Part shown: positions 1 through 64,000 of the stretch, one piece after another
How positions within the stretch are numbered: the first letter of the stretch is position 1
Layout of the letters: each line of letters starts with the position of its first letter
Origin: Sphingomonadales bacterium
GTDB lineage: Bacteria > Pseudomonadota > Alphaproteobacteria > Sphingomonadales > Govanellaceae
NCBI GenBank assembly: GCA_019455285.1
Contig: JACFMS010000005.1
Span: forward strand, 1 to 64,000
Length of the DNA stretch: 64,000 nt
Reading direction: 5' to 3'
Position numbers and translations under genes: made by a program
Notes under the pieces: generated by a model
Database searches by the model: none
Told to the model about the DNA's origin: nothing
What the model saw: the letters and a program-made list of their open reading frames with translations, nothing else

Positions 1-26
1 CGTTGCACTTCAACCGTGAATCCACC

Positions 27-44
27 TTCCCGCTTGCGCGGGAA
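27..44. repeat. REP-like palindrome
   Basis: A perfect 7-bp inverted repeat (TTCCCGC/GCGGGAA) with a 4-nt TTGC loop, followed by TGACGG, sits in the gene-free stretch before the first gene. Hairpins of this form are common intergenic repeats in GC-rich proteobacteria. It lies downstream of the GST gene that ends at 89, so it could stabilise or end that transcript. There is no T-tract. A related hairpin occurs at 43517. Confidence 0.6.
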
Positions 45-88
45 TGACGGAAAGGGAGATGGACGATTCCAATTAAACGCAACGCGCT

Positions 89-715
89 CTAAGCTTCCCG
101 CGTCGCCGCCGCGATCCATTCCCGCATCGCCGGCAGGGACAGGATGGTGTCGGCATAGGCTTGAACCGTGCCAGTCATCGGAATTTGATAGGTGACAAAG
201 CGGGTCGCCACCGGCGCATAGAAGGCGTCGGCGATGGTAAATGCCCCAAACAGGAACGGCCCGCCCGCCGCCTCGGCCCGGCAGCTTTGCCAAATCTCCT
301 GCACCCGGGCCACGTCCCGCGCCGCCCCTGCGCTCAGCTCAGGCTTCGGCAGGACGCTGATGCAGTCCATGGCCATTTCGCGCCGCATGTCGGCAAATCC
401 CGCATGCATTTCGGCGACCACGCTGCGCGAGCGCGCCCGCGCTACGCGATCGGCCGGCCATAAGTGTTTTTCCGGCCAGGTTTCGGCGACATATTCGGCA
501 ATCGCCAGGGTGTCCCAGATAGTCAGCGCGCCGTCGATCAGCACCGGCACCTTGGCGGTCGGTGAATAGCGCAGACAGTCGGCTTGGGTCGAGGGCTGAC
601 GCAATTTGATGAGCGTTTCCTGAAAAGGAATGCCGGCCATTTTAAGGAGCAGCCACGGTCTGAGCGACCATGAGGAATAGCGTTTGTCTCCAATCACCAG
701 GGTACGATCGGCCAT
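89..715 (-). CDS. glutathione S-transferase family protein
   Basis: A 208-residue cytosolic glutathione transferase. The N-terminal thioredoxin-like domain (about residues 1-80) has the motif YSSWSLRPW, which carries the likely glutathione-activating serine, and the cis-proline motif KVPVL. A helical C-terminal domain follows. The ATG at 715 was chosen because the thioredoxin fold starts there (MADRTLVIGDKRYSSWS) and GGAAGG lies just upstream. An upstream in-frame extension to 829 has no family similarity. The substrate cannot be told from sequence. The gene is divergent from the M17 aminopeptidase at 850 and is transcribed alone. Confidence 0.85.
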   Translation of the reverse strand: MADRTLVIGDKRYSSWSLRPWLLLKMAGIPFQETLIKLRQPSTQADCLRYSPTAKVPVLIDGALTIWDTLAIAEYVAETWPEKHLWPADRVARARSRSVVAEMHAGFADMRREMAMDCISVLPKPELSAGAARDVARVQEIWQSCRAEAAGGPFLFGAFTIADAFYAPVATRFVTYQIPMTGTVQAYADTILSLPAMREWIAAATREA

Positions 716-849
716 GTTTTTACCTTCCACATTTGCTAGTGTCGTTTTGGTTTTCGAAGTTTGATTCGGTGCTGATATAACTGATTTTGCACACTTCAGT
801 ACCCACCACATTAGCGGTGCATGCTTCACATTAGCGAGAGCAGACGATC

Positions 850-2256
850 ATGTCCCTAACGCTGCCGATTTTTCCGCCCGCGGGCGATGATGATATTATT
901 CCTATCGCGGTGTTGTCCGCGGTGGAGGTTGATGGCTGGCTTGCCTCGCAGCCGGATATTACCCGGCACTGGGTGGAGCGCCATCGCTTCCAAGCGGCGC
1001 GGGACGAGGTGTTGAGCGTGCCGGCGCACAACGGCCACATCGCCATCATTCTCGCCGGGCTGGGCGGCGATGATATCGCCGCCGTGGGGCCGTGGTTTTT
1101 CGCCAAGATCGCTGCTACAGTTCCCGGCGGGCGCTATCGCCTCGATGCGCCGCTACCCGCATCCAGCGCCGATCTAGCCGTGCTCGGCTGGTGCCTGCAG
1201 CAGTACCGCTTTGACCGCTACAAGACCGACAAGCCGAGCGAGCCGCGGCTGCTCGAATGCCCGGTCGGTATTGATCTGGCGGCGCTGCAGACCTTGGTGG
1301 AGGCGATCTTTCTCATCCGCGATCTGGTCAATACTCCGGCCGCCGACATGGGGCCGGCGGAACTGGCGGCGGCGGCGCGTGGCTTGGCCGAACGCCATGA
1401 TGCGGCCATGACCGAGATCATCGGCGATGATCTGCTCAGCCACCGCCTGAACGCCATTCATACCGTGGGGCGCGGCAGCGCCCGACCGCCGCGGCTGGTG
1501 GAGTTTGAATGGGGTGATCCCGCCGCCCCCCGTCTGACCGTGATCGGCAAGGGCGTGTGCTTCGACAGCGGCGGCCTCGACATCAAACCCTCCGGCGGCA
1601 TGCGCGACATGAAAAAGGACATGGGCGGGGCCGCCCACGCCCTAGCCTTGGCGCACCTAGTGATGAGCGAAAAGCTGCCGGTGCGCCTGCGGGTACTCAT
1701 TCCGGCGGTGGAAAACAGCGTCAGCGGCAACGCCTACCGTCCCGGCGACGTCATCGCCACCCGCAAGGGGTTGCGCGTAGAGATCGAGAACACCGACGCC
1801 GAAGGCCGCTTGGTCCTGGCTGACGCGCTGGCGCTCGCCGACGAGGATGCGCCCGACCTCATCATCGATTTCGCCACCTTGACCGGCGCGGCGCGGGTCG
1901 CCTTGGGCCCCGACATTCCGCCCTTCTTTACCGACGACGAGGAGATCGCCGCGGCGCTCGGCGCCGCCGCCCAGGCTACCTGCGATCCGGTGTGGCGGCT
2001 GCCGCTGTGGACGCCCTATCTCGATGACTTGAAAAGCCCCATCGCCGATATCGCCAATTCCTCCACCACCGGCTTTGCCGGGGCGATCACCGCTGCGCTA
2101 TTTTTACGAAAGTTCCTCGCCGAGCAGCGGCGTTGGATGCATCTTGATATCTTCGCCTGGAACAAGAAAAGCCGGCCCGGTCGCCCGCCGGGCGGTGAGG
2201 CGATGGCGCTCCGAGCGGTTTTCGCCATGCTCAAAGCGCGCTATCCTCGGCATTAA
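850..2256 (+). CDS. leucyl aminopeptidase family protein (M17)
   Basis: A 468-residue cytosolic metallo-aminopeptidase of the M17 (PepA) family, which removes N-terminal residues from peptides using two metal ions. The C-terminal catalytic domain has GKGVCFDSGGLDIK, with the metal-binding and active-site lysine near residue 234, and the diagnostic NTDAEGRL at residues 314-321. The N-terminal domain is diverged, as usual. It is the first gene of a tight plus-strand run with a MarR regulator (8-bp gap) and an NlpC/P60 peptidase, so a shared role in peptide or cell-wall peptide turnover is plausible. Confidence 0.9.
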   Translation: MSLTLPIFPPAGDDDIIPIAVLSAVEVDGWLASQPDITRHWVERHRFQAARDEVLSVPAHNGHIAIILAGLGGDDIAAVGPWFFAKIAATVPGGRYRLDAPLPASSADLAVLGWCLQQYRFDRYKTDKPSEPRLLECPVGIDLAALQTLVEAIFLIRDLVNTPAADMGPAELAAAARGLAERHDAAMTEIIGDDLLSHRLNAIHTVGRGSARPPRLVEFEWGDPAAPRLTVIGKGVCFDSGGLDIKPSGGMRDMKKDMGGAAHALALAHLVMSEKLPVRLRVLIPAVENSVSGNAYRPGDVIATRKGLRVEIENTDAEGRLVLADALALADEDAPDLIIDFATLTGAARVALGPDIPPFFTDDEEIAAALGAAAQATCDPVWRLPLWTPYLDDLKSPIADIANSSTTGFAGAITAALFLRKFLAEQRRWMHLDIFAWNKKSRPGRPPGGEAMALRAVFAMLKARYPRH

Positions 2257-2264
2257 GGGAACCC

Positions 2265-2627
2265 ATGGATAGCTTGAAGGGCATATCGGCGCTGACATTA
2301 TGGCAGCGGGCCTTGAGCGCCACCGTGCAAAGTGACGCACCGGACCTCACCGCGCGGCAACTGGCGATCCTGCTGCATGTCTATTTGTTGCCGCCACCCC
2401 ATACCGTGCGCGGTCTGGCGGCCGCATTGCATCTCTCCAAGCCCGTGATCACCCGCGCGCTCGACCGCCTGGCGACCTTGGGGCTCGCTCGACGGTGCAA
2501 GGATGAGGCCGACAAGCGTAATGTGCTGATTCAGCGCACCGTCGCCGGCTCGGTTTTTTTAAGCGACCTGGCGGCGCGCATCGAGGCGGCCGGCGCGGCC
2601 CTTGCTCAGGCGGAGGTGACGTCATGA
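2265..2627 (+). CDS. MarR-family transcriptional regulator
   Basis: A 120-residue winged-helix DNA-binding protein. The central region (about residues 25-85) reads as a MarR fold: LTARQLAILLHVYL, then TVRGLAAALHLSKPVITRALDRL as recognition helices, then the wing region DEADKRNVLIQRT. It begins 8 bp after the aminopeptidase stop and its last codons overlap the start of the NlpC/P60 gene by 4 bp, so it is translationally coupled to both neighbours. It is shorter than typical MarR proteins (about 140 residues) but looks intact. Ligand and targets are unknown. Confidence 0.8.
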   Translation: MDSLKGISALTLWQRALSATVQSDAPDLTARQLAILLHVYLLPPPHTVRGLAAALHLSKPVITRALDRLATLGLARRCKDEADKRNVLIQRTVAGSVFLSDLAARIEAAGAALAQAEVTS

Positions 2628-3466
2628 CGTCTTTCGACCCCCGGCTGACGCCAGCCCGGCCCGACGTGGCGGCAGAGAGCCTGAAAGATCAGATCCCGGC
2701 GGAGCGCTACGTGGTGGGCGCGTTGCGCCGCGTTACCGCCGCTGTCGCGCCGTTGTGGTCCAAGCCCGATGCCGTCGCCATAGCGAGCGAGCTTCTCTAT
2801 GGCGAAGGATTTCTGGTTTATGACCAGGGCGATGGCCTGGCGTGGGGCCAATCGACCCACGACGACTATGTCGGCTACTTGCCGGCCTCGATGCTGGCCG
2901 AGGCGGCCGAGCCCACCCATTGGCTGTCGGCCACCGCCAGCCACCGCTACGCCGCGCCCGACCTGAAGCGGCCGCCGTTGCATCCCCTTTATTTCGGCAG
3001 CCTATTGGCGATCGTTGACGCCGCCCCGGTCAAAGGCTTCCTGCCGCTGGCTGACGGCGGCTGGGTGCCGGTACGTCATGTCCGCCCGCTGGGGGAATGG
3101 CTTGCCGACCCGCTGGATGCCGCGGAACGCTTTCTCGGTGCGCCTTATTTATGGGGCGGGCGGACGGCGGCGGGCATCGACTGCTCGGGGTTGGTCCAGA
3201 TGCCGCTGTTGGCGTGCGGCCGGCGCACCTTGCGCGATTCCGACATGCAGGCGGCGACGGTGGGCGAAGCGTTGGCCGAAGGCGCGCCGCTGCGGCGCGG
3301 CGATATCGTCTTCTTTCCCGGTCACGTCGGCATCATGGCGGATGAGAGGCGGCTGTTGCACGCCAACGCTTCCTCGATGGCGGTCACCATCGACCCCTTG
3401 GAGGAGGTGATCGCCATCGTGCGGCGGGAAAAGCCGGACGCCTGGGTGCGCGCCCGGCGTCTTTAG
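2624..3466 (+). CDS. NlpC/P60 family peptidase with SH3-like N-terminus
   Basis: A 280-residue predicted cysteine peptidase of the NlpC/P60 family, which cleaves D-glutamyl-diaminopimelate-type bonds in cell-wall peptides. Residues 1-150 look like bacterial SH3 modules. The catalytic domain follows: Cys187 lies in GIDCSGLVQ and His234 in FPGHVGIM, the usual Cys-His arrangement. No signal peptide is visible, so a role in recycling imported muropeptides or an unrecognised export route are both possible. The start overlaps the MarR gene by 4 bp. Together with the M17 aminopeptidase it suggests a peptide-degrading operon. Confidence 0.88.
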   Translation: MTSFDPRLTPARPDVAAESLKDQIPAERYVVGALRRVTAAVAPLWSKPDAVAIASELLYGEGFLVYDQGDGLAWGQSTHDDYVGYLPASMLAEAAEPTHWLSATASHRYAAPDLKRPPLHPLYFGSLLAIVDAAPVKGFLPLADGGWVPVRHVRPLGEWLADPLDAAERFLGAPYLWGGRTAAGIDCSGLVQMPLLACGRRTLRDSDMQAATVGEALAEGAPLRRGDIVFFPGHVGIMADERRLLHANASSMAVTIDPLEEVIAIVRREKPDAWVRARRL

Positions 3467-3470
3467 GATA

Positions 3471-4199
3471 TTACGGCGCAGCGGGCAGCGGCAGCGGGTT
3501 GTCGCTCTTGGAATTCAAATAGACGATCACTGCCGCCCGGTCGGTCGGCTTCTTCAAGCCGATGAAGGACATCTTGTTGCCGGGAACTGCGTCCTTTGGA
3601 TTTTCCAGATAAGCGTCCAGCGCCTCGAACGTCCAAGTCCCGCCGTGGCTCTTCATGGCGTCGGAGTAGTTGAACCCGGCATGCCCGGCCACCGGACGGC
3701 CGACGGTATTATAAAGATTGGGCCCGGTGCGATTGGGCGCGCCAGCCTCGGCGGTGTGACAGGCAGAGCATTTCCTGAAGACCTTGATGCCATCCTCGGG
3801 CTTGGCTTGCGCCAAGAGCGCGGCCAGGGCCGAGCCGGCAGCAGCCGGAACGGCAGCCGGCGCTGCGGGGACTGGAGCTGCCGCGGGAGCGGCGGGAGCT
3901 TCGGCCGCTGGCGTCGCCTCAGCGGGAGCCGCTACAGGCTCGGCGGGCGCAGCGGCGGCCGGCGCGGCTTCTTCCGCGGGGGCCGCGACTTCTTCCGCAG
4001 CGGCAACGGCCTCCTCAGCCGGGGCGGCGGCTTCCTCGCTCGTGGCGGCGGTTTCTTCCGCGGCCGGCGCGGCAGCCGGGACGGCATGCTCGGCCGGTTC
4101 CTGCTTAAACATTATATGGCCGACCTGGTTGATGCCCATGATGACCAGCGCGCTGACGATCACGGCGGCGGCGATCTTATTCAATTCAAATATATTCAA
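3471..4199 (-). CDS. membrane-anchored c-type cytochrome (CycM-like)
   Basis: A 242-residue monoheme class I cytochrome c. An N-terminal membrane anchor (about residues 8-31) is followed by a long Ala/Glu/Pro-rich linker (to about residue 125) and the haem domain with CSACH, then a Met ligand candidate in NKMSFIG. Anchored cytochromes of this type pass electrons between the bc1 complex and oxidases in alphaproteobacteria. A TTG start at 4199 was chosen because the anchor begins there with GGGGGC upstream; the longer frame to 4337 adds residues unlike the family. It converges with the NlpC/P60 gene and is divergent from pheA. Confidence 0.88.
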   Translation of the reverse strand: MNIFELNKIAAAVIVSALVIMGINQVGHIMFKQEPAEHAVPAAAPAAEETAATSEEAAAPAEEAVAAAEEVAAPAEEAAPAAAAPAEPVAAPAEATPAAEAPAAPAAAPVPAAPAAVPAAAGSALAALLAQAKPEDGIKVFRKCSACHTAEAGAPNRTGPNLYNTVGRPVAGHAGFNYSDAMKSHGGTWTFEALDAYLENPKDAVPGNKMSFIGLKKPTDRAAVIVYLNSKSDNPLPLPAAP

Positions 4200-4376
4200 G
4201 GTATTGCCCCCGTTTTCCCTACGGTTCCGCCCGGCACGGACCAGGCGCCAAATGACTGCCTTTATGTACCTCTGATTACAGGCAAGAACAAGCGTCCAGG
4301 CCGCTTGACCCCGCGTTGACAGGCATCGCCGCGCCATGGATACTGCGCCCCTTCAAATTAGCCAGAAAGAGGGATC

Positions 4377-5231
4377 ATGGCGGCCGATCGTACCAACCGC
4401 ATAGCTTTCCAGGGCGAGCCGGGCGCCAATTCGCACCTCGCCTGCCGGCAGGTGTACCCGAAGATGGAGGCGCTGCCCTGCGCCACCTTCGAAGACCTGT
4501 TCCAGGCGGTGGAAGACGGCGCGGCGCGGCTCGGCATGATCCCGATCGAAAACTCGGTGGCCGGCCGGGTGGCGGATATTCACCAGCTTTTGCCCCATTC
4601 CAGTCTGCACATCATCGGCGAGCACTTCCTGCGGGTCAATCATCAGCTGGTGGCGCCGCAGTCGGCGACCTTGGACACGCTGCGGGAAGTGCACAGCCAT
4701 GTCCAGGCGCTGGGCCAGTGCCGGGGCACGCTGCGCCGCTTGAAGCTGAAATCCATGGTCCACGCCGACACCGCCGGGGCGGCAAAATGGATTGCCGAGC
4801 GCAACGATCCGGCGGTGGGCGCCATCGCCTCGGCCTTGGCGGCGGAGATTTATGGCCTGAAAATTCTCGCCTCAGACATCGAGGACGCCGAGCACAACAC
4901 CACCCGCTTCATCATCATGGCCCGCGAGGCGGTCGAGCCGCCGGCCGATAATGGTCCGGCCATCACCAGTTTCATGTTCCAGGTGCGCAACGTGCCGGCG
5001 GCGCTTTACAAGGCCCTGGGCGGTTTCGCCACCAACGGCATCAACATGACCAAGCTGGAAAGCTACCAGGTGGGCGGCAACTTCACCGCCACCCAGTTCT
5101 ACGCTGACATCGAGGGCCACCCCAGCGAGCAGCGGGTGAAATTCGCCATGGAGGAACTGGCGTTCTTCACCACCACGATCCGCATCTTCGGCGTCTACCC
5201 GGCGCACCCCTTCCGGCTGAAGAACGGCTAG
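4377..5231 (+). CDS. pheA: prephenate dehydratase
   Basis: A 284-residue monofunctional prephenate dehydratase, converting prephenate to phenylpyruvate in phenylalanine synthesis. The PDT domain begins at about residue 8 (IAFQGEPGANS) and contains the conserved ENSVAGRV loop and the active-site NTTRF motif near residue 180. A C-terminal ACT domain (about residues 195-275), with ITSFMFQVRNVPAALYKAL and ESYQ, gives phenylalanine feedback control. There is no chorismate mutase domain, as in other alphaproteobacterial enzymes. It faces the catabolic operon, whose last gene ends 5 bp away, so that cluster begins immediately after pheA. Confidence 0.95.
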   Translation: MAADRTNRIAFQGEPGANSHLACRQVYPKMEALPCATFEDLFQAVEDGAARLGMIPIENSVAGRVADIHQLLPHSSLHIIGEHFLRVNHQLVAPQSATLDTLREVHSHVQALGQCRGTLRRLKLKSMVHADTAGAAKWIAERNDPAVGAIASALAAEIYGLKILASDIEDAEHNTTRFIIMAREAVEPPADNGPAITSFMFQVRNVPAALYKALGGFATNGINMTKLESYQVGGNFTATQFYADIEGHPSEQRVKFAMEELAFFTTTIRIFGVYPAHPFRLKNG

Positions 5232-5235
5232 GCGA

Positions 5236-5988
5236 TCAAGCTGTTGGGTTGGCGGGATGATCGGCGGGCGCATATTGCGCGCGCAGACGGTCGAACATGG
5301 CGAAGGAAGGCCTGGCTCTTATAGCATCCCACCAGGCGCAAGTTGCTGGAAGGTCCGACCAAACCGCTTCCTTTTCCAGTTGAACGAGGCGTCGGAAGTA
5401 GGGCGTCATGCCGAGATCAGCTAAACTGACGCCATCGCCCGCAAGCCATCGGGAACGGCTAAGGGCGGTTTCCATTGTCTCAACCAGGTTGCGAATTTTC
5501 GCAAGATAGTCTGCGAGCTCCTGATCGCTGTAGGGCGCTTCGGCGACGCGACGCCATAATGTTGCGATCTCCTTCTTGGGCGTGCGAGCCATAATGCCGT
5601 CAAGGTCCGCGCGGGAAAGTCTGGCCGCTCGCGGCGTGACAAACTTGGCAAAACTTATCGGTCGTATCGACGGGTGCAGAACATCATCAATCTGTTTGGT
5701 CCACCAGCGCATCCTGGCGCGGGCTGCCGGTGATGTAGGCCGCAGTTGGACCTCGGGAAAGGCATCCTCGAGATATTCATTGATGACGGTCGATTCGGTC
5801 ACGATGACATCGTCATGGACGAGGGCCGGCACGAGGCCCGCCGGATTGATGTCCAGATACCAGGGCTCAAGCTGCTCGAAGTTGCTGAGAACGAGATGGT
5901 GCGGCGTCCAGTCAATGCCCTTTTCCGTGAGGCATAATACAACCTTCTGCGCACAGACGGCGTTCCAGTTGAAATAGAGGCGCAACAT
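5236..5988 (-). CDS. glutathione S-transferase, LigF-like
   Basis: A 250-residue GST-fold protein, last gene of the minus-strand catabolic operon. The thioredoxin-like domain starts LRLYFNWNAVCAQKV, with Cys or Asn near the glutathione-activating position. The motifs INPAGLVPAL and TESTVINEYLED.FP resemble, from memory, beta-etherases of the LigF type from lignin-degrading sphingomonads. That resemblance is a family-level hint, not proof of activity. The ATG at 5988 has AGGAG 10 bp upstream, so the longer frame to 6030 is rejected. It starts 26 bp after the SDR stop, so it is probably co-transcribed. Confidence 0.85.
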   Translation of the reverse strand: MLRLYFNWNAVCAQKVVLCLTEKGIDWTPHHLVLSNFEQLEPWYLDINPAGLVPALVHDDVIVTESTVINEYLEDAFPEVQLRPTSPAARARMRWWTKQIDDVLHPSIRPISFAKFVTPRAARLSRADLDGIMARTPKKEIATLWRRVAEAPYSDQELADYLAKIRNLVETMETALSRSRWLAGDGVSLADLGMTPYFRRLVQLEKEAVWSDLPATCAWWDAIRARPSFAMFDRLRAQYAPADHPANPTA

Positions 5989-6014
5989 GGGCTTTCTTCT
6001 CCTGTTCGCCCGGC

Positions 6015-6782
6015 CTAGCGACCCGCCCAAAGCCCCTCATCAATGAGCAGCGTCGTGCCGTGCATGGCGTTCACTTCGCCGGAAACGAGGAAGTAGATGG
6101 CGGCGGCAATTTCCTCAGGCGGCGAATAGACACGGCCGCTCGGTGTCTGCGCCGCCTTGGCGGCAAGGGTCTCGGCGCTTCCCTTTCCCTGGCGATCGTT
6201 CTCGTTGAGGGGAGTGGCGGTGTTGCCCGGCGCTACGGCGTTGATATGAATGCCGTGCGGTGCAAGACTACCGACCAACGAGCGGGTGAGCATCATGATC
6301 GCCGCTTTGGTCGCAGCATAAAGCGGGTAGGACGACGAACCACGGAAGGCTGCGACCGACGCGAGACTGACGATATGTCCTCGGCGGCGCGGCCGCATGA
6401 CCTCGGCGACGGCGTCGATCGCGAAGAACGCTCCCTTAAGGTTGATATCAACCATGCGATCAAAATCTTCCTCATTGAGTTCCCCGAGCCGCGTCGGATA
6501 ATAGAGGCCGGCCGAATAGACCATAATCCCGATTGGACCGAGCGTGGCCTCAACCTCGGCGACGACGTGGCGAATCGAGGAAACGTTGCGCACATCGGCG
6601 ACGAAACCCTGCGCCGCGCCGCCCTCCCCGACGATCTCGGATGCAACCTGGTTAGCCTTGGCGACATCGTTGCTCGCAACGACCGCAACTGTTGCGCCCT
6701 CACGGCCCAGCCGCAAGGCGGTGGCCCTGCCGATGCCCGAACTGCCGCCAAAGATAAGCGCAACTTGACCTGTCAGCCTCAT
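6015..6782 (-). CDS. SDR family oxidoreductase
   Basis: A 255-residue short-chain dehydrogenase/reductase. The Rossmann motif GGSSGIGRAT lies near residue 12, the NNAG-equivalent is YSAG near residue 90, and the catalytic Ser-Tyr-Lys is seen as SLASVAA and YPLYAATKAA. A C-terminal IDEG motif is typical of classical SDRs. NAD(P)-dependent oxidation of an alcohol or reduction of a ketone is expected. Its start overlaps the end of the HyuB gene in an ATGA junction, so it is coupled to it. In context it may make or remove the ketone group handled by the HyuAB and BKACE enzymes. Confidence 0.9.
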   Translation of the reverse strand: MRLTGQVALIFGGSSGIGRATALRLGREGATVAVVASNDVAKANQVASEIVGEGGAAQGFVADVRNVSSIRHVVAEVEATLGPIGIMVYSAGLYYPTRLGELNEEDFDRMVDINLKGAFFAIDAVAEVMRPRRRGHIVSLASVAAFRGSSSYPLYAATKAAIMMLTRSLVGSLAPHGIHINAVAPGNTATPLNENDRQGKGSAETLAAKAAQTPSGRVYSPPEEIAAAIYFLVSGEVNAMHGTTLLIDEGLWAGR

Positions 6783-8551
6783 TGTCCTGAACCTTCCCTA
6801 CGTATGAGTTGCGTGGCGGCAAGATCAAGCGCGCCATCAGAATTGATGATCACCCCATAGACCGCTTGCGCGCGATCGCGGGAGATGCGGCCGTCGAGCA
6901 CGTTAGCCCTCACCTTGTGCGGGGAGCGACGGAAGGGGTGGCCATAGCCGCCGCCGCCGGTGCCGATCGAAATGACGGATTCTCCGGGCGCCAGCGAAAG
7001 CTTGCCCCATGCCGGCAACGGCTCGACGACGCCCACCGCATTCCGTCGCGCTTGGCTGGACGGTCCCGCGGCCAGTCCGCCGCATACGCCTTGCGCCGGA
7101 TTGAGTGTACCATCGCTGACATAGGCGATGTCGATTGATCCCAAGGTCGGCCCCAGCTCGACGATCAGACTCGGCGCGCCGCAATGTTCGCCCGCGCCTT
7201 CGCTATCCATAACCAGCCGGCGTTGCAGTACGCGAATCGGGTGATGCATCTCCGTCATCTCAATGCTGTCGACAAAGGACATACCCGCATTGCCGGCATG
7301 CGAATATGTAAGCCAGCCATCCGCATGGGCGGAGGCGGCGCCGCCCGTACTGCCGAGAAAAAGCTGGTTGATGAATGCTCGGCCGTTCCGAGGATCGACG
7401 CCGGAAACCACGCCCTTGTGCGGCGGATTGACCGCACCGGTCTCAGCCAGCGCCGAAGCAGGAAGGATGGCGCTAAGAGCGATCTGCACGGCCGCAACGA
7501 TCCGATCTGCAAGATTGGTCGTCGACACCGAGAAGGATGCGGGATGGCGGCCGCCCCCGATGCAGCTGCCGTCGCGTAGCAGAATCTCGACACGCCCGAT
7601 GCTGCCGGCATTCTTGGCGATATCGGCGCCAAGCGCGTTGAAGACACTGATCAGGGCGGCGGTCCGCGCGCAGGCCTCGCTTACGTTAAGACCGCAGGGC
7701 AGGACGTCGATATTATCGGTCAGGTCGACCACGATCCTTTGCTGTTCGGGCTCGATGCGCACCGTGGCCTTGACCTCGACGCCATTGGCCGGCGTCCCGG
7801 GCATCGGATCATGCCGGCTTGATGCTATGGCCGAACTGGCGGGCAGCGCGGCGATACGCTCGCGCATCTGGCGTTCGCCATAGGCGAGCCAAGCGTCAGA
7901 AAAACTGTCGAGCACGTCCCAACCGACCTCGGCGCCCAGCGCGAGCAGATCCTGTTCGCCGCAGCGCGCCGCGCCGATCATGGCAAGGAAGTCGCCATAC
8001 CACTGATCCGGCACGCGGATGCGGGCCCGGCACATGCGCACGATGTCCTCGTTGATGCGGTAATCCTGCTGCACGCGAACGGCCGGAAAGATCAGCGCGC
8101 CTTCCTCGTACACGTCCCGCGCTCCGGCGAAATAGGTCGTCGGCGCGCTATCGCCGATATCGGCCTGATGGGCTTTGACGAGCACCGTGAAGCGGTGAAC
8201 GCCGTCATCGTCGATGACGGGCGCGAGGATCGTGTGGTCCGCTGCGTGCGAGCACCCATTATAGGGACAATTATGCAGAAAGGCGTCGCCGCGGCGAAGC
8301 TCGGGATGAAAACGGTGCATCGAGCGCGCCATGAGATCGGGCCCACTGAGCACATGGATCGGCAGGCTGTCGGCGGCGCTAAGCAGTTCGCATCCAGGGG
8401 ACAGGATCGCGCAGGACAGATCCTTGGCCCGGTTGAGCACGCCCGACCGCCCGGCGCGGGTCAGTGCCTTGGCCATTTTTCGCGAAATGCCGTCGATGCG
8501 GCTGCGGAGCACCGCGAGCCGCGCGCCGGATAGAGTGGGACGCTGATTCAT
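6779..8551 (-). CDS. hydantoinase B/oxoprolinase family subunit
   Basis: A 590-residue HyuB-type subunit, full length for the family. Members pair with HyuA to hydrolyse cyclic amides (5-oxoproline, hydantoins, caprolactam) or to carboxylate ketones (acetone and acetophenone carboxylases), all ATP-dependent. Conserved elements include DAFLHNCPYNGCSHAAD near residue 90, where metal ligands of carboxylases map, and a glycine-rich C-terminus with GTGGGGYGHPF. Start and stop overlap the neighbours by 4 bp each (HyuA upstream, SDR downstream), giving tight translational coupling. Which of the family reactions applies cannot be read from sequence; the neighbouring BKACE gene favours a carboxylase-type role. 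Confidence 0.92.
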   Translation of the reverse strand: MNQRPTLSGARLAVLRSRIDGISRKMAKALTRAGRSGVLNRAKDLSCAILSPGCELLSAADSLPIHVLSGPDLMARSMHRFHPELRRGDAFLHNCPYNGCSHAADHTILAPVIDDDGVHRFTVLVKAHQADIGDSAPTTYFAGARDVYEEGALIFPAVRVQQDYRINEDIVRMCRARIRVPDQWYGDFLAMIGAARCGEQDLLALGAEVGWDVLDSFSDAWLAYGERQMRERIAALPASSAIASSRHDPMPGTPANGVEVKATVRIEPEQQRIVVDLTDNIDVLPCGLNVSEACARTAALISVFNALGADIAKNAGSIGRVEILLRDGSCIGGGRHPASFSVSTTNLADRIVAAVQIALSAILPASALAETGAVNPPHKGVVSGVDPRNGRAFINQLFLGSTGGAASAHADGWLTYSHAGNAGMSFVDSIEMTEMHHPIRVLQRRLVMDSEGAGEHCGAPSLIVELGPTLGSIDIAYVSDGTLNPAQGVCGGLAAGPSSQARRNAVGVVEPLPAWGKLSLAPGESVISIGTGGGGYGHPFRRSPHKVRANVLDGRISRDRAQAVYGVIINSDGALDLAATQLIRREGSGQ

Positions 8552-10602
8552 AGCTCGATCACCAGACTGCCGTCGGACGCGCGATGGAAGGCCGCGTGAT
8601 CTATGGCGACGGACGTAAAGGAAGATTCGACAATGGCCGGTCCTTGGCAGCGGACGCCAACAGGCATATTCGCCCAGCGGTGAACCGGCGCGTCGCAGGA
8701 AACGCCGTTTGGCAGGATCATCGATCGAGACGGCCGTGCGGGCGCTTGAGAACTGCCAGCGGCAAGGCGCTTAGCGCCGGCTGTCTTCAGTCGGCAGGCG
8801 ACGCCCACGCGCCAGCCGATGATGTCGACCGGGCTGGCGGGATCGCAGAAGGCATAAAGCCGTTGATGTTCGGCATCGAAGGCCCGGCGGAAGGCGGCCA
8901 CGTCATCCGCGCCCGCAAATTGCGTGACCGGAAGGACGACTTCGATTTCCCAGGCCTGGTCGGCGTAGCGCGCCTCGACGGTGCGGACATAGTCGATATC
9001 GGCTGGATCGGCAGCCTGCTCGGCGGCAAACGCGGCGCATTCCTGATGCAGCGTTTCCAAAATCCGGTTGGCCTGATCGAACGCGAAGGCAGTTGTCGAC
9101 ATGCGGCCAGTCGCCCGACGTTCGGTAATCAGATCGGACATCAGCGCACCCGCGGCGCTCAACGTGGAGCCGATCTCGGGGATAACGATTCGCCGGCATC
9201 CAAGGCGTCGTCCGATAAAAACGAGGTTCATGCCGGCCGCGCCGCCGCCGCCGACAAGGATTGCCCGTTCGGGATCGATGCCTTGTTCAATGGTGATCTG
9301 GAGGATGGCCTGGGCCATGGTTTCGGTGGCGAGTTCGATCACTGCGGCAGCCGCCTCGGCAATGGAAAGACCAAGCGGCTGGGCGATGCGCGCAATGGCG
9401 CGTTTGCTCGCCGCCAGGTCGAGCGGCAAGGCGCCGCCGAGGAAGAAATCCGGATCAAGATAGCCGAGCGTAAGCGCCGCATCGGTGACGGTCGGCTCGA
9501 TGCCGCCGCGGCCATAGCATGCCGGCCCGGGCTTCGCTCCGGCGCTCTGCGGCCCGACATGCAGCACGCCGCCCGTATCCACCCGCGCAATACTGCCGCC
9601 GCCGGCGCCGACGCTGCGGACGTCGACCGAAGGAAAGCCGGTCAGATGCCCGAGGAGAGGGAGCCCCACCCAGAGCTCGCGGGTCAGCGGAATCCGCCCA
9701 TCCCGAATGACGCTGACGTCAAAGGTCGTGCCGCCGGTGTCGGCGATGATGACGTCGCGGCCATCCTCCCGCCCGGCGAAATGCCGGCCCGCGACAGGCG
9801 CCATCGACGGCCCGGAATTGAGCACATTGATCGGCGCTCCAGCAAGCGCGTCAGCGTCCATGACGCCGCCCTGCGAGGTGACCATGAGAACTCGGCCGCT
9901 GAAGCCCTCCTCATTGAGCCGCCGCGTCAGCGAACCCAGATAGCGCTCCATCATTGGCTTCAGCGAGGCATCGATGCTGGCGGCCGAGGCGCGCCGGTAT
10001 TCGCGCGGGACGGGGTTGAGCCGATGCGACAGCGTATAGGGGATACCCGGCAGACGTTCGGATATGAGTTCGCCGATGCGCAATTCATGCGCCGGATTGA
10101 CGGTCGACCACAGCAGGCAGACCGCAATCGCCTCTACGCCGTCGTCCCTCAGCCGGTCGAGAATGTTGATCGCCGCCGACTCATCAAGGGGTCGGAAAAC
10201 GTTGCCATCCGCATCGATCCGTTCCGCTATTTCGCGGACCATCGAACGAGGCACATAGGGCTCGGGAAAGCTCACCGTGAAGTCGAAGGCATCGGGCCGT
10301 CCCCCTTCGCGCAGCAACAGGATGTCGGGGTGACCAAGGGTGGTGAGCAGCGCCGTCTTGGCGCCGCGACCGGTCAAGACGGCGTTGATGGCGTGCGTCG
10401 TGGCGTGAATGAAGGTATCGCCTTTGGCCAGCAGGGCGTTGAGCGACATGCCATGGTCACGCGCAGCAAGTTCGAGCGCGTCGAGCACTCCCCGGACAGG
10501 ATCCTCGACCACCGTCGACGCCTTATAGGCGCGCCAGAGGCCGTCATCGCCCTCTACAACCAAATCGGTGAAGGTGCCGCCGGTATCAGTTGCAAAGCGC
10601 AT
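8548..10602 (-). CDS. hydantoinase A/oxoprolinase family subunit
   Basis: A 684-residue HyuA-type ATPase subunit, partner of the HyuB gene that follows. The N-terminal ASKHA-like phosphate loop is seen as DTGGTFTD at residues 6-13, a second glycine-rich motif is IADTGGTTFDVS, and VGGGGAAGMN lies near residue 455. These subunits phosphorylate the substrate carbonyl or enol to drive amide hydrolysis or carboxylation. The first 17 nt overlap the end of the BKACE gene and the last 4 nt overlap HyuB. Length and motifs match ATP-dependent hydantoinases, caprolactamase and acetophenone carboxylase subunits alike, so the substrate is open. Confidence 0.92.
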   Translation of the reverse strand: MRFATDTGGTFTDLVVEGDDGLWRAYKASTVVEDPVRGVLDALELAARDHGMSLNALLAKGDTFIHATTHAINAVLTGRGAKTALLTTLGHPDILLLREGGRPDAFDFTVSFPEPYVPRSMVREIAERIDADGNVFRPLDESAAINILDRLRDDGVEAIAVCLLWSTVNPAHELRIGELISERLPGIPYTLSHRLNPVPREYRRASAASIDASLKPMMERYLGSLTRRLNEEGFSGRVLMVTSQGGVMDADALAGAPINVLNSGPSMAPVAGRHFAGREDGRDVIIADTGGTTFDVSVIRDGRIPLTRELWVGLPLLGHLTGFPSVDVRSVGAGGGSIARVDTGGVLHVGPQSAGAKPGPACYGRGGIEPTVTDAALTLGYLDPDFFLGGALPLDLAASKRAIARIAQPLGLSIAEAAAAVIELATETMAQAILQITIEQGIDPERAILVGGGGAAGMNLVFIGRRLGCRRIVIPEIGSTLSAAGALMSDLITERRATGRMSTTAFAFDQANRILETLHQECAAFAAEQAADPADIDYVRTVEARYADQAWEIEVVLPVTQFAGADDVAAFRRAFDAEHQRLYAFCDPASPVDIIGWRVGVACRLKTAGAKRLAAGSSQAPARPSRSMILPNGVSCDAPVHRWANMPVGVRCQGPAIVESSFTSVAIDHAAFHRASDGSLVIEL

Positions 10603-11488
10603 CGACGGTACCTTCGAAAGCCCTTAAGCCGAGGATCTGGCGGGCTTCCGCCGGGCTTGCAGGACTGCCCCCCAGCGCGTCGATGACATTGACGGCCTGC
10701 TCGACCAGCACCGCATTGCTTGGCGCAAGTTCGCCCCGACGCAGATAGAGATTATCCTCAAGACCGACGCGGACATGGCCGCCGAGCAGCACGCACTGCG
10801 CCACCATCGGCAGCGAACCCGCAGATATGCCGAACCCGCCCCAAAGAGCGCCGGTCGGGAGGAATTGGAGCAGGCTGAGAAGCGCTTGCGGCGTGGCCGG
10901 CGCACCGCCGGCCACGCCCAGACATATCTGGAAGAAGGGCGTTCCGGAAATGACCCCGCTGTCGATCATGCGGCGCGCCAGATCGATATGGCCGATGTCG
11001 AACACCTCAAGCTCAGGCTTTGTGCCGACCGCCTGGACCTGCAAAGCCATGGCGGTGACGTGCGCCGGCGTGTTGAGGACGGCATGCTTACCGAAGTTCA
11101 TGGTTCCGATGTCAAGGCTGCAGATCTCGGGGCGCAGCTCGACCACATGACGGACGCGAATTTCCGGCGTAGTAAGAGTGGAGCCTGGCGCGGGCTTTTG
11201 CGGATCATCCTCGGCGGGGATGAAGCGCGCGCCGGCGCCGGTGGTGAGGTTGATCACCAGATCAGTGTCGCTGGCGCGGATCCGCTCGACCACCTCGCGA
11301 TAATAACCGACGTCCATGGACGGCGCGCCCGAAGGTTCGCGGACATGGATATGGCAAACCGCGGCTCCCGCGCGTGCGGATGAAAGACATTCATCGGCAA
11401 TCTGGGCGGGCGTGACCGGCACGTGGCGGGTCCGTTCGCTATAGGCCCCCGCACCCGTGACCGCGCAGGTCAGGATTGTCTTGCTCAC
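10586..11488 (-). CDS. beta-keto acid cleavage enzyme (BKACE, DUF849)
   Basis: A 300-residue TIM-barrel enzyme of the BKACE/Kce family. Members use acetyl-CoA to cleave a beta-keto acid into acetoacetate and a new acyl-CoA. The zinc-binding pair His46/His48 is visible in CHIHVR, and INLTTGAG and SLDIGTMNFG match conserved substrate and metal-site segments. Start is GTG at 11488, directly abutting the stop of the upstream SDR; the 3' end overlaps HyuA by 17 nt. Physical coupling to HyuAB suggests the beta-keto acid may come from carboxylation of a ketone, which is an inference from gene order. Confidence 0.9.
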   Translation of the reverse strand: MSKTILTCAVTGAGAYSERTRHVPVTPAQIADECLSSARAGAAVCHIHVREPSGAPSMDVGYYREVVERIRASDTDLVINLTTGAGARFIPAEDDPQKPAPGSTLTTPEIRVRHVVELRPEICSLDIGTMNFGKHAVLNTPAHVTAMALQVQAVGTKPELEVFDIGHIDLARRMIDSGVISGTPFFQICLGVAGGAPATPQALLSLLQFLPTGALWGGFGISAGSLPMVAQCVLLGGHVRVGLEDNLYLRRGELAPSNAVLVEQAVNVIDALGGSPASPAEARQILGLRAFEGTVDALCN

Positions 11489-12247
11489 TTAGTTCTCCCA
11501 TTCCACATTGCCGCACACGCTGATGCACTGCCCGGTGATGTGCCGAGCGGCATCGGAGGCGAGAAAAACCGCCGCTTCGCCGATTTCCGATGGCGTGATG
11601 CGCGAGCGCATCGAGATGTAACCGAGCCGCTCCTGGAGCGCCTCTTCATAGCTGATGCCCTCACGCGCGGCGCGTTGCTCAAGGAGTTGACGGCCGCGTT
11701 CATTTTCAATCGAGCCGGGCCGCAGCGTATTGCACCGGATGTTATAGGGGCCGAGCTCGCGGGCGAGATTATGGGTAAGCCCCTCGACCGCCGCCTTGGA
11801 AACGACATAGGCGCAGCGGTTGGGCAGTGCGGTGCGTACCGATGTGGTCGAGATGTTGATGATGACGCCCGAGCATTGTGCTTTGAGGATCGGCGTAAGC
11901 TCGCGGACAACAAAAAACATACTATAGAGGTTGGTCCGCATCACGGCATCCCAGTCATCGTCGCTAATCGACTCGACGGGTGCGCGCGGGCCGCCAATTC
12001 CGGCGTTATTGATGATCACGTCGATTCCGCCGAGCGCCGCCAATGTTTCCTGCGCCAGCCGGCGGACCTCGCCGGGGTCGGAGACATCCGCCACAGAGGC
12101 GCTGAACCGGCGATTGGCGCAGGCCTCTGCGATCGCCGCTTTGTTGATATCACAAATATGAACCTTACAGCCGGTCTGATCAAAAGCATCGGCGATGGCA
12201 AAGCCAATGCCGCTTGCGCCAGCCGTTACTAAAACTCTATTTATCAT
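11489..12247 (-). CDS. SDR family oxidoreductase
   Basis: A 252-residue classical short-chain dehydrogenase and first gene of the six-gene catabolic operon. It shows TAGASGIGFAIA near residue 8, IINNAGIGG near residue 80, and the catalytic region INISTTS with CAYVVSKAA (Tyr-x3-Lys). The ATG at 12247 has GGGG upstream and lies 22 bp from a palindromic operator in the promoter. It probably oxidises an alcohol precursor or a hydroxy intermediate. The second SDR of the operon (6015-6782) is quite different in sequence, so they likely act at different steps. Confidence 0.9.
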   Translation of the reverse strand: MINRVLVTAGASGIGFAIADAFDQTGCKVHICDINKAAIAEACANRRFSASVADVSDPGEVRRLAQETLAALGGIDVIINNAGIGGPRAPVESISDDDWDAVMRTNLYSMFFVVRELTPILKAQCSGVIINISTTSVRTALPNRCAYVVSKAAVEGLTHNLARELGPYNIRCNTLRPGSIENERGRQLLEQRAAREGISYEEALQERLGYISMRSRITPSEIGEAAVFLASDAARHITGQCISVCGNVEWEN

Positions 12248-12264
12248 TGGTACCCCATTTTTGT

Positions 12265-12297
12265 TATATGTTATAACACTTTTAGAGATGGGTGCAA
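12265..12297 (-). promoter_or_regulatory. promoter and operator of the HyuAB-BKACE operon
   Basis: On the minus strand, TTGCAC (12292-12297) and TATAAC (12270-12275) form a -35/-10 pair with a 16-bp spacer, upstream of the SDR start at 12247. The perfect palindrome TGTTATAACA (12269-12278) covers the -10. The extended 18-mer AAAGTGTTATAACATATA (12265-12282) matches 17 of 18 bases with the site at 13175-13192. The likely ligand is the GntR/FCD regulator encoded next door, acting as a repressor. Confidence 0.75.
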
Positions 12298-12319
12298 GTA
12301 GTTTTGATCGCAGGAGGGA

Positions 12320-13072
12320 TCAGACGGAGGCTTTTTTGCGGCCGCGAGCAGGCGCAGGCTCAACCTTGGCGAGCGCCACGCGCAGTTCTGCCTCGCCGTC
12401 CTGGAGATCTTTCTCGATCGCCTGGCGCACTGCCAACGGCTGGCGGCTGCGCAATGCCTCTATGATGGCGAGGTGGGCTGATACGCCCTTGCGCGAGTGG
12501 TTATAGGATGGATAGAGCAAGTTCATGGTCGGCCCGAGCTTAAGCCATAAATGCTCGATGGCTTCGACAAGCATCGAGTTGCCCGATTGATGGTAGATGC
12601 CGAAATGAAACCTCTCATTCTCTATCAGAACGCGTTGGTAATCTTGACGATCCATGGCGGCAATAAGCGACATCTGGATAATTTCAAGATCGCGAATCAC
12701 TGAAATATCAATGTTTTTTGCCCCTTCCTCGGCGGCTAGCCCCTCCAGAGCCAAGCGCAACATATACAGTTGATGTAGCTTATTATCGTCGAGTCGCGGG
12801 GCGAATACGTTACGATTGGCGTCGCTTTCAAGGATACGCTCGGATAGAAGGCGGCTGATCGCATCGCGCGCCGGCGTGGCGCTGACCCCGAGGACCGCGG
12901 CAATCTTGCGAATCGTCAGCTTCTGGCCGGGGTGGAAACTTCCCGTCATCAGCGCCTGCCGCAGTTGTCCATAGGCGCGGTCCGCCAAAGTGTCATAACG
13001 CTTTACCGGGCCCAGTCCCCCGACATGAGGAGCGGCGGGCTCATCCATAATTTCCGTACTATCTGACGTCAC
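12320..13072 (-). CDS. GntR-family regulator with FCD domain
   Basis: A 250-residue transcription factor of the FadR/VanR-like branch of GntR. The N-terminal winged helix (about residues 25-95) has YGQLRQALMTGSFHPGQKL and ISRLLSE. The C-terminal all-helical FCD ligand domain (about 100-230) has the acidic and histidine residues typical of metal-assisted acid binding. It lies between two catabolic transcription units and the same palindrome is found in both promoters. The frame opens with GTG at 13072; an ATG at 13048 is also possible. The effector is expected to be a carboxylate from the pathway. Confidence 0.9.
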   Translation of the reverse strand: MTSDSTEIMDEPAAPHVGGLGPVKRYDTLADRAYGQLRQALMTGSFHPGQKLTIRKIAAVLGVSATPARDAISRLLSERILESDANRNVFAPRLDDNKLHQLYMLRLALEGLAAEEGAKNIDISVIRDLEIIQMSLIAAMDRQDYQRVLIENERFHFGIYHQSGNSMLVEAIEHLWLKLGPTMNLLYPSYNHSRKGVSAHLAIIEALRSRQPLAVRQAIEKDLQDGEAELRVALAKVEPAPARGRKKASV

Positions 13073-13166
13073 GGCTGTTATTACCCCTAAGTATCGGAGA
13101 TGTATTATTATATAGCATTTCTGACGGCTCCCGCCAGAGCCAGACGACGCTAATCGATCTTAGCTC

Positions 13167-13196
13167 TTGACTTGAAAGTGTTATAACAGATATCGT
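13167..13196 (+). promoter_or_regulatory. promoter and operator of the TonB receptor operon
   Basis: TTGACT (13167-13172) and TATCGT (13191-13196) give a plausible promoter with an 18-bp spacer, upstream of the TonB receptor start at 13240. The perfect palindrome TGTTATAACA lies at 13179-13188 between them, and AAAGTGTTATAACAGATA (13175-13192) matches the site upstream of the SDR operon at 17 of 18 positions. Binding here would block RNA polymerase. The site also lies about 100 bp upstream of the GntR gene on the other strand, so autoregulation is possible. Confidence 0.75.
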
Positions 13197-13239
13197 ATTA
13201 CAGTAATAAATAAATCTCACACTAGCCAAAGGGGACACC

Positions 13240-15381
13240 ATGCGCAAGGGCCAGACCTTCGTTTATTTAATGACATCGGGACTAATTGCTGGCCTAGGCG
13301 CCAGTCCAGCGCTCGCGCAATCGAGCGAGGTTGGAATGCTTGAGGATATCGTCGTGACGGCGACCAAGACCGGCGCCACGCGGCTGCAGGACACGCCAAT
13401 GGCGATCAGCGCGTTCGACGGCGCCGCGATCGAACGTTCGGGCATCCGCGACATGCGTGACCTGGTCAATCTGGCGCCGAGCATGACGATCACGGAAAAC
13501 AGCTCCTTTGCCCAGATCTACATCCGCGGCGTCGGCTCGAACAACGTCTTCGCCGGCTCGGATGCCAGCTCCACCGTGCACATGGACGGCATCTATCTCG
13601 CGCGGCCGGCCTCCTATTTCAACAGCTTCCTTGACGTCGAACGAATCGAGGTGCTGCGCGGGCCGCAGGGCACCCTATATGGCCGCAATTCGGTGGGCGG
13701 CACGATCAACGTGATTTCTCGCAAGCCCGACCAGGACTTACGCGGCAAACTCGATGCCGGCTATGGCAATTACAACCAGCGGCAAGTCAGCGCCTATCTC
13801 AGCGGCCCGGTGGGCGAGACCCTGGCGGCGAGCATCGCCGGCCTCTATACGGCCCATGATGCCTATGTGAAGAACATCAATCCGCTCGGCAACAATATCG
13901 ACGACGATGATACCAAGGCTGTCCGCGGCCAACTGCGCTGGACGCCGTCGCCGAAAGCGGACATCATCCTGCGGGCGGATTATCTGCATCAAGACTCGGC
14001 CATCATGAGCTACAGCAAGCTGCTGGAACTGCGGGGCGGCGCCAGTCTGAGCGATACGGTCATCGGCGATTACAGGAAGATCGCCAACAACGTCCCCCAC
14101 GCATCGCGTCGCGAGGGCTGGGGCATTGGCGCCGAGGCGAATATTGAACTCAGCTCCAACCTGAACCTAAAGTCGCTTACCTCCTATCGCGAGTCGGATT
14201 TCGCCGCCTCGTTCGACACCGATGCCAGCGATTTCGCCCTAAATCGGACCATCCTGCACGAGATGCAATCGCAAACGTCGCAGGAATTCAACCTCACGGG
14301 GAAATTCGATCGGTTGTCCTTCGTCCTCGGCGCCTATTATTTTACCGAGACCATTGATTATCCGCTGCAAGTCCAAGCGATAGCCACCAACACCGAGACC
14401 TTCTCGGCGCCGCACGTGCACACCAAGAACTGGGCTGGTTTCGGCCAAGCCAGCTTTGCCTTCACCGATACGCTGACGGCGACCGCGGGGCTGCGTTATT
14501 CAAAAGAAGACAAGGATTTCACCCAAACCCGCGCCGTCCGCAATATCACCACCCTGGTGGCGAGCTCGACCCAGAATTATGAGCGCGAAGGCAACTATTC
14601 GGCCTGGACGCCCAAATTCGGCCTCGAATGGCGTCCGCAAGATGGTCTGTTGGCTTATGTCACCGCATCGAGGGGCTTCAAGAGCGGCGGGTTCATCAAC
14701 AGCAGCCCCAACCCTGCTCAGGGGTTCGGTCCCGAATATTTGTGGAGCTATGAGGGCGGGCTGAAGACCAACTGGTTCGATCGGCGTCTACAGGTGAACT
14801 TATCGCTATTCTATTATGATTATACCGACTTGCAGGTGAACTTCTTCATCGTGCCGGGGCAGACCGATATCCGCAACGCGGCCAATGCCAGAATCAAGGG
14901 CGCTGAGGTCGAATTGCGGGCGGTTCCGGTTGACGGCTTGACCATTGACGCCAATTTGTCGCTCCTGGACGGCGTCTACCGGGATTTCACCAGCGCGCCG
15001 CGACGCAACACGGCCTTGTCTTTTGATGCCTCGGGCCAAGATCTCAGCGCGACGCCGAACTATGCCTTCAATTTGGCGGTCGAGAAGACGCTGCCGGAGC
15101 TGGCCGGATGGCAGCCGTCGCTGCGGGTCGAGGGCAGTTGGAACGGACGCCGCTACTTCACTCCGGAAAACACGCTCCTTGAAAGCCAAGGCCCCTACTT
15201 CCTGCTTAACAGCTCGCTGATCGTCAGATCGCCGGATGACCGCTTCAGCTTTTCGCTGTGGGGGCGTAACCTTACCGACCGTGAGTATGTGACGGGAACG
15301 GCGAGTTTCGCCGCTGCCCGGGTCGCTGGCCGGGTGGGCAATCCGCGAACCTATGGCCTGCGCGTTGACTACAGCTTCTAA
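13240..15381 (+). CDS. TonB-dependent outer-membrane receptor
   Basis: A 713-residue TonB-dependent receptor. A signal peptide (about residues 1-27, ending SPALAQ) is followed by a TonB-box-like EDIVVTATK, the plug domain (about 45-150, with RGPQGTLYGRNSVGGTINV) and a 22-strand barrel ending in aromatic Phe (RVDYSF). The style resembles the many receptors that sphingomonads use for aromatic and other organic substrates. It starts 167 bp from the divergent GntR gene, behind the shared operator. It is expected to import the pathway substrate across the outer membrane, driven by TonB-ExbBD. It has no siderophore-specific features. Confidence 0.93.
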   Translation: MRKGQTFVYLMTSGLIAGLGASPALAQSSEVGMLEDIVVTATKTGATRLQDTPMAISAFDGAAIERSGIRDMRDLVNLAPSMTITENSSFAQIYIRGVGSNNVFAGSDASSTVHMDGIYLARPASYFNSFLDVERIEVLRGPQGTLYGRNSVGGTINVISRKPDQDLRGKLDAGYGNYNQRQVSAYLSGPVGETLAASIAGLYTAHDAYVKNINPLGNNIDDDDTKAVRGQLRWTPSPKADIILRADYLHQDSAIMSYSKLLELRGGASLSDTVIGDYRKIANNVPHASRREGWGIGAEANIELSSNLNLKSLTSYRESDFAASFDTDASDFALNRTILHEMQSQTSQEFNLTGKFDRLSFVLGAYYFTETIDYPLQVQAIATNTETFSAPHVHTKNWAGFGQASFAFTDTLTATAGLRYSKEDKDFTQTRAVRNITTLVASSTQNYEREGNYSAWTPKFGLEWRPQDGLLAYVTASRGFKSGGFINSSPNPAQGFGPEYLWSYEGGLKTNWFDRRLQVNLSLFYYDYTDLQVNFFIVPGQTDIRNAANARIKGAEVELRAVPVDGLTIDANLSLLDGVYRDFTSAPRRNTALSFDASGQDLSATPNYAFNLAVEKTLPELAGWQPSLRVEGSWNGRRYFTPENTLLESQGPYFLLNSSLIVRSPDDRFSFSLWGRNLTDREYVTGTASFAAARVAGRVGNPRTYGLRVDYSF

Positions 15382-15398
15382 TCCTTGACTGTTTATGG

Positions 15399-15427
15399 TC
15401 TCCGGCGGCTCGATGGGCCGCCGGAGA
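15399..15427. other. strong intergenic stem-loop
   Basis: A perfect 11-bp inverted repeat (TCTCCGGCGGC/GCCGCCGGAGA) with a 7-nt loop lies between the TonB receptor stop and the serine hydrolase. There is no T-tract on either side, so it is not a classical terminator. It may be a partial terminator or an RNA-stabilising element that lowers expression of the downstream genes relative to the receptor. Confidence 0.6.
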
Positions 15428-15449
15428 TGCAAAAAAGGAATGTTTTCTC

Positions 15450-16589
15450 TTGCCGCATCCACGCCTTGTCCATGGCTTTGCCGAGGATCGCTTCAGCGCA
15501 GTGCGGGAAGCCTTCGCAGCCAACTTTCGCGAGCGCGACGAGGTGGGAGCTGCGGTGTCCGTCTATCTGAACGGTCGCCCGGTGGTGGACCTGTGGGGAG
15601 GCTATGCCGACGCCTTTCGGAGCCAGCCCTGGCAGGAAGATACGATCGTCTGCATGATGTCGGTCAGCAAGGCGATGGTCGCCATCTGCGCCCATATTCT
15701 AATTGATCGCGGTGAATTGGAGCTGGCTGCGCCGGTTGCGCAATACTGGCCGGAATTTGCCCAGGCGGGCAAGGAAGCGATCACCGTCGACTGCCTGATT
15801 AGCCATCTGGCCGCGCTGGTCTTTCCCGATGCGGTTCCACAAAACGCGATGCCCAACTGGGAGGCGGTAATTAAAGGGCTTGCCGCCCAGCAGCCGGCAT
15901 GGGCGCCATGCACGCGGGGCGCCTATCATTCCTCGACCTTTGGCCATTTGGTGGGTGAGCTTGTCCGGCGTGTTTCGGGCATGCCATTGACCACCTTCTT
16001 CAGTAAAGAGGTCACGGGTCCGCTTAACGCCGACTTCAGCTTCGGTGTGCCGCCGGAGCGGGCCGAACACGTTGCTACCTTCCTTGATAACCCGGAAACC
16101 GCCAGTACGCGACAGATCGCCAATGAGACGGGTTCGCCTCTCAGTCGAGCATGGCGGCCGTTGCCGCGCGTTGTGGATGTGTTTAACTCGCCGATGTGGC
16201 GGACCTCAGTGCTGCCATCGGCCAACGGCCACGGCAACGCGCGCGCGGCGGCGCGCATTCTTGCCGCCGTCATCGGGCCTGTCGACGGCGTGCGCCTGCT
16301 GTCGCCGCAAGCCGTCGATGTGCTGAGGGAGGAGCGCTGGTTCGAAACCTGTGGATTGACGGGCCGCCATTACCGCTTTGGGCGCGGCTTTGCGCTCAAC
16401 AATCCGCGCTATCACCCGATGGGCCGCAACCCGCGCGCATTCGGCCATGCCGGGGTCGGAGGCTCTTATGCCTTTGCCGATCCCGAAGCTGGTTTCAGCT
16501 TTGGCTACAGCATGAACTATCCGGCATCGGGCGATAATATCGGGGATCGGCCGAGGGCGCTCGTGGACGCGTTAAGCAGCTGTCTGTAA
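15450..16589 (+). CDS. serine hydrolase, class C beta-lactamase/EstB-like
   Basis: A 379-residue serine hydrolase of the beta-lactamase-related (EstB) esterase family. The nucleophile motif SVSK is at residues 71-74, a Tyr-containing motif YHSSTFGHLVGE follows near residue 160, and the third motif HAGVGGSYAF is near residue 335. No signal peptide is visible. Start is TTG at 15450 with AAGGAA 9 bp upstream; the protein begins where the family does. It sits between the TonB receptor and the MFS transporter, so hydrolysis of an ester or amide form of the imported substrate is likely. It would belong to the same regulon. Confidence 0.87.
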   Translation: MPHPRLVHGFAEDRFSAVREAFAANFRERDEVGAAVSVYLNGRPVVDLWGGYADAFRSQPWQEDTIVCMMSVSKAMVAICAHILIDRGELELAAPVAQYWPEFAQAGKEAITVDCLISHLAALVFPDAVPQNAMPNWEAVIKGLAAQQPAWAPCTRGAYHSSTFGHLVGELVRRVSGMPLTTFFSKEVTGPLNADFSFGVPPERAEHVATFLDNPETASTRQIANETGSPLSRAWRPLPRVVDVFNSPMWRTSVLPSANGHGNARAAARILAAVIGPVDGVRLLSPQAVDVLREERWFETCGLTGRHYRFGRGFALNNPRYHPMGRNPRAFGHAGVGGSYAFADPEAGFSFGYSMNYPASGDNIGDRPRALVDALSSCL

Positions 16590-16600
16590 AGGAGACGCAA

Positions 16601-17875
16601 GTGAAGGACATTGCGACCGCGCCTCGCACGCCACTCGGCATTCCCATAGCCTGGTGGGTCGCCTTTGGCAGCGCCATTGGCCTAGCGGTGGGATTCAGCG
16701 CGGTGGCCTCGACGGTGTTCGGTCAGTTTGTTCCCTCGCTTTCGGAAGAGTTCGGCTGGACGCGAGCGAAGACGACGCTCGCGGTCGCCTTCGCCAATAT
16801 TCCATTGCTGATCATGGCGCCGCTGTTTGGCGTCCTGATTGATCGGGTTGGAGCATGGCGGACGTTGTGCCTGTCGCAGATAGCGGTGCCATTGCTGCTG
16901 ATGTCGCTGGCAACGCTGCAGGGTGGTCTTGTCCAGCTCTACGTCACTTTCCTCCTGCTGGCCCTACTAGGCGCCGGCACACTGCCGGCTGCCTACACAC
17001 GAATCATTCTGTCCTGGTTCGATCGGCGGCGCGGCATTGGATTTGGTATTGCGCTATCAGGCGTCGGTCTGGCGGCGCTCATCCTTCCACCCATTACCCA
17101 AGCGCTGATCGCGATGCTGGGCTGGCGAACCGCCATTGTCGCCATCGGCGTCGGCTTTCTGGCGGTAGGCGTTCTCAATGTCGCCACCCTGATGCGCATC
17201 CGCCCCCGCCTGCCAGGAGAAATCGATGCCGGCGCCACCGGCGAATCACACGCAGCAATTGACCCGAACAGCGGCGTCGTCTGGCGGGACGCGCTGCGCA
17301 CGATAACGTATTGGGGCATCGCACTCGCCTTCGTTCCGTTGGGGCTTGCTTCGATGGGGCTGCTTGTCAACCTGCCATCGATTCTCATGGATCGAGGGTA
17401 TTCACCATCCAGCGCCGCTTCGGTGGTCTCGATCCTCGGCGCAGCCCTTATCTTTTCCCGGCTAATCAGTGGATGGCTGTTGGACCATATCCACACGATG
17501 CTTGTCGTGGCCATGATCTTTGCGACGCCCGCGCTCGGCTTTATCTTGCTGTCTGGCACCAGTTCGGCCACCGTGACCGCCATCGCGGTCTTCCTCATCG
17601 CCTTCGGGATTGGGGCGGAGTTTGACGTGATGGCCTTCCTGCTGAGCCGCTTTTTCGGCCCCATATCTTATGGTGGGCTCTATGGCGGAACCTATGCCGC
17701 CTACAATATCGGGGTCGCGGTCGGCCCAACCTGGCTGGCGCATCAGTTCGACGTGAGCGGATCCTATGATATGGCGTTACTGCTGTTCGCCGGGCTGTTC
17801 GTGCTGTCGGGCATCATGTTGGTGCTGGTGGCGCGGCGCATACCGAAGCCTACAGAGTTTCTCGTTACTGCATGA
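16601..17875 (+). CDS. MFS transporter
   Basis: A 424-residue major facilitator with about 12 membrane segments. The loop 2-3 region FGVLIDRVGAWR carries the MFS motif A variant, and SWFDRRRGIGFGIALSGVGL after helix 4 resembles the monocarboxylate/oxalate-formate branch. Start is GTG at 16601 with AAGGAG upstream, 11 bp after the serine hydrolase stop, so the two are co-transcribed. It likely carries the substrate, or an organic acid made from it, across the inner membrane. It is the last gene of the cluster; a weak hairpin follows. Confidence 0.9.
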   Translation: MKDIATAPRTPLGIPIAWWVAFGSAIGLAVGFSAVASTVFGQFVPSLSEEFGWTRAKTTLAVAFANIPLLIMAPLFGVLIDRVGAWRTLCLSQIAVPLLLMSLATLQGGLVQLYVTFLLLALLGAGTLPAAYTRIILSWFDRRRGIGFGIALSGVGLAALILPPITQALIAMLGWRTAIVAIGVGFLAVGVLNVATLMRIRPRLPGEIDAGATGESHAAIDPNSGVVWRDALRTITYWGIALAFVPLGLASMGLLVNLPSILMDRGYSPSSAASVVSILGAALIFSRLISGWLLDHIHTMLVVAMIFATPALGFILLSGTSSATVTAIAVFLIAFGIGAEFDVMAFLLSRFFGPISYGGLYGGTYAAYNIGVAVGPTWLAHQFDVSGSYDMALLLFAGLFVLSGIMLVLVARRIPKPTEFLVTA

Positions 17876-17885
17876 CGATACCTAT

Positions 17886-17910
17886 CCGTCCGTCAATGAC
17901 GGGACGGTTT
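17886..17910 (+). terminator. possible terminator after MFS gene
   Basis: An imperfect hairpin (CCGTCCGTC, loop AAT, then GACG and GACGG with one bulged G) is followed by only three T residues, in the 69-bp gap between the convergent MFS and nudC genes. It is weak as a terminator but correctly placed. Confidence 0.35.
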
Positions 17911-17944
17911 CAGCCGGCAGCCTGCCATTTCATCCGCACGGCCA

Positions 17945-18844
17945 TCAACCGCCCTCCGCCCACGCCTTTAAAAGGTGGTGGGCGATGGCGATGGGCGGCG
18001 GCACGAAGAAATCCTTGGCTTTGCCGCACAGCGCCTGCCGGACCTCCTCGCGGCTGAACCAGCGCAGCTCCTCCAACTCGTCGCTGTCGGGGATAAGCTC
18101 TTCGCTTAGCGCCTCGGCCAAGCAGCCGATCATCAGGCTCGACGGGAACGGCCAGGGCTGGCTGGCGATATAGCGCACCCTGCCCACCACCACGCCGGCC
18201 TCTTCCATGATCTCGCGCCGCACCGCCTCCTCGATGCTCTCGCCGGCCTCGATGAAGCCGGCGAGCGCCGAGAACATCCCTGGCGGAAAGCGGCTCTGGC
18301 GGCCCATCAGGCAAAAGTCGCCCCGGGCCACCAGCATGATCGCCACCGGATCGACCCGGGGGAAATGCTCGGCGGCGCAGGTCTCGGTGATGCACTGGCG
18401 ATGCGCCCCGCCCCGCCGCACGGCGGTAGGCCCGCCGCAGACGGCGCAGAAGCGGTGCCGGGCGTGCCAGTCGACGAGCGAGCGCGCCAGGCCGGCCAGC
18501 GCCAGCTCGTCCGGCGGCAACAGGCCGGCGGCGGCGCGCAGGTCCACATAGTCCCCCCGCCCGGCGGGCAGGCTGAGGCCGCTCAGATCGAGGGCGAATC
18601 GCGGCTCGCCATCGATCAGGCCGAGGAGCACCGCCGGCCGCGCCGCCCAGGCGTCTTGCGGGATATCATCCGGCGCCAGCCAGCAGAGCGCCCCGCCGCG
18701 CAGGAGCGGCTTTAAGTCCGCCAGCGCCAACACCCGCAGGTCGCGGCTGTGGCGCTGTTCCTCCAACCATGTCCCGTCGTTCCGCCTCGCATCGGCGCGG
18801 TCGATTATGCCCCCGGTAAACGCTATCACCTGATTGTTCTCCAT
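17945..18844 (-). CDS. nudC: NAD(+) diphosphatase NudC
   Basis: A 299-residue NudC-type Nudix hydrolase that splits NADH/NAD and removes NAD caps from RNA. A four-cysteine zinc site is seen as CAVCGG and CITETC. The Nudix box follows, with GFIEAGESIEEAV and REIMEEAG, then a conserved SQPWPFPSSLM segment characteristic of NudC. The ATG at 18844 begins the recognisable N-terminal domain (MENNQVIAFTGG); the longer frame to 18997 would run through the SRP RNA gene and is rejected. It is divergent from ffs and dnaX, whose promoter lies within 20-50 bp of this start. Confidence 0.92.
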   Translation of the reverse strand: MENNQVIAFTGGIIDRADARRNDGTWLEEQRHSRDLRVLALADLKPLLRGGALCWLAPDDIPQDAWAARPAVLLGLIDGEPRFALDLSGLSLPAGRGDYVDLRAAAGLLPPDELALAGLARSLVDWHARHRFCAVCGGPTAVRRGGAHRQCITETCAAEHFPRVDPVAIMLVARGDFCLMGRQSRFPPGMFSALAGFIEAGESIEEAVRREIMEEAGVVVGRVRYIASQPWPFPSSLMIGCLAEALSEELIPDSDELEELRWFSREEVRQALCGKAKDFFVPPPIAIAHHLLKAWAEGG

Positions 18845-18859
18845 CTTGGCCCCCTGCAC

Positions 18860-18890
18860 TTGCACGTCGGGGCGAAATGCCCGATATACT
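18860..18890 (+). promoter_or_regulatory. promoter of SRP RNA
   Basis: TTGCAC (18860-18865) and TATACT (18885-18890) lie upstream of the 5' end of the SRP RNA, with a somewhat long 19-bp spacer. The -10 is 5 bp before the first paired base of the RNA. It overlaps the leader of divergent nudC. Confidence 0.55.
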
Positions 18891-18895
18891 GGACC

Positions 18896-18989
18896 GGGAG
18901 TCTGGCGGCGGGCAAGCTGCTCGCCAACCCGGTCAGGTCCGGAAGGAAGCAGCCGTAACGAGATTCGCTTGGGTCGCCTGCCAGCTCCC
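18896..18989 (+). ncRNA. ffs: signal recognition particle RNA, small (4.5S) type
   Basis: The highly conserved SRP RNA domain IV core is present: GGTCAGGTCCGG, then AAGGAAGCAGCC. The flanks GGGAG..CTGGC at the 5' side and GCCAGCTCCC at the 3' side pair to close a 94-nt hairpin. This RNA binds Ffh and directs membrane proteins to the translocon. It lies just upstream of dnaX, as in many alphaproteobacteria. The exact ends are set by the terminal pairing. Confidence 0.93.
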
Positions 18990-19048
18990 ACCCGCATTGA
19001 CGACGATGCGCCCCCTTATTTAAGCGCTGAGACGGAGACAGTCTCCCC

Positions 19049-20794
19049 ATGACCGACCTCGCCGGCCCCGCGACCACTGCCCGCGACGACGGCTATCGGG
19101 TGCTGGCCCGCAAGTACCGGCCACAGACCTTCGCCGAACTCATCGGCCAGGACGCCATGGTGCGCACCCTGGCCAACGCCATCGCCTCGGGCCGGCTGGC
19201 CCACGCGTTCATCCTCACCGGGGTGCGCGGCGTCGGCAAGACCTCCACCGCCCGCCTCATCGCCCGCGCCTTGAACTGCGTCGGCCCCGACGGCAAGGGC
19301 GGGCCGACGGTTGCCCCGTGCGGCCAATGCGAGCCCTGCCGCTCGATCGCCGATTCGCGCCATGTCGATGTGTTGGAAATGGACGCTGCCAGCCGCACCG
19401 GCGTTGAGGATATTCGCGAGATCATCGAGGGCGTGCGCTACAGCCCGGTGTCGGCGCGCTATAAAATCTACATCATCGACGAAGTGCACATGCTGTCGCG
19501 CAATGCGTTCAACGCGCTTCTAAAGACGCTGGAAGAACCGCCGCCCCATGTGAAATTCATCTTCGCCACCACCGAGATCCGCAAGGTGCCGGTGACCGTG
19601 CTGTCGCGTTGTCAGCGCTTCGACCTGAAACGGGTGGAGACGCGGCTCTTGATCGAGCACTTCCGCGCCATCGCCAAAAAAGAAAACGCCGAGATCGATG
19701 ACGCCGCGCTGGCGCTGATTGCGCGGGCCGCCGAAGGTTCGGTGCGCGATGGCTTATCGCTCCTCGATCAAGCAATCGCCCATGGCGGCGGCGTGGTGGA
19801 CGAAGCCCAAGTGCGCGACATGCTGGGGCTGGCCGACCGCGCGCAAGTGCTCGATCTTTATCGCGCCATCATGGCGGGCGAGGTTGAAGACGCGCTCTCG
19901 CGCCTGCGCAGCCAGTACGATCAAGGCGCCGATCCCCTGGTGGTGTTGCAGGATTTGTTGGAGCTGACGCATTGGGTGACAAGGCTCAAAGTGGCGCCCG
20001 ACGCCGGCAGCGATGTCGCGGTGAGCGAGGCCGAGCGCACCCTGGGCGGCGAGTTCGCCCGCGATCTCTCCATCCCGGTGTTGACCCGCACCTGGCAGAT
20101 GCTGTTGAAAGGTCTGGAGGAAGTGCGCGCCGCACCCTCGCCCATCGCCGCCGCCGAAATGATCATCGTGCGGCTGGCCCATGTCGCCGATCTGCCGAGC
20201 CCGGCCGAACTCGCCCGCCGGGCGATCAGTAGCCGATCGGCAACGCCCGCGCCAGGCCGCGCCGCATCATCGCCCCCAGCGCGCGGCGGCGGCGAGACCA
20301 GCGCTGTCAGCGTTGCCCGCAGCGCGCCCATGGCAGCGCCGGAATCGGCACCCACCGCCTACGCAGAACCGCAGCGCTTTGCCGATGTGGTGGCGCTGTT
20401 TGAGACCCATCGCGAAATGCGCATCGCGCAAAACTTGACCGACAACGTGCATCTGGTGCGCTTCGCGCCCGGCCGTCTGGAGGTGCGCTTAAAGCCGGAA
20501 GCGCCGGCGGATCTGTTGAACAAGGTCACCAGCCGCCTTAAAGAGTGGACCGGCCGGCCGTGGATCGTCAGCCTGTCGCAGGACGACGGCGAGGCGACGC
20601 TGCACGATCAGGAACAGGCGATGAAGGCGCGGCTGCGCGCCGAGATCGAACGCGATCCCTTGGTGCGCGATATTCTCGCAGCATTCCCCGGCGCGGAAAT
20701 CACCGATATTCGCGATCGCGCGTCATCCGGTGAGCTTGAAGAAATGTTTACGCCCGAAGGATCGGATGTCGACGCCTTCGGACTCGATGATTAG
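19049..20794 (+). CDS. dnaX: DNA polymerase III subunit gamma/tau
   Basis: A 581-residue clamp-loader ATPase subunit. Domain I has RPQTFAELIGQD, Walker A GVRGVGKTSTAR near residue 58, a four-cysteine zinc module (CGQCEPC and the preceding Cys), Walker B DEVHML and the SRC sensor motif. The C-terminal third (from about residue 400) is the tau-type region that contacts the polymerase and helicase. No E. coli-like slippery site is evident at the expected place, so only the full-length form is predicted. It is followed by ybaB (21-bp gap) and recR in the usual order. Confidence 0.96.
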   Translation: MTDLAGPATTARDDGYRVLARKYRPQTFAELIGQDAMVRTLANAIASGRLAHAFILTGVRGVGKTSTARLIARALNCVGPDGKGGPTVAPCGQCEPCRSIADSRHVDVLEMDAASRTGVEDIREIIEGVRYSPVSARYKIYIIDEVHMLSRNAFNALLKTLEEPPPHVKFIFATTEIRKVPVTVLSRCQRFDLKRVETRLLIEHFRAIAKKENAEIDDAALALIARAAEGSVRDGLSLLDQAIAHGGGVVDEAQVRDMLGLADRAQVLDLYRAIMAGEVEDALSRLRSQYDQGADPLVVLQDLLELTHWVTRLKVAPDAGSDVAVSEAERTLGGEFARDLSIPVLTRTWQMLLKGLEEVRAAPSPIAAAEMIIVRLAHVADLPSPAELARRAISSRSATPAPGRAASSPPARGGGETSAVSVARSAPMAAPESAPTAYAEPQRFADVVALFETHREMRIAQNLTDNVHLVRFAPGRLEVRLKPEAPADLLNKVTSRLKEWTGRPWIVSLSQDDGEATLHDQEQAMKARLRAEIERDPLVRDILAAFPGAEITDIRDRASSGELEEMFTPEGSDVDAFGLDD

Positions 20795-20815
20795 CAAGTT
20801 GAAGAAAGGGCGCTG

Positions 20816-21139
20816 ATGAAAAATCTTGGCCAATTGATGAAGCAGGCGCAGCAGGTGCAGGAGCGCATGCAGGCGATGCAGACGGCGCTGGAGGCCATGG
20901 AAGTAACGGGCAGCGCCGGTGGCGGCATGGTCAGCGTCACCCTGAACGGCAAGGGCGCGCTTCATGGCGTCAAGATCGACCCGTCGCTTCTGGTGGCGGA
21001 CGAGGTCGAGGTGCTCGAAGACCTTCTCAAGGCCGCGCACGCCGATGCCCGCGCCAAGGTCGAGGCGCGCATGAGCGAGGAAATGAGCAAGATCACCGGC
21101 GGCATGCCGCTGCCGCCCGGCTTCAAAATGCCGTTCTGA
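20816..21139 (+). CDS. YbaB/EbfC nucleoid-associated protein
   Basis: A 107-residue small DNA-binding protein of the YbaB/EbfC family. It starts with an amphipathic helix ([19 protein letters not shown]) and has the family core [20 protein letters not shown], and it ends with the typical [12 protein letters not shown] tail. Dimers bind DNA with little sequence preference. It lies between dnaX and recR, and its stop overlaps the recR start by one base (TGATG), so it is coupled to recombination-repair functions. Confidence 0.95.
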
Positions 21140-21747
21140 TGGCCAGCGCTTCTACCCAGGGCTCGGAACTTGAAAACCTGATCCGGCTCCTTGCCAAGCT
21201 GCCGGGCTTGGGCCCGCGTTCGGCGCGGCGCGCGGTTCTTTATCTGATCAAACGCAAGGAAAGCTTGATGCTGCCGTTGGCGCAAGCATTGGAGGCGGCG
21301 GCCGAGCATGTCGCGCCGTGTCGCGTGTGCGGCAATCTTGATACCGCCAATCCTTGCCAATTGTGCAGCGATCCGCGCCGCGATCGCGCGCTGGTGTGCG
21401 TGGTCGAGGATGTCAGCGATCTGTGGGCGTTGGAGCGTGCCGGCGCCTATCGCGGGCTTTATCATGTGCTGGGCGGCGTGCTCTCCGCGCTCGATGGCGT
21501 TGGTCCGGAAGATCTCAACATCGCCAGCCTGGTGGAACGGGTGCGCGGCGGCGAGATCAAGGAAGTGATCCTGGCTACCAACGCCACCGTGGATGGACAG
21601 ACCACCGCCCATTACATCATGGACCGGCTGGCGCAAACCAACGTCGCCGTCTCGCAATTGGCGCATGGCGTGCCGGTGGGTGGCGAACTTGATTACTTGG
21701 ACGAAGGCACCCTTGCCGCCGCCTTGAAAAGCCGCCGGCCGTTTTAG
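21139..21747 (+). CDS. recR: recombination protein RecR
   Basis: A 202-residue RecR, part of RecFOR-dependent gap repair. The N-terminal helix-hairpin-helix ([16 protein letters not shown]) is followed by a zinc site (CRVC and CQLC) and a Toprim domain with [12 protein letters not shown]. The C-terminal Walker-like [16 protein letters not shown] is intact. Length is standard. It is the end of the dnaX-ybaB-recR operon; two hairpins follow at once. Confidence 0.96.
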
Positions 21748-21765
21748 GGGATCATGGAGCAAAAG

Positions 21766-21906
21766 CCTTCCCCCTTTGATGGGGGAAGGTTTGGATGGGG
21801 GTGATGGTTATCGCGAGAAAAGCCGATGTCGCAAGCACTTCTCACCCCCACCCGTCCGCCGTCGCTTAACGCTCCGTCAAACGACCTCCCCCATCCAGGG
21901 GGAGGT
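21766..21906. repeat. dyad-rich intergenic element after recR
   Basis: A 141-bp non-coding element between recR and rmuC, which converge. It has a perfect 9-bp hairpin at each end (CCTTCCCCC/GGGGGAAGG at 21766-21789; ACCTCCCCC/GGGGGAGGT at 21884-21906) and an internal pairing GGGGGTGA/TCACCCCC. It resembles widespread intergenic repeat families and may serve as a bidirectional terminator. No gene is seen in it. Confidence 0.6.
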
Positions 21907-21916
21907 TAAGTTACTT

Positions 21917-23044
21917 TTACTCCCTCGCCACCAAGGTCGGGCGGGGTTTGGCCGCGCCGGCGAGGGCGTCCGGCTCTTCCAGCTCCACCGCTTCGATGCG
22001 TTCGGCGCGGCTGGCGATCTTGGCGGTGGAAATACCGATCTGTTTTAAATCCTGTTCCGCCTGAGCAAAGTGCGTTTGCAGTTTTTCCACCCGCTCATCA
22101 AGACGACCGACATCGGCGAGCGGCAATCCGACCTCGCGCTGGATGACGTGCGCCTGCTCGCGCATTTGCGCGTCTTTCAACACCGCGCGCACGGTGTTCA
22201 AGGTCGCCATCAAGGTGGTGGGCGAGACGATCCACACCCGCGCCGCGTAGGCCTTTTCCATCACACCCTGAAACGAGGCGTGCAGTTCGGCGTAGACCGC
22301 TTCGCTGGGCAGGAACATCAGCGCCGATTCCGCGGTCTCGCCGGCGATGATGTAGCGCTCGGCGATGGCCGTCACATGGCGCAGCACATCGGCGGCGAAC
22401 TGCCGCGACGCCGACACTCGCGCGCCGTCATCGGCAGCATTGCGGAGCGCCTGATAGCTTTCCAAGGGAAACTTGGCGTCAATGACGATGGTCCCCGGCG
22501 GATTAGGCAGCTTGATCAGGCAGTCGGCGCGCTTGTTGTTGGACAGCACCGCCTGGAATTCATAAGCCGAGGGCGGCAGCGCGTTCTGCACGATGGCGTT
22601 CAATTGAATTTCGCCGAACGCGCCGCGCGCCTGCTTGTTGGCGAGAATGTCCTGCAAGCCGATCACCTGACCGGAGAGCTCGCTGATATGCTTTTGCGCC
22701 TCGTCGATGACGGTAAGCCGGGTTTGCAGCTCGCCGATGGTCTTGGCGGTAGTGGTGGCGGATTTCTCCAATCCCTCGCCCAGGCGCTGCGATACCGCGT
22801 CCAACCGCTCTTCCAGGGATTTCGTTAACTGCGCCGTGGCCCGCGCCTGGGAATCCGCCAGCTGGCCCACCCGGCCGGCCAGTTCACGGTTGGCGGCATC
22901 GAGCGAACTGGCGATCTGGGTCAATTGGTCGATCCTGGCCTGGGCCTCGGCGCGGCCCCGCTCCCCTTTAAGCCACAGCACCACAACGGCCAGCGCCGCC
23001 GCCGCGGCGGCGGCAATCAGGCCAACCAGGGGATCAACCATCAT
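21917..23044 (-). CDS. rmuC: DNA recombination protein RmuC homolog
   Basis: A 375-residue RmuC-family protein. An N-terminal membrane helix (about residues 3-24) is followed by a long coiled coil (about 25-150) and a PD-(D/E)XK-like nuclease core with VLSNNKRADCLIKLP and VIDAKFPLESYQ. A conserved FLPSEAVYAEL stretch is near residue 240. The family limits inversions at short inverted repeats in E. coli. It converges with recR across the dyad element and is divergent from def. Confidence 0.92.
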   Translation of the reverse strand: MMVDPLVGLIAAAAAAALAVVVLWLKGERGRAEAQARIDQLTQIASSLDAANRELAGRVGQLADSQARATAQLTKSLEERLDAVSQRLGEGLEKSATTTAKTIGELQTRLTVIDEAQKHISELSGQVIGLQDILANKQARGAFGEIQLNAIVQNALPPSAYEFQAVLSNNKRADCLIKLPNPPGTIVIDAKFPLESYQALRNAADDGARVSASRQFAADVLRHVTAIAERYIIAGETAESALMFLPSEAVYAELHASFQGVMEKAYAARVWIVSPTTLMATLNTVRAVLKDAQMREQAHVIQREVGLPLADVGRLDERVEKLQTHFAQAEQDLKQIGISTAKIASRAERIEAVELEEPDALAGAAKPRPTLVARE

Positions 23045-23105
23045 CTGCCCATGCTCCTTGACGGGGTCCGGCCCCCATATTACCTAAACCATCACCACTT
23101 ACCTT

Positions 23106-23636
23106 ATGGAAAATGCCATGGCCCTGTTGCCCATCCTCACCGCGCCCGACCCGCGCCTGAAGGCCGTCTCCAACCCGGTGGCGGCGGTGGACGATGATTT
23201 GCGCCGGCTGATGGACGACATGCTGGAGACCATGTACGACGCCCCCGGGGTCGGCCTGGCGGCGATCCAGGTCGGGGTGGCGAAAAGGCTGTTGGTCATC
23301 GACACCGCCGGCGAGGGCGAAGCGCGCCAGCCCCATTTCTTTGTCAACCCTGAAATCCTGTGGGTGTCCGAGGAACTAGCCCTTTACAATGAAGGCTGCC
23401 TGTCGGTGCCCGAGCATTATGCCGACGTGGAGCGACCGGCGGAGGTGCGGGTGCGCTATCTCGACTACCACGGTAATCCTCAGGAAATCCACGCCACCGG
23501 GCTTCTCGCCACCTGCCTCCAGCACGAAATGGATCACCTGGACGGCATTCTCTTTATTGACCACATCTCGGCCCTCAAACGCGGCATGATCCTGCGTAAA
23601 TTGAAGAAGGCGCAGCGTCTTGGCGCTGTCGGCTGA
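23106..23636 (+). CDS. def: peptide deformylase
   Basis: A 176-residue iron-dependent deformylase that removes the formyl group from nascent proteins. All three motifs are present: [16 protein letters not shown] (metal Cys) and QHEMDHLDG (metal His pair with catalytic Glu). The start could be 23106 or the ATG four codons later. It is directly followed by the formyltransferase fusion gene, the enzyme of the opposite reaction on initiator tRNA, so they form an operon. Confidence 0.96.
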
Positions 23637-23649
23637 GAGCGGCCGGATC

Positions 23650-25335
23650 GTGCCCGCCCCCTTGCGCCTCGCCTTCATGGGCACGCCGGATTTCGCCGTG
23701 CCGGCCTTGCGGGCGCTCCATGACGCAGGCCACCAAATAACCGCCGTCTATAGCCAGCCGCCCCGCCCGGCGGGACGCGGGCAACAGCCGCGCCCGTCGC
23801 CGGTGGCCGAGGCGGCCGTCGCCCTGGGTCTTCCCGTCCATACCCCGCCCAGCTTGAAGGACCCGGCCGAGGTCGAGCGGCTGCGGGCGCTTCATCTCGA
23901 CGCCATCGTGGTGGTGGCTTACGGCCTGATGCTGCCCAAGGCCGTGCTCGACCTGCCGCGGCTGGGCTGTTTCAACGTCCATGGCTCGCTGCTGCCGCGC
24001 TGGCGCGGGGCCGCCCCCATCCAGCGGGCGATTCTGGCCGGCGACTTGGAGACCGGCGTTACCATCATGAACATGGACGCCGGGCTCGACACCGGGCCGA
24101 TGGTCTTGAAAGAAGCGACGCTGATTACCGAGGCCGACACCGCCGGCACGCTCCATGACCGCTTGAGCGAGATCGGCGCATCGCTCATGGCGCGCGCCCT
24201 GGCCGGCATCGCCGCCGGCGAGCTGACGGCGCGGCCGCAACCGGACGAGGGGGTGACTTATGCCGCCAAGATCGACAAGCGCGAGGCCCGCATCGACTGG
24301 ACGCGCTCGGCCGTTGACGTCAAGCGGCAAATCCATGCCTTCTCGCCCTATCCCGGCGCGTGGTTTGAACTGAATGGCGCACGGGTCAAAGCGCTGGCGG
24401 CGCAGGCAGTGGACCTGGGCGGCGCGCCGGGCACGGTGATTGCCCCGCCGTTGACCGTCGCCTGCGGCGAAGGCGCGGTGGCGATCACCCGCTTGCAACG
24501 CGAAGGCAAAGCGGCGATGGACGCGGCAACTTTTGCCCGTGGACTGCCAATCCCCCTTGGCAGCGTGCTGGGCTGCCGGCACAGTACGCCCAAGCCGCGC
24601 TACAAGCTCCTTTTAGAATATGACGGCAGCCGGTTTGTCGGCTGGCAGGCGCAGGCCAACGGGCCGAGCGTGCAAAGCGCGCTGGAGGCCGCCATTCTAT
24701 CGTTTTGCGGCGAGAGCGTGCGCCTGCACGCCGCCGGCCGCACCGACGCCGGCGTGCACGCGCTGGGCATGGTGGCGCACTTCGACTTGGCCGCACCCCG
24801 CCCCCTCGAGCGCATCGAAGGCGCGCTCAACTTCTATCTTAGTCAACAAGGCATCGCCGTGCTTGGCGCGCAAGAAGTGGCGGGGGATTTTCACGCCCGC
24901 TTCTCGGCCATCCGCCGCACCTATCTTTACCGCATCATCAACCGCCGCGCGCCGTTGACGCTCGATCGCGATAAGGCGTGGCAGGTACCGATCCCGCTCG
25001 ACGATGAAGCCATGCACGAAGCGGCGCAGCGCCTGGTGGGCAAGCACGACTTCACCACCTTTCGCCATGCCCAATGTCAGGCGGCGTCGCCGGTCAAGAC
25101 CCTCGATCATTTGGTGGTCGAGCGCGACGGCGCGGAGATTTTCATTCACACCGCCGCGCGCTCGTTTCTGCACCATCAGGTGCGTTCCATGGTCGGCACG
25201 CTGAAGCTGGTGGGCGAAGGCAAATGGACGGCGGATGACGTTACCCGTGCGCTCGAAGCATGCGACCGCGCCGCCTGCGGCCCCACCGCGCCGCCCGATG
25301 GGCTTTATTTCGTTGCGGCGGATTATGAAAGTTGA
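23650..25335 (+). CDS. fmt-truA: fused methionyl-tRNA formyltransferase / tRNA pseudouridine synthase TruA
   Basis: A single 561-codon frame joins two enzymes that are normally separate. Residues 1-308 are a full Fmt: [15 protein letters not shown], the active-site [15 protein letters not shown], and the C-terminal OB domain ending PLGSVLG. After a seven-residue linker (CRHSTPK), residues 316-561 are a full Tru[12 protein letters not shown], then [11 protein letters not shown] with catalytic Asp366, through [14 protein letters not shown] at 23650 is preferred because it fits the family start, lying 13 bp after def; TTG at 23620 is an alternative. Separate genes in this order are usual in alphaproteobacteria, so loss of the intervening stop is inferred. 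Confidence 0.9.
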
Positions 25336-25375
25336 ATATGTTTATGACTCAGATAATCGCGAGGAACGCAGTGAC

Positions 25376-25467
25376 TCCCCCTCACCCTACCCTCTCCCTC
25401 GAGGGAGAGGGGTACGAAGGGTTGGCGAGCGTCTATGCGAGCCTTACCCGAAGTTGGGTGAGGGGGA
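25376..25467. repeat. nested palindromic intergenic repeat
   Basis: The gap between truA and dapE (convergent) holds a 20-bp perfect palindrome (25391-25410, CCTCTCCCTC and its complement). This is enclosed in a 12-bp perfect inverted repeat, TCCCCCTCACCC (25376-25387) and GGGTGAGGGGGA (25456-25467). This is the form of a widespread family of repeats in proteobacteria. It could act as a two-way terminator. No gene is seen in the 175-bp gap. Confidence 0.65.
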
Positions 25468-25510
25468 TGATAAGTGAGTTGATGACAGCACTGTATTCTA
25501 GGAAAACACT

Positions 25511-26680
25511 CTACCCCGCGAAATAGCGCTCGAGGATCAAGCGATAGATGCGGCGCAAGGTGTCGAGGTCGGCGACCGCGATGCGCTCGTCCGTCTTATG
25601 CATGGTCTCGCCCACCGCGCCGAATTCCACCACCGCACACATGTCCTTGATAAAGCGCGCGTCCGAGGTGCCGCCGCTGGTCGACAGTTCCGGCCGCCGT
25701 CCGGTGACTGTTTCCACCGCGCCCGCCACCACATCGGTAAACAGCCCCGGCGCAGTTAAAAACGCTTCGCCTGAAACCTGGATTTTAAGTTCGTGCGCGC
25801 CAGCCTCGGCGCAGCACGCGTGCAGCCAGCGCGTCAGCGACGCGGCGGTATGGCGATCGTTGAAGCGGATGTTGAGCCGCGCCGTGGCGCGCGCGGGAAT
25901 GACGTTGACCGCCGGGTTGCCGACGTCGATGGAGGTGACTTCCAAATTCGACGGATCGAATTGCGCCGTGCCCTCGTCGAGGCGATGCGCGATCAGTTTG
26001 TCGAGCAATTTGATCAGCCGCGGGATGGGATTGTCGGCAAGCTGCGGATAGGCGACATGACCGCGCGCGCCTAAGACGGTGATCTCGGCGTTGAGGCTGC
26101 CGCGCCGGCCGATCTTGATCATGTCGCCGAGCGCGCGGGGGTTGGACGGCTCGCCTACTACGCAAGCATCAATCGCCTCGCCCCGCGCCTGCATCCAGTC
26201 GAGCACCTTGCGGGTGCCATTGATGGCGACCCCTTCTTCGTCGCCGGTAATCAGCAAACTTATGCTGCCGGGGAGCTTGCCGCCATGGTCGTCAATGAAC
26301 CCTGCCGCCGCCGCGACGAAGGCGGCGATCGCGCCCTTCATGTCGGCCGCGCCGCGACCAAGCACGACGCCATCCTTCAACGTCGCCGCGAACGGGTCCG
26401 CCGACCATTCCTCGACGCTGCCTGCCGGCACCACATCGGTATGACCGGCAAAGCAGAAGTTTGGCTGTCGGTCGCCAATGCGGGCGTAAAGATTATCGAC
26501 CGCCTCAGCCCCCGCTTCCGCAAAGCGCAGGCGGTGACAGGAAAAGCCCAGACCTTTGAGCGCCGTTTCCAGCACGTCGAGGGCGCCGGCGTCCACCGGC
26601 GTCACGCTCGGGCAGCGGATCAGCGCCTGGGTAAGAGCGACGGGATCGCGGGGGTCGACCATCGCCTGCGCCCGGTTCAC
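25511..26680 (-). CDS. dapE: succinyl-diaminopimelate desuccinylase
   Basis: A 389-residue M20-family dizinc hydrolase that frees LL-diaminopimelate and succinate in lysine and peptidoglycan precursor synthesis. Metal motifs are FAGHTDVVP and [14 protein letters not shown], the catalytic Glu-Glu is in TGDEEG, and GTSDARF is near the C-terminus. An ATG at 26680 overlaps the dapD stop as ATGA, so translation is coupled. An ATG six codons later is the other option. The dapD-dapE order is common in this class. Confidence 0.95.
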
Positions 26681-27525
26681 GACCGCAACAGGTCGTTAAT
26701 CGAGGTCTTCTCCCGGGTGCGGGCATCCACCTTCTTGACGATGATCGCCGCGTAAAGGCTGGGACCCGGCGCGCCATCGGGCAGCGGCTTGCCCGGCAGC
26801 GCGCCCGGCACCACCACCGAATAGGCCGGCACCCGGCCGTAAAACACCTCGCCGGTCTCGCGGTCGATGATCTTAGTGGAGGCGCCGATGAAGACCCCCA
26901 TGGAGAGGACCGCGCCTTCCTCCACCACCACCCCCTCGGCCACCTCCGAGCGGGCGCCGATGAAGCAGTTATCCTCGATCACCACCGGCCCGGCCTGGAG
27001 GGGCTCCAGCACCCCGCCGATGCCGACGCCGCCCGAGATATGACAATTCTTGCCGATCTGGGCGCACGAGCCGATGGTGACCCAGGTATCCACCATGGTG
27101 CCCTGGTCCACATAGGCCCCGAGGTTGACGAAGCTCGGCATCAGGATCACGCCGGGGGCGATATAGGCGCCCCGCCGCACGATCGACCCCGGCACGGCGC
27201 GAAAGCCAGCGGCGCGAAAGCGCGCCTCGTCCCAACCGGCGAATTTGGGGGCCACCTTATCAAACCAATGAGCCCCGCCCGGCCCCCCGGGAATGGGGGC
27301 CATGTCGTTCAAACGAAAGGATAAAAGTACCGCTTTTTTGAGCCATTGGTGGACCGTCCAGGCTCCCCCTTCCTTGCTCGCCACCCGCAACTCCCCCTTG
27401 TCGAGGGCCAGGAGCGCCGTATCCACGGCCTCCCGCACCTCGCCCGTGGTCTGGGCGGTGATGGCGTCACGGTTATCCCAAGCCGCCTCAATGACGGCCT
27501 GGCAGGCGGAAACATTGGTGGGCAC
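26677..27525 (-). CDS. dapD: tetrahydrodipicolinate N-succinyltransferase
   Basis: A 282-residue left-handed beta-helix acyltransferase that succinylates tetrahydrodipicolinate in the lysine pathway. The N-terminal helical domain includes [17 protein letters not shown]. The hexapeptide repeat region (about 115-240) has [20 protein letters not shown] and the acyl-CoA site with [17 protein letters not shown] at 27525 was chosen, with AAAGGGG 9 bp upstream; the longer frame to 27573 has no family match. It starts the dapD-dapE operon. Confidence 0.95.
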
Positions 27526-27668
27526 GCGTCGATCCCCTTTAATGGTTGCTTTCTTGCCGCCATGAGATGGCAAAGGCCAAGGCCGCTGTCAACAGACGTC
27601 GGCGGCCTGATTAAAGCTGTATTAACGCTCGGCGGCTAGTCTTTACCCGGTGGCGGTGAGGGAATTTC

Positions 27669-29423
27669 GTGGTTCAAGTATCGCGCGAGACAGCCAAGGT
27701 GATGAAATTGCCGGCCGGGGACAAGCTTCCTCGGCCGTCGGGCGAGGTCGGCGCGGCCCTGCTGGCGGCTGACGTCATCGGCAAGTTTCCCGGCCCAGCC
27801 TTGGCCGTTGATGGCGACTTGAAGGTTCTTGCGGCCAACGTTCATGCCGGTCTCCTGGAAGAGGCTCTGAAGAACGCCGACAGCCCGGTGGCTACCCTGG
27901 TCCACCGCACCTTCGCCCACGGCGCGCCGATCACCCATAAAGTTACCTTGCGCGGCAAGGCCGGCGTCCACCATGTGGAGCTGATCGCCATGCCGGGTCG
28001 CATCAGTCGCGGCAAACAGAGCCGCTCAACCGCGTCGGCGGTGATCATCTTGGCCCGCGACACGACGCTGGAGCAGAATCTGACCCAGGCGCTGGTGGAC
28101 TCCCGGCAGATGTTCAAGGATCTGTTGAGCTGCGCCGGCGACTTTGCCTGGGAGACTGACGCCGGTGGCATCCTGCGCTATGTCTCTCCCCTCGGCGGCT
28201 TCGGCTATGCCGCCCACGAAATGACCGGGCGCGCCGCTGTTGATTTTCTCGCCGAGGATGATACCGCCGCCGACAATCCGTTCACGGCCCGCGAGCGCAT
28301 CGATGGCGCCATCCGCCGCTTGTGGCGCGGCGACGGCTCGCTGGCCGAAGTCCTGATCTCGGCCATTCCGGTGATCAACTCGGACGGACGCTATGGCGGC
28401 GCCCGCGGCATCTGCCGCGATATCACCGTCGAACGCGAGCAGCAGGAAGCGATGCGCCGCCTGGCCCGCGCCGAATCCCTGTCGTCCGATATCTTGGCCC
28501 TGGCCGGGCGCGGTTTGCGGCAGCGCGACATCGTCCGCCAAGCCGCCGCCATCATCGGCGAGGCCTGGGGCGCTTCTTGCGCCATCTTTCTCGTCGCCGA
28601 AGACGGCGTGGTCGCCTGCGACCCGCACAAGATCGCGGCGCATCCCAATTTGCGGCCCATCGTTGCCGCCATGACGCGCCCGGATAGCGACGGCGGCGTG
28701 CGGCCGCTCCTGCTCGCTGAACCGGGCGACAAGCCGCTCTTGGCGGTGCCGATCCGCCTTGGCGCCGCCATTCTTGGCGTGCTGATGGTCGCTCTGGCGG
28801 AAGCGTCGGTCCATGATGACGCCGCTTTGGCCGCTCCCTTCGAATTGGCCGCCAATACGCTCGGCGTGGTGCTGGACCACGCGCGGCTGACCGCCGCCAG
28901 CGCCCGCGCGCCGGGCATCGATGACTTGCACAACCTTTACAACGGCGCGGATTTCGATCGCGCGCTCGCCGCACGCTTGGAAAGCGCCGGGCCGTCGAGC
29001 CGCCTGTCGCATCTGTTGTTGTTGGAAATCGACGGCTATCTCGCCGCCATGGCGCGCATCGATCACGCCATCGGCGAAGCCATCCTGAATGAGTTCGCCC
29101 GCACCTTGCGCCACAGCACGCGCCATGGCGATTTGCTGGCCTGGCTGGGCGAGGCGCGGTTCGCGTTGTGGCTCGATCGCAGCGATCTGAATGGCGCGGT
29201 GAGCAAAATCGAACGACTGAAGGCGACGCTGAAGGAAATCGCCGCCGCCAACGGTTTGGCTAAATCGACGCTGAGCGTAAGCTGCGGCGTCGCCCCCTGG
29301 CCCATGGCGGCCAAACAGGCCTCGGTGCCGGCCTTGCTGGCGCTAGCCTCGGCGGCGCTTGATGAGGCCAAGCGCAAGGGGCGCGGCCAATGGGCGCAGG
29401 CGCTGGCCGCCGGCGGCGCGTAG
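27669..29423 (+). CDS. PAS-GAF-degenerate GGDEF signalling protein
   Basis: A 584-residue cytosolic sensor-like protein without membrane segments. A PAS-like region (about 35-125) precedes a second PAS with PAC (about 150-260: DFAWETDAGGILRYVSPLGG, ending GICRDITVERE). A GAF-like domain covers about 280-420 and a GGDEF-fold domain about 430-575. The signature GGDEF is replaced by GEARF at residues 494-498, so cyclase activity is very unlikely; nucleotide or partner binding may remain. Start is GTG at 27669 behind GAGGG. It is followed closely by the DUF2336 gene, suggesting a shared pathway. Confidence 0.82.
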   Translation: MVQVSRETAKVMKLPAGDKLPRPSGEVGAALLAADVIGKFPGPALAVDGDLKVLAANVHAGLLEEALKNADSPVATLVHRTFAHGAPITHKVTLRGKAGVHHVELIAMPGRISRGKQSRSTASAVIILARDTTLEQNLTQALVDSRQMFKDLLSCAGDFAWETDAGGILRYVSPLGGFGYAAHEMTGRAAVDFLAEDDTAADNPFTARERIDGAIRRLWRGDGSLAEVLISAIPVINSDGRYGGARGICRDITVEREQQEAMRRLARAESLSSDILALAGRGLRQRDIVRQAAAIIGEAWGASCAIFLVAEDGVVACDPHKIAAHPNLRPIVAAMTRPDSDGGVRPLLLAEPGDKPLLAVPIRLGAAILGVLMVALAEASVHDDAALAAPFELAANTLGVVLDHARLTAASARAPGIDDLHNLYNGADFDRALAARLESAGPSSRLSHLLLLEIDGYLAAMARIDHAIGEAILNEFARTLRHSTRHGDLLAWLGEARFALWLDRSDLNGAVSKIERLKATLKEIAAANGLAKSTLSVSCGVAPWPMAAKQASVPALLALASAALDEAKRKGRGQWAQALAAGGA

Positions 29424-29464
29424 AAAATGGCTATTGGAGTGATAACGCGGTGTTCCGGCCAACG

Positions 29465-30712
29465 ATGAAAAATCTTCAACCGTCACCTACGGCCTTGCCG
29501 GCGCGGCTATCCTATGAACAGGCGCGGGCCATTCTGGAAGAAAAAAATCATGCCGCCAAACTGGAGCTTGCCAGCCGCGACGACGCGCGCCCGGAAATGC
29601 TCTACTATCTGGCCGGCGAGCAATCGAGCGAGATCCGCCGTGAAGTGGCGCGCAACGCGCTCACGCCCTATCACGCCAATCGCCTGCTGGCGAACGACAA
29701 GGAGGACGAGGTGCGCGTCGAGCTGGCGCGCAAGGTGGCGCGGCTGCTGCCCGATTGCGACGCCGGCGAAGTTCGGGAAACCCGCGAGCGGGTCATCGAG
29801 CTTCTCGACCTTCTCGCCAAAGACCAGGCAACTCATGTGCGCCAAGTCATTGCCGAGGAGCTGAAGGCATCGCCGCATGCGCCCAAATCCGTCATCCAGC
29901 ATCTGGCGCGCGATCAGGAATCACAGGTTTGCGCGCCGATACTGGAATATTCGCCGCTACTGAGCGATGAGGACTTGCGGGAAATCATCGCCTATACCAA
30001 GGCCCACGACGCGCTCGTCGCCATTGCCCGCCGGCAAGGGCTCGGCGAGGACGTGGCGCAGGATATCGCCGCTTCGCTCGATGTGCCGGCGGTAGCCTCG
30101 CTTCTGGCCAATCAGAGCGCGCGCATTCGCGAGGAAACCTTGAACTTCATCGTCGATCATGCGCCGGACGTGATCGAATGGCACGAACCCTTGGCCAAGC
30201 GTCCCAATCTGTCGCTGCGTCTGATGCGCCGCATCGCCACCTTTGTCGCCTCGGCGCTGGTGGAGGTGATGGTGGAGCGTAATGACCTGGGCGCCGGCGA
30301 CGGCAAGGCGCTCTTGGGCCGAGTCAAGGAGCGCTTGGCCAACGAATCCGTTAATCAGGACGATATCGACTCAGTGACGCAAACGGTGCGGGATTTTCAT
30401 GCCCGCGGCCTCCTGAACGACGCCTTCCTCACTGAAGCCATCGACAACAAGCAACGCGAGGTGGTGATCCAGGCGCTGGCCATTCTGGCGCATTGCGATG
30501 ACGCCACGGTGCGCAGGGTGTTTGCATCGAAGAATGGGCGCAACGTTACGGCGCTGGTATGGAAGGCGGGGCTGTCCATGCGCACCGCCTATCGCGTGCA
30601 GACCGAAGTCGCCTTCGTGCCACCGCAGCAGATCCTGAACGCCCGCGGCGGCATGGACTACCCCTTAAGCAACGATCTGATGGCCAGCCTGTTTGAGCGC
30701 TTTCTTAGCTGA
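29465..30712 (+). CDS. DUF2336 domain-containing protein
   Basis: A 415-residue all-helical protein of the DUF2336 family, known mainly from alphaproteobacteria and built of HEAT-like repeats. Repeating units such as [31 protein letters not shown] and [15 protein letters not shown] fill about residues 35-190. The ATG at 29465 was used because the conserved N-terminus starts there. It begins 41 bp after the degenerate GGDEF gene. Its last 8 bp overlap convergent argB. Some relatives act as partners or scaffolds in signalling, but a function cannot be assigned here. Confidence 0.85.
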
Positions 30713-31643
30713 CCGTACTCTCGCGCCGGATGAGCGTGCCGACGCCGTGTTCGGTGAACACTTCGAGGAGCACGGCGTGCGGCACCCGACCGTCGATGAT
30801 CACTGCCCCCGGCACGCCGGCGTCCACTACATCCAGACAGGTTTCGATCTTCGGCACCATGCCGCCGTGAATGGTGCCGTCAGCGATGTGCTTGTGCGCT
30901 TCGCGCGCCGTCATAAAGGCAATGAGCTGCCCCGCGCCGTCGAGCACGCCCGCAACATCGGTCAGCAACAACAGTCGTTCCGCCTTGACCGCCTTGGCGA
31001 TGGCGCCGGCCATGGTGTCGGCGTTAATGTTGTAGGTATCGCCATTATCGCCAAAGCCGATGGGCGCGATCACCGGAATGATGTCGGAACGGGTGAAGAC
31101 TTCCAGCACATGCGGGTTGACCTCGTGCGGATCGCCGACAAAGCCGATGTCCACCACCTGCTCGATGTTGGAATCAGGGTCGCGCCGGGTGCGCTGGATG
31201 CGCCGCGCCCGCACCAGATTGCCGTCCTTGCCCGACAATCCCACCGCCATGCCGCCCGCTTCATTAATGGAAGCGACGATGGATTTGTTGATGCTGCCGG
31301 AGAGCACCATTTCGGCGATCTCCACGGTGGCGGCGTCGGTGACCCGCAAGCCATCGACGAACGAGCTTTGAATTTTCAAGCGCTCCAGCATGCGGCCGAT
31401 CTGCGGCCCGCCGCCGTGCACCACGATGGGATTGATGCCCACCTGCTTGAGAAGCACGATGTCGCGGGCGAACTCTAAGGAGCGCGCCTCGTCGCCCATG
31501 GCATGGCCGCCGTACTTGATGACGAAGGTCTTGCCGTTGTAGCGGCGCATATAGGGCAGCGCCTCGACCAGCGTCCCGGCCTGCTTCAGCCAGCGCTTCT
31601 GTTCCTTTTCCTTGTCCGTCTGTTTTGGTGTGGTCTCAGCCAT
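30705..31643 (-). CDS. argB: acetylglutamate kinase
   Basis: A 312-residue kinase for N-acetylglutamate, the second step of arginine synthesis. The phosphate-binding KYGGHAM is near residue 45, the substrate motif [10 protein letters not shown] near residue 76, and [12 protein letters not shown] with [11 protein letters not shown] near the C-terminal ATP site. The N-terminal extension with a predicted helix resembles the arginine-sensitive hexameric forms. It is the last gene of the rpmH-rnpA-yidD-yidC-engB-argB run, 65 bp after engB. Its 3' end overlaps the convergent DUF2336 gene. Confidence 0.95.
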
Positions 31644-31708
31644 GCCCGTCGCCCCCTTGGGAATTCTTAGACAGACTCTTAGAGTTCGGCCGGGTTATAG
31701 CCTAAACT

Positions 31709-32353
31709 TTATCCGCTCGCAAAGGCGGCGATGTGGGCGCGCAAGTCGGCGATGCCCCAGCCCTTCTCGGCGCTGGTCAGAAACACCTCCGGATGGGCGG
31801 CGACATGGCGTTTGGCGTACTCCTGGGTTGCCACAAGGACGGCCTCGCGTTCGGTGGCGGAGAGTTTATCGGCCTTGGTCAGGACGATAAGGTAAGATAC
31901 CGCCACCTCGTCAAAAAGCGTCATCATCTCCTCGTCGCTGGGCTTGATCCCATGGCGGGCATCCACCAGGAGGCAGACGCGACGCAAGCTGGGGCGTCCC
32001 TTAAGATAGCTTTTGAGGAGTTTTACCCAACGTTCGACCATGGATTTCGGGGCCTTGGCGTAGCCGTAGCCGGGCAGGTCGACGAGATAAAGCGCCGGTC
32101 CGGTTTCGTTACCCAGACGAAAGAAATTGATCTCCTGGGTACGGCCCGGGGTATTGGAGGCGCGAGCCAGCGCCTTGCGGCCGGTCAGCGCGTTCAGCAA
32201 GCTCGACTTGCCGACATTGGAGCGCCCGGCAAACGCCACCTCGGCCAGATCGGCGGGCGGCAGACCATCAAGCGCGACGACGCCTTTGACAAAGGCGCAC
32301 GGCTGGGTAAACAGCCAGCGCCCATGTTCGATCGCATCGTCCGCTTCCGTCAT
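31709..32353 (-). CDS. engB: ribosome biogenesis GTP-binding protein EngB/YihA
   Basis: A 214-residue small GTPase needed for large-subunit assembly. G1 is GRSNVGKSSLLN, G3 DLPGYGYA, G4 TKADK; the G2 threonine lies in NTPGRTQ. Length is usual. It starts 3 bp after the yidC stop, so it is in the same operon, the arrangement found in most alphaproteobacteria. Confidence 0.95.
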   Translation of the reverse strand: MTEADDAIEHGRWLFTQPCAFVKGVVALDGLPPADLAEVAFAGRSNVGKSSLLNALTGRKALARASNTPGRTQEINFFRLGNETGPALYLVDLPGYGYAKAPKSMVERWVKLLKSYLKGRPSLRRVCLLVDARHGIKPSDEEMMTLFDEVAVSYLIVLTKADKLSATEREAVLVATQEYAKRHVAAHPEVFLTSAEKGWGIADLRAHIAAFASG

Positions 32354-32356
32354 GGG

Positions 32357-34069
32357 TTACGCCGGCGCCGCCGCCATGCGCTTCATGATCACCCACTGCT
32401 GCAAGATCGACAACAGGTTGTTCCACGTCCAGTAAATGACCAGACCGACCGGGAATGAGGCCAGCATGAAGGTGAAAATCAGCGGCAGGAACATCATCAC
32501 CTTGGCCTGGATGGGATCAGGCGGCGTCGGGTTGAGGCGCTGCTGAATGTACATGGTAATGCCCATCAGGATCGGCCAGATGCCGATGGCGAGAAGCTGC
32601 GGCGGATCCCAGGGAATAAGGCCAAAGAGATTGACCACCGTCAACGGGTCGGGCGCCGAGAGATCATGCACCCAGCCGTAAAACGGCGCATGACGCATTT
32701 CCAGCGTAACGAACAGCACCTTATAGAGCGCGAAGAACACCGGGATCTGCAACAGGATCGGCAAGCAACCCGCCATCGGGTTGACTTGTTCTTTCTTGTA
32801 GAGCTCCATCATTTCCTGCTGCAGGCGCAGCTTGTCGTCGCCGCAGCGTTCCTTGAGCGCCTGCATCTTGGGTTGCAGCTGCTTCATCTTGTTCATCGCC
32901 ACATAGGATTTGTTGGCGAGCGGGAAGAAGGCGAGCTTCAAGAGGACGGTCAGCGCCATGATGGCCAGCCCGAAGTTGCCCATCACGTTATGGAAATAAT
33001 GCAAGGTATAAAAGATCGGCTTGGTGAACCAATAGAACCAGCCCCAGTCGACGCCGCGGTCGAAGCGTGAAATGCCCAGCTTTTGTTCATAATCGTCGAG
33101 CAGCGACACCACCTTGGCGCCGGCGAAAATACGGCTCGTCACTTCGCTCGATTGTCCCGGCGCGATGGCGCGGGCGTCCAGCCGGTAGTCCACCTGATAG
33201 CGCTTGGCGCCATTATCGCCGACGAAGGCGAAACGCCCCTCATAAGCGTGACCCTGATCGGGTATGAGCGCGGTCAGCCAGTACTTGTCGGTCATGCCGA
33301 GCCAGCCGCCGGCGCCCTGCTGCGTAAAGCGGCCTTCTTCCTCGATCTCGCCGTAGGATTTTTCCACCAAGGTTTCACCAAAGACGCCGATCGGCCCTTC
33401 ATGGAGAATATAGGTGGCCTTTCCCGCCGGCGCGCCGCGCCGCGAGGCCAAGGCGAACGGCGCCATGCTCAACGTCTTGTCGCTGCCGTTGTCGACCCCC
33501 TGCGTCACCGTAAAAAGATAATTATCGTCAACGGCGATGGTGCGGGTGAAGGTCACGCCCTGCGGGCTCTGCCAGGTGAGCGTCACCGGCTTGCCAGGCG
33601 TGAGCACGGTATCGCTGCTACTCCACACGGTATCCGCCGTCGGCACGTCAATGCCGCTGCCCGGCGCCACCGCCCAGCCGACGTCGACGAAGTAGGCATC
33701 CGCCGAACCGACGGGCGACAGCAGCGTCACCGCCGACGCTCCCTTCTGCAAGGACGTGCGATAATCGGTCAGCACCAAATCATCAATGCGGCCGCCGACG
33801 AGCGAGACCGAGCCGGTCAATTTCGCCGAGCGGATGGCGATGCGCGGCGCTTGCTTGATGACGTCCTCGCGGCTGGCGGGCGTCGCCGTTTCCCGCACCG
33901 ACGGCAGATCACCCACCGCGGCGGCCGGCGGCGTCGCCGCCACCTCGCTCTGCGCCACCTGGCGGGCGCGCTCCGCCTCCATCTTCGGACGCATGAACAA
34001 CAGGTCGTAGCCGAGGAGGATGACCAGCGAAATCACGAAGGCGAGGATCAGGTTTTTATTTTCAGACAT
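32357..34069 (-). CDS. yidC: membrane protein insertase YidC
   Basis: A 570-residue Oxa1/YidC insertase. The first membrane helix is at about residues 5-22 (LILAFVISLVILLGYDLLFM), then a large periplasmic domain (to about 330), then the five-helix core with FYWFTKPIFYTLHYFH, the cytosolic MKQLQPKMQALKER hairpin and the MAGCLPILLQIPVFFALY helix. It inserts inner-membrane proteins alone or with Sec. The ATG at 34069 is the family start; the upstream frame overlaps yidD and is rejected. It follows yidD by 10 bp. Confidence 0.96.
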   Translation of the reverse strand: MSENKNLILAFVISLVILLGYDLLFMRPKMEAERARQVAQSEVAATPPAAAVGDLPSVRETATPASREDVIKQAPRIAIRSAKLTGSVSLVGGRIDDLVLTDYRTSLQKGASAVTLLSPVGSADAYFVDVGWAVAPGSGIDVPTADTVWSSSDTVLTPGKPVTLTWQSPQGVTFTRTIAVDDNYLFTVTQGVDNGSDKTLSMAPFALASRRGAPAGKATYILHEGPIGVFGETLVEKSYGEIEEEGRFTQQGAGGWLGMTDKYWLTALIPDQGHAYEGRFAFVGDNGAKRYQVDYRLDARAIAPGQSSEVTSRIFAGAKVVSLLDDYEQKLGISRFDRGVDWGWFYWFTKPIFYTLHYFHNVMGNFGLAIMALTVLLKLAFFPLANKSYVAMNKMKQLQPKMQALKERCGDDKLRLQQEMMELYKKEQVNPMAGCLPILLQIPVFFALYKVLFVTLEMRHAPFYGWVHDLSAPDPLTVVNLFGLIPWDPPQLLAIGIWPILMGITMYIQQRLNPTPPDPIQAKVMMFLPLIFTFMLASFPVGLVIYWTWNNLLSILQQWVIMKRMAAAPA

Positions 34070-34079
34070 CAAAATACGC

Positions 34080-34340
34080 TTACCGGTCGGGTTGATAGGT
34101 CGAAGGGGACGGCGGCACCGGATCAAAGCCGGAACCACCCCAGGGATGGCAGCGCGCCAGCCGCCGCAGCGCCAGGGCAAAGCCGCGCCCCAGCCCATGG
34201 CTCTCCACGGCCTCGATGGCGTAAGCTGAGCAGGTCGGGGTAAACCGGCAACGCGGGGGGATCAGCGGCGAGATGAGGTAGCGATAAACCCGCACCGGCG
34301 CCAGCACCAATATCTTAATCCAATCCGTCGCCGCCATCAC
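34080..34340 (-). CDS. yidD: membrane protein insertion efficiency factor YidD
   Basis: An 86-residue YidD protein. It has the family core [20 protein letters not shown] and [14 protein letters not shown], then the [14 protein letters not shown] tail. It is an inner-membrane-associated accessory factor for YidC-dependent insertion. It starts 1 codon before the rnpA stop (4-bp overlap), and yidC follows. Confidence 0.95.
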
Positions 34341-34705
34341 CCATTCCCAGCCCCTGTCTTGGGGCGCGCTACCTTAAGCCGAGAGACTGCGGCGTTCAAG
34401 TCATCGATCAGGGCCGCGAACGGCCGGCTGGCGGTGGCCTGGCGGGCGATGAGCACATAGTCGAAGCCGGGGGCGGCCACCAGGGGCAGGTGATTGACCG
34501 CCAGCGCTCGTAGCCGGCGCTTGGCGCGGTTGCGGGTAACCGCGTTGCCGACCTTGCGGCTGGCGGTGATGCCGTAGCGTAGGCCAGCGGGAGCTCCGGG
34601 CGGCGCTGGGGCGGCCTGCACCAGAATGCCGGGGGTCGCCCACTTGCGGCCGGCGGCGGCCACCCGCAGGAAATCCCCTCGTCGCCTCAACACCATGGGC
34701 CGCAT
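34337..34705 (-). CDS. rnpA: ribonuclease P protein component
   Basis: A 122-residue RnpA, the protein subunit of the RNase P ribozyme that matures tRNA 5' ends. The N-terminal [16 protein letters not shown] and the basic RNR-type motif [14 protein letters not shown] are present. ATG at 34705 or at codon 4 are both possible. It is separated from rpmH by a strong hairpin and overlaps yidD by 4 bp. The RNA subunit is not in this window. Confidence 0.93.
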
Positions 34706-34724
34706 ATCACCCTCTAAAATGCGA

Positions 34725-34755
34725 ATCGCCGGCCGCGTAACCGCAGGCCGGCGAT
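34725..34755 (-). terminator. hairpin between rpmH and rnpA
   Basis: A perfect 10-bp inverted repeat, ATCGCCGGCC/GGCCGGCGAT with an 11-nt loop, lies 24 bp downstream of rpmH. Only a short T-run (ATTTTAG) follows on the minus strand. It probably causes partial termination or marks a processing site, keeping ribosomal protein mRNA more abundant than rnpA-yidC mRNA. Confidence 0.5.
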
Positions 34756-34779
34756 GCCAATCAGCCAGGTCGGGAGGGC

Positions 34780-34914
34780 TTAAGCGCTTAACCGTTTGCG
34801 CCCCTTGGCGCGGCGCGCTGAGAGAACCCCCTGGCCGCCCTTGGTCGCCATCCGGGCGCGAAAGCCATGACGGCGCTTGCGCACCAGCCGGCTCGGTTGA
34901 AAAGTCCGTTTCAC
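34780..34914 (-). CDS. rpmH: 50S ribosomal protein L34
   Basis: A 44-residue ribosomal protein read directly from the minus strand: it begins (M)[17 protein letters not shown], continues [10 protein letters not shown], and ends AKGRKRLSA. These match the universal L34 sequence. The start is GTG at 34914, with GGAGG 6 bp upstream. It leads the rnpA-yidD-yidC operon in the standard order. Confidence 0.97.
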
Positions 34915-35123
34915 GCTAACCTCCGTAAATTCTAGGTCGCCCGCCCCATGACGGCGGGGCGCGCCAAATCAGCCTTGCTCTATAGTGGCTGGGCGGCTGG
35001 AAGTCAACGCCGGCGGCGCCTGCCGTCAAAATCCCTCGCGGCCGATCACGCCCGGGTGATAGGGCCATGCGCCTGCGGCCAAAATAGAGTACCTTGTGGC
35101 GATAATTAAGAGGGGTCGGGGGG

Positions 35124-35996
35124 ATGGAGTTGAGGGTGAGAACAGCGCGACAATGGCTACGCCGTGGCTGGCGGGCGCTAGGCTTGGCGGCGATGGCAGC
35201 GGTGCTGATCGCCGCTTCAGCGGCGGCGGCGCCGGAAATGCGGCTGTTGCCGCGCTGGCAGGCGCATTCCATGGTCGCCACCCTGCGGGTCGACCATGGG
35301 CCCTGGGACCGTTTTTTGCAGACCTACGTGGCGGCCGGCGCTGACGGCATCAACCGCGTGGCTTACGGCAAGGTGACGGCCGCAGACCGCCAGGCGCTGG
35401 CCGCCTACATCAAGGCCTTGGGCGCCATCGAAGTCGACCGCCTGACCCGCGATCAGCAGATGGCCTACTGGATCAACCTTTATAACGCCGTCACCGTCAA
35501 GGTGGTGCTCGACCATTACCCGGTCAACAGCATCCGCGACATCAACCTGTCCAAGGGCTTCTTTGCCACCGGTCCGTGGGGGGCGAAGCTGGTCACCGTC
35601 GACGGCGTGCCCTTGTCGCTCGATGAGATCGAACATAGCATCCTGCGGCCGATCTGGCGCGACGCGCGTATTCATTATGCGCTCAATTGCGCCTCCCTCG
35701 GCTGCCCCAATCTGGCGCTCACCGCCTATACCGCCGAGCGTTTGAAACTGATGCTCGAAGTGGCGGCGCGCTCTTTCGTCAATCATCCGCGTGGCGTCAA
35801 GGTCACTGATGCAGGCATAGAGGTATCCTCGATCTACAAATGGTACGCGGATGATTTCGGCGGCGCGCGCGATTATCTGCTTGACCATCTCCTGCGCTAT
35901 GCCGCGCCCGAGCTTAAAGAGCAGATCGAAGACAGCCGGCGCATTGTCGATTATCACTATGACTGGCGCCTCAACGACGCCGCCCAGGTGAAATAA
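35124..35996 (+). CDS. DUF547 domain-containing exported protein
   Basis: A 290-residue protein. A signal peptide (about residues 1-36, basic start, hydrophobic AAMAAVLIAASAAAA) is followed by the DUF547 domain with QQMAYWINLYNAVTVKVVLDHYP, the HYALNCASLGCPNL motif and an EVSSIYKWYADDF segment. Family members have a papain- or transglutaminase-like fold, with Cys in NCAS as a candidate nucleophile, but the function is undescribed. It lies 4 bp before the TVP38 gene and probably shares its transcript. Confidence 0.85.
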   Translation: MELRVRTARQWLRRGWRALGLAAMAAVLIAASAAAAPEMRLLPRWQAHSMVATLRVDHGPWDRFLQTYVAAGADGINRVAYGKVTAADRQALAAYIKALGAIEVDRLTRDQQMAYWINLYNAVTVKVVLDHYPVNSIRDINLSKGFFATGPWGAKLVTVDGVPLSLDEIEHSILRPIWRDARIHYALNCASLGCPNLALTAYTAERLKLMLEVAARSFVNHPRGVKVTDAGIEVSSIYKWYADDFGGARDYLLDHLLRYAAPELKEQIEDSRRIVDYHYDWRLNDAAQVK

Positions 35997-36000
35997 ATCG

Positions 36001-36729
36001 ATGGTTGCGGCAACGCCGACGCACACGAGATGGCGGCGTTTGCTGCCGCTTGGGTTGCTTCTCACGGCGGCGGCGCTGGCGTTCGCGTTTGATCTTGATC
36101 GCTATTTCAGCCTTGCCGCGCTGCGCGAGCACCGCGCCGCGTTGCAAGCATACGTCGCTAATCACCAGCTTGCGGCGCTCTTGATCTACGCCGGGCTTTA
36201 TGTTGCGGTGGTCGCCTTGTCATTGCCGGTTGGCGCGCTCTTGACCGTCGGCGGCGGGTTTCTGTTCGGAACTCTCATCGGCGGCGCGGCGACGGTCATC
36301 GGCGCGACCCTGGGAGCAACCATCATTTTTCTAGCCGCCCGCTACGCCTTCGGCGATTTCTTGAAAAATTGCGCCGCGCCGTGGCTGAAGCGCTTCGAGA
36401 CGGGATTTAAGCGCCATGCCGCAAGCTATCTGCTGATTCTAAGATTAGCGCCGGTCTTTCCGTTTTTTGTGGTCAACATCGCGCCGGCGTTTTTGGGCGT
36501 GCGCACCTCGCTTTATGTCGCCACCACGTTCTTTGGCATCATGCCCGGCACCTTTGTCTACGCCAGCGTCGGCAGTGGGCTCGGCGCCATTCTCGACGCC
36601 GGCGGCGCGCCCGATCTGAATATCATTTTCACGCCCCCGGTGCTGCTGCCCTTGCTGGCGCTGTCGGCGCTGGCGGCCTTTCCCATCGCGCTGCGTAAAG
36701 TGGGCTTATTAAGGTCGGCTGATGAGTAG
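36001..36729 (+). CDS. TVP38/TMEM64 (DedA-superfamily) membrane protein
   Basis: A 242-residue integral membrane protein of the TVP38/TMEM64 branch of the VTT/DedA superfamily. The conserved core has SLPVGALLTVGGGFLFGTLIGG, the re-entrant LGATIIFLAARYAFGDF and LRLAPVFPFFVVNIAPAFLG near residue 145-165. Members have been linked to lipid scrambling or transport. Its stop overlaps the start of the reductase gene by 8 bp. This pairing is also seen as a gene fusion in other bacteria, so a joint membrane redox role is suspected. Confidence 0.9.
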   Translation: MVAATPTHTRWRRLLPLGLLLTAAALAFAFDLDRYFSLAALREHRAALQAYVANHQLAALLIYAGLYVAVVALSLPVGALLTVGGGFLFGTLIGGAATVIGATLGATIIFLAARYAFGDFLKNCAAPWLKRFETGFKRHAASYLLILRLAPVFPFFVVNIAPAFLGVRTSLYVATTFFGIMPGTFVYASVGSGLGAILDAGGAPDLNIIFTPPVLLPLLALSALAAFPIALRKVGLLRSADE

Positions 36730-38128
36730 CGAGATCGCCGCCGATATCTGCGTCATTGGCGCCGGCGCCGGCGGCTTGAGCGTCGCGGCGGCGGCGGCGC
36801 GGCTTGGACGCTCCGTTGTCTTGATCGAGAAAGGCCGCATGGGCGGCGATTGTCTGAATTACGGCTGCGTGCCGTCCAAAGCGCTGATCGCCGCCGCGCG
36901 CCGGGCGAGCCAGGCGGGCGAGCGCCTCGGCGTGACCTACGACCGCCCCAAGGTCGATTTCGCCGCCGTGCGCCATCATCTGCAAAGCGTCATCGCCGCC
37001 ATCGCGCCCCATGATTCGCAGGAACGTTTCGAAGCCCTGGGCTGCACCGTGATCCGCGATCGGGCGCATTTCATCGCCCCCGACCGCGTCGCCGCCGGCG
37101 AGCGGATCATCCGCGCCCGCCGCTTCGTCATCGCCACCGGCTCCTCGCCGGCGATCCCGGACATCCCCGGCCTGGCCGTGACGCCCTTTCTGACCAACGA
37201 GACGATATTCGACCTGGAAACCCTGCCCGCTCACTTAATCGTGCTCGGCGGCGGACCCATCGGCTGCGAGCTGGGGCAGGCGTTTCGCCGCTTAGGCAGC
37301 CGGGTGACCATCGTCAGTCATAGTTTTCTCAAGCGCGACGATCCCGAGCTTGCCGCCGTGGTCCTGGACTCCTTGCGCCGGGATGGCGTCGAGATGCGGC
37401 GCGACGCCCTGCTCCGCGTCGCCGGCGATAACACCGGCATTGCCGCGCACACCGCCGGCGGCGAGACGCTGCGCGGCAGCCATCTGCTGATCGCCGCCGG
37501 CCGGCGGCCCAACATCGACGGCCTGGGACTGGCGGCCGCCGGCATCACCGCCACCCCCCGAGGCATCGTGGTGGATCAGCGACTGCGCACCACTAACCGC
37601 CGGGTTTACGCCATCGGCGACGTCACCGGCCGGGCGCTTTTTACCCATATGGCGGGCTACGACGCCGGCATCGTCATCCGCCACACCCTGTTTCGCCTGC
37701 CCGTTCGGGCGCGCACGGACATCACCCCGTGGTGCACCTTCACCACGCCCGAGCTGGCCCAGGCGGGGCAGAGCGAAGCCGCCGCCCGCGCCGCCGGCCA
37801 TGGCGATATCCGGGTCATCGTCGAGAAATTCGCCGACAATGACCGCGCCCGGGCCGAGGGCGAGACTGATGGCCTGATCAAGATCATCGCCGATCAAGGC
37901 GGCCGCATCCTGGGGGTTGGCATCGTCGGCCCCCATGCCGGCGAGCTTATTCAACCATGGTGTCTGGCGCTCAGCCGCAACTTGAAGCTGAGCGCGCTGG
38001 CCGGCTATATTGCCCCGTACCCGACCTTGGGCGAGGCGACGAAGCGCGCCGCTGGCGCTTTTTACGAACCCGCCCTGTTTGGTCCGTGGACAAGGCGGCT
38101 CGTCGCTCTCTTGGCCAAGCTCGGCTGA
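36722..38128 (+). CDS. FAD-dependent pyridine nucleotide-disulfide oxidoreductase, mercuric reductase-like
   Basis: A 468-residue flavoprotein of the lipoamide dehydrogenase/mercuric reductase class. The FAD motif VIGAGAGGLSVA is near residue 11, the redox-active disulfide is GGDCLNYGCVPSK, the NAD(P) motif VLGGGPIGCELGQAF is near residue 178, and the second FAD motif is VYAIGDV. The C-terminal catalytic His of true dihydrolipoyl dehydrogenases is not seen: the HPHPT-like segment reads APYPTLGE. It is therefore unlikely to act on lipoamide. It overlaps the TVP38 gene by 8 bp and precedes a histidine kinase. Confidence 0.88.
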   Translation: MSSEIAADICVIGAGAGGLSVAAAAARLGRSVVLIEKGRMGGDCLNYGCVPSKALIAAARRASQAGERLGVTYDRPKVDFAAVRHHLQSVIAAIAPHDSQERFEALGCTVIRDRAHFIAPDRVAAGERIIRARRFVIATGSSPAIPDIPGLAVTPFLTNETIFDLETLPAHLIVLGGGPIGCELGQAFRRLGSRVTIVSHSFLKRDDPELAAVVLDSLRRDGVEMRRDALLRVAGDNTGIAAHTAGGETLRGSHLLIAAGRRPNIDGLGLAAAGITATPRGIVVDQRLRTTNRRVYAIGDVTGRALFTHMAGYDAGIVIRHTLFRLPVRARTDITPWCTFTTPELAQAGQSEAAARAAGHGDIRVIVEKFADNDRARAEGETDGLIKIIADQGGRILGVGIVGPHAGELIQPWCLALSRNLKLSALAGYIAPYPTLGEATKRAAGAFYEPALFGPWTRRLVALLAKLG

Positions 38129-38159
38129 CGGATCGCTGCGCCAACAAACGAAGGACGTC

Positions 38160-39575
38160 ATGCGGCGGGGCATCCTGAAGGCCCTCAAATCCAAATTGTC
38201 GGCGCGCCTCCTCATTCTGACGGCGGCCTTCGTGATGCTGGCCGAAGTGCTGATCTACGTGCCCTCCATCGCCCAATATCGCCGCACCTGGTTGGAGGAG
38301 CGGCTGGGCTCGGCGCAGATCGCGGCGCTCGCCTTGGAGGCAACATCCAGCCATATGCTGAGCGCCGATCTGGCGCGCGAGCTTTTGACCAACGCCGGCG
38401 TCGCGGCGGTGGTGCTAAAGCGCGGCGATGCGCGGCGGCTGATTTTGCGCGGCGACATGGCCATGGATATCGCCGTCATGTATGACCTGCGCGCCGCCCG
38501 GCCATGGACGCTGATCGGCGACGCTTTTGAAACTATGTTTCTGCTTGCTGACGACCGCCTGATCGAAGTGACGGGCAGCGCCCGCAAAGGCTCCGGCGAA
38601 TACGTGCAGATCATGCTCTATCCCGGCGAATTGAAGCGCGCCATGATCGACTACTCGCGCAATATCTTGCTGCTCTCCATCGTCATTTCACTGGTCACCG
38701 CCGGCTTGGTTTATGTGGCGCTCACCGGATTGATGGTGCGGCCCATTCGCCGCATCACCCACAGCGTGGTGGCGTTCCGGCAAGCGCCGGAAGCGCTCAC
38801 TTCACGCTTAAACCCTTCATTACGCAGCGACGAGATCGGCGTTGTCGAACGCGAGCTTGCCGCCATGCAGGCCGACCTCCAAACAGCGCTGACGCAAAAG
38901 ACGCGGCTCGCCAATCTCGGCGCGGCGGTAGCCAAGATCAATCACGATCTGCGCAACATCCTCGCCGGCGCGCAGCTGCTTTCCGATCGTCTCGCCACGG
39001 TGGAAGATCCCACGGTGCGCGCGCTGTCGCCACGCTTCATGCGCGCCATTGACCGCGCCATCAATCTGTGCGCGGCGACGCTGGCTTATGGCCGCGCGCC
39101 GGAGACGACCTTACAGCCGACATCGGTCAATCTGCACGCGCTGGTGATGGAGGTTGCCGCCGCGCTGGGCCTGACGCGGGAGGACGGCGGCAAGCTTCGC
39201 TTCTGCAATATGGTCGATGACGCCATGACCGTAATGGTCGACGGCGAACAGTTCTTCCGCGTGCTGATGAATTTATGCCGCAATGCCCGCGACGCCATCG
39301 AGGCCGCACCGGCAAAGGATGCGCCCTGCGATATTTACGTCACCGCGCGCCAGGATGACGCCGCCACGGTAATCGAGGTGTCGGATACCGGCCCCGGCCT
39401 GCCGGCCGCCGCACGCGCCCATCTGTTCGAGCCGTTTCGCGGCAGCGCCACCGCCGGCGGTAGCGGCTTGGGGCTCGCCATCGCCAAGGAAATCGTCGAG
39501 GCCCACGGCGGCGCTATCACGCTCATTGACAACGATGCTGCCGGCACGATGTTTCGCATCACGCTGCCGCGCTAA
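38160..39575 (+). CDS. sensor histidine kinase
   Basis: A 471-residue membrane histidine kinase. A first helix at about residues 15-35 and a second at about 170-195 enclose a periplasmic sensing region of some 135 residues. A HAMP domain (GLMVRPIRRITHSVVAFR) follows, then an H-box with KINHDLRNILAGAQLL, an N-box LCRNARDAI and G-boxes DTGPGLP and GGSGLGLAI. No response regulator gene is next to it in this window. ATG at 38160 lies 31 bp after the reductase. The longer frame through that gene is rejected. Confidence 0.92.
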   Translation: MRRGILKALKSKLSARLLILTAAFVMLAEVLIYVPSIAQYRRTWLEERLGSAQIAALALEATSSHMLSADLARELLTNAGVAAVVLKRGDARRLILRGDMAMDIAVMYDLRAARPWTLIGDAFETMFLLADDRLIEVTGSARKGSGEYVQIMLYPGELKRAMIDYSRNILLLSIVISLVTAGLVYVALTGLMVRPIRRITHSVVAFRQAPEALTSRLNPSLRSDEIGVVERELAAMQADLQTALTQKTRLANLGAAVAKINHDLRNILAGAQLLSDRLATVEDPTVRALSPRFMRAIDRAINLCAATLAYGRAPETTLQPTSVNLHALVMEVAAALGLTREDGGKLRFCNMVDDAMTVMVDGEQFFRVLMNLCRNARDAIEAAPAKDAPCDIYVTARQDDAATVIEVSDTGPGLPAAARAHLFEPFRGSATAGGSGLGLAIAKEIVEAHGGAITLIDNDAAGTMFRITLPR

Positions 39576-41339
39576 TCACTCCCCAATCGCCACGCCTTCG
39601 CGGCGTGGGTCGGCCCCGCCCTGCAGATGTCGGTCCCTGCCTTCGCCCACCACCATCACGCCGTGCAAGCCGCTGGCGATGCGACGCGTCGTGACGGTAT
39701 GGCCAAGCGCCCTTAGCGCCGGCGCGAGATCGGCGGGCGCGCCTTCCTCCAGGGTCAAGGGTCCGCCTGCGGCGATGAAGTTCGGCAATTCGATGGCGGC
39801 CTGAATATCAAGCTCCCAATCAAGAACGCCGATCAGCGTTTTGGCGACAAAGCCGATGATGGCGTTGCCGCCGGGCGAGCCGACGGCCAGCTCAAAGCGT
39901 CCGTCGCGATCAATTACGATGGTCGGCGACATCGAGCTGCGCGGCCGCTTGCCCGGCTCCACCCGATTGGCCACCGGCACGCCGTCGGCCATCGGCTCGA
40001 AGGCGAAATCAGTCAGCTGGTTATTGAGAAAGAAGCCATCCACGAAGAGGCGGCTGCCGAACGCGCTCTCGACGCTGGTGGTCATGGAAACCACCGCGCC
40101 CCTTTGATCCACCACCACGAAATGGCTGGTGGATGGCACTTCCGGGGTGGTTCCCGTCCCCCGGGGCGGCGCGCCGGGTGGTGTGCCGGGCGTAACCGTC
40201 GTCATGGCGCGCGTCGGGTCGATCAGCGCCGAGCGGGCTTTCAAATATTGCGCGTCGACGAGCCCCGCCGTCGGCACCATGACCTTGTCGGGATCGGCCA
40301 CATAACGGTCGCGGTCGGCGTAGGCCAGCCGCGAGGCCTCGACAATGAGATGCAGGGCGCGGGGCGACATTGGCTGTTCCGCCGCCAGATCGAACCGTTC
40401 AAGAAGCTTCAGGATCGCCAGCACCGTGCTGCCGCCGGAGGACGGCGGCCCCATGCCGCAGATTTTCCGATCGCGGTAGACGCCGCATAAGGGCGCGCGC
40501 TCCAGCGCCCGATAGGCGTTCAAGTCATCGAGCGACAGCGCGCCGGGATGGCGCGGTGCCTGTTTGACCGCACGCACCATGTGTTTGGCGATGCGGCCCT
40601 TATAGAACGCCTGTGGCCCATGGCGTTGAATGGCCCGCAAGGTAGCGGCATAGGCGGGATTCTTCAGGTTCGTTCCGGCGCTGAGCGCCTTGCCCGTCTG
40701 GTCGAACAAATAGCCCTTGGCGGCGGGAAAATCCCGCAGCAGCGGATCGCTGTCGGCCAAATATTGCAGCCGCGGCGAGACGATGAACCCATCCTCGGCG
40801 AGCTTGATCGCCGGCGCAAAGAGATCGCCCCACGGCAGGCGGCCATAGCGCTGATGGGCCAGCGCCAGCATGGCGACGACCCCGGGCGTACCCACCGAGC
40901 GGCCGCCGGCCACCGCCTCCAGATAACCTTCAAAGGTGCGCGGCGTGCCGGCAAACAGCAGCGGCGTGACGCCGGCGGGGGCGGTTTCGCGGCCATCGAC
41001 CGTGGTCAAGATCGGCGCGCCATTCTCCACCGGCGCGTAATAAAGCAGAAACGCGCCACCGCCGATCCCAGAGGATTGCGGCTCCACCAGCCCCAACACC
41101 AACTGCACGGCGATCGCCGCATCAACCGCGCCGCCGCCTTGCTTTAAGATCGCCAGCCCAGCCTCGGCGGCATAAGGGTTGGCCGCCGCCACCATCTCGT
41201 GATGCGCCACGCTCGGCGCCCGAGCCAGCACCGGACCATGGGCGAAAATCAGCGCCGCCAGCAGCAGACGCGACCAGACAATCCTCAAATGCCTTAACTC
41301 CGATTGACGCGGCGACGGAAACATCCGTAGCTTCTTCAA
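39576..41339 (-). CDS. ggt: gamma-glutamyltransferase
   Basis: A 587-residue periplasmic Ntn-hydrolase that transfers or hydrolyses gamma-glutamyl groups, for example of glutathione. A signal peptide (about residues 15-40, ending VLARAPS) precedes the large subunit. Autocleavage is expected before Thr404, in PSTSHFVVVD. The substrate motifs LGLVEPQSSGIGGGAF and RPRSSMSPTIV are intact. An ATG five codons in is an alternative start. The stop abuts the histidine kinase stop in a convergent arrangement, and it is divergent from the P1 peptidase. Confidence 0.94.
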   Translation of the reverse strand: MKKLRMFPSPRQSELRHLRIVWSRLLLAALIFAHGPVLARAPSVAHHEMVAAANPYAAEAGLAILKQGGGAVDAAIAVQLVLGLVEPQSSGIGGGAFLLYYAPVENGAPILTTVDGRETAPAGVTPLLFAGTPRTFEGYLEAVAGGRSVGTPGVVAMLALAHQRYGRLPWGDLFAPAIKLAEDGFIVSPRLQYLADSDPLLRDFPAAKGYLFDQTGKALSAGTNLKNPAYAATLRAIQRHGPQAFYKGRIAKHMVRAVKQAPRHPGALSLDDLNAYRALERAPLCGVYRDRKICGMGPPSSGGSTVLAILKLLERFDLAAEQPMSPRALHLIVEASRLAYADRDRYVADPDKVMVPTAGLVDAQYLKARSALIDPTRAMTTVTPGTPPGAPPRGTGTTPEVPSTSHFVVVDQRGAVVSMTTSVESAFGSRLFVDGFFLNNQLTDFAFEPMADGVPVANRVEPGKRPRSSMSPTIVIDRDGRFELAVGSPGGNAIIGFVAKTLIGVLDWELDIQAAIELPNFIAAGGPLTLEEGAPADLAPALRALGHTVTTRRIASGLHGVMVVGEGRDRHLQGGADPRREGVAIGE

Positions 41340-41367
41340 GTATCAGCGATAGAGGATCAAGGAACGC

Positions 41368-42381
41368 ATGGTCAAGCCGGGGCGACGCAATCTCATCACC
41401 GACGTGCCAGGCGTGCTGGTGGGCAACGCCGATGATGCCGCGGTGCGGACGGGGGTTAGCGTGATCCTGCCGACGCGGCCGGCGACGGTGGGCGTCGATG
41501 TGCGCGGCGGCGCGCCAGGCACCCGGGAGACCCCTGCCCTCGATCCGAATTGTCTGGTGGCGGAGGCGCACGCCATCGTGCTGGCCGGCGGTTCGGTGTT
41601 CGGCCTGGCGGCGGCGGACGCCGTGGCGGCGGCGCTCTCGGTGCGGGGCATCGGTCTCGCCCTCACCCCGCGCGCCGTGCCGGTGGTGCCGGCGGCGATC
41701 CTTTATGATCTGGGCAACGGCGGCGACAAGGCGTGGGGCGAGACCCCGCCTTATGTCGCATTGGGTCGCCAGGCGCTGGCGGCGGCCGGCGAAGTTTTCT
41801 CCCTAGGCAACGCCGGGGCCGGCTTCGGCGCCATCGCCGGCGCGCTGAAAGGCGGTCTGGGCAGCGCCTCGGCCGATTGCGGCGATGGCTTTATCGTCGG
41901 CGCGCTGATCGCCGTTAATGCTTTCGGCAGCGTCACCATGGATGAATCAGGATCGCTGTGGGCCGCCCCCTTCGAGCAAGGAGGGGAATTCGGCGCACTG
42001 CCCGCCCTTGCTTTACCGCGAAATGGCCAAGGGGTTTCGATGACGCCCGATCTTGCCAAGGCGGCGCTGCCGGCCGCCAATACCACCATCGGCGTCGTCG
42101 CCACCAATGCCCGGCTGACCAAAGCGGAAGCCGAACGTCTGGCCATCATGGCGCACGACGGCTTGGCCCGCGCCATCCGGCCGGTGCACACGCCGTTTGA
42201 CGGCGATACCCTGTTTGCTATGGCGACGGGGGAGCGGGAGCTGGGCGACAACCGGCCGCTGGCGTTGACCCGGCTTGGGGCGGTGGCCGCCGATTGCGTC
42301 GCCCGCGCCGTGGCGCATGGCGTGCTGGCCGCCAAGACCTTAGGTGAGGCCAAAGCCTACAGAGAGGTTTTCTTTAAATAG
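41368..42381 (+). CDS. P1 family peptidase (DmpA/NylC type)
   Basis: A 337-residue Ntn-fold hydrolase of the S58/DmpA family, which includes aminopeptidases that act on D- and beta-amino peptides, and nylon-oligomer hydrolase NylC. The N-terminal LITDVPGVLVGNADDAAVRTG and GGSVFGLAAADAV motifs are typical. Autocleavage is predicted between Asn238 and Thr239 in AANTTIGVVATNA, giving the nucleophilic Thr as in NylC. No signal peptide is seen. It begins 28 bp from ggt on the other strand and its 3' end overlaps the convergent lipoprotein gene by 25 bp. Confidence 0.9.
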   Translation: MVKPGRRNLITDVPGVLVGNADDAAVRTGVSVILPTRPATVGVDVRGGAPGTRETPALDPNCLVAEAHAIVLAGGSVFGLAAADAVAAALSVRGIGLALTPRAVPVVPAAILYDLGNGGDKAWGETPPYVALGRQALAAAGEVFSLGNAGAGFGAIAGALKGGLGSASADCGDGFIVGALIAVNAFGSVTMDESGSLWAAPFEQGGEFGALPALALPRNGQGVSMTPDLAKAALPAANTTIGVVATNARLTKAEAERLAIMAHDGLARAIRPVHTPFDGDTLFAMATGERELGDNRPLALTRLGAVAADCVARAVAHGVLAAKTLGEAKAYREVFFK

Positions 42382-43220
42382 ATCGCCACCGCCACGGCTT
42401 CGCCATCCGGCGTTACGGCGATGGCGGTCTGATCATAACCGACGCCCGATGCCTTGAGCGCCCGCAATACCTGGCGCAGCGCCGCCTGTTCCTCGGCCCG
42501 CGCCGCCGCCGGTCCGCGGGCGATGATGTCGAAGGCGACATCGGGCACTTGCGCCTTAAGGGCGCGCACCGCTGCCTTCAGCTTGGCCTCGAACGCCGGC
42601 GCTGGCTTGGCGAACCTGATCTCGGCAAAGGCGGTGCGGTTCTGCGCGTCGATGGCGTTGGGGCCGGGTTCACCCACCGCCGCCGGCGTCAACACCGCCA
42701 GGCGGTTCTGTTCGCCGTAAAGCCGCTGCCGCCAAAGTCCCAGCGCGCCATCCACGGCGGCCACCAGGTGGCCCACCTCCTGCAGCTCAGCACCGGCGTC
42801 GGGAATTGCGATCAAGGGCGCGGCGAAGGCTGTCACCTCGTCATTGAGCGCCCGCAGATCGTCGATCTCGGCGCTCAAGCGGCTCAAGGCTGACTGCGCG
42901 CCGCTCCACGCCTCAGCAAAATAGGGCGTGTCCGGCGCTTGCCCCAGGTGGCGGTCCAGCATCGCCTCATAAACGCCCAGAGTGCCTTGCAGGGTGGCCC
43001 GCTGGTCATCAAAGCGGGTGCGGAAGGCCGCAAGCCTGGCGCGATCGACCGCCGGCGCAATGGCAGGCGCGGGGCTTTCCTCAGCCGCGCCGCCGGCGGC
43101 CGGCGCCACCGCGCTCACCGGTCGCTCCACCGCCCCCAAATGCGGCCACGCGCCTTGGGCGCAGCCCATGAGGAGGAGCGTCAGCGCAAGTGGAACGAAG
43201 CTGTGTCGGCGACTGGTCAT
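42357..43220 (-). CDS. hypothetical lipoprotein
   Basis: A 287-residue protein with a lipoprotein signal: LALTLLLMGC, acylated Cys at residue 20. An Ala/Pro-rich spacer (about 30-55) and a helical region (about 57-190) are followed by a C-terminal part with EIRFAKPAPAFEAKLKAAV and GVGYDQTAIAVTPDGEAVAVAIYL, which has the alternating look of an OmpA-like or secretin-like alpha/beta fold. I do not recognise the family. It is convergent with the P1 peptidase. The predicted place is the inner face of the outer membrane. Confidence 0.7.
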   Translation of the reverse strand: MTSRRHSFVPLALTLLLMGCAQGAWPHLGAVERPVSAVAPAAGGAAEESPAPAIAPAVDRARLAAFRTRFDDQRATLQGTLGVYEAMLDRHLGQAPDTPYFAEAWSGAQSALSRLSAEIDDLRALNDEVTAFAAPLIAIPDAGAELQEVGHLVAAVDGALGLWRQRLYGEQNRLAVLTPAAVGEPGPNAIDAQNRTAFAEIRFAKPAPAFEAKLKAAVRALKAQVPDVAFDIIARGPAAARAEEQAALRQVLRALKASGVGYDQTAIAVTPDGEAVAVAIYLKKTSL

Positions 43221-43328
43221 CAGGGCGGACTTTAGCCATTCCCCCCCGTCGCCACAAGCGCCGGGAAGGGCTTGCCATTTAGGGAAGATGCGGCTAGGTT
43301 CGCCGCCTGCTTGCCATCAAGGCCAAGG

Positions 43329-43405
43329 GCGCCCGTAGCTCAGCTGGATAGAGCACCAGACTACGAATCTGGGGGTCAGGAGTTCGAATCTCTTCGGGCG
43401 CGCCA
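43329..43405 (+). tRNA. tRNA-Arg (ACG)
   Basis: A 77-nt tRNA with encoded CCA. The acceptor GCGCCCG pairs with CGGGCGC, the D arm is GCTC/GAGC, the anticodon arm CAGACTACGAATCTG has anticodon ACG at 43363-43365, and the T loop is TTCGAAT. ACG is read as ICG after deamination. The segment downstream is AT-richer and holds accessory genes, so this tRNA is a likely integration site. Confidence 0.97.
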
Positions 43406-43442
43406 TTTTGATTTTATTGAATATTTTCGCCTTTTTGGGTAT

Positions 43443-43460
43443 CCCCTATAAAATCCCCCA
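43443..43460 (+). other. candidate recombinase arm-site motif beside tRNA-Arg
   Basis: CCCCTA, six A/T bases, then CCCCCA occurs 38 bp downstream of the tRNA-Arg 3' end. The same arrangement with identical spacing occurs at 55900-55917, just inside the left edge of the tRNA-Leu island. Motifs of this style near tRNA-borne attachment sites may be binding sites of the lost integrase. Confidence 0.4.
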
Positions 43461-43516
43461 AAATGCCGCTAGCAAGCGCATGAGCGGTTTGTATTCAAGA
43501 TAAAACACCCCTGTCA

Positions 43517-43560
43517 TGCCCGCTTTAGGCGGGCAGCCGGTCTTTTATAAAATAGACCGG
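43517..43560. repeat. paired hairpins (REP-like)
   Basis: Two adjoining hairpins lie between tRNA-Arg and the first accessory gene. One is TGCCCGC/GCGGGCA (43517-43535, loop 5). The other is CCGGTCT/AGACCGG (43537-43560, loop 10 and AT-rich). The first resembles the REP-like element at 27-44. They could end the tRNA transcript or be part of a dispersed repeat unit. The rest of the 163-bp gap shows no gene. Confidence 0.55.
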
Positions 43561-43568
43561 ACTCCCGC

Positions 43569-43760
43569 TCATAGGCTTCTGGGACCGCGATGGCATTCAA
43601 TCCAAACGTTCAAGCTCGCCCATTTGTGGATGATGCACAGCCTAATTTTAAGAAAATAAGCGGGCGCGTTGCCGTGAGGTTGTTTGTTGATGAGGGTACC
43701 GGCTGCGAGTTTAGTGTATCCCACCGTTTCGCCGGTAGTGTAATGGTCAGTTTCAGACAT
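43569..43760 (-). CDS. small HTH protein, AlpA/excisionase-like
   Basis: A 63-residue protein. The stretch YTTGETVGYTKLAAGTLIN, then GNAPAYFLKIRLCIIHK and a final LNVWIE, follows the pattern of HTH_17/AlpA-type excisionases (T-x-E-x-A-x-Y ... TL.. .G.GP.F.K.GR.V.Y ... L..W). The basic GRR segment is altered to IRLC, so it may be decayed. ATG at 43760 has GGAGA 9 bp upstream. Such proteins usually accompany an integrase on mobile elements; none remains here. A 77-residue frame on the other strand (43590-43823) is the less convincing alternative. Confidence 0.5.
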   Translation of the reverse strand: MSETDHYTTGETVGYTKLAAGTLINKQPHGNAPAYFLKIRLCIIHKWASLNVWIECHRGPRSL

Positions 43761-43860
43761 TCCATTCATTCTCCATATCATTGCCGGATAATCCCGGCTG
43801 GTATAGAGAAAGATGAGATATAATGTTTGCCCGAAAAAGATGCCTGAAATTTGCCCAAAA

Positions 43861-44922
43861 TTATAATTTCGGGCAGGTCTTAGCTCGAACTAATGGCCCT
43901 ATTTTGTTACGGATGGTCTTTGCTTTTGGCTTTTGGGGTGCATTTACGTGATTTAATCTCACCCATTCCTCAAGCGCATTGGCCTCAGCTTGCTGGCTTC
44001 CTGCGTATTCATTCGCCATCCAACGACGCTCAAATTCTTGTAATACAAGGTCCATTATGGACGGACGTCCTGGTAACCCTGCCTTGTAGGAATACCCGTG
44101 AGGAAACCGCATATTCAGCGGCGGAAAAGCTTTCAGAAGTTCAGCACAATTCACACGAACGTCTATAAAATGCGGAAATACTTTATCTGTTGGATACATT
44201 CTATCGATATGGCTAAATCTACAAAAAGCCATGCACTCCATATCCGATAAGATGTGGGGAATTGTTTTTGGTTGACTATCCATATCAGCTACGTAGCGGC
44301 CAGATATGCGAATATGCCCGCCTGCAGCTTTTTTAGTCAACAACACGCATGCCTCTTTAAGGCGTGCTTCAGATTCCGAACATGAAAGCCCAAAGTAGCC
44401 AGGGCCTGGTACTTGACCATATTGATTTGCGGAAATCGAATGCTTGAATCCTATCCATGTGACCGCCTCAGTTAAAGTAATCCAGTCCTCATCAGGAGGA
44501 AGACGGGGTTCTGGGTTGCTGCTAATTGCATCAAGCCAGGCAATAAACGGCCCCTTGCGTGTTATCAGTACTTGGCCATTATATTTTGCCATTGAGTCAT
44601 CTAAGAAAGATTGGCAATTATCCCCGGAAAAGGTACGTTCAGGCCAATGGCTGTCGCGCCAATGTTCCGGTAAAACACGATCGGGCTGGTTCCAATCATC
44701 CAGCCAGTAGAATACGTCTAGCCCCCCACTTTCGGCTCCTATTCTTTGACTCAGAAGAGAGCTGAGCGACTGATAAAGTTCTTCGTTAAATTTCCGATTA
44801 GGGCAATTAAAATTACTGTCATCAAATTGACGGGGTGCGGGAAATTGACCGAAAGGTAGGCGTTCGACAAGGAGGGAAAACGCTTCTTTCAACGTTATAA
44901 AGCCATCCGGCACACGGTTCAT
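43861..44922 (-). CDS. hypothetical accessory protein
   Basis: A 353-residue protein of unknown function in an AT-richer segment unlike the surrounding genome. Two similar segments, FITLKEAFSLL at the N-terminus and WITLTEAVTWIGF near residue 130, suggest an internal repeat. The C-terminal 90 residues, with PGRPSIMDLVLQEFERR and a final KTIRNKIGPLVR, look like a tail found, from memory, on many uncharacterised alphaproteobacterial island proteins. No signal peptide, membrane segment or catalytic motif is seen. ATG at 44922 follows a G-rich stretch; a longer frame to 45102 overlaps the antitoxin gene and is rejected. Confidence 0.7.
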   Translation of the reverse strand: MNRVPDGFITLKEAFSLLVERLPFGQFPAPRQFDDSNFNCPNRKFNEELYQSLSSLLSQRIGAESGGLDVFYWLDDWNQPDRVLPEHWRDSHWPERTFSGDNCQSFLDDSMAKYNGQVLITRKGPFIAWLDAISSNPEPRLPPDEDWITLTEAVTWIGFKHSISANQYGQVPGPGYFGLSCSESEARLKEACVLLTKKAAGGHIRISGRYVADMDSQPKTIPHILSDMECMAFCRFSHIDRMYPTDKVFPHFIDVRVNCAELLKAFPPLNMRFPHGYSYKAGLPGRPSIMDLVLQEFERRWMANEYAGSQQAEANALEEWVRLNHVNAPQKPKAKTIRNKIGPLVRAKTCPKL

Positions 44923-45020
44923 ACCGCCCCCCCGCACATCCTGCCCGCATGTAAGATTGGCGCGGCGGTCCCGTGCGGTACGGGATGTTCGGCGGCCAAA
45001 CCTTGCCGCGCCAGTTCGGA

Positions 45021-45305
45021 TTAACCCGCCCGCACAAACCGGATGGTGGGGCGCAAGCCGGTGGCCTTGGCGTAGCCTTCCAACGTTTTCTTGCTCGGCC
45101 AATGCTTGCCGCTTTCAATGCGGGCGATGGCGCTTTGCGTGGTGCCCATGCGCTTGGCCAGTTCGCCTTGGCTCAAGCCTGCCCTAGCGCGTGCCTCGAT
45201 GAGCGCGGCGGCGATTTCAAATTCCTCCGCCATATCATCGTAGGCTTTTTTCACCGCCGGGTTTTTCAGCATCTCTTTCTTGAGCTTGGAAAACGGCACG
45301 GTCAC
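45021..45305 (-). CDS. higA: HigA-type antitoxin (XRE family)
   Basis: A 94-residue antitoxin with a C-terminal XRE helix-turn-helix: GLSQGELAKRMGTTQSAIAR with IESGKHWPS. The N-terminal half is a helical region likely to hold the toxin. It follows the toxin gene with an ATGA overlap, the usual toxin-first order of HigBA modules. It would repress its own operon through the HTH. It sits in the accessory segment downstream of tRNA-Arg. Confidence 0.88.
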   Translation of the reverse strand: MTVPFSKLKKEMLKNPAVKKAYDDMAEEFEIAAALIEARARAGLSQGELAKRMGTTQSAIARIESGKHWPSKKTLEGYAKATGLRPTIRFVRAG

Positions 45306-45649
45306 GATTCAATCTCCTTCAATCGCCGCAAGGCCAAGTCGATTTCCTGGCGGGGCGTTTTTTGGGTTTTCTTCACGAAAGCCCGCAACAAAATCAGCTT
45401 GCGCTCCATCAGGGCCGCATACATCACGCGGGAAATGCCCGCCTTGCCCGACAGCCGGATTTCCCAAATCCTGCCTTCCAGGTGCCGGGTGTAGGGCATA
45501 CCCACCTTGTGCGGCCCCCATACCTCCAACAGTTCGGCAATCCGCCACAGCCGGGCTTGCATGTCCGCCGGAAGGGCAAGGATTTCCGCCTCCACCTTCG
45601 CGTTGAGGCATTCGACCTTCCATATAGCATCTTTGCTATGTCTGGGCAA
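45302..45649 (-). CDS. higB: HigB/Gp49-like toxin (RelE superfamily)
   Basis: A 115-residue toxin of the phage Gp49-like branch of the RelE/HigB superfamily. Family features are LPADMQARLWRIAELLE, MPYTRHLEGRIWEIRLSG, SRVMYAALMERKLILLRAFVKKTQKTP and a C-terminal LALRRLKEIE. These toxins cleave mRNA on the ribosome. TTG at 45649 was chosen because GGGGAGG lies 6-8 bp upstream; the ATG at 45670 lacks a ribosome site. Its stop overlaps the antitoxin start. The gene begins within the tail of a decayed antidote gene. Confidence 0.85.
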   Translation of the reverse strand: MPRHSKDAIWKVECLNAKVEAEILALPADMQARLWRIAELLEVWGPHKVGMPYTRHLEGRIWEIRLSGKAGISRVMYAALMERKLILLRAFVKKTQKTPRQEIDLALRRLKEIES

Positions 45650-45879
45650 GACGTTCCTCCCCCCTTCCAAGTGGCATCTATATGCTTCCAGATCCCGTCA
45701 TGCGGCTTTATCCCCATGCCCCGCGCCTTGGCTACGTCCGCCAGCGCCATCAGGAACACATCGGAGTTTGGGTCTTGAGCGGCAACGTCCAGATAGTCCA
45801 GCATCATGGCCGGATTTTTCAGATAGTCGGACCCGTCAAAGGACCGAAACTTTTGCGCCGCTGGCTTTGCTTTGGCCAT
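45650..45879 (-). pseudogene. truncated addiction-module antidote protein
   Basis: The first 60 codons match the probable addiction module antidote family: FDGSDYLKNPAMMLDYLDVA then FLMALADVAKARGM. The helix-turn-helix that should follow ARGM is absent; the frame instead continues IKPHDGIWKHIDATW and runs into the HigB gene in another frame. It starts 3 bp after the stop of the toxin fragment, as in intact killer/antidote pairs. I read it as a module destroyed by deletion or by arrival of higBA. Confidence 0.65.
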
Positions 45880-45882
45880 GCT

Positions 45883-46017
45883 TCAATCCTTTCCCAAACG
45901 TCGCGCCATGTCCCCAAAATTTCCCGCTTCGATTGAACGAATACAGGCAACGGCCCGGTCATCCTTCAAGCCCTTAAGCCAGTCATCGAATTCATCGCTG
46001 CGCAGTATCGTATAATT
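45883..46017 (-). pseudogene. fragment of RelE/HigB-type killer protein
   Basis: A 44-codon frame reads NYTILRSDEFDDWLKGLKDD then RAVACIRSIEAGNFGDMARR before a stop. This matches the first half of the addiction module killer protein family (about 100 residues), with a short internal gap and a broken end after GNFGD. No good start codon precedes it. Its partner fragment follows directly. The pair is non-functional. Confidence 0.65.
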
Positions 46018-46049
46018 GCCGTCCTGTATCCAATAGGATACAGGACGGC
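46018..46049. promoter_or_regulatory. 14-bp perfect inverted repeat
   Basis: GCCGTCCTGTATCC and its exact complement are separated by AATA. It lies at the 5' edge of the decayed killer/antidote pair, where the self-repression operator of such operons is found. It could be the surviving operator, or a hairpin that ends transcription entering from the right. Confidence 0.5.
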
Positions 46050-46112
46050 ATGGGGCAAATTGGGCGATTGATGGGTAGGTTAATCTTCAGATGGACTTGG
46101 CCACAGCGGGCA

Positions 46113-47318
46113 TCACGCCATCTGGCCGGAGATGATCTGCTGATAAAGGATGGGGTCGGTTGCGCCCTCGGATCCCACGATCAATATCTCCGCGTTCCGA
46201 TCAAGCCTCAGCGATCGCATAATCTCCGGCCGAGAGGCAGCGGCCAATAGAAACGCCAGGCCAGCCACCGCCGATTCTCCGGCCTCAATCGAAGGGTCGC
46301 CATAGGGGCTTCGCGCCAGCAGGCGCATGGTTTCGGGAACGCCGGCGTCGGGAATGGTGGCGAAACTATCCGCGCCCTTCGCGAGTACCGCCCACGCCAG
46401 ATGCGATGGTTCGCCGCAGGCAAGCCCGGCCATGATGGTGTCCAACGCGCCATGGACCGTGGCGGGCGCGCCGATGAGCGCGCTTTGATAAAGGCAATCG
46501 GCCTTATCCGGTTCGATCACCAGAAACTGCGGACGCTGGGCGCCGAACGTCATCCAAAAGTGCGCCAGCACGGCGGCCGCCAACCCGCCGACGCCGCCTT
46601 GCACGAAAACATGGCTGAGTTGGCCGCCAATCCGGTCGATAATTTCGCCCGACATGACCGTATAGCCGGCCATGACATAGCGTGGAATATCCGTATAGCC
46701 GGGATAAGAGGTATCGGAGACGACGATCCGGTTATATGTCGCCGCATCCTGCGCGGCATGGCGCACCGAGTCGTCGTAATTTCCCTTGCAACGCACAATC
46801 TCGGCGCCGAAAGCTTCGATCGCCTTTTGCCGCTCCAGGCTGACGCCCTCGTGCAGATAGATGACGCAGCGACAGCTCAGCATCTGGCAGCCCCAGGCGA
46901 CGGAGCGGCCATGGTTGCCGTCGGTGGCGCAAGTCACCGTGACGGTGCAGGCAAGATTTCGCACGCGCTCGCTACTGAGGATATCGCGTTCGTTGATGTC
47001 AACTTTTGCGCCATCGGCGGCGAGTATATCCATCAGGATGCGAAAGACGGCGTAAGCGCCGCCCAGGGCCTTGAAGCTGCGTAAGCCAAAGCGCGCGCTC
47101 TCATCCTTGTACCAAACTTTTTTCACGCCGACGGCGCGCGCCAAGCCATCAAGACTGATGAGCGGCGTTTCTCCATATCCAGGCCAGCGCCTGATGATGG
47201 CGCGCGCTTCCTCCAGCATCTTTTCACTAAGAATGTCTCTTAATGACTCAGGATAAGACGTGCTGCAATTGATGCTGGCGTTGGCGTAAAGTTGGGAGAT
47301 TTGAAATTGCTCGGACAA
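46113..47318 (-). CDS. dpaL: diaminopropionate ammonia-lyase
   Basis: A 401-residue PLP enzyme of fold type II that converts 2,3-diaminopropionate to pyruvate and two ammonia. The PLP lysine is Lys83, in RFGLRSFKALGG, a motif diagnostic of this family; the glycine-rich phosphate loop is QGGVGGLAAAV and TCATDGNHGRSVAWG is also typical. Length is normal. It stands alone beside the tRNA-Arg accessory segment, and no transporter or regulator for the substrate is adjacent. It may mark the right flank of that segment or be part of it. Confidence 0.92.
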   Translation of the reverse strand: MSEQFQISQLYANASINCSTSYPESLRDILSEKMLEEARAIIRRWPGYGETPLISLDGLARAVGVKKVWYKDESARFGLRSFKALGGAYAVFRILMDILAADGAKVDINERDILSSERVRNLACTVTVTCATDGNHGRSVAWGCQMLSCRCVIYLHEGVSLERQKAIEAFGAEIVRCKGNYDDSVRHAAQDAATYNRIVVSDTSYPGYTDIPRYVMAGYTVMSGEIIDRIGGQLSHVFVQGGVGGLAAAVLAHFWMTFGAQRPQFLVIEPDKADCLYQSALIGAPATVHGALDTIMAGLACGEPSHLAWAVLAKGADSFATIPDAGVPETMRLLARSPYGDPSIEAGESAVAGLAFLLAAASRPEIMRSLRLDRNAEILIVGSEGATDPILYQQIISGQMA

Positions 47319-47323
47319 TTTAA

Positions 47324-47427
47324 TTATCTTTCATCCCGGCTCATCCTGGAAAGGCTGCCAATCCAATAAAGCACGCCGCAATGCGGCGGCGGAAGGCTGC
47401 GCATATCGGACGAGAGATGAAAGATAA
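47324..47427. repeat. 12-bp inverted repeat bounding an 80-bp segment
   Basis: TTATCTTTCATC (47324-47335) and GATGAAAGATAA (47416-47427) are exact complements separated by 80 bp, in the gap upstream of dpaL. The inside holds a small GC palindrome (CCGCAATGCGG). It could be a regulatory dyad for dpaL or a tiny mobile-element remnant. The 155-bp gap shows no gene. Confidence 0.45.
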
Positions 47428-47473
47428 ACAGATGGTCGCCCCCGTCCCCCGTCAAAGGGATGGGAGCTTTTAG

Positions 47474-48112
47474 TTAGCCACGCCGGCGGATCAGCGCCAG
47501 CGCGATCATGCTGATCCCCAGAAGTCCGAGCATGCCCGGCTCCGGCGTTTGCGCGATTTCAAAGCTGCTTAAAGTGCCAACCGCGGTGCCGGGCAGCCCA
47601 AGATTGTCCATGAAATTAAAGGTGATCGAGCGGATCTCGAAATCGCTGAGCGGCGGAAAGCTCAAAGGCAGAGAGGCATCGGCAAACACCGTCCCCTGGC
47701 TGTCTTGCAGCACCATGGACATGCTGGTCACGGTGACATTGGGGATGGTGTCGACGATCCCGGCGTTAAGATTAAGCGAGAATGAATCGAGGCCGGGGCC
47801 GACGTTGTTCTGCACCCGCAGACGGTTGGTGCCGCCGCCCGGCGAGGCGAGACCGGCGACGCCGAACGATACGCTGACGGCGTCCGGCAGATATTGGCAG
47901 TTGTTGGTGCAGGCTGCGATGGGGGCTTGCGGAACGTTATAACTCAGGCTGCCCGTAAACGGCGATCCCGGACCATAGCCATCGATGGTATTGCCGGCAT
48001 TCAGCGTCCCGGCAAAGTTAAACGTCAGCAGGGCCGCGCTGGCCGGAGCGGCGAAGCTCATGGCAAGCATGGCGCCCGCCATAAATACGATCTGTTTCAT
48101 CATCTGGCGCAT
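47474..48112 (-). CDS. PEP-CTERM sorting domain protein
   Basis: A 212-residue exported protein. A signal peptide (about residues 1-28, ending APASAALLTFNF) is followed by a beta-rich body and a C-terminal PEP-CTERM anchor: TPEPGMLGLLGISMIALAL, then RRRG. This tail is recognised by exosortase and marks proteins for the envelope, usually with exopolysaccharide. ATG at 48112 has GAGGAGG 5 bp upstream. No exosortase is in this window. The body is not a family I recognise beyond a choice-of-anchor style. Confidence 0.85.
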   Translation of the reverse strand: MRQMMKQIVFMAGAMLAMSFAAPASAALLTFNFAGTLNAGNTIDGYGPGSPFTGSLSYNVPQAPIAACTNNCQYLPDAVSVSFGVAGLASPGGGTNRLRVQNNVGPGLDSFSLNLNAGIVDTIPNVTVTSMSMVLQDSQGTVFADASLPLSFPPLSDFEIRSITFNFMDNLGLPGTAVGTLSSFEIAQTPEPGMLGLLGISMIALALIRRRG

Positions 48113-48283
48113 GCCGGCCTCCTCGGGAGCTTGAATATCCACCAACCCTACTATGCCTTTTTTCCTATGCAAGCTTTGTGCCGGCCATTAAAAATCAATT
48201 ACTAAGCAGATTTTGCCGCTGTTCCTAAGCTTCAAGTTGTAAAAAAAAAGCGACACGTCAGCCGCCGTTTTTCCGGTGAATTC

Positions 48284-48592
48284 TTACGCTCCTGGCGCGT
48301 CCGGTAAGGAATTCGCGCAGCAGTTTTCCGTCATGAACGCCAGGAGCGCGCGCATCGTCTCGTAGCGCGCGGCATAGATGACCGAGCGTCCAGCCCGCCG
48401 CGCGGTCACCAGTTCGGCGTGGCTGAGAATGGTGAGAGCGGCGGTCAGGGTATTGGGGCGCACCGCGAGCCGCCGCGCCAACTCGCCCGCCGCCATTCCC
48501 GCCGGTCCCGCCTGCACCAGCAGTCGAAAGGCGGCCAGACGGGTGTCATTGGCCAGGGCGCTTAAGCCGGTGATTGCAGATTTTATTTCCAT
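48284..48592 (-). CDS. ArsR-family transcriptional regulator
   Basis: A 102-residue winged-helix regulator. It has SALANDTRLAAFRLLVQAG, MAAGELARRLAVRPNTLTAAL as the recognition region, and an AGRSVIYAARYE wing. A vicinal cysteine pair near the C-terminus (ENCCANS) may bind metalloid or metal, as in some ArsR proteins. ATG at 48592 was chosen by family start; the longer frame to 48667 is rejected. It is divergent from the ATP-grasp-like gene and probably controls it. Confidence 0.85.
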   Translation of the reverse strand: MEIKSAITGLSALANDTRLAAFRLLVQAGPAGMAAGELARRLAVRPNTLTAALTILSHAELVTARRAGRSVIYAARYETMRALLAFMTENCCANSLPDAPGA

Positions 48593-48600
48593 TTTTCGAG

Positions 48601-48615
48601 AATATATGAAATATT
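48601..48615. promoter_or_regulatory. possible ArsR operator
   Basis: AATAT-ATGAA-ATATT is a short inverted repeat 9 bp upstream of the ArsR start, in the 92-bp divergent promoter region shared with the ATP-grasp-like gene. Position and AT-rich dyad fit an ArsR site, but the motif is short. Confidence 0.35.
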
Positions 48616-48684
48616 GAAACAAGGCAAGATGTGCATCCGAGTGCCGTATCGCTATCATCCCGCACAAACAAGGCTAGATGACCC

Positions 48685-49956
48685 ATGTTGATGCCGCAGC
48701 CGCCGCTGAAAATCGAGGAGCAGCTTAACCGCGATTGCTTCTGCATTGCCGTTGATCCCGCCCGGGTTTGGTCGGCGGTTGAGGCCGCAGCCGCCGACTG
48801 CGTCCCATGGCAGGCGCTGGCGGCGCAGCGCGACCACCTTTTCTCCCCTGCGCCGATCTTCCTCGGCAAAGCGGATTTTGACGCCATGGCGGCCATTGCC
48901 GCGGCCATCGAAACGGCGGCTCGGGAACCTGCCTATCAGGCGGCGGTCCTGGCCTGGGCGCCGGCCATCGCGCGCCATGAGGTCGCCACCCGCGGCGTCT
49001 TCATGGGCTATGATTTCCACCTCACCGCCACCGGCCCGCAGCTCATTGAGATCAACACCAACGCCGGCGGGGCCTTTCTCAATGCCCTTCTGGCCAGGGC
49101 CCAGACCGCTTGTTGCGATCAGGTGCAGGCGCTGGCCGCAAACGATCTGTTGACGCAGTTCGAGGACAACGTGTGGCGCATGTTCGAGGCTGAATGGCGG
49201 CTCCAGGGCCGCCATGGCCAACCGGCGGTCATCGCCATCGTCGACGACAATCCCGCCGAACAATATCTTTTCCCTGAGTTCCTGCTGGCCCAGGACTTCT
49301 TCACCCACCGCGGAGTCAAGGCGGTGATCGCCGACCCAACCGAGCTTGGCTATCAAAACAACCGCCTGATGCTGGGCGATCTGGCCATCGACCTTGTCTA
49401 TAACCGTCTGGTGGACTTTAGCCTGTCGGGCGCGCCGGCGGCCGCGCTGCGCGCCGCGTATCTGGCGGGCGGCGTGGTGGTGACGCCTGGCCCGCACCAT
49501 CATGCGCTGTTGGCTGACAAGCGCAATCTGACTCTGCTCTCCAACCCGGATCGCGTGGCGGCATTGGGCGTAGCTCCCGATATCCGCGCCCGGCTTGCCA
49601 CCATCCCGCGCGCCGAGATGTTGAGCGCAGAGAACGCCGACGCCTTATGGGCGGCCCGCAAGGGCTTATTCTTCAAGCCGGCCGCCGGCTATGCCGGCAA
49701 GGCGGTCTATCGCGGCGACAAGCTGACGCGCGGCGTCTTCGAAGAAATCCGCCGCGGCGGCTACATCGCCCAGGCCTTCGCCGCCCCCAGCCAGCGCCGG
49801 GTGCGGATCGGCAACGACGAGCACACGCAGAAGATGGACGTGCGGCTCTACACCTATGCCAGCGCACCACTGCTGGCCGCGGCACGGCTCTATCAAGGGC
49901 AGACCACCAATTTTCGCACGCCCGGCGGCGGCTTTGCCCCGGTGGTCATTATTTAA
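48685..49956 (+). CDS. ATP-grasp-like protein of unknown function
   Basis: A 423-residue cytosolic protein. The central motif PQLIEINTNAGGAFLNALL (about 113-131) has the acid-rich strand of ATP-grasp metal sites. Later, GLFFKPAAGYAGKAVYRG (about 328-345) resembles the ATP-grasp glycine loop and lysine, and QKMDVRLYTYA follows. The order of these parts suggests a circularly permuted ATP-grasp, as in some peptide-forming ligases. The product and substrates are unknown. It is divergent from an ArsR regulator and alone in its operon. The following hairpin serves the convergent csp gene, and perhaps also this one. Confidence 0.72.
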   Translation: MLMPQPPLKIEEQLNRDCFCIAVDPARVWSAVEAAAADCVPWQALAAQRDHLFSPAPIFLGKADFDAMAAIAAAIETAAREPAYQAAVLAWAPAIARHEVATRGVFMGYDFHLTATGPQLIEINTNAGGAFLNALLARAQTACCDQVQALAANDLLTQFEDNVWRMFEAEWRLQGRHGQPAVIAIVDDNPAEQYLFPEFLLAQDFFTHRGVKAVIADPTELGYQNNRLMLGDLAIDLVYNRLVDFSLSGAPAAALRAAYLAGGVVVTPGPHHHALLADKRNLTLLSNPDRVAALGVAPDIRARLATIPRAEMLSAENADALWAARKGLFFKPAAGYAGKAVYRGDKLTRGVFEEIRRGGYIAQAFAAPSQRRVRIGNDEHTQKMDVRLYTYASAPLLAAARLYQGQTTNFRTPGGGFAPVVII

Positions 49957-49970
49957 TGAACATCGTAGGC

Positions 49971-50006
49971 AAAAAAATCACGGGGTCCGTTGCCGGACCC
50001 CGTGAT
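49971..50006 (-). terminator. rho-independent terminator of cold-shock gene
   Basis: On the minus strand a 13-bp perfect stem (ATCACGGGGTCCG and its complement, 4-nt loop) is followed by seven T residues. It lies 34 bp past the cold-shock gene stop. On the plus strand the stem may also stop the ATP-grasp transcript, without a T-run. Confidence 0.9.
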
Positions 50007-50039
50007 ATCTATGTTATTGTACAGACGCGCGGTTAGTTT

Positions 50040-50297
50040 TTATGAACGCGAGTCGAAGCTGCGGCGCGGCCGCTGTTGCGCCGGCGCCCGTTCAAGAACT
50101 TTCAGTTCGCCGGCGGAAACCCGATCCCGGCGATCCGTCGTTAATTCGAACGAGACCTTGTCGCCTTCATTAAGGCCGCTTAAGCCCGCCTGCTCGACGG
50201 CGCTGATGTGAACAAACACATCCTTCCCGCCGCTGGCGGGAACGATGAAACCGAACCCCTTGGTGGGGTTATACCATTTGACGGTGCCCTCAGGCAT
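50040..50297 (-). CDS. cold-shock protein (CspA family)
   Basis: An 85-residue single cold-shock domain. [15 protein letters not shown] carries RNP1, DVFVHISAV carries RNP2. The tail ([16 protein letters not shown]) is basic and disordered. It binds single-stranded nucleic acids as an RNA chaperone. It has its own strong terminator. The long upstream gap may include a regulatory leader, common for these genes. Confidence 0.95.
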
Positions 50298-50708
50298 ACC
50301 AGTACCTCCGCATAGAGTAGTCGATCAACGTGCGAAGCGTAAGTTACCGGTCGAAACCCGAGAGATCAGCCATTGTCAGCTACCTGACACCGGCGGCAGT
50401 CAGGGGTCGAAATCCAGAACGCGCTCAGCCCCGACAGGTGACGTGAGGGTCGTTGTTTTGTCAAGCGGAATCGCTAGCCGGCGTTTCCGAATGGTTCTGG
50501 ACGCCACCCACTAAGTCATTCATATTTATGGAAAAATACGACTTTTATTTACCCTTTGCTGACCATCTTCCGCCCTATTTCCACCATCTTTCGCCGTGAC
50601 CCTGAAGGTCTGGGTAACGGGGCCAGAGAACTGGACATCCACGGATATGCCGACCTCAAGCTGGACAAAACGTCCCAACAGGCCGGCGGAAAGGTTTAGG
50701 TGACACCC
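50298..50708. other. gene-free interval between divergent genes
   Basis: A 411-bp interval holds the promoters of the cold-shock gene (minus) and the coiled-coil gene (plus). A small inverted repeat GTCAG-CTAC-CTGAC occurs around 50377. A short TTG-started plus-strand frame (50556-50699, 47 codons) ends 9 bp before the next gene; it has no recognisable features and I do not call it a gene. Confidence 0.5.
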
Positions 50709-51668
50709 ATGTTCAAGAAGCCCCTGCATGTTTTCTTATTGACCAGCGCCATGGCGGCCGGCGTGCCTTTCGGCGCTGCCCTTGCCGAGAACGGCGCCTC
50801 AAATGACGTTTTTTATGACAAGACCCGCCTCATCGATACCGCCCTGGCCGACGACCAGGCGGAGCTTGATGCCGCCCAAGCGGCGGTCGATTCCGCTCAG
50901 GCAACATTTGATGCGGCAAATGCCGAGCTTTCCGCCTTGCAGGATCAGATCGCCGGCCTGAGCGCGGATGATCCCGGTTTGACTGAGCTGCAAGCACAAG
51001 CGGACGCCTTGCAAGATAAGATCGATCATGAACTCAGCCCCGCGTTGAGCGAGGCGCAAGGCGAGTTGAGCGAAACGCAGGCGGGCTTTGATGCCGAACA
51101 GGCTTTGCTGGCAAACGAAGTGGATAACCTTTCCAGTGACCAGCTTTTCGCTTTCAACCGGTCGCTGAACAATGCCGTGGCGCAGGGCTTGATTGTCAAT
51201 CTGGATGCCGAGGATCTGCAAGCGGCCATCGATGGCGACTATGACAAACATCAGATCAACGCCTTAACCAAAGCGCTGGAAGAAGAAGCTAAATTCCTCA
51301 GCCGCGCGGATATGTTTGAGCAAAAGGCGGCTGAAACCGGCGACGTTAAATTCCTGGAGAAGGCCGACAGGATGCGTGATCGCGCCGAGGAGCAAAAGGA
51401 ACGCTTCCTGGCCAAGCTCGAAAATGATCACGATTCTAATCACGATGACGCGCAAGCAGCCAAGGATGCCCGCGACGCCGCCAAGGCGGCAAACGAAGCC
51501 GCCAGAGAAGCCGCCAAGGAACAGCATGAAATAGCCCGGGAAGCCGCCAAGGACGCCCAAGAAGCCGCGAAAGAGGCGGCGCAGGAAGCGCGCGAAGCGG
51601 CGAAGGAAGCGCAAGAGGCGGCTCGGGAAGCCGCAAAAGAGGCGGCAAAAATGGCCGCCAAGGATTAG
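50709..51668 (+). CDS. exported coiled-coil protein with Ala/Glu/Lys repeats
   Basis: A 319-residue predicted exported protein. A signal peptide covers about residues 1-26 (ending GAALAE). Residues 35-130 form a predicted coiled coil rich in Ala, Asp and Gln. After a middle region (FAFNRSLNNAVAQGLIVNL), a His/Asp stretch (DHDSNHDD) leads to an about 75-residue tail of AAKE/EAAR repeats that should be one long charged helix. A GTG nine bases upstream is an alternative start. It may span or stiffen the envelope. I do not recognise a family. Confidence 0.75.
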   Translation: MFKKPLHVFLLTSAMAAGVPFGAALAENGASNDVFYDKTRLIDTALADDQAELDAAQAAVDSAQATFDAANAELSALQDQIAGLSADDPGLTELQAQADALQDKIDHELSPALSEAQGELSETQAGFDAEQALLANEVDNLSSDQLFAFNRSLNNAVAQGLIVNLDAEDLQAAIDGDYDKHQINALTKALEEEAKFLSRADMFEQKAAETGDVKFLEKADRMRDRAEEQKERFLAKLENDHDSNHDDAQAAKDARDAAKAANEAAREAAKEQHEIAREAAKDAQEAAKEAAQEAREAAKEAQEAAREAAKEAAKMAAKD

Positions 51669-51677
51669 CGCGCGCCA

Positions 51678-51716
51678 GCGGCCGGTCTGCGTCTGCGGCC
51701 CGGCCGCATCTTCTTA
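51678..51716 (+). terminator. possible terminator after coiled-coil gene
   Basis: An 8-bp GC stem (GCGGCCGG/CCGGCCGC, loop 14) is followed by ATCTTCTTA, 10 bp after the stop. The T content is low, so termination may be partial. Confidence 0.45.
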
Positions 51717-51807
51717 GCGATGACAAAGATTTCTCTCTTATGCCCAACCAATAACACGCCCAATGCGATGCGGCCATAAAACTTAAACTTTTGGATGGGG
51801 AACAGTC

Positions 51808-52731
51808 ATGAAACCACAATTTCAAGCTACCGCCATATCCTATGCGCTGCTCTATGCAATGCTGATTGGCGCACCTTCGCAAAGCGCAGCGGCGGAGGAT
51901 AAGAACTTTGACATCGGCGTCGGCGTCGGCGGCGAATATGACAGCAACATCACCGTGGATGCGCAAGATTTGGCAACCAGCGAGGGTGACGTTGCCGCGC
52001 TCCTGGAAGCCGACCTCAGTTTCAAGCCGATCCAGAGCGGCGATAGCGCGCTGGAGATCAGCTATGATTTCTTTCAAAGCCTGCATGATGACTTAAGCGA
52101 ATTTGATCTGCAAATTCACGGGCTGTCCCTGACCGGCTCGACCAAAATCGGCGGCGTTGACGCCAGCGCCAACTATCGCTTCAGTCACATCCTGTTGGGC
52201 GGCGACAAGTTTCTTGACATCCACAGCATACGTCCCACGCTCGGCCTTAGCCTCAGCCAGGATGTTTACGTCAACGCCGCTTATGAATACCAGTGGCGCG
52301 ATTATGACGACCTTGCGCCGCGCGACTCCCATCAGCATAACATCGGCATCACCGGCTATTATTTCTTTGCGCCAAAAAGCAACATTCATGCCGGCTATAA
52401 GCTGGTGCGCGAAAAAGCCGACGGGCCGGAATTTACCCATTGGGGACATTACTTCGACGCAGGGATCAAAATACCGATCGAGGTGGGAAACGTGACGCCA
52501 ATATTTCGCGCCACCTACCGTTACTCTGTGAAGGACTTCTCCAACCTCACGCCCTTAATCGGCGAAGAACGCCTGGACAAGCGCCACCACTTTCGCGCCA
52601 GCCTTGAGGCGCCAATCGTCGGTAACGTCAGCCTAAAACCGCAGTATGAGTTTATCGATTCCAGCTCCAACTTGGCCAGCGTCGATTATCATGAGCACAT
52701 CATATCGGTAATGCTGAACTGGCACATGTAA
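51808..52731 (+). CDS. outer-membrane beta-barrel protein
   Basis: A 307-residue protein. A signal peptide (about residues 1-29, ending QSAAAE) is followed by alternating amphipathic strands throughout, such as IGVGVGGEYDSNITV, VYVNAAYEYQWRDYD and IFRATYRYSVKDF. It ends in a strand, IISVMLNWHM; the last residue is Met rather than the usual Phe or Trp. About 12-14 strands fit the length. Porin-like or surface-protein export functions are both possible. It follows the coiled-coil gene and faces a PEP-CTERM-like gene. Confidence 0.78.
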   Translation: MKPQFQATAISYALLYAMLIGAPSQSAAAEDKNFDIGVGVGGEYDSNITVDAQDLATSEGDVAALLEADLSFKPIQSGDSALEISYDFFQSLHDDLSEFDLQIHGLSLTGSTKIGGVDASANYRFSHILLGGDKFLDIHSIRPTLGLSLSQDVYVNAAYEYQWRDYDDLAPRDSHQHNIGITGYYFFAPKSNIHAGYKLVREKADGPEFTHWGHYFDAGIKIPIEVGNVTPIFRATYRYSVKDFSNLTPLIGEERLDKRHHFRASLEAPIVGNVSLKPQYEFIDSSSNLASVDYHEHIISVMLNWHM

Positions 52732-52748
52732 GTTGCGCCATTTTGATA

Positions 52749-53708
52749 TTACGCGCGACGGCGACGGCGGCGCGATGCCGCCCACAGCATCGGTCCGGCC
52801 GTCAACAATAGGGCAAGCGCGGAGGGCGACGGCGCGGCGCGCGCATTGCGTTCTTCGTCATCGGCGTCATTGTCCGCCGGGACGATATCGCCCGCCTGCT
52901 GCGTCGGATCATCATAAGTAAAGGCGCCGATGGACAGCGCGAAATTCTGATTGGGACTGTGTTTCAACTCGCCCGACCAGCTGGCCTTGGCGGTGCCTTT
53001 GAGCGTGAAAGTATCGCCAAGGTCGGCATTGTAGGCAAAATCCAGACTGTCTCCTAAGAGCAGCGTGAAACCGCTAAGACCGGTTGACTGGCCGTTGATT
53101 TCGTCAATGGAGAAGAACAACGCCAAATCGCTGGGGATGGCGAAAACCGATTTGCTCTTGTCATCATCGTCATCGTCGTGGCCGTCCTTGTCCTTATCTT
53201 TGTCTTTGTCTTTGTCTTTGTCTTTGTTTTTGCCCTTGTCCTTATCGCTACCCTTTTTGTCGTGATCGCGATCATGGCCGTCGTCATCGTCATCATCATC
53301 TTCGTCGTCATCGCCATCATGATGATCATAGGCCTCGTCGCTGGCAAATCTTAAATTGCGCAGGCTGCCGGCAAATCCCGTCGCCGCGTCAGCCAACGAG
53401 CCCGGCGTCGTCACCGTGGTATCGCCGAGCTTGAAGATGATGACGCTGCCGGTAAACTGGTATTGCCACGCATACGCCACGCCGCTGTCCCAGTGATGAT
53501 TGGCGCTCATCGCACGGTCAAAGCCCACGTCGGGACCAAGGTCTTTGTTTTGCGTCTGATGCAGTCGGGCATGGCCGACGGCAAGCTCCATAGCCCCCAC
53601 CGGCGCTTCGGCAATGGCCGTCAGCGGCGCCGCCTGACCCTCTGACGCGGCCAGGCCGACAACGGCGGCCATGCCGCCGATCAGACCGCTAATCCGGTAG
53701 CTCCGCAT
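52749..53708 (-). CDS. exported protein with Asp/Lys repeat and PEP-CTERM-like anchor
   Basis: A 319-residue exported protein. A signal peptide (about 1-26, ending EGQAAP) is followed by a beta-rich domain (about 30-120), then an Asp/His tract and alternating Lys-Asp repeats (about 125-190), a second beta-rich domain (about 195-285) and a tail of SPSALALLLTAGPMLWAAS followed by RRRRRRA. The tail has the helix-plus-arginines form of PEP-CTERM anchors, but the PEP signature is missing. The acidic tract could bind calcium. It resembles choice-of-anchor proteins, and its function is unknown. Confidence 0.75.
   Translation of the reverse strand: MRSYRISGLIGGMAAVVGLAASEGQAAPLTAIAEAPVGAMELAVGHARLHQTQNKDLGPDVGFDRAMSANHHWDSGVAYAWQYQFTGSVIIFKLGDTTVTTPGSLADAATGFAGSLRNLRFASDEAYDHHDGDDDEDDDDDDDGHDRDHDKKGSDKDKGKNKDKDKDKDKDKDKDGHDDDDDDKSKSVFAIPSDLALFFSIDEINGQSTGLSGFTLLLGDSLDFAYNADLGDTFTLKGTAKASWSGELKHSPNQNFALSIGAFTYDDPTQQAGDIVPADNDADDEERNARAAPSPSALALLLTAGPMLWAASRRRRRRA
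53184..53243 (-). repeat. hexanucleotide tandem repeat inside coding sequence
   Basis: Ten consecutive 6-bp units of GTCTTT and close variants lie here; four perfect units are at 53202-53225. On the coding strand they read AAAGAC, giving Lys-Asp repeats. Copy changes would keep the frame and vary the length of the charged linker. Confidence 0.85.
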
Positions 53709-53791
53709 CAGAAATTCTCCCCTTATCCGCGCGGAAGTTTAGGGAGGGTTTGTTGCTAAACCGTTAGCGCCGGTTGCAATGGATTAAGAAT

Positions 53792-54232
53792 TCAGGGCAA
53801 TTTCGGCCACGCCGCCTTAAGGGCGTTTTGGATCGCGGTCAGGTCATCCGCTGATAGATCCTCCGCCACCGCCAGGTTGGGCGGCCCCGGCCAGGCCGGA
53901 TCGCTAAACGTCCTGCCGGCGAAGGTTCGCGGGCCCCGGTAGCGCGGCAGGACGTGGAAATGGACCTGCGGGTCGACCATCATCAGCATCAGGTAGTTGA
54001 TTTTATCATAGCCCCACAGCCGGCTCAGCGTCGCTTCGATGTCGGCGATCACGAGGCCAAGCTCAGCGAAAGCGGCGGCTCCCACGGCGGCAAAGGCCGT
54101 GGCCTGGGAACGGTTGACCAGCACCAGCGAACCCAGAGTTACCTGTTTGGGCCGCGCCAGCACCGTCCAGTGGGCATAGGCCGCAATCTCGCTGTGCGGC
54201 CAGCCGAATTTAGCCATGGTCTCGTTGCTCAT
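53792..54232 (-). CDS. HIT family hydrolase
   Basis: A 146-residue histidine-triad protein. The motif QVHFHVLPRY holds the two histidines of the H-x-H-x core, and NYLMLMMVDPQ precedes it; the N-terminal part resembles Ap4A-type hydrolases (AHWTVLARPKQVTLGSLVLV). The third His of the classical triad is replaced by Leu-Pro-Arg, as in several diadenosine hydrolase relatives. It is expected to hydrolyse dinucleoside polyphosphates or similar nucleotides. It starts 11 bp after the cytochrome stop and may share its transcript. Confidence 0.85.
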   Translation of the reverse strand: MSNETMAKFGWPHSEIAAYAHWTVLARPKQVTLGSLVLVNRSQATAFAAVGAAAFAELGLVIADIEATLSRLWGYDKINYLMLMMVDPQVHFHVLPRYRGPRTFAGRTFSDPAWPGPPNLAVAEDLSADDLTAIQNALKAAWPKLP

Positions 54233-54243
54233 GGGTGCGCCTT

Positions 54244-54987
54244 TTAGCGGTCGTCCGTGGGCAGCGTCTGCACGAAGGCGACAATATCGACCACCGTCGC
54301 CGGCGGCAGCAGGTAGAGCGCCACCATGGGCTCGCCGGGATGGCCGAAACGGGCCATGTGGAACACCTTGGCTGGGTCTTGCACCGCCTCGCTGCCAAGA
54401 TAGGTCAGGGTCTTGCCATCCCAGAAGCCCAGCGTGCGGCCGTCATAGCCGTGACAGGCGGCGCAGATGGTCTCGTAATAGGGCTGGCCTTGCGCCGCCA
54501 CGCCTTTGGATTTGCCGGCGGCGCGATCGATGTAGGGAGCGGTATTGGCCGCTCCCTTATTAAGAAACAGGGTCAAGGCCGCCATCTCTTCCGCCGGCAG
54601 CATGTCCTCGGTGTAGCGATGGCGGTCATCGCGCAAAATGGCGGTAACGTCCGCCTCCGTCCATGGGCCTTTCCCTGCCAGGGCGCCGTAATCCCAGCCA
54701 TGGCAGGCGGCGCAGCGCCAGGTTGCCGCGCCGGATTCGCCGCCATCTGCCGGGTAGGCCGGATGCGATTGTTCCGGGCCTTTTTTCATCAGCGCTTCCA
54801 TCCAGTCGGCGTAAAGCTTGCCGCCGCGCACCACTTTCCAGGCTTCGCTGGGATGGTCGGGCCGGCCGCCGATATAATCATGCCCGGCGTCATCGACCTC
54901 GCCTTCCGGGTCGCTGAGGTGAGACTGGGCGATGGCCGACGCGGAGGCCAATCCGGCAGCAAGAACGGCAGCAATCCATATCCGCAT
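54244..54987 (-). CDS. diheme c-type cytochrome
   Basis: A 247-residue exported protein with two haem motifs. A signal peptide (about residues 1-21, ending ASAIAQ) is followed by a first haem site CAACHGWDYG near residue 98 and a second CAACHGYDGR near residue 175; each lies in a small class I-like domain. GGKLYADWM and DMLPAEEMAAL are shared with cytochromes of sulfur or alcohol oxidation, but no partner oxidoreductase is adjacent. ATG at 54987 has AAGGAA upstream. It is likely a periplasmic electron carrier. Confidence 0.88.
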   Translation of the reverse strand: MRIWIAAVLAAGLASASAIAQSHLSDPEGEVDDAGHDYIGGRPDHPSEAWKVVRGGKLYADWMEALMKKGPEQSHPAYPADGGESGAATWRCAACHGWDYGALAGKGPWTEADVTAILRDDRHRYTEDMLPAEEMAALTLFLNKGAANTAPYIDRAAGKSKGVAAQGQPYYETICAACHGYDGRTLGFWDGKTLTYLGSEAVQDPAKVFHMARFGHPGEPMVALYLLPPATVVDIVAFVQTLPTDDR

Positions 54988-55170
54988 GAGATTTCCTTGT
55001 GATTTGCTCTTATTGCTAATGAGTAGCAAAAGCGTTTATCCTTGGGCAAGCCCAGAATAGACAGTCGGTGATGATCTTTTTGCCCGCGCCAGCCGTAGGA
55101 CATAGCCAGACTGCCCGAAAAATCCTAACCTTCAAAATATCATAATAAATTGCACAGATGAGATTGCCCG

Positions 55171-55794
55171 ATGAACCCACCCCAGGTCGCCAAGTTCGCC
55201 CGTCCCGTCGGCAACGCGCCGACCCGCCCTGCCCGCGAGGAAGCAGAAGAAGCGGTGCGCACGCTCCTTAAATGGGCCGGCGACGACCCGACGCGGGAGG
55301 GGCTGCGGGACACCCCGCGCCGGGTGGCGCGCGCCTTCGAGGAGTGGTTTGGCGGCTACGCCATCGACCCCACCGCCTACCTGAAGCGCACCTTCGAGGA
55401 AGTGGAGGGCTATGATGAGATGGTGCTCCTCAAAGACATCGACTTTGAAAGCCACTGCGAGCATCACTTGGCGCCGATCATCGGCAAGGCCCATGTCGGC
55501 TATTTGCCGACAAACCGCGTGGTCGGCATCTCCAAGCTGGCCCGGGTCGTGGAAGCCTTCGCCAAGCGCCTGCAAGTGCAGGAAAAAATGACCGCCCAGA
55601 TCGCCGACTGCATCACCGAGGTGTTAGAGCCCTTGGGCGTCGCCGTGGTCATCGAGGCCACCCACCAATGCATGACCACCCGCGGCGTGCACAAGCCCGG
55701 CGTGACCATGGTGACGAGCCGCATGACCGGGGCGTTTCGCGATAACCCCGCCACCCGGCGGGAATTTCTGGCCGTCATCGGCGTGCGGCCGTAA
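55171..55794 (+). CDS. folE: GTP cyclohydrolase I
   Basis: A 207-residue FolE, converting GTP to dihydroneopterin triphosphate for folate. The zinc and catalytic residues are visible: Cys96, His98 and His99 in ESHCEHH, and a second Cys in [29 protein letters not shown] is the family N-terminal signature. It is transcribed alone, with the tRNA-Leu island right behind it; the distal attachment-site copy lies 26 bp after its stop, so the island inserted between folE and tRNA-Leu without harming folE. Confidence 0.96.
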
Positions 55795-55819
55795 AAGAGC
55801 TTCCAGGAAAGTGGGGATA

Positions 55820-55831
55820 TGGTGCCCGGGG
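55820..55831. repeat. distal attachment-site copy (tRNA-Leu 3' end)
   Basis: TGGTGCCCGGGG is an exact 12-bp direct repeat of 57095-57106, which is the 3' end of tRNA-Leu (CCA, discriminator and acceptor stem). It marks the left boundary of a 1.26-kb insertion. Confidence 0.8.
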
Positions 55832-56268
55832 CAGGCAACGCAAATATCAAATAACCTATTGAGTTATATAGATATATTAAAAATGTGTTTTCTTATGTAC
55901 CCCTAAATATACCCCCATTTTTCTGAGTGACCGGGGTTTTCGAGGGTTGGAGAGAGGGGTTTGGCGGGGCAATCCCAAGTACCCGGTCGGAAGCCAAGAG
56001 GGTAGCGGTCTCGACCTGGGGGCACAAGAGCGGCCTTGCTGGCGTTTCATACCGAGTGGTTTGCCACAACCCACCAGCTCGACAGTTGCCTATGGAGCAC
56101 CCTGCATCCATCAAGATCGCTCCCTGCCCCCACTCTTCGCCTTGCTCCCTCTACGGCCCGCGCAAGCACCCATTAAACCACCATGCCACCAGGGATCGTC
56201 CCCTGAACCAAGTTCGCCAGTAGCGTGCCATATCAGCCAACGGTGTCCCAGGGTGTCCGGGTTAACCC
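55832..56268. other. gene-free left part of tRNA-Leu island
   Basis: About 440 bp without a supportable gene. It opens with an AT-rich patch (55846-55925) carrying the CCCCTA-N6-CCCCCA motif at 55900-55917, matching the one beside tRNA-Arg. Short overlapping frames at 55927-56276 lack coding features. This is probably the remnant of the integrase end of the element. Confidence 0.55.
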
Positions 56269-56304
56269 TTGACTAACTGTCATCACCTATCATATTGATA
56301 GGTG
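56269..56304 (+). promoter_or_regulatory. promoter and palindromic operator of TA operon
   Basis: TTGACT (56269-56274) and CATATT (56291-56296) make a promoter with a 16-bp spacer. A perfect 9-bp inverted repeat with a 3-bp centre, CACCTATCA-TAT-TGATAGGTG (56284-56304), covers the -10 and ends one base before the ATG at 56306. This is the expected layout of an autorepressed toxin-antitoxin operon, and the mRNA would have almost no leader. Confidence 0.75.
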
Positions 56305-56305
56305 C

Positions 56306-56608
56306 ATGGCCGAGGTGGTCCCCCTTCGTTTATCCCCGTCCCATGCCTTGAAGATGATCCGCGAACTGGCGGCGGACAGCGGCAGAATCGTCGTCGTTCG
56401 CCACGGCCGCCAACGGTCGAGGGAGCGCGGCATCACCCGAACGCAGATCGAGCGCTGCTTGCAGAAGGGCGTCATTGCCGAAGGCCCAGCCCTGAACATG
56501 CACGGCCATTGGCAAGTGACGATGCGGCGGCGGGTGGCGGGCGAAGAAGTGACGTGCGTGGTGGCGATCGAGTGGGCGACCCGTCTGTTGGTCATTACGA
56601 CGTATTGA
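56306..56608 (+). CDS. DUF4258 toxin-like protein
   Basis: A 100-residue protein of the DUF4258 family, related to MqsR/RelE-like ribonuclease toxins. Family features are VVRHGRQRSRERGITRTQIE, a KGVIAEGPALN turn, HWQVTMRRRVAGEEVTCVVA and a final LLVITTY. It lies directly behind an operator palindrome and is followed 17 bp later by a helix-turn-helix gene, so it is the likely toxin of a type II module. It is inside the tRNA-Leu island. Confidence 0.82.
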   Translation: MAEVVPLRLSPSHALKMIRELAADSGRIVVVRHGRQRSRERGITRTQIERCLQKGVIAEGPALNMHGHWQVTMRRRVAGEEVTCVVAIEWATRLLVITTY

Positions 56609-56625
56609 GGATTGAGGATTGAGCC

Positions 56626-57081
56626 ATGGGCTACCGGTACAAAGAGAGCGGCCTGGATAACGTGGAGTTGGTGAACGGCTATACCGTCCATCAGACCCCT
56701 TACGGAGAGGGCGTGTCGATCCAGGACACGGCCGGTCTGCACCAGGCCATCGCCCGCGGCCTCATTGCGGCGCCTAAGCCCCTGAACGGTGCGGAGCTGC
56801 GCTTCTTGCGGATCGAGCTGGATATGACGCAGCGGACCCTGGCGGCGGCCCTGGGGGTTGACGAGCAGGCTGTGCGCCGGTGGGAGAAGAAACGCAAGGC
56901 CCCGATCCAAGGCCCTGCCGACCGTTTGGTGCGGCTGCTTTATGTGGAGTACGCGGGCGGCGACGGCTCCGTGAGAGAACTGGTTGAGCGCTTGGCGGAG
57001 CTGGATCGGATCGAGGCGGAAACCATCCACTGCAAAGAGACGGCCAAGGGCTGGACGGCGACGATCCGCAAGGTGGCTTAG
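56626..57081 (+). CDS. HTH antitoxin, MqsA/XRE-like
   Basis: A 151-residue protein. The N-terminal part (YKESGLDNVELVNGYTVHQT) resembles the region that binds DUF4258-type toxins. A helix-turn-helix (about residues 65-110) has LRFLRIELDMTQRTLAAALG and VRRWEKKRKAPIQGPADRL. No zinc-binding cysteine pair of true MqsA is seen. It would neutralise the upstream toxin and repress the operon. Its stop is 13 bp from the CCA end of tRNA-Leu. Confidence 0.82.
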   Translation: MGYRYKESGLDNVELVNGYTVHQTPYGEGVSIQDTAGLHQAIARGLIAAPKPLNGAELRFLRIELDMTQRTLAAALGVDEQAVRRWEKKRKAPIQGPADRLVRLLYVEYAGGDGSVRELVERLAELDRIEAETIHCKETAKGWTATIRKVA

Positions 57082-57094
57082 AGCGTCGGGTGGT

Positions 57095-57181
57095 TGGTGC
57101 CCGGGGTGGGACTCGAACCCACACGATATCGCTATCACCGGATTTTGAGTCCGGCGCGTCTACCAGTTCCGCCACCCGGGC
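57095..57181 (-). tRNA. tRNA-Leu (CAA)
   Basis: An 87-nt class II tRNA with encoded CCA. The acceptor stem is GCCCGGG/CCCGGGC, the anticodon arm CCGGACTCAAAATCCGG with CAA at 57145-57147, followed by a long variable arm and the T loop GTTCGAGTC. The 3' end (57095-57106) is repeated at 55820-55831 and served as an integration site. Confidence 0.97.
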
Positions 57182-57343
57182 CGGGGACGGGGGCATGCGC
57201 GAGTCAGACCCCCGGAAGACCCGCGCATGATAGCGATGGCGACTTTGCCGTCAACAGCCCAGTGCGGCTATGCCGTTGACCGCGGCGGCGGTCGTCGATA
57301 CCTTGCCTCAGCCAATCGGATGATGGGGGAACAAGGTCGCGTC

Positions 57344-57922
57344 ATGCTGCGCCGCTTATATGACAAGACGCTGGCGCTGGCCGCCCATCCCCATGCCTTG
57401 GGCTGGCTGGCGGTCATCGCCTTCATTGAAAGCTCGCTCTTCCCGGTGCCGCCGCATTTCCTGCTCATTCCCATGGTGCTGGCCGCCCCCGGCCGGGCGT
57501 GGCTGATCGCCGGGGTATGCACGGCGGCATCCGTCACCGGCGGCTTTGCCGGCTACGCCATCGGTTATTTCCTGTTTGATCTCCTCGGCGAGCCGATGCT
57601 CCGTCTTTACGGCTTCGAGGCCGAGTTCGCCCGCTTCAAGGAGAGTTACAACGAATGGGGCGGCTGGATTGTCGCCTTTTTCGGCGCCACCCCCTTCCCG
57701 TACAAGGTCATCACCATCGCCAGTGGCGTTACTGCCTTGAATTTCATGACCTTTTTTATCGCCAGCCTGTTGTCGCGGGGCGGTATCTTCTTTCTCATGG
57801 CGGCGCTGTTGAAGTATTTCGGCCCGCCCATGCGCCAGTTCATCGAACGGCGGCTGGGCTTGCTGACGGTGCTGTTATTTGCTTTGCTGATCGGCGGCTT
57901 TGTCGCCCTGAAATATCTCTAA
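57344..57922 (+). CDS. DedA/YqaA-family membrane protein
   Basis: A 192-residue integral membrane protein of the VTT/DedA superfamily, YqaA-like. ESSLFPVPPHFLLIPMVLA gives the first re-entrant element and FFGATPFPYKVITIASGVTAL the second, with a final C-terminal helix. It is probably involved in lipid transport or membrane homeostasis. ATG at 57344 fits the family start; longer frames begin inside the tRNA flank. It is followed by dsbB 12 bp later. Confidence 0.88.
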   Translation: MLRRLYDKTLALAAHPHALGWLAVIAFIESSLFPVPPHFLLIPMVLAAPGRAWLIAGVCTAASVTGGFAGYAIGYFLFDLLGEPMLRLYGFEAEFARFKESYNEWGGWIVAFFGATPFPYKVITIASGVTALNFMTFFIASLLSRGGIFFLMAALLKYFGPPMRQFIERRLGLLTVLLFALLIGGFVALKYL

Positions 57923-57934
57923 GGCTTGGCTCCC

Positions 57935-58429
57935 ATGTCCGCCCTGCGCTCTCCTGTATTCCTGATCGGCCTTGCCGCACTGGCAATTCTTGGCAGCGCC
58001 TTCGCTTTCGAGCATTGGGGCGGCCTTGCCCCGTGCGAGCTGTGTTGGTGGCAGCGCTACGTCTACATGTTGGCGGCGGCGCTGGCGTTTTTGGGCTATT
58101 CGCTGGAGCGCGCCGGCGCCCGCTCCATGGTGCGCTGGATGATGGGCGTGCTGGCAGTGGTGTTCCTCAGCGGCGCAGGGATCGCCTTCTATCATGTCGG
58201 CGTCGAGCAGCAGTGGTGGCGCGGCCTGGAGTCTTGCGCCGCCAATGATCTGGTGGGCGACGTGGAGATGATGTTGAACAAACTGCTGGCGACCCCGGTG
58301 GCGCGCTGTGATGAGGTCGCCTGGTCGCTGTTCGGCCTCTCCATGGCGGGGTATAATGTGCTGCTGTCGCTGGGCCTCGCCGCCATCTGCGGCTACTTCG
58401 CCCGGCCGCGCAAAAAGGCATCGTCATGA
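57935..58429 (+). CDS. dsbB: disulfide bond formation protein B
   Basis: A 164-residue four-helix quinone reductase that reoxidises DsbA. The first periplasmic pair is CELC (GLAPCELCWWQRYVYM), and the second pair is the Cys in ESCAAND and in VARCDEVAW. ATG at 57935 is preferred with AAGG upstream; TTG at 57926 is possible. Its last codons overlap coq7 by 4 bp. The dsbB-coq7 pairing makes sense because DsbB passes electrons to ubiquinone. Confidence 0.93.
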   Translation: MSALRSPVFLIGLAALAILGSAFAFEHWGGLAPCELCWWQRYVYMLAAALAFLGYSLERAGARSMVRWMMGVLAVVFLSGAGIAFYHVGVEQQWWRGLESCAANDLVGDVEMMLNKLLATPVARCDEVAWSLFGLSMAGYNVLLSLGLAAICGYFARPRKKASS

Positions 58430-58989
58430 CCGCCCCGCGCCGCACCGCCGAAGACCGCCTGCCCGGCGATCCCGACCGCCAAACCCTGATTACGCGCCTG
58501 GTGCGCGTCGATCATGCCGGCGAATACGGCGCGGCGCGCATCTATCGCGGCCAGCTCGATGTGCTGGGCGATAAGCACCCGTTGAGCAAAACCATCCGCC
58601 ACATGGAGCGGCAGGAAAAGCGCCACCTGGAAACCTTCGACGACTTGATCCGCAAGCGCCGGGTGCGGCCGACGGCGCTTGCCCCGTTGTGGCACGTGGC
58701 GGGCTACGTCCTGGGCGCCGCTACCGCGCTCATGGGCGAGAAGGCCGCCATGGCCTGCACGGCGGCGGTGGAGGAAGCCATCGACGAGCACTACGCCCGC
58801 CAAATCGCCGCCTTGGGCGAGGATGAGGCGGAACTCTCCGCCACCATCGCTGACTGCCGCCGCGACGAAATCGCGCACCGCGACACCGCCATCGCCCATG
58901 GCGCCGAGGACGCGCCGGGATACCGCGCCATGTCAACGGCCATCAAAGCCGGCTGCCGCGCCGCCATCTGGCTGTCGGAACGGCTGTGA
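58426..58989 (+). CDS. coq7: demethoxyubiquinone hydroxylase (Coq7)
   Basis: A 187-residue diiron hydroxylase for the last ring hydroxylation in ubiquinone synthesis. The diiron ligands lie in DHAGEYGAARIYRGQ, MERQEKRHLETF, EEAIDEHYARQI and RRDEIAHRDTAI. It has two ferritin-like internal repeats, as the family does. It is translated with dsbB through a 4-bp overlap. Confidence 0.95.
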   Translation: MTAPRRTAEDRLPGDPDRQTLITRLVRVDHAGEYGAARIYRGQLDVLGDKHPLSKTIRHMERQEKRHLETFDDLIRKRRVRPTALAPLWHVAGYVLGAATALMGEKAAMACTAAVEEAIDEHYARQIAALGEDEAELSATIADCRRDEIAHRDTAIAHGAEDAPGYRAMSTAIKAGCRAAIWLSERL

Positions 58990-59021
58990 TCCCTTGATCA
59001 AACCAGCGCTTCGACCCGCAT

Positions 59022-60305
59022 ATGATTTATTTTGAAATAGCCCTGGTCTTTCTCCTTATCGTCCTGAATGGCGTGCTGGCGATGAGCGAGCTGGCCATCG
59101 TATCCTCAAGGCGGGCGCGCTTGAAAACCATGGCCAATCAGCGGATCGGCGGGGCGCGCCGCGCCCTTGCTCTAGCGGAAGCTCCGGGCCGCTTTCTATC
59201 GACGGTGCAGATCGGCATCACCCTGGTCGGCGTGCTATCGGGCGCTTTTTCCGGCGCAACGCTCGGAGACCGGTTCAGCAACTGGCTGATGGATAACGGC
59301 ATGTCCGCCAACATGGCTTATGTGGTGGGCGTCGGCGTCATCGTCACCGCCATTACCTATCTGTCGCTGATCATTGGCGAACTGGTGCCCAAGCAGATTG
59401 CCTTGCGCAATCCTGAGGCCATTGCCGTGCGCGTCGCGCCCGCCATGATGTTGTTGTCGCGCATTGCCGCGCCGGTGGTATGGGTACTCGACCACTCCGG
59501 CAATTTTGTCCTGCGATTGTTGGGGCGCCGGCCAGGGTCGGAAAGCGCCGTGACCGAGGAAGAAATCAAACTCCTGGTCATGGAGGCTGAACGAGCCGGC
59601 GTTCTGGAATCCGCCGAACGAAATATGATCACCAGCGTGTTGCGGCTGGGAGATCGCCCGGTGCGCGTTGCAATGACGCCTCGCGGCGACGTAGACATGA
59701 TCAACGTGCGCGATAAGACGGATAAAATTATCGCCGATGTCCGCAAAAGCCCGCACTCCCGGCTGCCGGCTCATGAGGGCAACCCCGATGACTTACTGGG
59801 AATACTTTGGGTTAAGGATCTGATTGGCCGCGGACTGGCAGACAGTGAAGTTGATATCCGCGCCTTGCTGCGCCAAGCGCCCGTTATCCCTGATGCCGCA
59901 GATATGCTGGACGCGCTGGAAATTCTTCGCAAGTCCGACATCCACATGGGCTTGGTGCACGATGAGTATGGCTCCTTTGAAGGCGTGATAACCTCCGCCG
60001 ACATTCTTGAATCCATCGTCGGCGCCTTCCGCGCGGAAGCGGGAATGCCGGAGCCTGGCATTGTCACCCGGGAAGATGGATCGCTGCTGATTTCGGGATG
60101 GCTGCCGCTGGATGAGTTCGCCGAACGGCTGGGACTGCCGCTTGAAAAGCGCCCCCCAGCGGAAACGGCGGCGGGATTTGTCATCCATGCCTTTGGCGTC
60201 CTGCCCAAGGTAGGAGACGCCATAACCAGCCATGGATACCGCTTCGAAGTCGTTGATCTGGACGGCCGCCGTATCGACAAGATACTTGCCACCCGCCTGG
60301 ATTAA
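59022..60305 (+). CDS. CNNM/CorC-HlyC family membrane protein
   Basis: A 427-residue protein of the CNNM/HlyC-CorC family. The DUF21 membrane domain (about 1-190) starts FEIALVFLLIVLNGVLAMSE and has GELVPKQIALRNPE. A CBS pair (about 205-330, with VAMTPRGDVDMI and GILWVKDLIGR) follows, then the CorC_HlyC tail (about 345-425). Family members transport or regulate magnesium and related ions; the hemolysin label is historical. It starts 33 bp after coq7. Confidence 0.93.
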   Translation: MIYFEIALVFLLIVLNGVLAMSELAIVSSRRARLKTMANQRIGGARRALALAEAPGRFLSTVQIGITLVGVLSGAFSGATLGDRFSNWLMDNGMSANMAYVVGVGVIVTAITYLSLIIGELVPKQIALRNPEAIAVRVAPAMMLLSRIAAPVVWVLDHSGNFVLRLLGRRPGSESAVTEEEIKLLVMEAERAGVLESAERNMITSVLRLGDRPVRVAMTPRGDVDMINVRDKTDKIIADVRKSPHSRLPAHEGNPDDLLGILWVKDLIGRGLADSEVDIRALLRQAPVIPDAADMLDALEILRKSDIHMGLVHDEYGSFEGVITSADILESIVGAFRAEAGMPEPGIVTREDGSLLISGWLPLDEFAERLGLPLEKRPPAETAAGFVIHAFGVLPKVGDAITSHGYRFEVVDLDGRRIDKILATRLD

Positions 60306-60316
60306 CCGCCGGGCGG

Positions 60317-60892
60317 CTACGGCTCCAGCACGGTGTCCCAATAAAGGTAGTCGCGCCAGCTTTCATGCAAGTGGTTGGGCGGGAAGGCGCGGCCGTTGGC
60401 CTGCAACTGGAACACCGTCGGCTGGTAGGGCCAGGACATCGGCATCATGTCCGCTTCTTTAGGCGTCCGGCCGCCTTTTGATAGATTACAGGGGGCGCAG
60501 GCGGTGGTGACGTTCTCCCACGTCGTCCGCCCGCCGTGAGCGCGCGGCACCACATGATCAAAGGTCAGATCAAGGCCATTGCGCTGCGTCCCGCCGCAAT
60601 ACTGGCAGGTGAAACGGTCGCGCAAGAACAGGTTGAACCGGGTGAACGCCGGATGCTTGGCCGGCTTGATGTATTTCTTCAAGGCGATGACGCTGGGCAG
60701 GCGAAACTCGAACGACGGCGAGCGAATCACCCGGTCATACTCGGACACGATCTGCACCCGGTCGAGGAACACCGCCTTGACCACCGTCTGCCAATGCCAC
60801 AGCGACAGCGGAAAGTAGCTCAACGGCTGAAAATCGGCGTTAAGCACCAAAGCCGGGCAACTTTCCAGTGGCAATACCTGCGCTTGCACCAC
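60317..60892 (-). CDS. HNH endonuclease family protein
   Basis: A 191-residue protein with a C-terminal HNH nuclease fold. FLRDRFTCQYCGG and ACAPCNLSKGG bind a structural zinc; TFDHVVPRAHGGRTTWEN has the catalytic DH and N. The N-terminal LVLNADFQPLSYFPLSLWHWQ and VIALKKYIKP are hallmarks of a widespread family found as single chromosomal genes, unlike mobile-intron nucleases. The biological role is not known. It converges with the CNNM gene. Confidence 0.92.
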   Translation of the reverse strand: MVQAQVLPLESCPALVLNADFQPLSYFPLSLWHWQTVVKAVFLDRVQIVSEYDRVIRSPSFEFRLPSVIALKKYIKPAKHPAFTRFNLFLRDRFTCQYCGGTQRNGLDLTFDHVVPRAHGGRTTWENVTTACAPCNLSKGGRTPKEADMMPMSWPYQPTVFQLQANGRAFPPNHLHESWRDYLYWDTVLEP

Positions 60893-60981
60893 TTTCTCCC
60901 GTACCGCAAACTCGCGATTACTCTACAAGATACGGTATGCGCTATTTATGACAACAGGAATTCTTTGTGGTTAACGTCCCA

Positions 60982-61833
60982 ATGCGCGAAATTGTGACGC
61001 GCTTTGCGCCAAGCCCCACCGGACGGCTGCATGTGGGCCATGCCTATGCCGCCTTCTTTGCCCATGACGCCGCCCAAGCCGCCGGCGGGCGGTTTCTGCT
61101 CCGCATCGAGGACATCGACGCCAGCCGCTGCCGAGCCGAATACACGGCCGGGATTATCGAGGATTTGGCGTGGCTTGGCCTGACTTGGGAGGCGCCGGTG
61201 CGGCGCCAGTCCGAGCATCTGGCCGACTATGCCGCCGCCCTTCGTCGCTTGCAGGAGATGGGCGTGATCTACCCCTGCTTTTGCACCCGTAAGGATATTG
61301 CCGCCGAGATCGCGCGCGCCGGCGCCGCGCCCCATGGGCCGGAGGGCGCGCTTTATCCCGGTTTGTGCCGTCATCTGAGCGACGAGGAACGCCACAAACG
61401 GCTAGACTCGGGCGCGCCTTATGCCCTGCGCCTCGATGTGGAACGCGCCCGCCGCCTTGCCCCCGTGCCGCTCTATTTCGAGGATGCCGGGGCGGGCACG
61501 GTGGCGGCGCAACCGGAGCTGCTGGGCGACGTGGTGCTGGCGCGCAAGGACGCGCCCACCAGCTACCACCTGGCGGTCACCGTCGATGACGCTATCCAGG
61601 GCGTGACGCTCGTCACCCGCGGCCTTGACCTCTTTCACGCCACGCATATTCAGCGGCTGCTGCAGGCGCTCCTCGGCCTGCCCACCCCGCGCTACCATCA
61701 TCATCCGCTGCTGCTGGACGACGCCGGCCGGCGCTTCGCCAAACGCGACCGTGCCGTTACCCTGGAGGCGCTGCGCCGGTCGGGAACCACCCCGGCGGGC
61801 GTGCGTCGCCTCATCGCCGCCGCCCGGCGCTGA
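60982..61833 (+). CDS. gluQ: glutamyl-Q tRNA(Asp) synthetase
   Basis: A 283-residue truncated glutamyl-tRNA synthetase-like enzyme that attaches glutamate to queuosine in tRNA-Asp. The HIGH-type motif is in FAPSPTGRLHVGHAYAAF, a zinc site in YPCFCTRKD and GLCRHL, and the KMSKS equivalent reads FAKRDRAVTL. It has no anticodon-binding domain, as expected. ATG at 60982 is used; GTG at 60967 is the upstream alternative. Confidence 0.94.
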   Translation: MREIVTRFAPSPTGRLHVGHAYAAFFAHDAAQAAGGRFLLRIEDIDASRCRAEYTAGIIEDLAWLGLTWEAPVRRQSEHLADYAAALRRLQEMGVIYPCFCTRKDIAAEIARAGAAPHGPEGALYPGLCRHLSDEERHKRLDSGAPYALRLDVERARRLAPVPLYFEDAGAGTVAAQPELLGDVVLARKDAPTSYHLAVTVDDAIQGVTLVTRGLDLFHATHIQRLLQALLGLPTPRYHHHPLLLDDAGRRFAKRDRAVTLEALRRSGTTPAGVRRLIAAARR

Positions 61834-61919
61834 AAACTTTCAAAACCCGCTTGCTTTTTAACCTAATTCTAACTGCCGGCCGCCTAGGCTAGCGAGTCTC
61901 GAATGAAGGGGACAAGCTC

Positions 61920-62414
61920 ATGGCACGGTCGATTACGGAGCGGTTTGGGGTCTTGGAAAGCGTCGGCGATCTGACGCGGAGCTTAGAGACGATTTCGCGT
62001 CGCGTTGCGCGGACCATGGACCGCGCCATCCGCCGCCTGGAAGGCACGCCGGTGCGCACCCCATCGGCCCGCCGTCTCGATCAGGAATCCCCTGCCGTTC
62101 AAACCCCGGCAACCGCCTTGACCGCGGTTCAGGAAACCGTGCTGCAGGCGCAAGCCGCGGCGCTCGAAGGAATAATCGCTACGGCCGGCGCCAGCTCCCC
62201 GGCGACGGCCGGCCAAACCGTCAAGGCCTTGGCGGATGAGGCGCTGCTGCTCACCGAGACGGTCACCGCATTGGCCGCGGAGACGACGGGCGCGCCGAAG
62301 CCGCACGGCCGGCGCGAGCCGGTATCGGCCGCCACCTTGCCCGGCCGCGTCATCTCCTTCAAGGAGGCCGCGGAAGCCCTGAACAACCGCACCGGCAGCC
62401 GCCGCCGGGCTTAA
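61920..62414 (+). CDS. hypothetical protein
   Basis: A 164-residue protein I do not recognise. Residues 1-45 form a charged helix (ITERFGVLESVGDLTRSLET). Residues 65-125 are Ala/Thr-rich and helical (AVQETVLQAQAAALEGII), and the end is basic (FKEAAEALNNRTGSRRRA). No signal peptide, membrane segment or domain is seen. It has a good start context (AAGGGG 8-10 bp upstream) and it overlaps the convergent mutase by 4 bp, so it is likely real. Confidence 0.65.
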   Translation: MARSITERFGVLESVGDLTRSLETISRRVARTMDRAIRRLEGTPVRTPSARRLDQESPAVQTPATALTAVQETVLQAQAAALEGIIATAGASSPATAGQTVKALADEALLLTETVTALAAETTGAPKPHGRREPVSAATLPGRVISFKEAAEALNNRTGSRRRA

Positions 62415-64000
62415 GCCGCCTCGGTGGCGGTGCCGTCCACCAGGGTGATGATGTCGCCCATGATGTCGTTGACCTGAAAATCCTTGGGCGTGTAGATCCG
62501 GGCAACCCCCATCGCCTGTAATTTGGCGGCGTCTTCCGGCGGGATGATGCCGCCCACCACCACCGGCACATCGCTAAGGCCGGCGTCCCGCATCCGCCGC
62601 ATCACCTCACTGACAAGCTCCAGATGGCTGCCCGACAGGATCGACAGCCCCACCACATGGACATTTTCCTCAGCCGCTTTCTCGACGATCTGCGCCGGCG
62701 TCAAGCGGATGCCGTCATAAACCAGGTCCATGCCGCTATCCCGGGCCCTGACCGCGATTTGTTCTGCGCCGTTGGAATGGCCGTCAAGCCCCGGCTTGCC
62801 GACGAGAATTTTCAGCCGCCGGCCGAGCTTGGACGACACCGCCGCCACCCGACCGCGCAAGGCGTCCAACGCGTCATTGCTCTGGTTGCTGACCGCCCGG
62901 CCGACGCCCGTCGGCGCGCGGTATTCGCCGTAGATGTCGCGTAACGTCGCCGCCCATTCGCCGGTGGTGACGCCGGCCTTCGCCGCGACGATGGATGGCT
63001 CCATGATGTTGCGCCCTTCGCGCGCAGCGGCGCGCAGCCCACTTAATGCCGCCGCCACCGCCGTTGCGTCGCGGGATTGGCGCCAGGCGTTGAGCCGCCT
63101 GATCTGCTCGGCCTCCGCCGCCGGATCGACGGTCATGAAGCCGCCGTCGTCGCTGTCGGTCAAGGGCGACGGCGCACTGTCGGTAAACTTGTTGACGCCC
63201 ACCACCGCTTGCTCGCCGGCTTCGATGCGCGCCAATCGCGCCGCGTTCGACTCCACCAGCCGCTCTTTCATATAGCTTGATTCAATGGCGGCGATGGCGC
63301 CGCCCCGATCGCCGATGCGGTGCAATTCTTCCCGCGCCGCCGCTTTCAATTCCTCAACCTTGGCGTCGATCACGCTGGAGCCATCGAAGATGTCGCCGTA
63401 TTCCAATAGATCGGTTTCGTAGGCGACGATCTGCTGCAGGCGCAGGCTCCATTGCTGATCCCACGGCCGCGGCAAGCCCAACGCTTCGTTCCACGCCGGC
63501 AATTGCACTGCCCGCGCTCGCGCCTTCTTCGATAAGACCACGGCGAGCATTTCAAGAAGGATGCGATAGACATTGTTTTCCGGCTGCTGCTCGGTCAGTC
63601 CTAAGCTGTTGACTTGCACGCCGTAGCGAAAGCGCCGCAGTTTTTCATCCGTCACGCCATAGCGCTCGCGGGTAATTTCATCCCACAGCTCGACAAAGGC
63701 GCGCATCTTGCACATCTCGGTGATGAACTTCAGGCCGGCATTGACGAAGAAGCTGATGCGTCCCACCACCTCGGGAAAATCTTCAGGAGCGATCTGGCCG
63801 CCGTCTTTCAACGCATCGAGAATGGCGATGGCGGTGGCGAGCGCGAAGGCCAGCTCCTGCACCGGCGTCGCCCCGGCTTCTTGAAGATGATAGGAGCAGA
63901 CGTTAGTGGGGTTCCATTTGGGAATTTCCCGGTAGGCGAAGCTGATGACGTCGGTGGTCAGCTTCAAGCTCACTTTCGGCGGGAAGATGTAGGTGCCGCG
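62411..64000 (-). CDS. ecm: ethylmalonyl-CoA mutase, C-terminal part
   Basis: A coenzyme B12-dependent mutase running off the right end; about 529 codons are visible. The substrate-barrel part has NVCSYHLQEAGATP and FGFFVN-like RISFFVNAGLKF; the B12-binding domain at the C-terminus has KPGLDGHSNGAEQI (cobalt-ligand His in D-x-H-x-x-G) and VVGGIIPPEDAAKL. The motifs match MeaA/Ecm of the ethylmalonyl-CoA pathway better than methylmalonyl-CoA mutase. That pathway replaces the glyoxylate shunt for C2 growth in many alphaproteobacteria. The start lies outside the window. Confidence 0.88.
   Translation of the reverse strand, partial: RGTYIFPPKVSLKLTTDVISFAYREIPKWNPTNVCSYHLQEAGATPVQELAFALATAIAILDALKDGGQIAPEDFPEVVGRISFFVNAGLKFITEMCKMRAFVELWDEITRERYGVTDEKLRRFRYGVQVNSLGLTEQQPENNVYRILLEMLAVVLSKKARARAVQLPAWNEALGLPRPWDQQWSLRLQQIVAYETDLLEYGDIFDGSSVIDAKVEELKAAAREELHRIGDRGGAIAAIESSYMKERLVESNAARLARIEAGEQAVVGVNKFTDSAPSPLTDSDDGGFMTVDPAAEAEQIRRLNAWRQSRDATAVAAALSGLRAAAREGRNIMEPSIVAAKAGVTTGEWAATLRDIYGEYRAPTGVGRAVSNQSNDALDALRGRVAAVSSKLGRRLKILVGKPGLDGHSNGAEQIAVRARDSGMDLVYDGIRLTPAQIVEKAAEENVHVVGLSILSGSHLELVSEVMRRMRDAGLSDVPVVVGGIIPPEDAAKLQAMGVARIYTPKDFQVNDIMGDIITLVDGTATEAA

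Follow-up and report, generated by a model that had tools for sequence, protein, structure and literature searches.

A low-GC segment behind tRNA-Arg(ACG) in a Sphingomonadales genome is probably the immobilised remnant of a small integrative element with a conserved higBA pair

The window analysed here is a stretch of 64,000 nucleotides (G000:C57:1-64000) from a genome of 57 contigs, G000. Directly 3' of tRNA-Arg(ACG) it contains a foreign low-GC segment, reaching from 43406 to approximately 45.7 kb, which, as far as can be judged from the sequence, is very probably the remnant of a small tRNA-targeted integrative element of about 5-6 kb that lost its mobility, with the toxin-antitoxin (TA) pair higBA and one gene without recognised relatives in the domain collections surviving. 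The tRNA gene is located on the plus strand at 43329-43405, and the 46 bases at its 3' end (43360-43405) form the att core that is duplicated in the sister genome G001 and represent attL here. The composition shift right after tRNA-Arg that the original prediction had described is real, as the GC content falls from 0.668 in 38300-43328 to 0.462 in 43406-44930, and a value below 0.50 is reached in just 10 of 631 sliding 1-kb intervals of the 64 kb, with starts at 43201-44101. Read in the minus direction, the segment consists of higB, higA, the gene of a 353-aa protein and an AlpA-like frame, so that the order higB-higA-unknown-alpA of the intact elements is retained. Scans for promoters and terminators gave sites that are no more numerous than in shuffled sequences.

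G001 is the sole genome of the same genus among the 60 relatives returned by the searches, and its contig QEVO01000001.1 is a MAG designated 'Proteobacteria bacterium isolate PRO5'. At the tRNA-Arg locus the window aligns with G001 (blastn) on the left at 41197-43464 with 90% and on the right at 45714-48369 with 86% identity, further synteny blocks on the right reach 54.7 kb, and a 48-bp match between both was found as well. Between these flanks G001 harbors an intact element of 6.02 kb, bounded by two identical repeats of the last 46 bp of the tRNA gene that are 6,022 bp apart. It encodes a tyrosine integrase with an arm-binding domain, HigB, HigA, a 121-aa protein, a 415-aa protein, an HTH_17/AlpA-like, a winged-helix (HTH_91), a PC4-like and a Rep-like protein. 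The AlpA-like protein scores 25.1 bits against Pfam HTH_17, slightly below the cut-off of 27, and the Rep-like protein 25.8 bits against REP_ORF2-G2P with a cut-off of 27.8; AlpA for the former and HUH for the latter are the names that we assume to apply to these families. The 415-aa protein matches nothing in the phages collection. The first bases behind the tRNA in the window, 43406-43484 (no strand), show similarity in the alignment to the left terminus of the intact element in G001. The accessory insertion at tRNA-Arg that had been proposed is thereby supported by the G001 element with its 46-bp repeats; the proposed layering of toxin-antitoxin genes, however, reflects a deletion that placed higBA of the element next to a flanking module, and not necessarily serial insertion.

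A related element of 4.66 kb is present in G002, which belongs to another genus of the same family, where it lies beside tRNA-Lys(CTT) between exact 46-bp repeats 4,656 bp apart. Its gene order is the same, and compared with G001 the integrase is 67%, the AlpA-like protein 46%, the HTH_91 protein 70% and the Rep protein 60% identical; compared with the window, higB reaches 53% and higA 81%. At tRNA-Arg itself, the comparison of relatives that the original prediction had called for comprises two further genomes, G002 and G003 of the same family, and in both loci the element proteins searched for are absent at E <= 1e-4. The left neighbours of the tRNA are kept there, namely a lipoprotein-like gene in G002 and G003 and a peptidase S58 gene in G002. 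These relatives make it extremely improbable that the segment is a chromosomal TA locus of the ordinary kind, without a mobile past and near the tRNA by chance: such a reading would account for the missing integrase in the segment and the missing att repeat in G000, but at the same tRNA G001 has an element with att repeats, integrase and a Rep-like gene, the same gene set occurs at the tRNA-Lys of G002, and the segment is low in GC.

What the window lacks is the machinery of the G001 element. As had been noticed before, no integrase gene is found within the segment, which is present in the G001 element, and no tblastn trace of the Rep, PC4, HTH_91, 121-aa and integrase proteins of G001 was detected between 40 and 52 kb at E <= 1. 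G000 has no Rep relative at E <= 1e-10, and the integrases elsewhere in this genome are only distantly related (best 35% over 159 aa). Moreover, a search for a second copy of the tRNA end, which the original prediction had recommended, was done throughout G000 with a 30-mer and up to 3 mismatches and gave 1 site only, the tRNA itself. Because a second att repeat is missing in G000 and an integrase in the segment, the segment in the window is regarded as a remnant and not as an element.

The right end of the remnant can be located by comparison with G001. The alignment jumps from the higB start (45641) to the middle of an HI1420-type antidote gene (45714), and at this point G001 has 2,418 bp in which the integrase, attR and another killer/antidote pair are located. 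The deletion on the right side thus corresponds to a net loss of about 2.35 kb, including half of the neighbouring antidote gene. Between both ends the window contains 72 bp (45642-45713, no strand) without a clear counterpart in the alignments, part of which is weakly similar to the 3' end of the G001 integrase gene: the score is 30, and the 99th percentile of 1000 shuffles is 26. Since no fewer than 5% of 200 shuffles score at least as high when the junction is compared with the whole G001 element, an origin from the integrase is suggestive only. The 72 bp hold GGAGG and most of the sequence ahead of the higB TTG start homologous to that of G001. It was also considered that the integrase and attR were lost from the right junction by misassembly, since the junction is known from the assembly alone and the corresponding G001 stretch is repetitive, with a copy of the tRNA end and two similar antidote genes. 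This is very improbable, as the region lies in the interior of a 166.8-kb contig with synteny on both sides, G000 has elsewhere neither a close copy of the missing integrase nor a Rep match, and 72 bp of other sequence are found at the junction.

To the right of the junction, the broken killer/antidote pair named in the original prediction does exist, but it is not cargo of the element. The minus-strand stretch 45714-45879 is the first half of the flanking HI1420-type antidote gene, which is cut by the deletion and complete in G001. Its product reaches 32.7 bits against the Pfam profile (cut-off 27), covering only profile positions 3-47 of 90, and 30 bits against the NCBIfam profile with a cut-off of 53.7 (positions 1-46 of 89, residues 10-55), and it is no complete antidote with a C-terminal HTH. 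The fragment of the flanking killer gene (45907-46008, minus strand) is truncated in G001 as well and ends at the identical place in both genomes, so that its truncation probably preceded the split of the window and G001. The complete antidote of G001 (99 aa) is found beyond attR, and next to it is a second killer/antidote pair in convergent orientation; both flanking antidotes (n = 2) pass the NCBIfam cut-off, and the killers are truncated or interrupted. The broken pair is therefore flanking DNA, either predating the element or independent of it, and because it lies outside attR in G001 the right border is at approximately 45.65-45.71 kb, not at 46.1 kb or past dpaL as originally suggested. 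The dpaL gene itself is patchy in distribution, being present in 19 of 99 genomes of the order at E <= 1e-40 and absent from G002 and G003, which makes an older layer of accessory genes to the right of the element possible.

The higBA pair is intact, in agreement with the original prediction. The toxin gene higB (45302-45649, minus strand) encodes a 115-aa Gp49/RelE-type protein (Pfam Gp49, 4.2e-26) and starts with TTG at 45649 after GGAGG, and the antitoxin gene higA (45021-45305, minus strand) encodes a 94-aa protein with an HTH_3 domain (Pfam, 1.7e-14). That higB begins inside the antidote gene is correct for the open frames only, as the start homologous to that of G001 lies in residual sequence between both genes. 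The toxin-first gene order, the Gp49/RelE-type toxin and the HTH antitoxin identify the pair as HigBA; HigB matches the solved HigB 6af3 at E 7e-12, and HigA matches 6af3 more weakly at 6.5e-5. In PADLOC, only residues 61-114 of HigB resemble NsnC profiles (1.4e-8), a partial match, and HigA resembles several HTH profiles; these similarities were attributed to shared small domains. Relatives of HigB are common on plasmids, with 1,059 of 72,556 records at E <= 1e-10, each below 60% identity, so the higBA pair itself is ordinary.

The pair was also compared with its counterpart in G001. The DNA identity of higBA is 93%, and the spacer upstream of the 353-aa gene is 89.5% identical over 86 columns. 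The dS values between the window and G001 are 0.32 for higA and 0.31 for higB, those of five flanking genes range from 0.21 to 0.36, and the antidote half, with 56 codons, has a lower value of 0.14. The dN/dS ratios of higA (0.058) and higB (0.056) are the lowest of eight stretches, the other six showing 0.14-0.29; they sum the selection on higBA over the branches of both the window and G001, before and after immobilisation together. The dS and dN values are consistent with one old insertion that both lineages would have inherited, with the TA pair kept under selection. By analogy to other TA pairs, higBA is most likely retained as its loss would harm the cell.

The remaining part of the segment is less similar to G001. 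The minus-strand gene at 43861-44922, the unknown gene of the original prediction, encodes 353 aa and is distantly homologous to the 415-aa gene that occupies this slot in G001, the core identity being just 35-39%. The protein matched nothing in Pfam, PHROGs, NCBIfam, PADLOC or the plasmid collection. Relatives were found in 3 of 296 genomes of the order, the window included, and at 6 loci of the named collection, one of which is G001, with an integrase match nearby in 6/6 and a Rep match in 3/6. A class-wide profile search, built on an alignment of 2 rows with at most 4 candidates scored per genome, returned 1 of 385, the window itself, and is weak evidence of rarity. The AlphaFold2 model of the protein has low confidence (mean pLDDT 57.8, 7 sequences), at which the lack of a PDB match at E <= 0.001 is not meaningful. 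Closer to the tRNA, a 70-aa open frame (43569-43781, minus strand) is a putative decayed AlpA/excisionase-like gene; its ORF 43572-43781 shares 39% of 61 aligned aa with the HTH_17 protein encoded in the G002 element, with an E value of 5e-14 in a single comparison. It matches neither the AlpA-like protein of G001 nor Pfam HTH_17, and for that reason the gene looks decayed. An excisionase-like gene was thus rightly suspected here, but in the minus-strand frame and in decay: the plus-strand ORF 43590-43823 has no match in Pfam, PHROGs or PADLOC, and it is the frame antisense to it that matches the G002 AlpA-like protein.

Since the 353-aa and 415-aa genes share only this core identity, the AlpA frame is unlike that of G001 and the junction is not clearly derived from the integrase, a simple inheritance is contradicted for the interior: either it was replaced in part, or the two elements differed. 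The low core identity and the AlpA remnant that resembles the G002 element and not G001 could also point to two related but separate insertions at the same tRNA-Arg in two lineages, of which the copy in the window decayed independently. We consider this unlikely, because the higBA pair is 93% identical at the DNA level with dS in the range of the flanking chromosomal genes, and the left end and the spacer are conserved, too.

The course of events under a single insertion can be outlined as follows. Recombination by a tyrosine integrase would have inserted a circular element at the tRNA-Arg 3' end, leaving the 46-bp duplicate at the far side, most likely before the window species and G001 separated. 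The lineage of the window would then have lost three genes on the left side, namely rep and those of the PC4-like and winged-helix proteins, while alpA decayed, and on the right side a deletion probably took the integrase, attR and half of the antidote gene. With neither integrase nor attR, the remnant should be unable to excise by its own route. HigB as a RelE-type toxin is predicted to be neutralised by HigA, as in an ordinary type II module, and loss of the segment would leave a stable toxin and no fresh antitoxin, so that deletion of the remnant would be penalised.

The Rep-like protein allows the relatives of the element to be traced further. Within the order, 25 of 296 genomes encode it, and 22 of the 29 loci listed were examined (20 fetched, plus G001 and G002). 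An integrase match is present at 20 of these 22 loci, 18 found by tblastn and 2 more by Pfam, and a tRNA gene is contained in the stretch at 19. Direct repeats overlapping the tRNA 3' end were found at 7 of 22, two of them only 19 bp long and with the pair of whole tRNA-Ser genes at L062 left out of the count, and higBA at 2 of 22, namely in G001 and G002. Among six homologs scanned against REP_ORF2-G2P (cut-off 27.8), those of G002 (30.0) and L054 (31.7) pass, three are below (27.4, 24.7, 19.6) and one has no match. One homolog is located on a 4,328-bp plasmid of Sphingopyxis terrae that also encodes its own RepA, and therefore 'Rep' is to be read as a family name with a predicted function only. 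No match to the Rep-like protein was obtained in the phages collection. The elements were also considered as filamentous prophages, which was rejected as no virion genes were recognised in the ORF lists of G001, G002, L046, L047, L054-L056 and L070, the ORFs of which were partly Pfam-scanned; a scan of IMG/VR with exact peptides of one sequence, which reaches close relatives only, gave no support for a prophage either. A named description of such elements was not found among open-access titles and abstract starts with narrow search terms, and the family may still have been described. It is a tentative idea, and a somewhat doubtful one, that the remnant belongs to a family, so far without a name, of very small elements of the Sphingomonadales that replicate themselves and integrate at tRNA genes, with the order integrase - cargo - AlpA-like - winged helix/PC4 - Rep-like. 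The cargo on the integrase side would be a TA pair and/or a protein of the 353-aa type that accompanies these elements, and it could outlive the element under selection.

Compared with known tRNA-targeted integrative elements and genomic islands, the G001 copy is alike in having repeats of the tRNA 3' end, an integrase by one att site, an HTH_17/AlpA-like factor and variable cargo, whereas the copy in the window lacks integrase and attR; a further difference is the very small size (4.66 and 6.02 kb) of the two nearest intact relatives, together with their Rep-like gene. The pair in the window resembles type II HigBA (6af3) in gene order and families, and in the intact elements it sits directly behind the integrase. 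Likewise, the flanking antidotes of G001 resemble the HI1419/HI1420 addiction module (TIGR02684), of which the window keeps an antidote half. TA pairs inside integrated elements are reported to favour retention in the case of MosAT on SXT (PMC2654960) and of HipAB on CGI48 (PMC8978831). Both of these elements are described as still able to excise, in contrast to the TA pair of the window, which is left with neither integrase nor second att site. The 37-kb Sphingobium plasmid pPDL2 is reported to have an integrase and attP and to be IME-like (PMC3516476); by that description it is alike as a sphingomonad element uniting replication and site-specific integration. Taken together, the window and G001 offer a comparison of a decayed and a complete element, in which mobility was lost while the TA pair stayed intact and conserved. 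This is a concrete case for asking whether TA modules shield the segment in which they reside from deletion. Furthermore, the comparison points to a compact group of elements integrated at tRNA genes in the Sphingomonadales, and to a 353-aa-type protein that recurs in this order.

The fragment of a killer gene that adjoins the HI1420-type antidote gene has an identical stop position in the window (45907-46008) and in the sister genome G001 of the same genus (8556-8669 of its locus L009), and near this fragment two complete antidote genes are retained in G001. The killers seem to have been lost sooner than their antidotes. In the related element of G002, which belongs to another genus of the family, the integrase gene's final 90 bp occur twice (L024 9849-9938 and 10639-10728, 94% alike), with the duplicate situated beyond higBA, as if the toxin-antitoxin pair had arrived jointly with this second integrase 3' end.

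The gene dpaL (window 46113-47318), encoding a PALP-family enzyme, is patchily distributed, as it was detected in 19 of 99 genomes of the order at E <= 1e-40, and at this threshold it was found neither in G002 nor in G003, a relative of the same family; dpaL may therefore be an older accessory gene. At the end of an ArsR-like regulator, G001 contains an extra Gln/Met-rich ORF of 170 aa (L009 5595-6107), which is missing from the aligned window locus. On either side of this ORF stands a copy of the last part of the regulator, duplicated over 57 bp at 96% (L009 5470-5524 and 6214-6270; window copy at 48314-48369). Approximately 1.1 kb of the window (50654-51743) has no counterpart in the aligned G001 locus.

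A homolog of the elements' Rep-like protein is encoded at 2097-2888 on a Sphingopyxis plasmid of 4,328 bp (L065, NZ_CP013343.1), together with the plasmid's own RepA and a recombinase. Via this homolog, a link between the elements and plasmids is possible.
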